A stretch of 33,561 nt of DNA from a bacterium (GTDB taxonomy: Bacteria > Fidelibacterota > UBA2242), in assembly GCA_018824205.1 (NCBI GenBank), contig JAHJGX010000084.1, positions 1 to 33,561 on the forward strand, written 5' to 3'. Made by a program: the position numbers and the translations under genes. The notes under the pieces are model-generated. The model saw nothing but the letters and a program-made list of their open reading frames with translations, was not told the origin of the DNA and searched no databases. Positions 1 through 33,561 of the stretch are shown here, piece by piece; the stretch's first letter is position 1, and every line of letters starts with the position of its first letter.

Positions 1-675
1 ATTCCCGTTGACAACCTGATGCTGGAACGCCGCGAATCGGCCCGCCGGGGCGATCGGGAAATGACGATCGCCATGATGCGGGAAAATGTGAAAAAATACA
101 CCCGTGAGCGGGATAAGGTCTATTCCAAAATCCAGAAACTGATCGAGAATGAATTGGATACCGTTACGGCTTATAATCTTGATGAGATTAAAAAACTGAT
201 CGATCAAAAGAAATCTGAAAACCTGCTATTATTGTCTGATAAAGCTGCTCAAACAGGAAATAAGCGTCTGAATTCGGTTTATTCCCGGATCAAGGGTGAA
301 ATTAATCTCGCGTCGAGTTATCAGAAACAGATCAATAAATATGAAGTTGAAATCCATAAAAAGTTTTCAATCCCTATGGCCTGTGTGATTTTTATCCTGA
401 TCGGGGCGCCCATGGGCGTTATTACAAAAAAAGGTGGAATCGCGGTTCCGGCATTGCTGAGCCTTTTGTTTTTTCTCCTTTATTATGTGTTTCTCGTTGG
501 CGGGGAGGAATTAGCCGATCTGCTGATTATTACACCTTTCTGGGCCATGTGGACACCAAATATTTTGCTGCTGTTGGTTGGCATTTACCTGACCTATTAT
601 GCCACATGGGAACACCGGGCAATGAATTTATCAAAATTGAAACGGATTTTCAAACGACGACAAAAAAATAAATAA
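1..675 (+). CDS. LptF/LptG-family lipopolysaccharide export permease, 3' part
   Basis: This is the C-terminal part of an LptF/LptG (YjgP/YjgQ) permease. These proteins form the inner-membrane part of the LptBFGC transporter, which extracts LPS from the inner membrane. The frame is open from base 1, so the gene starts before the window. The visible protein begins with a charged, helical stretch of the periplasmic region. Three hydrophobic segments follow, starting near FSIPMACVIFILIGAPMG, GIAVPALLSLLFFLLYYVF and PNILLLLVGIYLTYYA, and the protein ends in a basic tail. A membrane-proximal G-A-P-M-G stretch is typical of the family. Whether it is LptF or LptG cannot be decided from this part. The stop lies 15 bases before the next start, so the two genes may be co-transcribed. 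Confidence 0.85.
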   Translation: MPVDNLMLERRESARRGDREMTIAMMRENVKKYTRERDKVYSKIQKLIENELDTVTAYNLDEIKKLIDQKKSENLLLLSDKAAQTGNKRLNSVYSRIKGEINLASSYQKQINKYEVEIHKKFSIPMACVIFILIGAPMGVITKKGGIAVPALLSLLFFLLYYVFLVGGEELADLLIITPFWAMWTPNILLLLVGIYLTYYATWEHRAMNLSKLKRIFKRRQKNK

Positions 676-690
676 ACCCGTGGAGCAATT

Positions 691-1992
691 ATGATTCCCA
701 CTGATTTCATTGAAAAGAAGAAAATTGGCAAAGAACATACCAGCGACGAAATAAAGGATTTTATCGGCGCCTATGTTACCGGCGACGTACCCGATTATCA
801 GATGGCGGCCTGGCTGATGGCGGTGAATTTCCAGGGGATGACCGATCGGGAGACCATGGCGCTGGTGGATGTAATGCTCCATTCCGGCGAGACGATCGAT
901 CTTTCCCATGTAAAAACCTTTAAAGTGGATAAACACAGCACTGGCGGCGTCGGTGACAAGGTATCGCTGATTCTGGCGCCTTTGGCGAATGCGGTCGGCT
1001 GTGTGGTGCCGATGCTCTCCGGGCGCAGTCTGGGGCATTCCGGCGGAACTCTGGACAAACTGGAAAGCATTCCGAATTTTAATCCGATGCTTCCGAAGAA
1101 AGAATTTATCCGGCTGGTGGAAGAGTACGGCCTGGCTATGGGCGGACAGACGAAAGAGGTCGTACCAGCCGACCGGAAAATGTATGCTCTGCGGGATGTG
1201 ACCTCCACGGTCAAATCGATTCCCCTGATCTGCGGCAGCATCCTGAGTAAGAAAATTGCCGAGGGGATTGATGGACTGGTCCTGGATGTCAAAACCGGGA
1301 ACGGCGCCTTTCTGCCGGAATACAATCAGAGTCAGAAACTGGCCAGGCAGTTGAAAAACGTCGGTCAGCATTTTGGGCTGAATGTGAAAGCGGTAATTAC
1401 CGACATGAACCAGCCACTGGGCAAAGCCGTCGGTAACTGGCTGGAAGTCGTGGAGTCCATTGACGTATTGAAAGGCGGTGGACCGGCCGATCTGATCGAA
1501 ATTACTTTGCATCTGACGGCGTGGATGGTGGTGCTGTCGGGGATTGAAAAGACTTTTGATAAGGCCCGGATCAGGTTAGAAGAAGCTATCCGTTCCGGCA
1601 AGGCCTGGGAAAAATTCCTGATGATGGTAAAGAACCAGGGCGGTGATGTGGATATGGTTTCCAATCCCGAAAAATATAAAAAAGCCGCTGTTATTGCGCC
1701 GGTAAACTCTGTCGAAAGTGGATTCGTTGAGGCGATTGATTCCTATACGATTGGAATGTCGGCGCTGGAAATGGGCGCCGGGCGCCGGGCATTGACGGAC
1801 ACGATTAAACCGGAAGTAGGTTTTATCATCGAGAAAAAAATCGGCGATGCCGTTGAAAAGGGTGAAGCGTTGGCAATTATCCATGCGCCGGATAAAAATG
1901 CCTGGCAGAAAGCGGAACAGCAGATATTAAAAGCCTTTCGGATTTGTGAGCATAAAATGCTAGCACCACCGCTGTTTTACGAGACGTTTTAG
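691..1992 (+). CDS. deoA/pdp: Pyrimidine-nucleoside (thymidine) phosphorylase
   Basis: A 433-residue cytoplasmic enzyme that cleaves thymidine, uridine or deoxyuridine with phosphate to free base and (deoxy)ribose 1-phosphate in pyrimidine salvage. The phosphate-binding signature KHSTGGVGDK is at about residues 81-90, followed by SGRSLGHSGGTLDKLES. The helical N-terminal domain, the glycine-rich middle and the C-terminal barrel-sandwich region (GFIIEKKIGDAVEKGEALA) all appear in order. The length matches the family (about 430-440). GGAG sits a few bases before the ATG. The sequence does not clearly separate thymidine-specific DeoA from the broader Pdp form, hence the double symbol. The gene converges on the AlkD-like gene, with only six bases between the two stops. 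Confidence 0.93.
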   Translation: MIPTDFIEKKKIGKEHTSDEIKDFIGAYVTGDVPDYQMAAWLMAVNFQGMTDRETMALVDVMLHSGETIDLSHVKTFKVDKHSTGGVGDKVSLILAPLANAVGCVVPMLSGRSLGHSGGTLDKLESIPNFNPMLPKKEFIRLVEEYGLAMGGQTKEVVPADRKMYALRDVTSTVKSIPLICGSILSKKIAEGIDGLVLDVKTGNGAFLPEYNQSQKLARQLKNVGQHFGLNVKAVITDMNQPLGKAVGNWLEVVESIDVLKGGGPADLIEITLHLTAWMVVLSGIEKTFDKARIRLEEAIRSGKAWEKFLMMVKNQGGDVDMVSNPEKYKKAAVIAPVNSVESGFVEAIDSYTIGMSALEMGAGRRALTDTIKPEVGFIIEKKIGDAVEKGEALAIIHAPDKNAWQKAEQQILKAFRICEHKMLAPPLFYETF

Positions 1993-1998
1993 GTAGAA

Positions 1999-2688
1999 TT
2001 ATTTCAGCCGTCTCTGCACGGCCTCACTTTTCAATTCACGCAAAGCGTCCGTTGCGATCCAGCGGGCGCTTTTGGAATTAATAGCGGCAATTTCTTCGGC
2101 AACCTGAATGGCCTGCTGGTTCAATGCCTGGTTTCGTTTGCCGACCTGCCGCAGGGCCCAGTTGACGGCTTTTTTGACCAGGTTGCGTTCATCGGTGGAT
2201 TCCCGAGTAATCAGGGGAAAGAACGGCTGGAATTTCTGATCCGGTGCCTTTTTATCACTGACGGCCAGGCGCGCCATCAGCACAAATGCCGCCCGCTTTT
2301 TACCTTCATTGGCATGATCGCTCCATTCAACGGCTTTTTGCCAGGCCAGCGGATGTTGTTCAAAGAGATTCATGCAGGCCTGATCGCAGATTTCCCAGTA
2401 GTCGAATTCCATAGCCCAGGCTTCCATCTGTTCTTCGGTCAACTGCTTCGGATCATCGATCATGGATGCCAGGATGCGGGTTTCACGATTGTTGATTTCC
2501 CAGAGCGCCAGCGCCAGTTCGTGATTTTTGTGAAAGTCTTTGGCAATGGTCCGTAGATCAGGTACTTTGACACCATATGTCTGTTCCGGTGTGATGCCGT
2601 ATTTGGCCATGAACGGGATAGCCTTTGGATCGCCTACTTCCCGCAGTCGATTTTGAATTGTGGTTAATGCTGTTTCGATATTATTCAA
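1999..2688 (-). CDS. AlkD-like DNA alkylation repair protein
   Basis: A 229-residue all-helical protein of the AlkD family. These are HEAT-like-repeat DNA glycosylases that excise bulky or positively charged N3- and N7-alkylated purines without base flipping. The key residues of Bacillus cereus AlkD (Trp109, Asp113, Trp187) have plausible counterparts: W98 and D102 in FDYWEICDQ, and W177 in VNWALRQVG, with almost the same spacing. The N-terminal PFMAKYGITPEQTYGVKVPDLR is also typical. The start is TTG, preceded by GAAGGTC. It lies 14 bases after the M14 peptidase stop, so the two probably share a transcript. No functional link between them is evident. Confidence 0.86.
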   Translation of the reverse strand: MNNIETALTTIQNRLREVGDPKAIPFMAKYGITPEQTYGVKVPDLRTIAKDFHKNHELALALWEINNRETRILASMIDDPKQLTEEQMEAWAMEFDYWEICDQACMNLFEQHPLAWQKAVEWSDHANEGKKRAAFVLMARLAVSDKKAPDQKFQPFFPLITRESTDERNLVKKAVNWALRQVGKRNQALNQQAIQVAEEIAAINSKSARWIATDALRELKSEAVQRRLK

Positions 2689-2702
2689 GTGACCTTCGGA
2701 GC

Positions 2703-5126
2703 TTATTTCAGGATCATCATCTTGCGGGTTTGATGCTGTTGCCCCGACCGTAAAATATAAAAATAGATACCGGAGCTGAGCGTTACAGAGGCTATGTTCA
2801 GGTCGAAATAGTGACTATGCTCGCCGGCGGCCTGAAATTCATTGACCAGATCAATAATCTTTTCACCACGCAAGTTATAGACCGACAGATTTACCGGGCC
2901 GGCTTTTTCGATCTGATAGTAGATTCGGGTTGTTGGATTGAAGGGATTCGGATAGTTTTGTTCCAGCTTAAATTGAAATTCCGTTAACGGTTTTGTATTG
3001 ATGCCAGTGTAATCTTCCATGCTGTAGTAATACACACGAATATCATCGATATACCAACCATCGTATTCGACATAATCATCGGATTTCAGTACAAAACGCA
3101 GCTGAATTATCTCGCCTGAATAGGCAGACAGATCGATGTCTTCCTGGACCCAATCGGTCTGAAAACCGTGGTAGACCGGAACATCCTTGACCTGAGCGCC
3201 GGTTCCGGAACCGGGATCGGTATAAATTCCGTTTAGCGAGGTCCATGTCGAACCGCTGTCTGTGCTGATTTGTACCATCCCACAGTCCCAGTTGGTTTCG
3301 ATTGCATAGCGGGTCCAGAATGACAGTCGTAGAGCGCTATATCCAGTGAGATCAATTCCTTCTGCCAGAGTCATAGACGTTGTCATTTTTGAACGATAAT
3401 TACCATTTTTAGAGTCCGTATAGGCACTTGGCGAGCTGTGAAAATTGTCATCGGTCTGTTCCCAGATGTTATAGATGTTGGTATAGTACTGGTCCCAGTT
3501 ATAATCGAAAGCGTTTCCCGAATCCGCAAACAGGGCGGTTTGCATCCCTGTAAAAAACGTTAGCGTATCGATGTCCATCAACAAATTTGAATAATATGTT
3601 TTGGCCGTCAGGGAAATCTGCTCACCGGCAGGTGTTTCCGGCGACAGTAGGAAATTAGTTGAGATACTGTCGGTTTCCCAAACTTCCAACGGCTTAATCT
3701 TATAATTGGATTCATTGATCCGGGCGTATTCGGATAAGGATTCGATCTTCAGGCGGATATTATCAATTGCTTTCAGCCCGCGGTTTTTTATCATTAAGTC
3801 ACAGGCAATTGAATCTCCCGGTAGAAAGAGAGATTGTCGAAAATTGTGACCGGCGATGGCTGCAAATCCTTCAGAGACCCAGCAAAGGTAGAGATTGGCC
3901 CTGATATTCGCTTCCGCTAATGGTACAATCCGGTTTTCAGCGGCCCAGAATCCGTCACCGGAAGTTCCGACTTCGACCACAAAGGAAAAGATTTTATTTT
4001 TTCCGGTTTCCTCGCCGTACATCCAGTCCGATTGAGTGCCGTTGGCAAAATATCCGATGGCGTCCCCGCCGCCGTAGGTATAGCCGTTGTGCTCGCTCAT
4101 ATCCCGGGCATATTCAAACAATATTGTAGAATCCGGCGGCCGATCAGCTATATAACTCCAGGGATATAGGATGATGTTGCTGTAAGTGTGATAATTGATA
4201 TGAGTTTTAATGGATTTGGATTTGATAAACTCCGCAAAGTAGTTGGATTCCGGTTCGGACAATGAATCTATACCGCGATAGGTTTCGGCGTATCCATAGG
4301 GACTCGAACCGTCATCATCCCAGGCCCAGCCGATTGAATAGTTTCGATTTAAATCTACACCAAACGAACCATTTCCATTATCACGACGATTCTTGCGCCA
4401 CATGCCGCCGCCACTCGGATTTGACTGACGATTATATTCGTAACCATCGGGATTCAGACAGGGAACAAAGTAGATTTCCCGGTTATCCACAAGGTAAGTT
4501 ACAACGGAATCCTTGCCGTAATTTTCCAGCAGATAATACATAAAGTACATGACTGTGGACATGGAAGCGCCTTCACGGGCGTGCATAAGCGCGTCAAAAC
4601 AAACCTGGGCTTCGTCTTCTTCCTGGCCGGGATTGTCGGAAATTTTAACAGCCCATAATTCACGATCCTCGATACTCTGCCCGATCGAGAATTTTTCGCT
4701 GATAATATTTGGAAAAAGACTGTTCATACTGTCCAATTCAGCAACAATTTCATCAAAAGTGTAAAAGCCACCCATGGAACCAAACTCAAATCCGGTCACG
4801 CCATAAGTTTTAGCGCTGTTTTTCAGTTGCGTCTGTTTTTCCAGCGCCGTCATTTTCTGGCGATTCAGGTAGTGGTTTTGCCAGTCATCAATAAGCACTT
4901 TATGACGGTAGCCATGGATCTGTAAGCGTTGGTATTCAGTTGAGCTGAGGAAAACAATGATTGAATTGTCGCTTTGGATTTCAGCATGGTCGATTTCCAA
5001 ATTTGATCGCAGGATTTCTCGCAATTCCACTCGATCGGCAAAGTAGACCTGGACTTTTTTATATGTTTCTGCATGCAGAGCAATTGAGAGGCTGAACATA
5101 CTGAAAAGGAGTAGAAATCTGTGCAT
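2703..5126 (-). CDS. Secreted M14 zinc carboxypeptidase with C-terminal sorting tail
   Basis: An 807-residue secreted metallopeptidase. I place the start at the ATG at 5126, because it directly opens a signal peptide (MHRFLLLFSMFSLSIALHA, cleavage likely after ALHA) and has a purine-rich stretch ahead. An in-frame TTG eight codons upstream is less likely. The M14 residues are visible: zinc ligands His and Glu in MHAREGAS (about 182 and 185), the DLNRN substrate-binding pair (about 260-261), the third zinc ligand in NYHTYSN (about 313), and the catalytic Glu in FVVEVGTSG (about 385). A beta-rich region with WYIDDIRVYYY follows. A tail of about 80 residues starts at QNYPNPFNPTT and resembles type IX secretion or FlgD-like sorting domains. 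It is probably exported and surface-bound or released. Confidence 0.9.
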   Translation of the reverse strand: MHRFLLLFSMFSLSIALHAETYKKVQVYFADRVELREILRSNLEIDHAEIQSDNSIIVFLSSTEYQRLQIHGYRHKVLIDDWQNHYLNRQKMTALEKQTQLKNSAKTYGVTGFEFGSMGGFYTFDEIVAELDSMNSLFPNIISEKFSIGQSIEDRELWAVKISDNPGQEEDEAQVCFDALMHAREGASMSTVMYFMYYLLENYGKDSVVTYLVDNREIYFVPCLNPDGYEYNRQSNPSGGGMWRKNRRDNGNGSFGVDLNRNYSIGWAWDDDGSSPYGYAETYRGIDSLSEPESNYFAEFIKSKSIKTHINYHTYSNIILYPWSYIADRPPDSTILFEYARDMSEHNGYTYGGGDAIGYFANGTQSDWMYGEETGKNKIFSFVVEVGTSGDGFWAAENRIVPLAEANIRANLYLCWVSEGFAAIAGHNFRQSLFLPGDSIACDLMIKNRGLKAIDNIRLKIESLSEYARINESNYKIKPLEVWETDSISTNFLLSPETPAGEQISLTAKTYYSNLLMDIDTLTFFTGMQTALFADSGNAFDYNWDQYYTNIYNIWEQTDDNFHSSPSAYTDSKNGNYRSKMTTSMTLAEGIDLTGYSALRLSFWTRYAIETNWDCGMVQISTDSGSTWTSLNGIYTDPGSGTGAQVKDVPVYHGFQTDWVQEDIDLSAYSGEIIQLRFVLKSDDYVEYDGWYIDDIRVYYYSMEDYTGINTKPLTEFQFKLEQNYPNPFNPTTRIYYQIEKAGPVNLSVYNLRGEKIIDLVNEFQAAGEHSHYFDLNIASVTLSSGIYFYILRSGQQHQTRKMMILK

Positions 5127-5226
5127 ATGGTATTCTCTTTCGGTATTCAAATATCCCTTGAAGGTATAAATAATAGACGAAATATGGAATATATTTAGGC
5201 AAAATATCAGTGAAATTAAAATTTAA

Positions 5227-5255
5227 TTGACACTTAAATAAAAAACGGTTAACAT
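5227..5255 (+). promoter_or_regulatory. Promoter of the ilv-leu operon
   Basis: TTGACA at 5227-5232 and TAACAT at 5250-5255 are separated by exactly 17 bases. This is a sigma-70-like arrangement with a perfect -35 box and four of six matches at -10. Transcription would begin near 5262, shortly before the leader open frame. It is read from sequence only. Confidence 0.6.
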
Positions 5256-5284
5256 TTACACTAACAATTTGAATGATTAGTGAA

Positions 5285-5371
5285 ATGAATTTCAATCGCC
5301 ACATAGACCATATTATTCTTTGGATTAGCCTGATTATTCTACTCGTAGATAGGAGGGAAGGGGCAGTTTAA
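5285..5371 (+). CDS. ilv operon leader peptide rich in Ile, Leu and Val
   Basis: A 28-codon open frame between the operon promoter and an intrinsic terminator. Residues 10-21 read IILWISLIILLV, so 10 of 12 are branched-chain amino acids. In total there are six Ile, four Leu and two Val. An in-frame ATG at 5273 could add four codons (MISE). Neither start has a strong Shine-Dalgarno site. The last codons before TAA (5355-5363, GGGAAGGGG) are complementary to the terminator's 5' arm. By analogy with enterobacterial ilvL, stalling at scarce Ile, Leu or Val tRNA would free this segment and allow read-through into ilvD. It is too short for normal gene callers. The regulatory role is inferred from composition, position and base pairing. 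Confidence 0.82.
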   Translation: MNFNRHIDHIILWISLIILLVDRREGAV

Positions 5372-5406
5372 ATTCCAGAGAAAAGAAAATTTTTAAACCC
5401 CTTCCC
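5355..5406 (+). promoter_or_regulatory. Antiterminator pairing of the ilv attenuator
   Basis: GGGAAGGGG (5355-5363) is the perfect complement of CCCCTTCCC (5398-5406). After a three-base bulge (CAG), TTTAAA (5367-5372) also pairs with TTTAAA (5392-5397). The structure therefore has about 15 base pairs and excludes the terminator, because it uses the terminator's 5' arm. The upstream strand overlaps the last leader codons, so a ribosome that reaches the leader stop would mask it. Confidence 0.75.
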
Positions 5407-5426
5407 GAAACGGAAGGGGTTTTTTT
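5395..5426 (+). terminator. Attenuator terminator before ilvD
   Basis: AAACCCCTTCC (5395-5405) pairs with GGAAGGGGTTT (5412-5422) around the loop CGAAAC and runs into a T tract. It lies 22 bases before the ilvD ATG, inside the operon leader, so it acts as a conditional terminator and not a gene-end terminator. Confidence 0.85.
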
Positions 5427-5447
5427 ATTACCGAAAAAGGAAGTGTT

Positions 5448-7115
5448 ATGCGAAGTGACCAGATAAAAAAGGGATTGGAGAGAGCGCCCCACCGGGCGCT
5501 GTTGAGTGCGACAGGGAAGAAGCGGGCAGATTTTGACCGGCCCTTTATTGCTATTGCCAATTCCTATGTGGATATCGTACCGGGACATGTCAAACTCGAT
5601 TCTGTTGGAAAAATCGTCAAAAACGCCGTTTATGACGCCGGCGGACTTCCCTTTGAATTTAATACAATTGCGGTTTGTGATGGAATTGCCATGGGACATA
5701 TGGGCATGCGCTACAGCCTGGTCAGCCGGGAAATAATTGCCGATTCCGTCGAGACAATGCTGCGAGCTCATTGCTTCGATGCCCTGGTCTGTATTCCGAA
5801 CTGCGACAAGATCATTCCCGGGATGCTGATGGCGGCAGCCCGGGTTAATATTCCTACCATTTTCATATCCGGCGGTCCCATGCGGGCCGGGAAAACATCG
5901 ACTGGCAAAACCGTTGATCTTATTTCCGTTTTTGAAGCTGTAGGGGCTTTTCAGGAAGGTAAAATAACAGAATCCGAACTGGCCGACATTGAAGAAAACG
6001 CCTGTCCCGGCTGGGGCAGCTGTTCCGGGATGTTTACAGCGAATTCTATGAACTGTCTCTGCGAGGCCATCGGCATTGCCCTGCCTGGCAACGGGACAAT
6101 TCTTGCTGAAGATGAACGTCGTCAGGAGTTGTATCGTCAGGCCGGCCGTCGGATTGTAGAAATGGTTAATGAAGACTTGAAGCCATCGGATATTATTACC
6201 CGGAAATCCATTGATAATGCGATGGTGCTGGATATGGCCATGGGCGGGTCAACAAATACCGTCTTGCACTCACTCGCGGTGGCCGCCGAAGCCGGGATCG
6301 ATTATGATATAAAACGAATAGACGAGATTTCCAAACGGGTGAAAAACATCTGTAAAGTCTCTCCGTCAAGTGATTACCATATTGAAGATGTGGACCGGGC
6401 GGGTGGAATCAGCGCCATCCTGAAAGAGATTCAACGTAAACCTGGATTATTGTATAGTGAGTGCATGACCGTGACCGGAAAAACATTATCGGAGAATATT
6501 AAAGAAGCGAAAATAAAAGATAAGGCGGTTATCCACACCCTGGAAACCGCCTACAGCAATACGGGAGGACTGGCGGTGCTGAGTGGGAACCTGGCGCCGG
6601 AAGGCAGTGTCGTCAAGTATGCGGGAGTAGTCGGGTCCATGCGTCAATTCGAAGGCCCGGCGGTGATTTTTGACAGTCAAGAAGAGGCCAGTGAAGGTAT
6701 CCTGGCAGATAAAGTCAAAGCCGGTGATGTGGTGGTGATCCGTTACGAAGGACCGAAAGGTGGACCCGGTATGCAGGAAATGCTTTCACCGACCTCCTAT
6801 ATCATGGGCAAAGGATTGGGTGAAAACGTGGCGCTGATTACGGATGGTCGTTTTTCCGGTGGAACCCGGGGCGCCTGCATCGGGCATATTGCGCCGGAAG
6901 CAGCGGATGGCGGACCAATTGCGCTTCTCCAGGATGGTGACCGTATTGCTATTGATATTCCTGCCGGTAAACTGAATGTACTGGTAAGCGAGCAGGAATT
7001 AATGGATAGAAAAAAATCCTGGAAACCACGCAAACCACGGGTGAATTATGGCGTTCTGGGTCGTTATGCAAAAATGGCCTCCTCCGCCAGTAAGGGTGCA
7101 GTGTTAAAAATATAA
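5448..7115 (+). CDS. ilvD: Dihydroxy-acid dehydratase
   Basis: A 555-residue Fe-S dehydratase that converts 2,3-dihydroxyisovalerate and 2,3-dihydroxy-3-methylvalerate to the keto acid precursors of valine and isoleucine. Family motifs are clear: [57 protein letters not shown] and [21 protein letters not shown]. The position between the two cysteines of the CPxxGSC motif is Trp here; it is Cys or Ala in many homologues. AAGGAAG precedes the ATG. It is the first structural gene after the attenuator, so its expression should follow Ile, Leu and Val supply. Confidence 0.97.
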
Positions 7116-7141
7116 AACTGATATATCAAGATGAGGTTATT

Positions 7142-8872
7142 ATGAATGGAGCAGAAATATTAATAGACGGATTGAGAAGAGAGGGTGTCGATACCATTTT
7201 TGGCTATCCCGGCGGTGTTGTTATCCCGATCTTTGATGTTCTCTATTCTACCAAAGACATTAAGTTTTTACTGACCCGGCATGAACAGGGGGCCACCCAT
7301 GCGGCTGATGGTTATGCCCGCTCCACCGGTAAAGTCGGGGTCTGTCTGGTAACTTCCGGACCCGGAGCAACCAATACGATTACCGGGATTGCCACTGCAA
7401 AACTGGACTCATCGCCGATTGTAGTCATCAGTGGACAGGTTGCAACCGGCAACATCGGGACCGACGCTTTTCAGGAGACTGATATGCTGGGATTGACCCG
7501 CTCGATCTGTAAGCACAATTACCTGGTTAAAGATGTCAGGGAACTGCCGCAAATAATAAAAGAGGCTTTTTATATTGCAAGGACTGGTCGGCCGGGACCG
7601 GTATCGATTGATATTCCGGTTGATGTTGCCAATGCGAAACTGAAGAATTACAGCTACCCGGAATCAGTGAATCTGCCGGGCTATAAACCGGTCAGAAAAG
7701 GCAATAACGGTCAGATTAAAAAATTGGCTGATGCGATTGCCTATGCTCAGAAACCATTGTTATATACCGGCGGCGGTATCATTAGCGCCAGCGCTACAGA
7801 TGAACTGTTGCAGTTGATTGAAAAAACACAAATCCCAGTGGTTGTTACATTGATGGGATTGGGTTCGGTTCCCTTTGATCACCCCTGTTTTCTGGGAATG
7901 CCCGGAATGCACGGACGGGTCGCTGCAAACAAAGCACTTGTGGAGTGCGATCTGATGATTGCGGTTGGTGTCCGTTTTGACGACCGGATTACCGGCCCGC
8001 GGCATACCTTCGCGAAGAATACAACGGTGGTCCATATTGACATTGATCCGGCGGAAATTGGTAAAAATGTCAAAGCCGACATTCCGGTGGTAGGCGATGC
8101 CAAAGTTGTTCTACAGCAACTGATTGAAAAAGTCAAACCGCGGTCGAAAAACTCCTGGAATGAACGGACCGATTTCTGGAAGACAAAATATCCATTAAAG
8201 TATATGGATGCTAGTAATGGGACGATAAATCCGCAATATGTCATCGAACGGTTGAATGAATTTGTGAACAATGCTGTGATTATTGTTACTGACGTCGGTC
8301 AGCAACAGATGTGGTCGGCGCTGTACTGTCATTACCGACATCCGCGGAAATTTTTAAGTTCCGGCGGTCTTGGAACAATGGGATTTGGTCTTCCGGCGGC
8401 AATGGGAGCGGCGGTTGCAAACCCTGGTACCCAGGTGGTGTGTATTTCCGGTGACGGCGGTATTCAAATGAACATTCAGGAATTGGCCACTTGTGCGATC
8501 AACCGGATTCCCGTGAAAGTTGTGGTTCTGAACAATTTTTACCTGGGAATGGTTCGGCAATGGCAGGATTTGTTCTGGGATAAGAAATATTCCCGGGTTT
8601 GCCTGCAGCAGACGCCGGATTGTCCCGATGAATGCCGGGGGCCCAACGGCAATTGTCCGCCGCAGTATCTGCCGGATCTGGTAAAAATAGCCGAGGCCAA
8701 TGGAATGAACGGTTACCGGGCAAAAACCAGGACCGAAGTTGAAGAGGTTCTGAAAAAAGGATTGGCCGAAGAGGGGCCGGTATTGATGGAATTTTTTGTA
8801 AATCGTGAAGAGAACGTGTTTCCCATGGTTTCGGCCGGGAAGCCCTTAAGCGACATGATGTTAGGAGACTAA
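7142..8872 (+). CDS. ilvB: Acetolactate synthase large (catalytic) subunit
   Basis: A 576-residue thiamine-diphosphate enzyme that joins two pyruvates to acetolactate, or pyruvate and 2-oxobutyrate to acetohydroxybutyrate. The three domains are in order: an N-terminal pyrimidine-binding domain with catalytic Glu48 (RHEQGATHAADGYAR), a central FAD-type domain (GVRFDDRITG), and a C-terminal pyrophosphate domain with GDGGIQMNIQEL running to VVVLNN. An insert near residues 486-506, before LPDLVKIAEANG, carries four cysteines spaced CX6CX3CX6C; the enterobacterial enzymes I know have only a short loop there. The stop lies two bases before the ilvN start, which fits translational coupling of the two subunits. 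Confidence 0.96.
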   Translation: MNGAEILIDGLRREGVDTIFGYPGGVVIPIFDVLYSTKDIKFLLTRHEQGATHAADGYARSTGKVGVCLVTSGPGATNTITGIATAKLDSSPIVVISGQVATGNIGTDAFQETDMLGLTRSICKHNYLVKDVRELPQIIKEAFYIARTGRPGPVSIDIPVDVANAKLKNYSYPESVNLPGYKPVRKGNNGQIKKLADAIAYAQKPLLYTGGGIISASATDELLQLIEKTQIPVVVTLMGLGSVPFDHPCFLGMPGMHGRVAANKALVECDLMIAVGVRFDDRITGPRHTFAKNTTVVHIDIDPAEIGKNVKADIPVVGDAKVVLQQLIEKVKPRSKNSWNERTDFWKTKYPLKYMDASNGTINPQYVIERLNEFVNNAVIIVTDVGQQQMWSALYCHYRHPRKFLSSGGLGTMGFGLPAAMGAAVANPGTQVVCISGDGGIQMNIQELATCAINRIPVKVVVLNNFYLGMVRQWQDLFWDKKYSRVCLQQTPDCPDECRGPNGNCPPQYLPDLVKIAEANGMNGYRAKTRTEVEEVLKKGLAEEGPVLMEFFVNREENVFPMVSAGKPLSDMMLGD

Positions 8873-8874
8873 TA

Positions 8875-9393
8875 ATGGTTGAAAAGCACACAATTATCGT
8901 TACAGTCTTAAACAGTTCGGGGGTTCTGGCCCGGGTATCTGGTTTGCTGTCTCAGCGCGGGTATAATATTGAAAGCGTCATCGGGGCGCCCACAGAAGAC
9001 CCGAATGTCTATAAAATCAGCCTGGTGGTAGAGGAGAGCGACGAACATATTGAACAGATCATAAAACAGCTGAATAAGCTCGTCGATACAGTCCGGGTAA
9101 TGGACATTTCTCATAAAAATAACTATATCGTCCGGGAGTACATTATTCTGAAACTGGAAGTAAAGGAAAAAAACCGGACTGACCTGTTTCATCTGATGCA
9201 GGTATTTAAAGCCAATCCGATCGATGTGGCTACTGATCATGTGATTCTGGAATTGGCCGGGACCCCCCGGAAAATAGACCGCTTTATCGAGATGGTCCGT
9301 CCGTATGGAATTCAGGAGTATATTCGTAGCGGAGAATTTGCAATGGCTGAATATCAATTACCAAAAAAAGGAGAAAATAAAAATGGCGATTAA
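8875..9393 (+). CDS. ilvN: Acetolactate synthase small (regulatory) subunit
   Basis: A 172-residue partner of IlvB. The N-terminal ACT domain starts at [28 protein letters not shown], the region that binds valine for feedback inhibition in this family. The C-terminal ALS_ss domain includes [11 protein letters not shown] and the [21 protein letters not shown] stretch. Length and domain order match the usual IlvN/IlvH of about 160-175 residues. Its 3' end overlaps the ilvC start by 11 bases. Confidence 0.95.
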
Positions 9394-10384
9394 GATGTAT
9401 TACGACAAAGATGCTGATCAGAAAGTATTAAAAGAAAAAACGATTGCGATTATTGGTTATGGCAGTCAGGGTCATGCTCAGGCGCAGAACCTGCGGGATA
9501 GTGGCTATACCGTGATTGTCGCGGATGTAGAAGGCAGTGACAATTTCAAACTGGCTCAAAGTCATGGTTTCAAACCGGCGTCAGCCGCAGAAGCCAGCGC
9601 GAAGGCTGATGTAATTCAGATTTTGGTACCCGATGAATTGCAGAAACGCATTTATACCGAAGAGATCAAACAGAACCTGACACCCGGTAAAGCACTTGTA
9701 TTCTCGCACGGTTTTAATATTCATTTCGGGCAGGTTGTACCTCCAAAGGATGTGGATGTCTACATGGTGGCCCCGAAAGGACCCGGTCATCTGGTCCGCC
9801 GTCAATATGAAATCGGCGCCGGAGTGCCGTCGCTGATTGCCATTTACCAGGATGCCACCGGTAAAGCCAAAGACCTGGCCTTGGCACATGCTTGTGGAAT
9901 TGGCGCGGGGCGTGCCGGGATTATCGAGACTAGCTTTAAAGAAGAAACAGAGACCGATCTCTTTGGAGAACAGGCTGTACTCTGCGGTGGTGTTTCGGAA
10001 CTGATCAAAGCCGGTTTTCAGACCCTGGTTGAGGCCGGCTACCAGCCGGAAATAGCCTATTTCGAATGTCTGCATGAAATGAAATTGATCGTGGACCTGT
10101 TTTATGAGGGCGGTATCGCCGGAATGTACTACTCCGTCAGTGATACGGCGGAATACGGCGGAATGAGCCGGGGGCCGCGATTGGTCAACGATGATGTAAA
10201 GAAAGAAATGAAGGCCATTCTTCGGGAAGTTCAGGACGGACGCTTTGCCAAAGAGTGGATTCTGGAAAATCAGGCCGGGCGGCCGACATTGAATGCACTG
10301 CGTCGTGAACACGATGAATTGCTGATCGAAAAAACCGGTAAGCAATTGCGCGGAATGATGGCGTGGTTGAAAAAAGGAAAATAA
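9383..10384 (+). CDS. ilvC: Ketol-acid reductoisomerase, class I
   Basis: A 333-residue class I enzyme that isomerises and reduces acetolactate and acetohydroxybutyrate. I chose the ATG at 9383 because AAAGGAGA precedes it and the protein then begins [12 protein letters not shown] as in the family. A longer in-frame start inside ilvN is unlikely. The nucleotide-binding [17 protein letters not shown] is at about 25-41. The [21 protein letters not shown] and [12 protein letters not shown] motifs carry the metal and substrate residues. The loop after the second strand (ADVEGSDNF) lacks the Arg usual in NADPH-dependent enzymes and is acidic, so NADH use is possible. Confidence 0.96.
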
Positions 10385-10385
10385 G

Positions 10386-11963
10386 ATGCAAACCTCAATG
10401 GTAAAATTGTTCGATACAACTCTGCGGGACGGTTCCCAGAGCGAGAGTATATCTTTTTCTCTGGAAGATAAACTGCATATCGCTAAAAAACTGGATGAAT
10501 TCGGTATACACTATATTGAAGGCGGTTGGCCGGGCTCGAATCCCAAAGACGTTCTGTTTTTCAAAAAAGCGAAAAACGAAAACTACAAACAGGCAAAAAT
10601 TGTAGCCTTTGGTTCTACGAAACATGCGAAAAATAAAGTCGAAGAGGACCCGAATATTCTGGCTCTGCTGGAAGCGGAAACTCCCGCAGTATCGGTGTTT
10701 GGCAAAACCTGGGTCTTTCATGTGGAAAAAGCTCTGCGGGTTACCAAGCAGCAAAACCTGGATATGATTCGGGAAAGTGTCGCTTTTCTGAAAGCAAACG
10801 GTAAAGAAGTAATCTTCGATGCTGAACATTTTTTTGATGGCTATAAGGATGACCCGGACTACGCCCTGGAAGCATTGAAAGTTGCCGAAAGTGCCGGCGC
10901 CGATGTGCTGGTTCTCTGTGACACCAATGGCGGTTCGCTCACCAATGAGATTGCTGAAATTGTTCGTGAAGTTAAGCAGAATGTATCGGTGCCGTTAGGT
11001 ATTCATGCCCATAACGATTCCGGTCTGGCAGCTGCAAACAGCCTGGTGGCCGTTCAAAACGGTTGCGTGCATGTGCAGGGAACCATCAACGGTTATGGTG
11101 AACGAAGCGGAAATGCAAACCTCTGTACGGTTATTCCAAACCTGCAGTTGAAAGCCGGATATGCGTGTATTCCTTCAGAAAATATGGCCAAAATCACGGC
11201 TCTTTCACATTATGTCAGTGAAATTGCCAACCTGGTTCATCCCAACAATATGCCTTTTGTCGGGAAGAGCGCTTTTGCCCATAAAGGCGGTATCCATGTC
11301 AGTGCTGTAATGCGGGATTCCGCCAGTTATGAGCATATTAAACCGGAGACCGTTGGCAATAAACGCCGGGTGTTAGTGTCCGACCTGTCGGGAAAAAGCA
11401 ATATTGTTTTCAAGGCCGACGAACTTGGAGTTGATCTCGAATCGGATACGGATAAAATCCCGGAGATTGTGCAGCAATTGAAACAACTTGAGCACGAAGG
11501 GTATGAATTCGAGGCAGCGGAAGGATCGCTGGAGCTGTTGATTAAAAAACTTAAAAACGAATATCGCAATTATTTTACTTTGCAGGGTTTTCGGATATTG
11601 ATCGAGAAAAATGAATCCGATGAGATTCGGTCCGAAGCAACGGTGCGGATGATTGTGAATGATCAGGTCGAACATACGGCATCGGAAGGCGTCGGCCCGG
11701 TAAATGCCCTGGATAATGCTCTGCGTAAAGCGCTGATTAACTTTTACCCGGAAATCGATGAAATGAAACTTTCGGACTACAAGGTCCGGGTTATTAATGC
11801 CAACGCGGCCACATCGGCTAAAGTGCGAGTCCTGATCGAGTCCAGTGATGAGAAAAAAACCTGGAATACGGTTGGCGTCTCGGAAAATATCATCGAGGCC
11901 AGCTGGCAGGCGTTAACCGACAGTATTTCTTACTATTTAATGAAAAACCGTAACGGGAATTAG
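10386..11963 (+). CDS. cimA: (R)-citramalate synthase
   Basis: A 525-residue member of the isopropylmalate synthase superfamily that best fits CimA. CimA condenses pyruvate with acetyl-CoA to citramalate, the first step of the threonine-independent route to 2-oxobutyrate and isoleucine. The TIM barrel opens with [19 protein letters not shown] and has [26 protein letters not shown] and [12 protein letters not shown]. The [10 protein letters not shown] motif separates it from the neighbouring LeuA, which has EAGFPIASDGD. A C-terminal LeuA-dimer-type allosteric domain follows ([20 protein letters not shown]). It starts one base after the ilvC stop. No ilvA is present in the operon, which fits this route. 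Homocitrate synthase is the less likely alternative. Confidence 0.9.
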
Positions 11964-11977
11964 ACTGAGGAGTAACT

Positions 11978-13522
11978 ATGGAAAAGCGAAACATTATTAT
12001 TTTTGATACCACCCTGCGGGACGGTGAACAGAGTCCCGGCGCTTCATTGACCGTGAATGAAAAACTGGTCATTGCTCATCAGCTCGCCCGTCTGGGTGTG
12101 GATGTTATTGAAGCGGGATTCCCGATTGCTTCCGACGGTGATTTTGAAGCGGTGAAACTGATCGCTCAGAATGTGAAGGGACCGATAATCTGCGGGTTGG
12201 CGCGGGCGAACGATGTGGATATTGATCGCTGCTGGGAAGCTGTGAAATATTCCGATAAACCGCGTATTCATACGTTTATTGCCACGTCTAAAGTCCACCG
12301 CGAAAAGAAATTGCAGAAAAGTAAAGATGAGATTATTGAACTCGCTGTCAAAGCGGTGAAACGGGCCAGAACTTATTGTGATGATGTGGAATTTTCGCCG
12401 GAAGACGCCGCCCGGACCAGTCTGGACTATATGTGTGCTGTTGTTAAAGCGGCGATTGACGCCGGAGCCACGACGATCAATATTCCTGATACCGTTGGTT
12501 ATTCGGAACCCATTGAATTTGGCAACCGGATTCGCTATCTCTTTGAAAAAGTACCGGAAGCCAAAAACGTGGTAATCAGTGTACATTGTCATAATGATCT
12601 GGGCAATGCGGTGGCCAATTCCCTGGCAGCGGTTGAATCCGGGGCGACACAGGTGGAAGGCTGCATCAACGGTATCGGCGAACGGGCTGGGAATGCCTCT
12701 CTGGAGGAGATCATTATGAACCTGGTGACCCGTCAGGATTATTTTAATGTCAATACGAATGTGAATACCCGGGAGATTTACCGGACCAGTCGTTTGGTCT
12801 CGAATCTGACCGGGATTGACATTCAACGAAATAAAGCGATTGTCGGCGATAATGCCTTTGCTCATGAGGCCGGCATACACCAACACGGCGTCTTGAAAAG
12901 CAAGCAGACCTACGAAATTATGACACCGGAGGAAGTTGGCTGGACTGGTGAAAACCTGGTCATCGGTAAACATTCCGGAAAACATGCTGTGTCGGCGCTT
13001 TTGGAAGAAGAGGGTTTTCAATTGGACAAAGAGACAATCTCCCAGGTCACCGAACGGGTAAAGGAATTGGCGGACAAAGAAAAGTCCGTCGAACGCGACG
13101 ACGTGATTGCCATTGCTCGGGACATTACCCATCAGTTGACCGAAGAGGAACAGTTTGTCAAACTGGAAGAATTTTCGGTTGTCACCGGATCAAATATGAT
13201 CCCAACCGCGTCGATAAAATTAAGAGTAAACGGAGAGGTCAAAATCGCCGCCGGAATCGGTGACGGTCCGGTTGATGCAATCAGTAATGCGATCTGGCAA
13301 GTGGTTGATCCATCGCTGAAATTGCAGGATTATCACCTGAAAGCAATTACCGGCGGGACCGATGCCCTGGCCGATGTATCGATCAAATTATCTGACGAAA
13401 ACTTTAATGTGTTTATTGCCCGGGCGGTGGACGAAGACGTCATCCGCGCCAGCGCCAAGGCGATCATTAAGGGAATTAACAAAGCGCTGAACTACAGAGA
13501 AACAATTCAGGCTCAGGGATAA
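11978..13522 (+). CDS. leuA: 2-isopropylmalate synthase
   Basis: A 514-residue enzyme for the first committed step of leucine synthesis, from 2-oxoisovalerate and acetyl-CoA. The catalytic barrel has [52 protein letters not shown] and NGIGERAGNASLEE. HEAGIHQHGVLK precedes the C-terminal regulatory domain, where leucine normally binds (VNGEVKIAAGIGDGPVDA). GAGGAGT precedes the ATG. Length is typical for the bacterial LeuA form. Confidence 0.96.
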   Translation: MEKRNIIIFDTTLRDGEQSPGASLTVNEKLVIAHQLARLGVDVIEAGFPIASDGDFEAVKLIAQNVKGPIICGLARANDVDIDRCWEAVKYSDKPRIHTFIATSKVHREKKLQKSKDEIIELAVKAVKRARTYCDDVEFSPEDAARTSLDYMCAVVKAAIDAGATTINIPDTVGYSEPIEFGNRIRYLFEKVPEAKNVVISVHCHNDLGNAVANSLAAVESGATQVEGCINGIGERAGNASLEEIIMNLVTRQDYFNVNTNVNTREIYRTSRLVSNLTGIDIQRNKAIVGDNAFAHEAGIHQHGVLKSKQTYEIMTPEEVGWTGENLVIGKHSGKHAVSALLEEEGFQLDKETISQVTERVKELADKEKSVERDDVIAIARDITHQLTEEEQFVKLEEFSVVTGSNMIPTASIKLRVNGEVKIAAGIGDGPVDAISNAIWQVVDPSLKLQDYHLKAITGGTDALADVSIKLSDENFNVFIARAVDEDVIRASAKAIIKGINKALNYRETIQAQG

Positions 13523-13533
13523 AGGAGTAGACT

Positions 13534-14804
13534 TTGGGAAGTACGATTACAGAAAAGATTCTTGCGGCCCACTGTGGTCGCGACAGTGTCAAACCCGGTG
13601 AATTGATCAATGCCGAAATCGATGTGATTATGTGTCACGATGTGACCACCACGCCGGCCATCGATATGCTGGCAGAGAAAGGATTAAGCAAAGTCGCCTA
13701 TCCTGAACGGGTAGTGGTCATGCCGGACCATTTTGTACCAAATAAAGACATTAAATCGGCGGAGATGGTGGCGAAAATCCGGCGCTGGGCCAAAGATCAG
13801 GATATCGGAAAATTTTATGAATTAGGGCGACATGGTGTCTGCCATGCACTGCTGCCGGAACAGGGGCATGTCCGCCCCGGAACGACAATAATCTGCGGTG
13901 ACAGTCATACTTCGACGCATGGTGCACTGGGCGCGTTTTCTACCGGCGTCGGCAGTACCGATCTGGCAGCGACTCTGGCCACCGGCGAACTCTGGTTTAA
14001 AGTGCCGGAAACCATCCTGTTTCGCCTGAAAGGAAAACTCGGCAAAGGCGTTTATTCCAAGGATGTGATCCTGGAAATTATTCGGCGGATTGGAGTTGAT
14101 GGCGCATTGTATAAAACCATGGAATTCACCGGTGAACTGATTGACGATTTATCTGTTGAAGCACGAATGACGATCTGCAATATGGCTATCGAAGCGGGTG
14201 GCAAATCAGGCATCATTAATCCCGACCAAAAAACGATTGATTATGTTAAAGCCCGCACGAATGAGTCCTTCGAATTGTTCAGCAGTGATCCCGATGCGGA
14301 GTACTGTCAAGTTATCGACATTGATATTTCTGATCTCGAACCGATTGTAGCGTTTCCTCATTTACCGAGTAATTGCAAACCGGTTTCGCAAGCCGGCAAT
14401 ATCCTGGTGGATCAGGCCTATCTGGGCAGCTGTACCAACGGGCGAATCGAGGATTTACGAGTTGCTGCAGAAATTATGAAAGATAAAAAAGTAGCGAAAA
14501 ATACCCGGATGATTGTTGTACCCGCTACGACGGATATCTGGAAACAGGCTAATAAAGAGGGCTTGCTGGATATATTCATGGATGCCGGAGCAACGGTATC
14601 AGCCCCAACCTGCGGCGCTTGCCTTGGCGGGCACATGGGTATTTTAGCCGCCGGTGAACGTTGTATCAGCTCCACTAACCGGAATTTTGTCGGGCGCATG
14701 GGCAGCCCGAAGTCAGAAGTCTATCTCGGCAGCCCGGCCACAGTCGCAGCTTCGGCCATTGCAGGCAAAATTGCAGACCCGCGAAAATATCTACAGGAGA
14801 AACC

Positions 14805-14808
<4 letters not shown>
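13534..14808 (+). CDS. leuC: 3-isopropylmalate dehydratase large subunit
   Basis: A 424-residue aconitase-family subunit that isomerises 2- to 3-isopropylmalate with LeuD. The start is TTG, supported by AAAGGAG six bases ahead and by the N-terminus [12 protein letters not shown]. [4Fe-4S] ligand cysteines are in GSCTNGR and in [13 protein letters not shown]. The [15 protein letters not shown] motif is intact. At about 420 residues it belongs to the shorter archaeal/thermophile-like LeuC form, not the roughly 465-residue proteobacterial form. Its stop overlaps the leuD start by four bases. Confidence 0.95.
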
Positions 14809-16395
<1,587 letters not shown>

Positions 16396-16402
16396 CTATC
16401 AT

Positions 16403-17131
16403 TTACTTTTTCTCAGTTGTATACTTTTTTTGTTTTTCCAAGAACCTTAGTTGAGTATTTATATTTTTATCGTATTCTCTATCAAAATTTGGAATATGTT
16501 TTGTGCTATTTTGTGAATGATTTTTATAGGTGCCCCAACTTGGATAGTAATCGTCGACTTGATTACCCCAACAATACCAATTTTCTCTTGAACCTCTTGC
16601 GAACATTTCTAAATAAGGCCCCCAACTACAAGATTCAATTATAGCATATTGCTCATCTGGTTTTCTGCTATGTTCTCTTTTTTGTTTTACAATAATATTT
16701 TCTTGAGTTCTGCCAGGTTTTAGCGTGCGTATGTTCTTTCCTTTAACTCCAAACAATAACATTTCAGTTACATTTCTAAAATAGAATCCAACACCTCTTC
16801 TGTCTGGACCACCATCTTTTCGTATTTTATACCAAATTATATTTGTTTTATAAGTAAAACCCCAAGCTTTCATTACCTCAAGACCTTCGAATAAAAGTGC
16901 ATTTGGAACCCACAAATATAGGTGAGCAGATTCAGATAATACATCCTTTACAGGTATATTTTTTATCTGTTCTAATTTTATTGTTGGATATCTAGCAAGG
17001 CGTTTATGTTCAGGTGCCATTTTTCCTGTACGATTCTGAAATTGCCAGGGTGGATCTGCTAGTATTGTTGAGAATTTATTATCTTTTACAAATTTCCTAA
17101 AATCATCTGCAGCTGTCATAATATTATTCAC
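16403..17131 (-). CDS. MT-A70 family DNA adenine methyltransferase
   Basis: A 242-residue SAM-dependent N6-adenine methyltransferase of the MT-A70 family. The catalytic DPPW motif is at about residues 26-29 (ILADPPWQFQNRTG). YLWVPNALLFEGLEVMKAWGF and FYFRNVTEMLLFGVKG are typical of the family. It overlaps the stop of the restriction enzyme gene by eight bases at a GTG start; an ATG four codons further (17119) is an alternative. As partner of the adjacent nuclease it should protect host DNA at the shared site. Codon use is strongly A/T-ending, unlike leuB and hisG, which suggests horizontal transfer. Confidence 0.88.
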   Translation of the reverse strand: MNNIMTAADDFRKFVKDNKFSTILADPPWQFQNRTGKMAPEHKRLARYPTIKLEQIKNIPVKDVLSESAHLYLWVPNALLFEGLEVMKAWGFTYKTNIIWYKIRKDGGPDRRGVGFYFRNVTEMLLFGVKGKNIRTLKPGRTQENIIVKQKREHSRKPDEQYAIIESCSWGPYLEMFARGSRENWYCWGNQVDDYYPSWGTYKNHSQNSTKHIPNFDREYDKNINTQLRFLEKQKKYTTEKK

Positions 17132-17747
17132 GATCTTTGATGAGTTTTGTTGTTATTCCAAATACTAATACTGGACAACCACCATTACGACCCGCAATTA
17201 ACCTTGGTAATAATTTTCCCATATGTGTTGTACTTGCTCCATACTTATTTTTTACTCCCAATTCCTTGAATAATGGATCCAGATCATTACTCCTTGTAAC
17301 TAATATCCCTAAACTAATTGCATCATACTCGAAAAAAGCTCTGAATGCGTATAAATCTCGATCAAATGTCTGATCTTTACTGTTCCATTCAAGATCAAAT
17401 GCTACCCGGCCTTTAATGTAGTCTACTTTATGTGATCCGTGGCTTATTGAGCTTTTCAATTCTTTAGTAGATCTACCTTTTATTTCAAAGACATTCAATT
17501 CTGCCCCAAGATTTCTTTCTTGCCATCCTACAGGTCTTAAAATATTTGAGACTAATTTGGGGATATGGCTCTCGTTTCCCCCTGAGGCTATAATATCATC
17601 TGTGGTAAACCTAAAGATTCTAAGAGCATTACAGATTTCATCAAATTCTTTTGGAAATTCTTTAGATAAAATTGCAGCAGCATGCTTAAAATCATGGATT
17701 TCGTATAAATTACTGAGATCGTTTGGTATGTAATCTTGCCAAGTCAT
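17124..17747 (-). CDS. BglII/BstYI-family type II restriction endonuclease
   Basis: A 207-residue protein that fits the BglII/BstYI group of type II restriction enzymes. A candidate PD-(D/E)XK-type active site is Asp109 in HKVDYIKG with Glu120 and Asn122 in AFDLEWNSKDQTFDRDL; BglII uses Asp84, Glu93 and Gln95 in a similar layout. The C-terminal THMGKLLPRL and GGCPVLVFGIT stretches look conserved in this family. AAGGA lies before the ATG. The methyltransferase gene overlaps its 3' end, an ordinary type II arrangement. The recognition sequence cannot be read from here. Base composition is AT-rich relative to the flanks. Confidence 0.85.
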   Translation of the reverse strand: MTWQDYIPNDLSNLYEIHDFKHAAAILSKEFPKEFDEICNALRIFRFTTDDIIASGGNESHIPKLVSNILRPVGWQERNLGAELNVFEIKGRSTKELKSSISHGSHKVDYIKGRVAFDLEWNSKDQTFDRDLYAFRAFFEYDAISLGILVTRSNDLDPLFKELGVKNKYGASTTHMGKLLPRLIAGRNGGCPVLVFGITTKLIKDRE

Positions 17748-17859
17748 ATTCTATTCCTTTTCAATTCACGATATTCATCAGTTTTCTATCTAAATATTGT
17801 ATAAAAAATGGAGAATGTCGAATGTTTTTTATCATTAACGGAATATAATGTTTTGATTA

Positions 17860-18201
17860 TCATTTACGAAACACAATCAACCCTGCAATCCCGTGGAACA
17901 TCAGAATAGATGTGATGCTGAGAAACATCCAGTTGTCACCGATGGCGTGGCCGTTGATCGCAACACCGGAAAAGTGGCTGATCAGGTAGATGGTAATGAT
18001 AACCAGAGCAATCGACAAATTTCCCGCCTTATAGAATAACTGCAATTCTCGCTCATCCGGTTTTGTCATTTTTCTAATGCGCATGATAACCGGTAGCAGC
18101 GCGAACAGGGCGAAACTGGCGGCGCCGGCCTGTCCAAATAAGAGCATACAGATAATACAAAATAATCCCACAATGCTTTCGAACCAAAATCTGAAAATCA
18201 T
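17860..18201 (-). CDS. Small four-helix membrane protein
   Basis: A 113-residue protein with about four hydrophobic segments: FESIVGLFCIICMLLFG, ASFALFALLPVIM, LSIALVIITIYLIS and MFLSITSILMFHGIAGLIV. A charged loop, RIRKMTKPDERELQLFYKAG, follows the second. The DEREL motif before a transmembrane segment is seen in several small bacterial membrane protein families of unknown function that pair with XRE regulators. It starts one base after the regulator stop, with GGAGG inside the regulator's last codons. The precise role is not known to me. Confidence 0.75.
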   Translation of the reverse strand: MIFRFWFESIVGLFCIICMLLFGQAGAASFALFALLPVIMRIRKMTKPDERELQLFYKAGNLSIALVIITIYLISHFSGVAINGHAIGDNWMFLSITSILMFHGIAGLIVFRK

Positions 18202-18202
18202 C

Positions 18203-18409
18203 TTATTTCTCCTCCATGTAAAACAGGTCTTCGATCCGGCACTGGAACAGGTTGGCCATTTTCAATGCCAGTTTGACCGACGGATTGAACTTCCCGCTTT
18301 CAATGGCAATAATAGTTTGACGGGACACATCCAGGGCTTCGGCCATTTTTTCCTGGGTTAACTGATTGTTGTCGAACCGATATCTTTTTAAATTGTTCTT
18401 TAATTCCAT
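18203..18409 (-). CDS. Small XRE-family helix-turn-helix regulator
   Basis: A 68-residue Cro/CI-type DNA-binding protein that is almost entirely one HTH domain: LTQEKMAEALDVSRQTIIAIESG, followed by NPSVKLALKMANLFQCRIEDLF. I chose the ATG at 18409, since GGAG lies eight bases ahead and the protein then begins MELKNNLKRYR; longer in-frame starts exist upstream. Such compact regulators commonly sit directly before a small membrane protein, as here. Two GTATTATATAC dyads around its promoter suggest autoregulation. It is not clearly tied to the restriction genes, which lie beyond a 112-base gap. Confidence 0.88.
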   Translation of the reverse strand: MELKNNLKRYRFDNNQLTQEKMAEALDVSRQTIIAIESGKFNPSVKLALKMANLFQCRIEDLFYMEEK

Positions 18410-18432
18410 CACATTCTCCATAATTCTGATCA

Positions 18433-18461
18433 AATGTAGTGTATTATATACATCATGTCAA
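18433..18461 (-). promoter_or_regulatory. Promoter of the XRE regulator gene
   Basis: On the minus strand TTGACA (18461-18456) and TACATT (18438-18433) are 17 bases apart. Transcription would start near 18426, about 17 bases before the chosen ATG. Confidence 0.55.
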
Positions 18462-18475
18462 GTATTATATACATC
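18441..18475. promoter_or_regulatory. Tandem operator-like dyads at the XRE promoter
   Basis: GTATTATATACATC occurs at 18441-18454 and 18462-18475, exactly 21 bases apart, or two helical turns. Each copy contains the dyad GTAT-TAT-ATAC. One sits between the -35 and -10 boxes and the other directly upstream of the -35 box. This is the layout expected for a self-repressing XRE protein. Confidence 0.6.
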
Positions 18476-18498
18476 TGATTGCATAAAATAATCAGTGA

Positions 18499-18533
18499 GA
18501 AAAATTATCATTGTAAAAACACGGCATGCCGTG
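18499..18533 (+). repeat. Direct repeat, right copy (leuB-tail duplicate plus palindrome)
   Basis: The 17-base GAAAAATTATCATTGTA is repeated here outside any gene. It is followed by the perfect 14-base palindrome CACGGCATGCCGTG (18520-18533) and T-rich sequence. It lies 15 bases before the his promoter. Confidence 0.8.
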
Positions 18534-18547
18534 TCACTACTTTTTAA

Positions 18548-18576
18548 TTGACAATAGAAAAAAAAACTGCTACTTT
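18548..18576 (+). promoter_or_regulatory. Promoter of the his operon
   Basis: TTGACA at 18548-18553 and TACTTT at 18571-18576 with a 17-base spacer. The -35 box is perfect and the -10 box is weak (three of six). Transcription would begin near 18583, before the leader ATG. Confidence 0.5.
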
Positions 18577-18600
18577 CCGACTGGAATTATTGAGAAAGAC

Positions 18601-18663
18601 ATGACACTGAATACACATCATCTGAATCATCATATTTCCCGGAGAGGAACTGGGATGAGATAG
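18601..18663 (+). CDS. his operon leader peptide with two His-His pairs
   Basis: A 20-codon open frame that starts ATG ACA CTG AAT ACA CAT CAT and continues CTG AAT CAT CAT. Histidine is at residues 6, 7, 10 and 11. GAGAAAG lies just before the ATG. Codons 16-18 (18646-18654, GGAACTGGG) can pair with the terminator's 5' arm. The design parallels enterobacterial hisL: stalling at His codons when charged His-tRNA is scarce would favour the antiterminator. The role is inferred from composition, position and pairing. Confidence 0.82.
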   Translation: MTLNTHHLNHHISRRGTGMR

Positions 18664-18698
18664 TGTGATTCTCAAAGCGTAGATTTTAGCCCGGTTCC
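18646..18698 (+). promoter_or_regulatory. Antiterminator pairing of the his attenuator
   Basis: GGAACTGGG (18646-18654) pairs over nine bases with CCCGGTTCC (18690-18698), with one G-U pair. It uses the whole 5' arm of the terminator and is therefore mutually exclusive with it. A ribosome at the leader stop would cover much of the upstream strand. A short TTCC/GGAA hairpin (18636-18649) might be the competing pause structure, but it is weak. Confidence 0.7.
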
Positions 18699-18719
18699 CC
18701 ACAAAGAACCGGGTTTTTT
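18690..18719 (+). terminator. Attenuator terminator before hisG
   Basis: CCCGGTTC (18690-18697) pairs with GAACCGGG (18706-18713), followed by TTTTTT. It lies between the leader peptide stop and the hisG Shine-Dalgarno site, so it serves as a conditional terminator. Confidence 0.85.
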
Positions 18720-18736
18720 ATTATGAAAGGAAACTT

Positions 18737-19591
18737 ATGTTAACACTTGCAATCCAAAAATCCGGCCGGCTCAGTGAAAAAACCGTCAAGCTGCTGCATG
18801 AATGCGGTATCGCATTCGAAAATGGCGGCAGTTCCAAACTGAAGTCAAAGGCCAGCAATTTTCCCATGCAGATACTTTATCTGCGTGATGATGATATTCC
18901 CGAATGTGTGGCCGACGGCATTGCCGATATCGGTATCGTCGGCGAAAATATCTATCGGGAAAAGAACCGACCGTTGAAAATTATTGAGCGTTTGGGATTT
19001 GCCCGCTGCCGTCTGTCAATTGCTGTTCCGAAAAGTATGGAATACAGAAATGCCGGTGATTTGAATGGATTGAATATCGCCACGTCTTATCCTAATATTT
19101 TAAAAACATTTTTAGACGAAAAGAAAATTAACGCCAATGTGCATGAGATCAGCGGTTCGGTAGAAATTGCTCCGGGAATCGGCTTGGCCGATGCGATTTT
19201 TGATATCGTCAGCACCGGGAGTACCCTGCTGTCGAACGGTTTGCGGGAAGTTGAAACAGTAATACGTTCGGAAGCAGTGTTGGTCGTCGGTGAAAAGTTA
19301 GCTGCTGAAAAGCAGGAATTACTGAACAAACTGTTGTTCAGGATTCGGGCGGTACAGACTGCCGGCAACCGGAAATATATTTTGTTGAATGCCCCGAACG
19401 ATCGAATCAAGGACATATGTAAATTGCTGCCCGGTATGAAAAGCCCGACGATTATGCCACTTTCCACAGAAGGCTGGAGCTCGGTTCATTCGGTTATCGA
19501 AGAAGATGAATTCTGGGAGAAGATCGAGGCGTTGAAGGCTGCCGGCGCCCAGGGCATTCTGGTCATTCCCATTGAAAAAATGATCTTATAG
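18737..19591 (+). CDS. hisG: ATP phosphoribosyltransferase, long form
   Basis: A 284-residue enzyme for the first, feedback-controlled step of histidine synthesis, from ATP and PRPP to phosphoribosyl-ATP. The N-terminus LTLAIQKSGRLSEKTVKLL and the periplasmic-binding-like catalytic region (ADIGIVGENI, GLADAIFDIVSTGSTL) are typical. A C-terminal HisG_C ACT-like domain of about 75 residues follows (KYILLNAPNDRIKDICKLLPG), so this is the long form that needs no HisZ. AAAGGA precedes the ATG. It is the first structural gene after the his attenuator. Confidence 0.96.
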   Translation: MLTLAIQKSGRLSEKTVKLLHECGIAFENGGSSKLKSKASNFPMQILYLRDDDIPECVADGIADIGIVGENIYREKNRPLKIIERLGFARCRLSIAVPKSMEYRNAGDLNGLNIATSYPNILKTFLDEKKINANVHEISGSVEIAPGIGLADAIFDIVSTGSTLLSNGLREVETVIRSEAVLVVGEKLAAEKQELLNKLLFRIRAVQTAGNRKYILLNAPNDRIKDICKLLPGMKSPTIMPLSTEGWSSVHSVIEEDEFWEKIEALKAAGAQGILVIPIEKMIL

Positions 19592-19599
19592 AGGTCAGC

Positions 19600-20901
19600 A
19601 TGGAAGTATATCTATATCCAAAACGAGAAGATTGGTTGGAACTTTTAAAACGTCCGCAAAATTCGGCTGAAATTGCCGAAGCGAGTGTTATTGCGATTTT
19701 GGAAGCGGTGCGAAAAAGCGGTGATGCGGCATTATTTGACTTTGGCCGGAAATTCGATGATGTTATGCTTGATGATTTGAGGGTATCGGAAACTGAATTT
19801 GAGCGTGCATCTGAAAAAGTTACTCCTGAACTGAGAAATGCTATCCAATTAGCCATCGATAATATCACAAAATTCCACAAATCACAATTAATACAGGAAC
19901 CGGTAGTCGAAACCCAACCGGGCGTTCGCTGCTGGCGAAAAAGCGTTCCGATTGAAAAAGTCGGCCTCTACATTCCCGGCGGGACTGCTCCTCTGTTTTC
20001 GACAGTCCTGATGCTGGCAATTCCGGCGAAAATTGCGGGATGTTCCGAGATTGTCTTGTGTACACCACCGGCGAAGGATGGCAGCGTCAATCCGGTCATT
20101 CTCTATGTGGCAAAAGAGTTGGGTGTGACGAAGATGTTCAAAATCGGCGGCGCTCAGGCGGTGGCGGCTATGGCTTATGGAACGGAAAATGTGCCGCGGG
20201 TGGATAAAATATTCGGGCCGGGAAATTCCTGGGTTACGCTGGCCAAACAACTGGTCAGTCGTGACGGCGTGGCCATCGATATGCCCGCCGGTCCGTCGGA
20301 ACTAGCGGTTGTGGCGGATGAAACCGCCAATCCGGAATTTGTCGCAGTGGACCTGCTTTCCCAGGCCGAACATGGCGTTGACAGCCAGGTAATTCTGGTA
20401 ACGGACAGTGAACCCCTTGTGAAAGATGTTCAGGTAGCGGTTCAGCGTCAGTTGCAGGAACTGCCCAGGAGAGAGATTGCTGAAAAAGCATTGGAAAACA
20501 GCCGAATAATTCTGCTGCAAGACTCAGATGAAATGAAAGATTTTGCCAACGCCTATGCACCGGAACATTTGATCATTATGACGAAAGATGCAGATAAACT
20601 GGCCGAAAAGGTCATCAATGCCGGCAGCGTGTTTATCGGCGCCTACACACCGGAATCCGCCGGTGATTATGCTTCGGGAACGAATCACACATTACCAACT
20701 TACGGTTATGCCCGCAATTACAGTGGATTATCAGTCGATAGCTTTGTTAAAAAAATCACTTTTCAGTCACTTTCGCGAAATGGTCTTCAAGCCATTGGGA
20801 ATGCCATCGAATGCATGGCGGCGGCCGAAGGACTGGATGCTCATAAAAACGCGGTATCGATTCGCCTTTCGTCACTGGAGAAGGAGTCTGTGAATGCTTG
20901 A
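19600..20901 (+). CDS. hisD: Histidinol dehydrogenase
   Basis: A 433-residue zinc enzyme that oxidises histidinol to histidine in two NAD-dependent steps. Motifs include PGGTAPLFSTVLMLAIPAKI, GGAQAVAAMAYGT, KIFGPGNSWVTLAK, DMPAGPSELAVVADETA and LLSQAEHG, followed by NAYAPEHLII and ASGTNHTLPTYGYAR near the C-terminus. GAGGT precedes the ATG. Its 3' end overlaps hisC by eight bases. Confidence 0.97.
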   Translation: MEVYLYPKREDWLELLKRPQNSAEIAEASVIAILEAVRKSGDAALFDFGRKFDDVMLDDLRVSETEFERASEKVTPELRNAIQLAIDNITKFHKSQLIQEPVVETQPGVRCWRKSVPIEKVGLYIPGGTAPLFSTVLMLAIPAKIAGCSEIVLCTPPAKDGSVNPVILYVAKELGVTKMFKIGGAQAVAAMAYGTENVPRVDKIFGPGNSWVTLAKQLVSRDGVAIDMPAGPSELAVVADETANPEFVAVDLLSQAEHGVDSQVILVTDSEPLVKDVQVAVQRQLQELPRREIAEKALENSRIILLQDSDEMKDFANAYAPEHLIIMTKDADKLAEKVINAGSVFIGAYTPESAGDYASGTNHTLPTYGYARNYSGLSVDSFVKKITFQSLSRNGLQAIGNAIECMAAAEGLDAHKNAVSIRLSSLEKESVNA

Positions 20902-21940
20902 TATTCAACGGTTAGCCCGGAAAAACGTTCGGGAATTGAAGCCCTATTCCTGCGCCCGGGATGAGTATAATGGGGATACCGGTATTTTCCTGGATGCCAA
21001 TGAAAATTCAATTGGCTCAGTCTTGAACATAGATCTGAATCGCTACCCCGATCCCCGGCAAATCGAACTGAAAGCCCGGATCGCGGCGATTAAAGGAAGT
21101 ACGATGGACCGTCTGTTTCTGGGAAATGGCAGCGATGAGGTGATTGATCTGCTGATTCGGGCATTTTGCGAACCGGCTGATGATAAAATCATGATATTAC
21201 CGCCGACATACGGGATGTATAAAGTGGCAGCAGATATCAATAATGTGGCTCTCGTTGAAGTTCTGCTGACCCCGGCTTTTCAGATTGACACAGTCTCGGT
21301 TTTGCGGAATACCGATTCGGTGAAACTCATCTTTATCTGTTCGCCCAATAATCCCACAAGTAATTGTCTTCGGGAATCGGACATTCAGAAGATTTTGGAA
21401 AATTTCATTGGTTTAGTTATCATCGATGAAGCCTATATCGATTTTGCACCGGAACACAGTTGGCTCCCGAAACTGAATCAATACCCGAACTTGGTCATCA
21501 TGCAGACTTTTTCAAAAGCCTGGGGACTGGCGAGTATTCGCCTTGGGATGGCCTTTGCCGACTCGCAGATTATTGAATTGCTGACGAAAATAAAATATCC
21601 CTACAATGTCAATGGCGCAACGCAGCAGCTGGCACTTGAGGCATTGTCATATGTGGATAAAAAAAACGATCTGGTGGCACAAATTCTGACTGAACGGGAG
21701 GCATTAATTAAACAATTGAAAAATCTCAAGATTGTGAAAACTGTTTATCCAAGCGACGCCAATTTTGTGCTGGTGAAATTTCAGGGGGCCAAAAAGGTTT
21801 TTGATTTTCTGATTGACAAACAGATAATCGTTCGGGACCGGTCGAATGTCATTCGTTGTGAGGAAAGTTTGCGGATTACGGTTGGCACCGCCGAAGAGAA
21901 TAAAACATTGATAAATACATTGAAAATATACAGAGGTTAA
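20894..21940 (+). CDS. hisC: Histidinol-phosphate aminotransferase
   Basis: A 348-residue fold-type I PLP aminotransferase that converts imidazole acetol phosphate to histidinol phosphate. LDANENSIGS near the N-terminus, LFLGNGSDEVIDLLIRAF, PPTYGMYKVAA, CSPNNPTSN, VIIDEAYIDFA and the PLP-lysine region TFSKAWGLASIRLGMA are all present. The start overlaps hisD, with AAGGAG a few bases ahead inside hisD. Confidence 0.96.
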   Translation: MLDIQRLARKNVRELKPYSCARDEYNGDTGIFLDANENSIGSVLNIDLNRYPDPRQIELKARIAAIKGSTMDRLFLGNGSDEVIDLLIRAFCEPADDKIMILPPTYGMYKVAADINNVALVEVLLTPAFQIDTVSVLRNTDSVKLIFICSPNNPTSNCLRESDIQKILENFIGLVIIDEAYIDFAPEHSWLPKLNQYPNLVIMQTFSKAWGLASIRLGMAFADSQIIELLTKIKYPYNVNGATQQLALEALSYVDKKNDLVAQILTEREALIKQLKNLKIVKTVYPSDANFVLVKFQGAKKVFDFLIDKQIIVRDRSNVIRCEESLRITVGTAEENKTLINTLKIYRG

Positions 21941-21943
21941 ATA

Positions 21944-23035
21944 ATGAAAAAGGTCCTATTTATCGATCGCGATGGAACCCTGATTTTGGAACCACCGGAC
22001 CAGCAGGTGGATTCTCTGGAGAAACTGGAGTTTTACCCCGGTGTGATTACGGCGCTGGGGAAAATTGTCAGGGAACTGGATTACGAACTGGTAATGGTCA
22101 GCAATCAGGATGGGCTGGGAACTATCTCTTTTCCCGAGGATAATTTTTGGACGGTGCAGAACAAAATGATGTCTACATTCCGGAATGAAGGAATTGTTTT
22201 CAGCGATATTTTGATCGATCACAGCCTGCCGAAAGACAATGCTCCAACACGCAAGCCTCGAACCGGGATGTTGACAAAATACATGGTGGGGAATTTTGAT
22301 CTGGCCAATTCCTATGTCATTGGCGACCGGGAAACTGACATTCAACTGGCGGAAAACCTGGGTTCAAAAGCCATTTATCTCGGCGACAACAAAGATGTGA
22401 AAGCGGATTGGATTACAAGTGATTGGGAGGAAATTTATCGCTACCTGGCATATCCGCAACGCTGTGTTACGATTAAACGTAAAACCAGTGAAACCGATAT
22501 TAATCTCAAACTTTGTCTTGAGAGTGATGGAAAAAGTAACGTCGATACAGGAATTGGTTTTCTTGATCATATGTTGACGCTGCTGGTTGAGCATTCAGGA
22601 TGCCGGATGGAATTGAAAGCCAAAGGTGATCTGAAAGTGGATGAACATCATACCGCTGAAGATGTCGCGCTGGTATGCGGAGAGGCATTCAACAAAGCAC
22701 TGGGCGATAAAGCAGGCATTAACCGCTATGGTTTTTTGCTGCCGATGGACGAATCACTAGCCCAGGTAGCGATTGATTTTTCGGGTCGCAGCGAACTGGT
22801 CTGGGATGCTAAATTTCAACGTGAATATATCGGTAAAATGCCCACTGAACTTTTTTACCATTTTTTCAAATCCTTTGCCGACACAGCCAAATGCAATCTC
22901 AATATCAACGTCAGTGGCGAAAATGAACATCACAAGATTGAAGCGATATTCAAGGCTGTCGGACGGGCGATTCGGATGGCCATTCGCCGGGATGAACGCA
23001 ATGCCGGGATTCCCAGCACAAAGGGTGTGCTATGA
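21944..23035 (+). CDS. hisB: Bifunctional histidinol-phosphatase / imidazoleglycerol-phosphate dehydratase
   Basis: A 363-residue fusion. The N-terminal HAD phosphatase (about 1-165) has the nucleophile motif FIDRDGTLI and GDRETDIQLAENLG. The C-terminal dehydratase (about 170-363) has DEHHTAEDVAL, FLDHMLTLLVEHSG and the second metal motif EHHKIEAIFKAVGRAIR. In E. coli HisB a zinc loop (Cys-X-His and Cys-X-Cys) sits before the RKP motif. Here the same place reads IDHSLPKDNAPTRKPR, with no cysteine. This loop-less form is, to my knowledge, common in Bacteroidota. The stop overlaps hisH by four bases. Confidence 0.96.
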   Translation: MKKVLFIDRDGTLILEPPDQQVDSLEKLEFYPGVITALGKIVRELDYELVMVSNQDGLGTISFPEDNFWTVQNKMMSTFRNEGIVFSDILIDHSLPKDNAPTRKPRTGMLTKYMVGNFDLANSYVIGDRETDIQLAENLGSKAIYLGDNKDVKADWITSDWEEIYRYLAYPQRCVTIKRKTSETDINLKLCLESDGKSNVDTGIGFLDHMLTLLVEHSGCRMELKAKGDLKVDEHHTAEDVALVCGEAFNKALGDKAGINRYGFLLPMDESLAQVAIDFSGRSELVWDAKFQREYIGKMPTELFYHFFKSFADTAKCNLNINVSGENEHHKIEAIFKAVGRAIRMAIRRDERNAGIPSTKGVL

Positions 23036-23613
23036 ACATCGCGGTGATCAAATATAACGCCGGGAATATTCACTCTGTACGACTGGCGCTGCAGCGTTTG
23101 GGGATTGACCCGTTGGTGACTGATGATTTACAGGAAATTCGTTCTGCGGACAAGGTGATCTTTCCCGGAGTTGGTGAAGCATCGTCGGCGATGGAAAATA
23201 TCAGGCGGAGCGGTATCGCCGATCTGATTCCGTTACTAACACAACCGGTCCTTGGAATCTGTCTCGGTCTGCAATTGCTGTGTCGGAATTCCGAAGAAAA
23301 TAGCAGCAAATGTCTCGGTATCTTCAATACAGATGTGCGGCGTTTTCCGCCGGATGATAAGGTGCCGCATATGGGCTGGAACCAAATTCGCGATTTGAAA
23401 GGTGATCTGTTTCGAAAAGTCGATCCAGATGCGTATGTCTATTTTGTCCATAGTTATTATGCCGAATTGGATACCTTTACGATAGCGACTACGGATTACA
23501 TCTTACCATTCAGTGCGGCTATGCAGCAGGATAATTTTTATGCCGTGCAGTTCCATCCCGAAAAGAGCGGGACTGTCGGTGAACAGATATTGCGGAATTT
23601 TTTAGCACTATGA
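23032..23613 (+). CDS. hisH: Imidazole glycerol phosphate synthase glutaminase subunit
   Basis: A 193-residue class I glutamine amidotransferase that supplies ammonia to HisF. FPGVGEASSAM carries the oxyanion region, GICLGLQLLC the catalytic Cys, and VQFHPEKSG the His and Glu. VHSYYA is also characteristic. It overlaps hisB and hisA by four bases each, but it is separated from its partner hisF by hisA, as in enterobacteria. Confidence 0.96.
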   Translation: MNIAVIKYNAGNIHSVRLALQRLGIDPLVTDDLQEIRSADKVIFPGVGEASSAMENIRRSGIADLIPLLTQPVLGICLGLQLLCRNSEENSSKCLGIFNTDVRRFPPDDKVPHMGWNQIRDLKGDLFRKVDPDAYVYFVHSYYAELDTFTIATTDYILPFSAAMQQDNFYAVQFHPEKSGTVGEQILRNFLAL

Positions 23614-24332
23614 TTACGATTATACCGGCTATCGATATTATTGATGGAAAATGTGTGCGCCTGAGCCGGGGCGAATTCGACAGTAAGAAAATATATGATC
23701 AGAATCCGCTGGATGTGGCAAAAAGGTTTCAGGATCTAGGAATTCTACGGTTGCACCTTGTTGATCTGGATGGCGCCCGGACAAAAAAAGTAGTCAACTG
23801 GGCGGTGCTGGAAATAATCGCATCAAAAACCGAACTGGTCATTGATTTTGGCGGCGGAGTGCAGACCGATGAGGACTTACGAATTGCCTTTGAGTCGGGG
23901 GCGGCGATGATTACCGCCGGCAGCATTTCGGTAAAAGAACCAAAGAAAGTTCATGATTGGCTGAAACAATTTGGCAGTGAAAAGATTATCCTGGGCGCCG
24001 ATGTCAAAGATCGCAAGATCGCCATTCACGGTTGGCAAGAGGAATCGGACCGTGATCTGTTTCAATTTCTGGAGGAGTATATGGAAAAGGGAATCACTCA
24101 AACGATTTGCACCGATGTTTCCAGAGATGGTATGCTGAGCGGGCCGGCCTTTATACTTTATCAGGAAATAAAAGAAGGCTTTCCCGATTTATATCTTGTT
24201 GCCAGTGGCGGAGTCAGCAATATCGATGATGTTCATCAATTGAATGATAATAGAATTGATGCGGTGATCATTGGCAAAGCCATTTATGAAGGCCGGATCC
24301 AATTGGCCGAGCTGAAAGGATTTTTATGTTAG
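23610..24332 (+). CDS. hisA: ProFAR isomerase (HisA)
   Basis: A 240-residue half-barrel-repeat TIM barrel that isomerises ProFAR to PRFAR. The catalytic Asp of the first strand is in [18 protein letters not shown]. The second catalytic region is [24 protein letters not shown] and [10 protein letters not shown] are the two phosphate-binding loops. It overlaps hisF by seven bases. Confidence 0.96.
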
Positions 24333-25081
24333 CGAAACGGATCATTCCCTGTTTGGATATCAGGGATGGGCAGACAGTCAAGGGTGTGAATTTTATTAAT
24401 ATCCGGCATGCTGGTGATCCGGTGGAACTGGGTGCCGCCTATGCTGAGCAGGGCGCCGATGAACTGGTTTACCTGGACATTACAGCATCGGTGGAAAAAC
24501 GCCGAACTTTTGCCGGATTGGTGGAAAAAGTTGCACGGACGCTGACCATTCCTTTTACGGTTGGTGGCGGCATCCGCAACGAGGATGATGTGGCCCGTTT
24601 GCTGGATGCCGGAGCGGATAAGATTTCCATCAATACCGCCGCTGTCAACAATCCGGATTTGGTTGAAATTCTGGCCAGACGTTTCGGCAGCCAGTGCATT
24701 GTCGTAGCGATCGATACCAAGCATACGGAAACCGGCGATATTGTTTATATTCATGGCGGACGAACGCCAACGGAGAGAATTACCCGGGACTGGGCAATGG
24801 AAATCGTTGATCGCGGTGCCGGGGAAATCCTGCTGACATCCATGGATCACGACGGCACGAAAAATGGTTTTGCTTTGAAGATAATTCGGGAGTTGGCTGA
24901 AAATCTGCCGATTCCGGTGATTGCCTCCGGCGGCGCCGGCACGCGCAATCATTTTTTGGATGTTTTTAACGAGGGAAAAGCCGATGCGGCGCTGGCCGCC
25001 AGTGTGTTTCACTTCGGCGAAATTCCGATCCCCGATTTGAAACGGTATTTACGAGAGAATAAAATAGAGGTGCGCTTATGA
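24326..25081 (+). CDS. hisF: Imidazole glycerol phosphate synthase cyclase subunit
   Basis: A 251-residue TIM barrel that uses HisH-derived ammonia to make imidazole glycerol phosphate and AICAR. The catalytic Asp residues are in [19 protein letters not shown] and [19 protein letters not shown] and [11 protein letters not shown] bind the phosphates. Length and motif order match the family. The stop overlaps hisI by four bases (ATGA). Confidence 0.97.
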
Positions 25082-25665
25082 AAATAGATTTTGACAGAGG
25101 ACTTATTCCGGCGATCGTGCAGGATGATCAGACCGGCAAAGTGCTGATGCTGGGTTATATGAACCGGATTGCCTACGAGAAAACACTGGAAACCGGCAAG
25201 GTTACGTTTTTCAGCAGGTCTCGCCAGCAGCTTTGGACAAAAGGGGAAACGTCGGGAAATTTCCTGTTGTCGAAAGAAATTCTGATTGATTGTGACGGCG
25301 ATACATTGTTAGTGAAAGCAAATCCCGCCGGCCCGATCTGTCATACCGGCGCCGACACCTGTTTTAAGGAAATCAACCGCGACAGCAGGGTTTTTCTTTT
25401 TGTTTTAGAGAAAATAATTGCCGATCGTAAAGCCAATCCGAAACCGGGTTCTTACACCAATAAACTCTTCGATGCCGGGATCAACCGGATTGCCCAGAAG
25501 ATTGGTGAAGAAGCAACGGAGGTTGTGATCGATGCCGTCAGTGATAATGTTCCCGGTATGAAAAAAGAAGTCGCCGATCTGCTTTACCATCTGTTGGTCC
25601 TCCTGGCAGAGAAGGATGTCTCTGTGGCTGAGGTTTTAGATATTTTAACAAGCCGGCATAAATAA
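25078..25665 (+). CDS. hisIE: Bifunctional phosphoribosyl-AMP cyclohydrolase / phosphoribosyl-ATP pyrophosphatase
   Basis: A 195-residue fusion for the second and third steps of histidine synthesis. The N-terminal cyclohydrolase (about 1-105) shows [32 protein letters not shown], a DCDGDTLL metal motif and [12 protein letters not shown]. The C-terminal MazG-like pyrophosphatase has [14 protein letters not shown] and [15 protein letters not shown]. It closes the operon. No clear intrinsic terminator follows. Confidence 0.96.
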
Positions 25666-25693
25666 TGTTAACTCAGAAGAGCACAGGGGCTGT

Positions 25694-25771
25694 CACAGAG
25701 TTTCACTAAGATTCAGTAATGTGTAGAATTCATTAATGGGACTGCGAGAAAATAATCTCTGTGTCTCTGTG
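25694..25771. repeat. Inverted CACAGAG / CTCTGTG phrases after the his operon
   Basis: CACAGAG at 25694-25700 faces CTCTGTG at 25757-25763 and again at 25765-25771. The 107-base gap between hisIE and the dipeptidase gene holds little else. The same kind of phrase appears at about 32454-32472. It could fold into a long-looped hairpin; no function is evident. Confidence 0.4.
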
Positions 25772-25772
25772 G

Positions 25773-26984
25773 CTACTCTTTACCCTTTTCCACTTCCCGG
25801 AAGACCCTCAGAAAGTTTCCGCTCCAGATTTTCTGAATGTCCTGCATTGAATAACCCCGTTTCAGCAACTCTTTGGTGATATTCGGCATCTGACTGACGT
25901 CCCGCAGGCCGATTAACTCGCCACCACCGTCAAAATCAGTACCGATACCCACATAATCAATCCCAACAAGTTTGACGATATAATCAATATGATCGACAAA
26001 ATCGCTGACTGTTGCCAGTTTCAGAGGATATTTTTCCCGTAGTGCATAATGTTCTTCCAGTATCGGCTTTTTTTCTTCTTCGGTCATTTGATCGTAGTTA
26101 GGATATTTTTCATCGAGGGCTTTTTCGACGGCTTCGCGTTCGGGATTGGGCTCGGGAGTTTTGACATATTCCGTATAGATTGCTACCTGGATGACGCCGC
26201 CCTTTTCCGCCAGTGCCAGCAGCATCTCGTCACTGATATTGCGGGGATTATCACAGATGGCACGGGCACAGGAATGGGATACGATTACCGGAACACCGGA
26301 TGTTTCCAGCACATCGTAAAAAGCTTTATCCGAAACATGCGAGACATCTACCAGCATTCCGAGACGATTCATTTCACGGACAACATTTTTTCCAAATTCA
26401 CTCAAACCGTTATGTTCGGTAGTATCATTAGAGGAATCGCAAATGTCGTTATTTTCAACATGGCAGAGGGTGATATACCGGGCGCCCAGATTGTAGAATC
26501 GCTCGATTTCACTCAGGTCCCGGCCAATAGCATAACCGTTTTCGATGCCAATATAAATGGCATGTTTGCCGGTTTTTGAGATACACCGTGCATCGTCAGC
26601 GGTCAACGCAAGTTTGGTGCGATCACTGTTGGCTTCGACGGCATTGTGAATGGCTTGAATCATTCGATTAACTTTATCGTTTGCCCTGCGATTGCCTTCC
26701 GGTGTCCGCGGTCCCTGGCCGACCCAGGCCGCAAAGAAAATAGCATCCAAACCGCCCACCTGCATTCGCGGTATATCAACTTTCCCATCCCATGGACTGC
26801 CGTCGAGATTCTGACTGATATCGGCATTCCAGCGCAGCATATCCATGGGAGTGTCGGTATGGGAATCCAGGGTCAGAGTTTCGGTGTGAATCCGTTCCGC
26901 TTTTTTATCAATGTCTAAAGTATTGTTGCAACTGTTCATAATTAGTATAAGGGTAAAAATTCCGCTGATTAAACGTATTATCAT
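25773..26984 (-). CDS. M19 membrane dipeptidase, probable lipoprotein
   Basis: A 403-residue zinc dipeptidase of the renal dipeptidase (M19) family. I chose the ATG at 26984 because it opens a lipoprotein-like signal (MIIRLISGIFTLILIMNSC). Metal and active-site residues are complete: HxD in LDSHTDTP, Glu in YIGIENGYAIG, the two His in VDVSHVSDKAF and VIVSHSCAR, and Asp in GIGTDFDGGGE. It would hydrolyse dipeptides, often with a D-residue, at the cell surface or in the periplasm. The frame stays open for 55 codons upstream, but that part does not belong to the family. The start context is weak (AAAGTGAC). Confidence 0.88.
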   Translation of the reverse strand: MIIRLISGIFTLILIMNSCNNTLDIDKKAERIHTETLTLDSHTDTPMDMLRWNADISQNLDGSPWDGKVDIPRMQVGGLDAIFFAAWVGQGPRTPEGNRRANDKVNRMIQAIHNAVEANSDRTKLALTADDARCISKTGKHAIYIGIENGYAIGRDLSEIERFYNLGARYITLCHVENNDICDSSNDTTEHNGLSEFGKNVVREMNRLGMLVDVSHVSDKAFYDVLETSGVPVIVSHSCARAICDNPRNISDEMLLALAEKGGVIQVAIYTEYVKTPEPNPEREAVEKALDEKYPNYDQMTEEEKKPILEEHYALREKYPLKLATVSDFVDHIDYIVKLVGIDYVGIGTDFDGGGELIGLRDVSQMPNITKELLKRGYSMQDIQKIWSGNFLRVFREVEKGKE

Positions 26985-27098
26985 GTCACTTTTTATATCA
27001 TTAATTTTTGTCATTGCCGATGCAATTAATCCTGTAGGAACCGCAACGATTCCTAATCCAATCATTAAACAGTCATATTGTCTCTGTCGTTGATACAT
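26985..27098 (-). pseudogene. Possible remnant of an ion-channel S6 segment
   Basis: The frame upstream of the dipeptidase encodes a hydrophobic stretch, MIGLGIVAVPTGLIASAM, followed by TKINDIKSD. It resembles the pore-lining S6 helix of bacterial voltage-gated potassium channels, where a G-I-x-x-x-P-T/A-G-x-x-A-S pattern is common. No selectivity filter or earlier helices are found upstream, and no Shine-Dalgarno site is visible. It could be the end of a decayed channel gene now in frame with the dipeptidase. This rests on motif memory alone. Confidence 0.3.
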
Positions 27099-27235
27099 AC
27101 TATTCGATGACATTATACGGAATATTGGAAAAAGATGCAAGGATTTCAATCTCCGTTAAATATTCAGAATAGTGTGGAAACTTTGGACTTTAATTATGAT
27201 ATTTAAGCCTTACAAGGAAACGTAAAATATTCACA

Positions 27236-27892
27236 ATGAAAGAAACCTATTTTTTACCGGAAACTATACATCAAACCGCAATTGAAATGCGACGCTTGTC
27301 CGTCAATTCACAACGTCACCGGAACCGGTGCTTCAGGCCCGGCGAAGCGGCCCTGCTGGTTCTGGATATACAGAACTTTTTTTTCGAACCGAAATCCCAT
27401 GCGTTCATTCCCAGCGGGCCGGCCCTTTTAGAGAATATTAAGCGTCTGGTATCGGCTTTCAATCAACATAGGCGTCCGGTGATATTCACACGCCATATCA
27501 ATACCGATGAAAATGCCGGAATGATGGCGAGGTGGTGGGGGGATATGATTCGCGAGTCAACTGAGGAGGCGGAACTGATTGCAGCCCTTAAACCAATGGC
27601 TGAAATACTGATAGAAAAATGCCAGTACGATGCGTTTTATAAGACCGATATAGTGAATATTCTGGAAGCGCGGAATGTGCGGCAGCTGGTCATCAGCGGT
27701 GTGATGACTCATCTCTGTTGTGAAACGACGGCCCGGTCGGCGTTTATGCAGGGATTCGAGGTGTATTTTCCGGTCGATGCCACTGCTACTTACAACCGGC
27801 GATTGCATGAGGCGGCCCTGTTGACTCTCGGGCACGGTTTTGCAGAGATACCGACGGTAGCCGAAATTCTGGAACTGATGGATACAGGCTAA
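27236..27892 (+). CDS. Isochorismatase-family cysteine hydrolase
   Basis: A 218-residue hydrolase of the isochorismatase/nicotinamidase fold. The catalytic triad is intact: Asp44 in LLVLDIQNFFF, Lys128 in LIEKCQYDAF and Cys161 in GVMTHLCCETTAR. Such enzymes cleave amide, ureide or vinyl-ether bonds of small molecules; the substrate cannot be told here. HIN in RHINTDENAG may help bind a metal. It has about 35 residues before the core. It is the first gene of a tight three-gene unit: the next ATG follows one base after its stop. The start has only a weak ribosome site. Confidence 0.87.
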   Translation: MKETYFLPETIHQTAIEMRRLSVNSQRHRNRCFRPGEAALLVLDIQNFFFEPKSHAFIPSGPALLENIKRLVSAFNQHRRPVIFTRHINTDENAGMMARWWGDMIRESTEEAELIAALKPMAEILIEKCQYDAFYKTDIVNILEARNVRQLVISGVMTHLCCETTARSAFMQGFEVYFPVDATATYNRRLHEAALLTLGHGFAEIPTVAEILELMDTG

Positions 27893-27893
27893 A

Positions 27894-28781
27894 ATGGATT
27901 ACGAGGTAATTATTATTGGGGCCGGACCGGCCGGGATCAGCGCCGCGCTACAGTTGAAACGGTATGACATTCCGGCCCTTTTAATTGAGAAAGATCGAAT
28001 CGGCGGACTGTTGCTGAATGCCGGGCTGGTGGAGAATTATCCCGGTTTTCCCGATGGCATCGGCGGACCGCAGTTAGTTGATTTGTTTAAAAGACAGCTG
28101 GAAAAAAACTCAATTCCGGTAATTAAGGCAGAACTTACTGCGCTGGAGTGTAAAAACGATTTTATTATAGGGACATTCGGTAATCAGCGATTCAATGCAC
28201 GGCATCTTGTTATTGCCACCGGTACAAAACCGCGAAAAATAAATAAAGAAATAAATATTTCCCCTGGAATATATCATAGAATATTTTCTGAAGTTTATCC
28301 GTTAATTGGGATAATGAACATGCACATTGTGATTGTCGGAGCTGGTGATGCGGCATTTGATTATGCCTTGAATTTGGCAGCTCGGAACAGGGTGACGATT
28401 TGTAACCGTGGGACCGTAATAAAGGCGCTGCCACTGCTTGTCCGGCGGGCCGACGCAAATGGGAGTATTGAATACCGGGAGAACACGAGCATTAGTGAAC
28501 TTTTCAGCGCTGAGAGCGGCGCAGTCGGTATCCGTTGTTACCGTAACGGAAAAATAGAGACCTTGAAAGCGGACTATCTGATTTGGGCGATTGGCCGGGA
28601 GCCGCAATTGGATTTTCTGCCGGAGTCTTTAGTGATTATGAATGATCAGGCCGGAGTAAAACAAAATATGTATTTTATTGGTGATGTTAGGAATAGTGCA
28701 TTTCGGCAAACAGCCATCGCCGTCGGTGACGGTATCAAGGCGGCCATGGTCATTGCTGCACAGTTGAAAGGAAACGGGTAG
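27894..28781 (+). CDS. FAD-dependent pyridine-nucleotide oxidoreductase, thioredoxin-reductase-like, no CxxC
   Basis: A 295-residue two-dinucleotide-domain flavoprotein. The FAD motif GAGPAGISAALQLKRYD is near the N-terminus, GTKP follows the first domain, and a second Rossmann motif IVGAGDAAFDYAL marks the NAD(P) site. FIGDVRNSAFRQTAIAVGDG closes the FAD domain. The redox-active CxxC of thioredoxin reductase is absent; its cysteines are isolated. It may reduce a flavodoxin or ferredoxin-type carrier, and could feed electrons to the radical SAM enzyme encoded two bases downstream. The fold is sure and the partner is an inference. Confidence 0.86.
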   Translation: MDYEVIIIGAGPAGISAALQLKRYDIPALLIEKDRIGGLLLNAGLVENYPGFPDGIGGPQLVDLFKRQLEKNSIPVIKAELTALECKNDFIIGTFGNQRFNARHLVIATGTKPRKINKEINISPGIYHRIFSEVYPLIGIMNMHIVIVGAGDAAFDYALNLAARNRVTICNRGTVIKALPLLVRRADANGSIEYRENTSISELFSAESGAVGIRCYRNGKIETLKADYLIWAIGREPQLDFLPESLVIMNDQAGVKQNMYFIGDVRNSAFRQTAIAVGDGIKAAMVIAAQLKGNG

Positions 28782-28783
28782 AA

Positions 28784-29728
28784 GTGGAGATAATTGCAAG
28801 CAGCGGCAGAGAAGATGTAGCCATCGTCTATATTGCACGAACAGAGGACGGTGGACTGATCGAATTCGTTGAAGCCCTGCAGCCACCCCTGCCCCGCCGG
28901 GAAAAGTGGGTGCTGATTATTTCCACAATGTTCGGATGTCCGATAAAATGCCTGATCTGCGACGCCCATTCCGTCTACCAGGGAAAATTATCGAAAGAGC
29001 AAATGCTGGATCAAATTGATTATCTCATCGCAAAACGATTCGGGAGCGGCCCGATACCGGTCCGAAAATTTAAAATTCAATTTGCCCGGATGGGTGAACC
29101 GGCGTTGAACGAGGCGGTTCTGGATGTTTTGAAGGAGCTGCCGACTCGTTATCCCGGGCAGGCAATTATCCCGGTGCTTTCGACCATTGCTCCGCTGGGA
29201 ACGGAAACATTTTTTCAAGAATTGCTGGATATAAAAAACGCATCTTACGGAGATGGTCGGTTTCAGTTGCAGTTTTCCATTCATTCCAGCGATGAACATG
29301 TCCGGGATCGTTTAATACCGGTGCGGAAGTGGACATTTAAACAGATTGCCGATTATGGAGAGCGGTTGATCAACGGCAATGATCGCAAAGTGACCCTGAA
29401 TTTCGCCCTGGCAAAAAATATTCCGGTGAATCCGAAAATTATCCGGGATTATTTCAACCCAACCCTGTTTTTCTTAAAACTTACACCGGTGAATCCGACT
29501 TATTCCGCTATAAAAAACAATATTGTCTCATCGATTAATCCCTGGGAAAACACCGAACAACCGAAATTCATCGATAAACTGAAAGAATATGGTTATGATG
29601 TTTTATTAAGTATCGGCGAACCCGAAGAAAACCTGATTGGCAGTAACTGCGGGCAATTTATTCAGAAGCATCTGAATGAGAATCTGGTTATCAAGGGTGC
29701 TTATACTTATTCTGTAAATTCGGTTTGA
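28784..29728 (+). CDS. RlmN/Cfr-like radical SAM protein
   Basis: A 314-residue radical SAM enzyme starting at GTG. The cluster cysteines are Cys52, Cys56 and Cys59 in FGCPIKCLICDA. ARMGEPALN is the GEP-type SAM motif, LQFSIHSSDEHVRDRLIP matches the RlmN LAVSLHAPND-type strand, and SNCGQF (Cys289) matches the RlmN ACGQL motif that carries the methyl-accepting Cys355. The other mechanistic cysteine of RlmN (Cys118, seven residues before the first cluster Cys) is Ile here. It is shorter than RlmN (about 380). It may modify an RNA or another substrate by a variant of the RlmN chemistry. It is the last gene of the unit. Confidence 0.82.
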   Translation: MEIIASSGREDVAIVYIARTEDGGLIEFVEALQPPLPRREKWVLIISTMFGCPIKCLICDAHSVYQGKLSKEQMLDQIDYLIAKRFGSGPIPVRKFKIQFARMGEPALNEAVLDVLKELPTRYPGQAIIPVLSTIAPLGTETFFQELLDIKNASYGDGRFQLQFSIHSSDEHVRDRLIPVRKWTFKQIADYGERLINGNDRKVTLNFALAKNIPVNPKIIRDYFNPTLFFLKLTPVNPTYSAIKNNIVSSINPWENTEQPKFIDKLKEYGYDVLLSIGEPEENLIGSNCGQFIQKHLNENLVIKGAYTYSVNSV

Positions 29729-29740
29729 TTTACGTCGTCT

Positions 29741-30841
29741 TCAGTCCCAAAGGGAATCTTCGATCAGGGACTTTACCCATTCCCGTTGTACCCAGAGCGC
29801 GCAGCCGCCGTTGGATTCGTCCAGTTTATCCCGGTTTTCGCGGATGGTTTTCAGGAACCTGGATTTAAGAGCATCTTTCAAAGACAGGTCCCGCAAACTG
29901 ACGTCGGAATAGGGCGCAAAGGGACAGGGTTCCAGGCTGCCGTCGGGGGCGACGTGCACAAAACCACGCCCGGAGGAGAGACAGCCGCCGAACTGTTTCT
30001 CATCCCCTGGAAAAGCGACGAAGAGTGCCGGGAATTTCGCCCGGAAATTTTCCATCAAACCATAAACACTACAGGTTTGTTCGAGGGTTAGTTCCATATC
30101 TTCTGTACCATCCTGAACGGGGATATAATCGATGAAGAAAAATAGTTTTGAACCGAGTTTGGTCAGAGATTTGATTAAATCTTCATTCGTAAGCGTATCG
30201 AAAGTCGGCCGGGTCATGGTAAAAGAAATACCGAAGAAGATATTGGTTTTTTTAATCCGTTCAATGATGCGAACCAGGTGATCATAAACGCCTTCGCCGC
30301 GGCGTTCGTTGGTGTCGCTGCGCATGCCTTCCATGCTGATAATGGGCAGAACATTCTTCTGTTTTTTAAATTCAGCAATTGTGGCCGGATTCAGCAGCAT
30401 TCCATTTGTAAAAACGGGGAAAATGATATCCGGGAACTGAGCGGTAATTTCAAACAAATCCGGCCGGATCAGCGGTTCGCCGCCGGCCAGCAGGATAATG
30501 GACACACCCAGATCGTGAGCTTCGCTGATCACTTCTTTAAGTTTAGCGCTGCTCATTTCCGGAGTATTTTCGCGCTGCTGGGCCAGCGCATAGCAGCCCT
30601 TGCATTTCAGGTTGCAGCGGTTGGTGACGCTGATAATCATGAAGGGGGGCACGTGCACGTCTTTCTGTTCCCAATCCAGACGGCGTTTTTCGGCTTGTTT
30701 CTGCCAACGAATGCTCTTCAGGATAAATAAAGCCAGCGAAGGTTTTAGAAAGCTGACTTTCAGAGCGTCACCGACCAGTTGCCGGATGCCCTTATTCATT
30801 AAATCTATATAATTTGAGTTTTCCTGCATTGGTCTTTCCAT
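29741..30841 (-). CDS. Radical SAM protein with C-terminal SPASM-like cysteines
   Basis: A 366-residue radical SAM protein. The cluster motif TNRCNLKCKGCYA has Cys76, Cys80 and Cys83, followed by LLAGGEPLIRPDL. Later cysteines in FGGCLSSGRG, GSLEPCPFAP and NGGCALW may hold an auxiliary iron-sulfur cluster of SPASM or twitch type. The helical N-terminal 60 residues precede the core. An alternative ATG at 30829 has GGAAAG ahead and may be the true start. It converges on the RlmN-like gene with 12 bases between stops. SPASM proteins often modify peptides or mature enzymes, but no small precursor peptide gene is evident nearby. Confidence 0.83.
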   Translation of the reverse strand: MERPMQENSNYIDLMNKGIRQLVGDALKVSFLKPSLALFILKSIRWQKQAEKRRLDWEQKDVHVPPFMIISVTNRCNLKCKGCYALAQQRENTPEMSSAKLKEVISEAHDLGVSIILLAGGEPLIRPDLFEITAQFPDIIFPVFTNGMLLNPATIAEFKKQKNVLPIISMEGMRSDTNERRGEGVYDHLVRIIERIKKTNIFFGISFTMTRPTFDTLTNEDLIKSLTKLGSKLFFFIDYIPVQDGTEDMELTLEQTCSVYGLMENFRAKFPALFVAFPGDEKQFGGCLSSGRGFVHVAPDGSLEPCPFAPYSDVSLRDLSLKDALKSRFLKTIRENRDKLDESNGGCALWVQREWVKSLIEDSLWD

Positions 30842-30956
30842 TTTTTCTGATTTTAATATACCGGATTCAGATGAAACAGAAGGTGGATAGTTGTCACAGA
30901 ATTCGCTAAACTACGAAAAATGTGATTTGAAACAAAATTGCGGAGAATATTCGGTT

Positions 30957-31430
30957 ATGAAGAAATTGAAAAACCCCTTTGTCGATCAGAAAGGTTACAA
31001 CTGCTTTGTCTGTTCGCCCCGCAATGCCGTGGGTCTGCACCTGGATTTTTATCTTGATGGCGATGTTATTAAAGCCCGTTGGAAACCCGAAGATCAGTAC
31101 CAGGGCTATCCCAACGTTCTGCACGGCGGCATTCAGGCAACATTGCTGGACGAAGTGGCCAGCTGGGCGGTTTATGCCGTTGCCGGAACCGGGGGCGTGA
31201 CTTCCAGAATTAATGTGCAATATAAAAAACCGGTGCTGATTGATAAAGGCGAAATCAGTCTGACAGCGGAGATTATTGAACATAAAAAACGGATTATGTC
31301 CATGCAGACCCGGCTGTATGATGGTGGAGGCACACTCTGTACTGAGGGTGTTGTGGATTACTATGTATACCCGGAAGAAGTCGCCCGGGCGAAGATGCAT
31401 TATCCCGGCAAAGCGGCGTTTTTTAAATAA
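30957..31430 (+). CDS. PaaI-like hotdog-fold thioesterase
   Basis: A 157-residue hotdog protein likely to hydrolyse an acyl-CoA thioester. I chose the ATG at 30957 because GGAGA lies ahead and the protein then begins MKKLKNPFVDQKGYNCFVCSP. A TTG 22 codons upstream is possible. NAVGLHLDFYLDGD and YPNVLHGGIQATLLDEVASWA are the classical N-terminal strand and catalytic helix with the HGG motif. Its divergent neighbour is the radical SAM gene. The substrate is unknown. Confidence 0.86.
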   Translation: MKKLKNPFVDQKGYNCFVCSPRNAVGLHLDFYLDGDVIKARWKPEDQYQGYPNVLHGGIQATLLDEVASWAVYAVAGTGGVTSRINVQYKKPVLIDKGEISLTAEIIEHKKRIMSMQTRLYDGGGTLCTEGVVDYYVYPEEVARAKMHYPGKAAFFK

Positions 31431-31491
31431 ATTTAAAAATGTTTAATGAAAACTGATGAAACAGTTAGCTCTCCACTGGTTTTTAGTAAAA

Positions 31492-31535
31492 CCCCCGAAT
31501 TCTTCAACGGGAGCCCCTGCTGGGAAATTCGGGGG
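31492..31535. repeat. Strong inverted repeat after the thioesterase gene
   Basis: CCCCCGAATT (31492-31501) is the exact complement of AATTCGGGGG (31526-31535). The 24 bases between can fold further (CCC/GGG). There is no T tract after it on the plus strand, so it is not a standard terminator. Confidence 0.6.
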
Positions 31536-31547
31536 ATATCTCAATAA

Positions 31548-31730
31548 AATACACTGAAGGCTTACGTCGAACTCGCGTTAAATAGGTTAGAATTCAGGTA
31601 TCCTGATGTAATTGGACCATTTGATAAACCAGGAACCGTTGATTTGACCGGAAGCTTGCTCCCAGTTTTTCTTAAAAAAATCAACCCGGGGGGAGAGCTG
31701 CGGATCATCACTGAGCCGGAGTTCAGCTAA
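31548..31730 (+). pseudogene. Orphan 3' gene fragment, possibly methyltransferase-like
   Basis: Sixty codons are open after an in-frame stop at 31545 and end at TAA 31728-31730, with no proper start codon. The product reads smoothly, with VELALNRLEFRYPDVIG, DLTGSLLPVFLKKINPGG and ELRIITEPEF. LPVFLKKINPGGELRII resembles the late strand of class I SAM methyltransferases. A terminator-like hairpin follows directly. It is probably the tail of a broken gene. The identity is uncertain. Confidence 0.4.
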
Positions 31731-31734
31731 TTAA

Positions 31735-31760
31735 AAACCCGGTCATAAAACCGGGCTTTA
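31735..31760 (+). terminator. Intrinsic terminator-like hairpin
   Basis: CCCGGT (31738-31743) pairs with ACCGGG (31750-31755) around CATAAA, flanked by A-rich and T-rich sequence. It lies eight bases after the stop of the orphan fragment. Confidence 0.6.
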
Positions 31761-31852
31761 TAATATTTAACCTACGTATTAATTCGCAGGTCATTTCATA
31801 ATAATTAGCAGATCAAAACAATTTTTACCCAACTGACACGCCGCAAGTCCAA

Positions 31853-32020
31853 CGTATGACGCAAAATGAGTAACTAAAGCGTACAAATGAGTTTCGTATG
31901 ACGCAAAATGACTAGCTCAAGCATACAAATGAACTTCGTATGACACAAAATGACTAACTCAAGCGCACAAATGAACTTCGTATGACACAAAACGTGTAAC
32001 TCAGGCGTATTATGCTCAAC
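31853..32020. repeat. Four tandem 42-base repeats
   Basis: Units start at 31853, 31895, 31937 and 31979, each with CGTATGACRCAAAA. The first three continue through a conserved stretch containing ACAAATGA. Each unit looks like two related 21-base halves that share AAATGA. Units differ by a few substitutions, and the last is the most degraded. No frame is open through the array; each unit contains a stop. Confidence 0.85.
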
Positions 32021-32130
32021 TGATGCTTACAAACGCATTTCTGACGCTACCAAAGGGCGAATGGAGTTCGAAAGTCGAAGGTCAAATTGGAGGGAAAATC
32101 GAAGAGAGATTTAAGAAGTTCGTTGGTTCT

Positions 32131-32300
32131 TTTTACCGCCAAGACGCCAAGAGTGTAGCCAAGTTCGCTAAGAATATCTATTGCAAAAATATCCAGAATA
32201 TTATTCCCTTTTTGCGCCCTCTGTGCTTCGGCTTAGCGTGCTTTGCGGTTAGTTTTTTTTACCGCCAAGACGCCAAGAGCAGCGCTAAGTTCGCCAAGAA
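32131..32300. repeat. 170-base duplicated block, copy A
   Basis: This block is nearly identical to 32501-32670, at an offset of 370 bases. It begins and ends with the same short module (TACCGCCAAGACGCCAAGA and GCTAAGTTCGC). Its middle contains CTTAGCGTGCTTTGCGGTTA, a degenerate inverted version of the module. Confidence 0.85.
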
Positions 32301-32500
32301 AAAGGCAGGACAAAGATCAAAGGGCTAAAGGCGAAAGGAATTAGGTATATGGAAATTTCCGGCTTTGCGATTAGTTCCGTATTCAACCACGAATTGCACT
32401 AATTACACGAAAAAAAGGCTTAGCGGATAGCCAAAGGCTGGAATAAAAAATATTCTCTGTGATCTTTGTGGTGATTCTTCCGGCCTATGCATTTAATTTC

Positions 32501-32670
32501 TTTTACCGCCAAGACGCCAAGAGTGTAGCCAAGTTCGCTAAGAATATCTATTGCAAAAATATCCAGAATATTATTCCCTTTTTGCGCCCTCTGTGCTTCG
32601 GCTTAGCGTGCTTTGCGGTTAGTTTTTTTTACCGTCAAGACGCCAAGATCAGCGCTAAGTTCGCAAGGAA
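32501..32670. repeat. 170-base duplicated block, copy B
   Basis: Second copy of the block at 32131-32300. The few differences lie in the last 40 bases (ACCGTCAAG for ACCGCCAAG, GATC for GAGC, and the final module). The high identity suggests a recent duplication or gene conversion. Confidence 0.85.
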
Positions 32671-32718
32671 AATTTAATGTTAGAAATATTTGTCGGCTTA
32701 TTTTCTCTCCGGAAGTGT

Positions 32719-33405
32719 CTATTTCCCAAGGGCCCGGAGTGTCTTGGCGAAACTGAAGGCGGCTTTGATCTCGGGCCGGCCTTTGAAGACCCGTTTGGCT
32801 ACTTTGCAGATTGCCATTATCTCGTTATAGATGGCGTTGAATTCCGTGACGGCTTCCAGGTTGTTGCCGGCAGTGCCGGATTTGAGGGATTCCTGTTTGA
32901 TATTCGCGGCATGGATAAGGTCGGCGGCCGCGGTGAGATCATCGAGCAGCGTCGCGGCAATACCTTTCGCGGTGATTTCGGTTTTGAGTTCGTCGGTCAT
33001 GTTCTGACGGATCTGCATCAGCAGGTTGATTAACGCCTCCTGGTTGTTTCTCCGTACTTTATGATAATAACTGTCAAACCCGAAATGATAGAGCAGTTCG
33101 GCATAACGCGGCTTATCGAAATTGACTTCCAGCTGGGTCTTGAACAGGCCGAGTTTATCGAGGGCGTCTTTCTGCAGGGCGAGCAGATCACGGGTGGCGT
33201 TCCGCAAATCGGCGCGGTAATCGATACCGATATATTGCGTACCGGCGGCGTCGATGCGATTTCTGAGATCGTCGCCATAGGGATCGACCCAGCTGCTCTG
33301 CACGGCGATGAGGGGTTCTTTGTTCGCCAGGAAACTCTCGTCGATGGTGGCAGCTACGACGAGACATTTCATGTCGCTGCAATTGTAATCACGTGAGATT
33401 GTCAT
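32719..33405 (-). CDS. Unrecognised helical protein
   Basis: A 228-residue protein I do not recognise. It has no signal peptide or membrane segment. Residues from about 70 to the end look almost wholly helical, with heptad-like runs such as RNATRDLLALQKDALDKLGL and NNQEALINLLMQIRQNM. The N-terminal 60 residues contain CLVVAATIDESFL and a WVDPYGDDLRNRIDAAG stretch. The start is well supported by GGAGGT five bases before the ATG. It stands alone after the repeat field, so its context gives no function. Confidence 0.7.
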   Translation of the reverse strand: MTISRDYNCSDMKCLVVAATIDESFLANKEPLIAVQSSWVDPYGDDLRNRIDAAGTQYIGIDYRADLRNATRDLLALQKDALDKLGLFKTQLEVNFDKPRYAELLYHFGFDSYYHKVRRNNQEALINLLMQIRQNMTDELKTEITAKGIAATLLDDLTAAADLIHAANIKQESLKSGTAGNNLEAVTEFNAIYNEIMAICKVAKRVFKGRPEIKAAFSFAKTLRALGK

Positions 33406-33430
33406 AATACCTCCAAGGTTTGGGGTTAGT

Positions 33431-33460
33431 GGACCGGGATATGCCGGTCCGGGTTTTTTT
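33431..33460 (+). terminator. Terminator-like hairpin upstream of the unrecognised gene, facing plus
   Basis: GGACCGG (33431-33437) pairs with CCGGTCC (33444-33450), then GGG and seven T. It reads as a terminator on the plus strand, although no plus-strand gene ends here. On the minus strand it lies in the 5' leader of the 33405 gene without a T tract. Confidence 0.45.
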
Positions 33461-33561
33461 ATATGATTGTATATTAAAGATTGGACAGGACAGAACTGAT
33501 TTGGTGGGATGGCGAACTATGCAAAATTAATTACAGGCTTAATCCTGAATCATCCCGGGAA

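What the first reader, a model, noticed from the sequence alone, without database searches (positions are those of the whole stretch)
18548..18736. Leader-peptide attenuator of the his operon
A 20-codon frame with His-His at residues 6-7 and 10-11 precedes a CCCGGTTC/GAACCGGG terminator ahead of hisG. GGAACTGGG, codons 16-18 of the leader, pairs with the terminator arm over nine bases. The ilv and his leaders share one design: the antiterminator strand is coded by the last leader codons, and the terminator sits 20-35 bases before the first gene. Two independent cases in 13 kb suggest that transcription attenuation is a general amino-acid control in this organism.
Basis: partly seen in the sequence, partly recalled or inferred. 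Interest (0 to 1): 0.8.

Follow-up and report, generated by a model that had tools for sequence, protein, structure and literature searches.

The report
Histidine operon leader-peptide attenuator
Just before the histidine-making genes of this uncultured bacterium lies a tiny histidine-rich reading frame and an RNA switch that very probably stops transcription when histidine is plentiful; this textbook mechanism is here strongly conserved in a phylum where I found no earlier report of it.

Summary
The window is from a Candidatus Neomarinimicrobiota MAG. A 20-codon frame (18601-18663, MTLNTHHLNHHISRRGTGMR) precedes an intrinsic terminator (18688-18715) and a complete hisGDCBHAFIE operon. GGAACTGGG in codons 16-18 pairs with the terminator's 5' arm. 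In 5000 dinucleotide shuffles, none gave both the His-His pairs and this pairing. All 21 Neomarinimicrobiota genomes searched that carry this type of hisG have a His-rich leader there, as do many Bacteroidota, where arm sequences are completely different but still complementary. The antiterminator strand usually starts 10-17 nt after the last His codon and ends near the leader stop, as a ribosome-controlled switch needs. The general claim also holds: an amino-acid-blind detector found exactly two attenuators in the window (his, ilv); a conserved Tyr leader precedes tyrA in the same genome, Trp leaders precede trpE and Phe/Tyr leaders DAHP synthase in relatives. This is a new member of a known kind: ribosome-mediated attenuation, in a little-studied phylum and outside Rfam's His_leader model. 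Tandem his and ilv attenuators in some relatives are the most unusual feature. There are no expression data.

The parts
18548..18576 (+). Probable promoter: TTGACA (18548-18553), 17-nt spacer, TACTTT (18571-18576)
   Evidence: Read from the sequence; TTGACA followed by TA(C/T)TTT at similar spacing is kept in the four other genomes of the genus. The -10 is only 3/6 to TATAAT, so the consensus scan did not list it.
18592..18599 (+). GAGAAAGA, weak Shine-Dalgarno-like stretch before the leader ATG
   Evidence: Sequence; inference.
18601..18663 (+). Leader peptide frame MTLNTHHLNHHISRRGTGMR, stop TAG
   Evidence: His-rich leader conserved in 21 of 21 Neomarinimicrobiota genomes with this hisG type.
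18616..18633 (+). Regulatory His codons CAT CAT (18616-18621) and CAT CAT (18628-18633)
   Evidence: His runs conserved with synonymous and positional variation in relatives.
18637..18655 (+). Possible 1:2 hairpin, TCCCGG (18637-18642) with CTGGGA (18650-18655), which would sequester the antiterminator strand
   Evidence: MFE fold; region -7.9 kcal/mol against a shuffled mean of -3.5 in this leader, but not conserved in the sister genus.
18646..18654 (+). Antiterminator strand (segment 2) GGAACTGGG, leader codons 16-18; pairing can extend to 18661
   Evidence: begins 12 nt after the last His codon.
18690..18698 (+). Segment 3, CCCGGTTCC: shared between antiterminator and terminator
18688..18719 (+). 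Intrinsic terminator: 10-pair stem 18688-18715 (CCCGGTTC/GAACCGGG core), T-run 18714-18719
18737..25665 (+). Controlled operon hisG, hisD, hisC, hisB (bifunctional), hisH, hisA, hisF, hisIE
   Evidence: NCBIfam equivalog matches.
5285..5371 (+). Second attenuator of the same design: ilv leader MNFNRHIDHIILWISLIILLVDRREGAV
   Evidence: conserved in 14 of 14 assessable relatives.
5355..5363 (+). ilv antiterminator strand GGGAAGGGG in the last leader codons
   Evidence: pairs with CCCCTTCCC over 9 bp.
5395..5422 (+). ilv terminator stem before ilvD-ilvB-ilvN-ilvC-cimA-leuA-leuC-leuD-leuB

Best explanation
A ribosome-mediated (leader-peptide) transcription attenuator of the his operon. Transcription starts shortly after the TTGACA promoter and a ribosome begins the leader frame. 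If His-tRNA is scarce, the ribosome stalls on the His codons at 18616-18633. Its leading edge then lies just short of GGAACTGGG, so that strand pairs with CCCGGTTCC as soon as the latter is transcribed; the terminator cannot form and RNA polymerase goes on into hisG-hisIE. If His-tRNA is plentiful, the ribosome runs to the TAG and covers GGAACTGGG, so CCCGGTTC pairs with GAACCGGG and transcription stops before hisG. Shown by computation: the anatomy, its conservation, the compatible geometry and the mutually exclusive pairings. Inferred: that the frame is translated, that charged His-tRNA is the signal, and the amount of termination.
For: His-rich leader upstream of hisG in 21/21 Neomarinimicrobiota genomes with this hisG type and in most Bacteroidota loci; a strict pipeline found His-rich frame plus terminator in 79 of 105 loci. 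Arm sequences differ fully between lineages (CCCGGTTC here, GGCTTGCC or CGTCTGA in Bacteroidota) yet leader strand, terminator 5' arm and 3' arm remain complementary; pairing to a locus's own terminator is better than to other loci's (median score 18.5 against 13.0, Mann-Whitney p about 1e-17, relatedness not corrected). Distance from last His codon to antiterminator strand is 12 nt in all five genomes of the genus and 10-17 nt in 48 of 54 loci; the strand ends between -8 and +16 of the stop in 53 of 54. Folding with a ribosome footprint removed: stalled on the last His codon, the antiterminator forms in 52 of 53 loci; ribosome at the stop, the terminator forms in 54 of 54. Chance tests: 0 of 5000. 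The same architecture precedes ilvD, tyrA, trpE and DAHP synthase with the matching amino acid each time, which neither a generic small gene nor an accidental frame explains.
Against: No expression, ribosome-profiling or transcript-end data. The organism is known only from MAGs. The ribosome-state folds assume an E. coli-like footprint and 37 C. The leader's Shine-Dalgarno is weak. The 1:2 protector hairpin of classical attenuators is not conserved here, so what happens without any translation is uncertain. In some Bacteroidales loci no pairing with the terminator's 5' arm was found.
Confidence: 0.94

Rival explanations
1. The terminator belongs to an unrelated short transcript or small protein gene, and the His-rich frame is an accident or encodes a functional His-rich (for example metal-binding) micropeptide.
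For: A short frame and a terminator alone are common; His-rich peptides can bind metals (general knowledge).
Against: Position before hisG is conserved over phyla while the peptide outside the His run is not, except where it codes the antiterminator strand (RRGTGMR in the genus); other operons carry Ile/Leu, Tyr, Trp or Phe/Tyr runs matching their own product.
Confidence: 0.03
2. A T-box, a histidine riboswitch or a protein-binding attenuator senses histidine and the frame is incidental.
For: T-boxes and a repressor (HisR) control his genes in Firmicutes (PMC9413887).
Against: No Rfam cis-regulatory family, T-box included, reached its gathering score in the window or in 18 related loci; at E up to 10 only sub-threshold matches appeared in the leader. 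The 24 nt between leader stop and terminator leave no room for an aptamer.
Confidence: 0.01
3. Leader-peptide control, but acting mainly on translation initiation or through Rho rather than through the intrinsic terminator.
For: Some attenuators sequester the ribosome-binding site instead of terminating (stated in PMC9413887).
Against: Strong 10-pair stem with six T directly after it, 21 nt before hisG, whose own AAAGGA ribosome site lies outside the stem.
Confidence: 0.02

Closest known systems
his operon attenuator of Enterobacteriaceae (hisL; Rfam His_leader RF00514)
   Same: His-codon run in a short leader peptide, terminator just before the first his gene, antiterminator strand positioned so that a ribosome on the His codons leaves it free and a ribosome at the stop masks it.
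   Different: No match to any Rfam leader model at its threshold; four His codons in two pairs against seven consecutive His in E. coli (the latter from memory); the antiterminator strand lies inside the coding frame; the 1:2 hairpin is not conserved.
Candidate his attenuators of Bacillus cereus group, Eubacteriales and Erysipelotrichales (PMC9413887) and of hisS/hisZ in Bacilli (PMC2965389)
   Same: Same kind: His-rich leader peptide, terminator and alternative antiterminator found by comparative genomics.
   Different: Different phylum and unrelated sequences; here much wider conservation.
Structured 5' elements and leader-peptide clues upstream of amino-acid operons in Flavobacterium psychrophilum, including a hisG element (PMC9723704)
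   Same: Nearest published hint in the FCB group; very probably the same regulatory kind in Bacteroidota.
   Different: That paper reports clues within Flavobacteriaceae; the text read does not describe Neomarinimicrobiota, the pairing geometry or tandem leaders.
ilvBNC-type branched-chain attenuators (for example Corynebacterium glutamicum, PMC11857589, abstract only)
   Same: The ilv leader at 5285 is rich in Ile/Leu/Val codons and has alternative terminator and antiterminator pairings.
   Different: Controls a large ilvDBNC-cimA-leuACDB operon; looks like a two-hairpin design rather than the three-hairpin model discussed for C. glutamicum.

Membership tests
Ribosome-mediated transcription attenuator of an amino-acid operon (class) | Short translated-looking frame with a run of codons for the operon's end product | tested here: met
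   His-His twice in 20 codons before a full his operon; conserved.
Ribosome-mediated transcription attenuator of an amino-acid operon (class) | Intrinsic terminator between leader frame and first structural gene | tested here: met
   Stem 18688-18715 plus T-run, 21 nt before hisG.
Ribosome-mediated transcription attenuator of an amino-acid operon (class) | Antiterminator that excludes the terminator and is placed so that ribosome position decides | tested here: met
   9-bp pairing shares the terminator 5' arm; 12 nt from last His codon; masked by a ribosome at the stop.
Ribosome-mediated transcription attenuator of an amino-acid operon (class) | 1:2 (pause/protector) hairpin | tested here: inconclusive
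   -7.9 kcal/mol against -3.5 shuffled in this leader, but absent or weak in the sister genus and family.
Ribosome-mediated transcription attenuator of an amino-acid operon (class) | Read-through depends on charged tRNA(His) and leader translation | not testable with these tools
   Needs reporter, Term-seq or ribosome profiling.
Rfam His_leader (RF00514) | Match to the covariance model at the gathering score | tested here: not met
   No match in the window or in 18 related loci; not listed even at E up to 10 for 18540-18740.
T-box riboswitch (His) | T-box covariance model match | tested here: not met
   No Rfam match at gathering and none.

The most novel reading that the evidence does not exclude
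Leader-peptide attenuation is the ancestral, general amino-acid control of the Neomarinimicrobiota-Bacteroidota branch (his, ilv-leu, trp, tyr, aro), and some lineages stack two complete attenuators for the same amino acid in series before one operon (his in L007, L026, L041, L047, L090; ilv in L118), which would tighten or sharpen the response.
Probability: 0.55. Interest if true: 0.5.

Novelty: new member of a known kind. Interest (0 to 1): 0.36.

Why it matters
A 2022 paper (PMC9413887) still describes his RNA attenuators as a proteobacterial trait to which it adds a few Firmicutes, and Flavobacteriaceae show only hints. Here the mechanism is supported, by conservation and geometry, in an uncultured phylum and widely in Bacteroidota, for several amino acids. 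If it works as proposed, transcription and translation must be coupled closely enough in these bacteria for a ribosome to steer a nascent RNA, something hard to learn otherwise from MAGs. The leaders also offer in-genome readouts of amino-acid limitation for metatranscriptomes.

Tried and rejected
The sample included contigs chosen because they carry aromatic genes, so the Tyr leader is not an unbiased find; one further detector hit (L246) looks like a chance match and was judged spurious. Rfam: no useful match. The 45-codon frame starting at 18526 was rejected as leader because its start lies upstream of the promoter. Leaders for threonine (homoserine dehydrogenase) and pheA: none found. A search for the Trp leader motif in the window's own genome found nothing, and trpE was not found in the assembly. 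Searches for earlier reports in Neomarinimicrobiota and for tandem leader peptides of one amino acid found none, but the paper library lacks most subscription journals. In one script, loci on the minus strand were printed in the wrong orientation (L086-L089, L100); later calls corrected this.

Full report
WHAT IS THERE. The window lies in a Candidatus Neomarinimicrobiota MAG: the nearest named HisG relatives (92 and 87% identity) are from that phylum and the assembly has four congeners in the searchable set. The details in the finding are right: a 20-codon frame at 18601-18663 encoding MTLNTHHLNHHISRRGTGMR, His-His at residues 6-7 and 10-11, GGAACTGGG in codons 16-18, a CCCGGTTC/GAACCGGG terminator with six T, and hisG 21 nt further on. 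The operon is complete: hisG, D, C, B, H, A, F, IE. A TTGACA-N17-TACTTT promoter precedes the leader and is kept in the genus.

MORE THAN CHANCE. In 5000 dinucleotide shuffles of the leader with the terminator held fixed, one gave a frame with two His-His pairs, 23 gave an equally good antiterminator pairing and none gave both. I wrote a detector that knows nothing of amino acids (short ATG frame, terminator before a long frame, complement of the terminator's 5' arm near the leader stop). It gave exactly two places in the window on both strands, the ilv and the his leader, none in 20 shuffled windows, and in 638 kb of the same genome two more: one before tyrA and one probably spurious.

CONSERVATION. 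All 21 Neomarinimicrobiota genomes with this type of hisG (60% identity or more) have a His-rich leader upstream. Most Bacteroidota loci have one as well: a strict pipeline found His-rich frame plus terminator in 79 of 105 loci with enough upstream sequence. More divergent hisG copies (27-49% identity) mostly lack it. In the genus the peptide outside the His run is conserved mainly where it codes the antiterminator strand (RRGTGMR), as expected if the RNA, not the peptide, is selected there. Between lineages the arms are replaced wholesale (CCCGGTTC; CCCGATTC; CCTGGTTC; GGCTTGCC; CGTCTGAG) while strands 2, 3 and 4 stay complementary. Leaders pair better with their own terminator than with those of other loci.

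GEOMETRY. A leader attenuator makes two predictions. First, a ribosome stalled on the last regulatory codon must leave the antiterminator strand free: it covers about 9 nt beyond that codon (general knowledge), and the strand begins 12 nt beyond it in this genus and 10-17 nt in 48 of 54 loci. Second, a ribosome at the stop must mask it: the strand ends at -8 to +16 from the stop in 53 of 54. Folding the RNA with the footprint removed gives the antiterminator in 52 of 53 loci in the stalled state and the terminator in 54 of 54 with the ribosome at the stop. Without a ribosome the picture is mixed (antiterminator in 16 of 54): the 1:2 hairpin TCCCGG/CTGGGA is stable here (-7.9 kcal/mol) but is not conserved even in the sister genus, so the ribosome itself may be the main switch (inference).

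GENERALITY. tyrA: a Tyr leader (NYTLYF, antiterminator strand CAGGTCCGCGG) in four genomes of the genus, including this one. trpE: WWW leaders in two congeners and two family members; in the congeners the antiterminator strand seems to pair with the terminator loop as much as with its arm (read by eye). DAHP synthase: Phe/Tyr leaders in two family members. Not seen at homoserine dehydrogenase or pheA.

TANDEM LEADERS. Four Bacteroidota loci (L007, L026, L041, L047) and one Neomarinimicrobiota (L090) have two His-rich leader frames, each with its own terminator, in series before hisG. In L041 and L047 both members have a good antiterminator strand; in L090 one is good and one moderate; in L007 and L026 none was found. 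The L090 genome (G016) also has two ilv leaders in series (L118). Tandem attenuators are known for Salmonella mgtCBR, with two different frames (PMC3641672, abstract), but I found no paper on two leaders for the same amino acid.

WHAT IS KNOWN. PMC2965389 stated in 2010 that leader-peptide systems had not been shown outside Proteobacteria and Actinobacteria and added a His leader in Bacilli; PMC9413887 added his attenuators in a few Firmicutes in 2022; PMC9723704 mentions leader-peptide clues and a conserved, non-Rfam 5' element before hisG in Flavobacteriaceae. Nothing was found for Neomarinimicrobiota. The Rfam His_leader model does not match. The finding is therefore a member of the class by anatomy, not a member of the Rfam family, and a new member of a known kind.

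LIMITS. Everything rests on sequence. Relatedness among loci is not corrected for in the pairing statistics. Translation of the leader, the signal and the degree of termination are inferred.

Noticed in passing
L007, L026, L041, L047, L090 (upstream of hisG): Two His-rich leader frames, each with its own terminator, in series before hisG.
   Followed up: partly
L118:1147-1421 (genome G016): Two Ile-rich leader frames with separate terminators in series before ilvD, in the same genome that has tandem his leaders.
   Followed up: partly
L240:724-816 (G000 contig C114): Tyr-codon leader MMKRELTYMPINYTLYFTGHIYTGPRIQNQ with an 11-bp antiterminator before a chorismate mutase-prephenate dehydrogenase gene; conserved in three congeners.
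   Followed up: yes
L155, L156, L157 (before trpE): NWWW leaders whose antiterminator strand appears to pair with the terminator's loop (GAAATGCC with GGCATTTC) rather than mainly its 5' arm.
   Followed up: partly
L005, L006, L014, L021, L025, L035: Bacteroidota his leaders with GGTTTGCA-type terminators: no strand complementary to the 5' arm; instead TGCAGT-like strands just after the leader stop match the loop and 3' arm. A different antitermination geometry, or none.
   Followed up: partly
window 16403-17747 (-): A BglII-type restriction endonuclease (PF09195) and an MT-A70 methyltransferase (PF05063), back to back between the leu and his operons.
   Followed up: no
window 17860-18433 (-): Small XRE-like helix-turn-helix protein with a downstream small membrane protein, directly upstream of the his leader on the other strand (read from the translations, no family search).
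   Followed up: no
window 9305-10384: The listed ilvC frame begins inside ilvN; family models start at residue 29, so the true start is probably near 9389.
   Followed up: no
L099, L091 promoters: Promoters upstream of some his leaders in relatives (TAAATTTG, TATATTTG) look like the Bacteroidota TAnnTTTG type (recalled from memory), while this genus shows TTGACA-N17-TACTTT.
   Followed up: no
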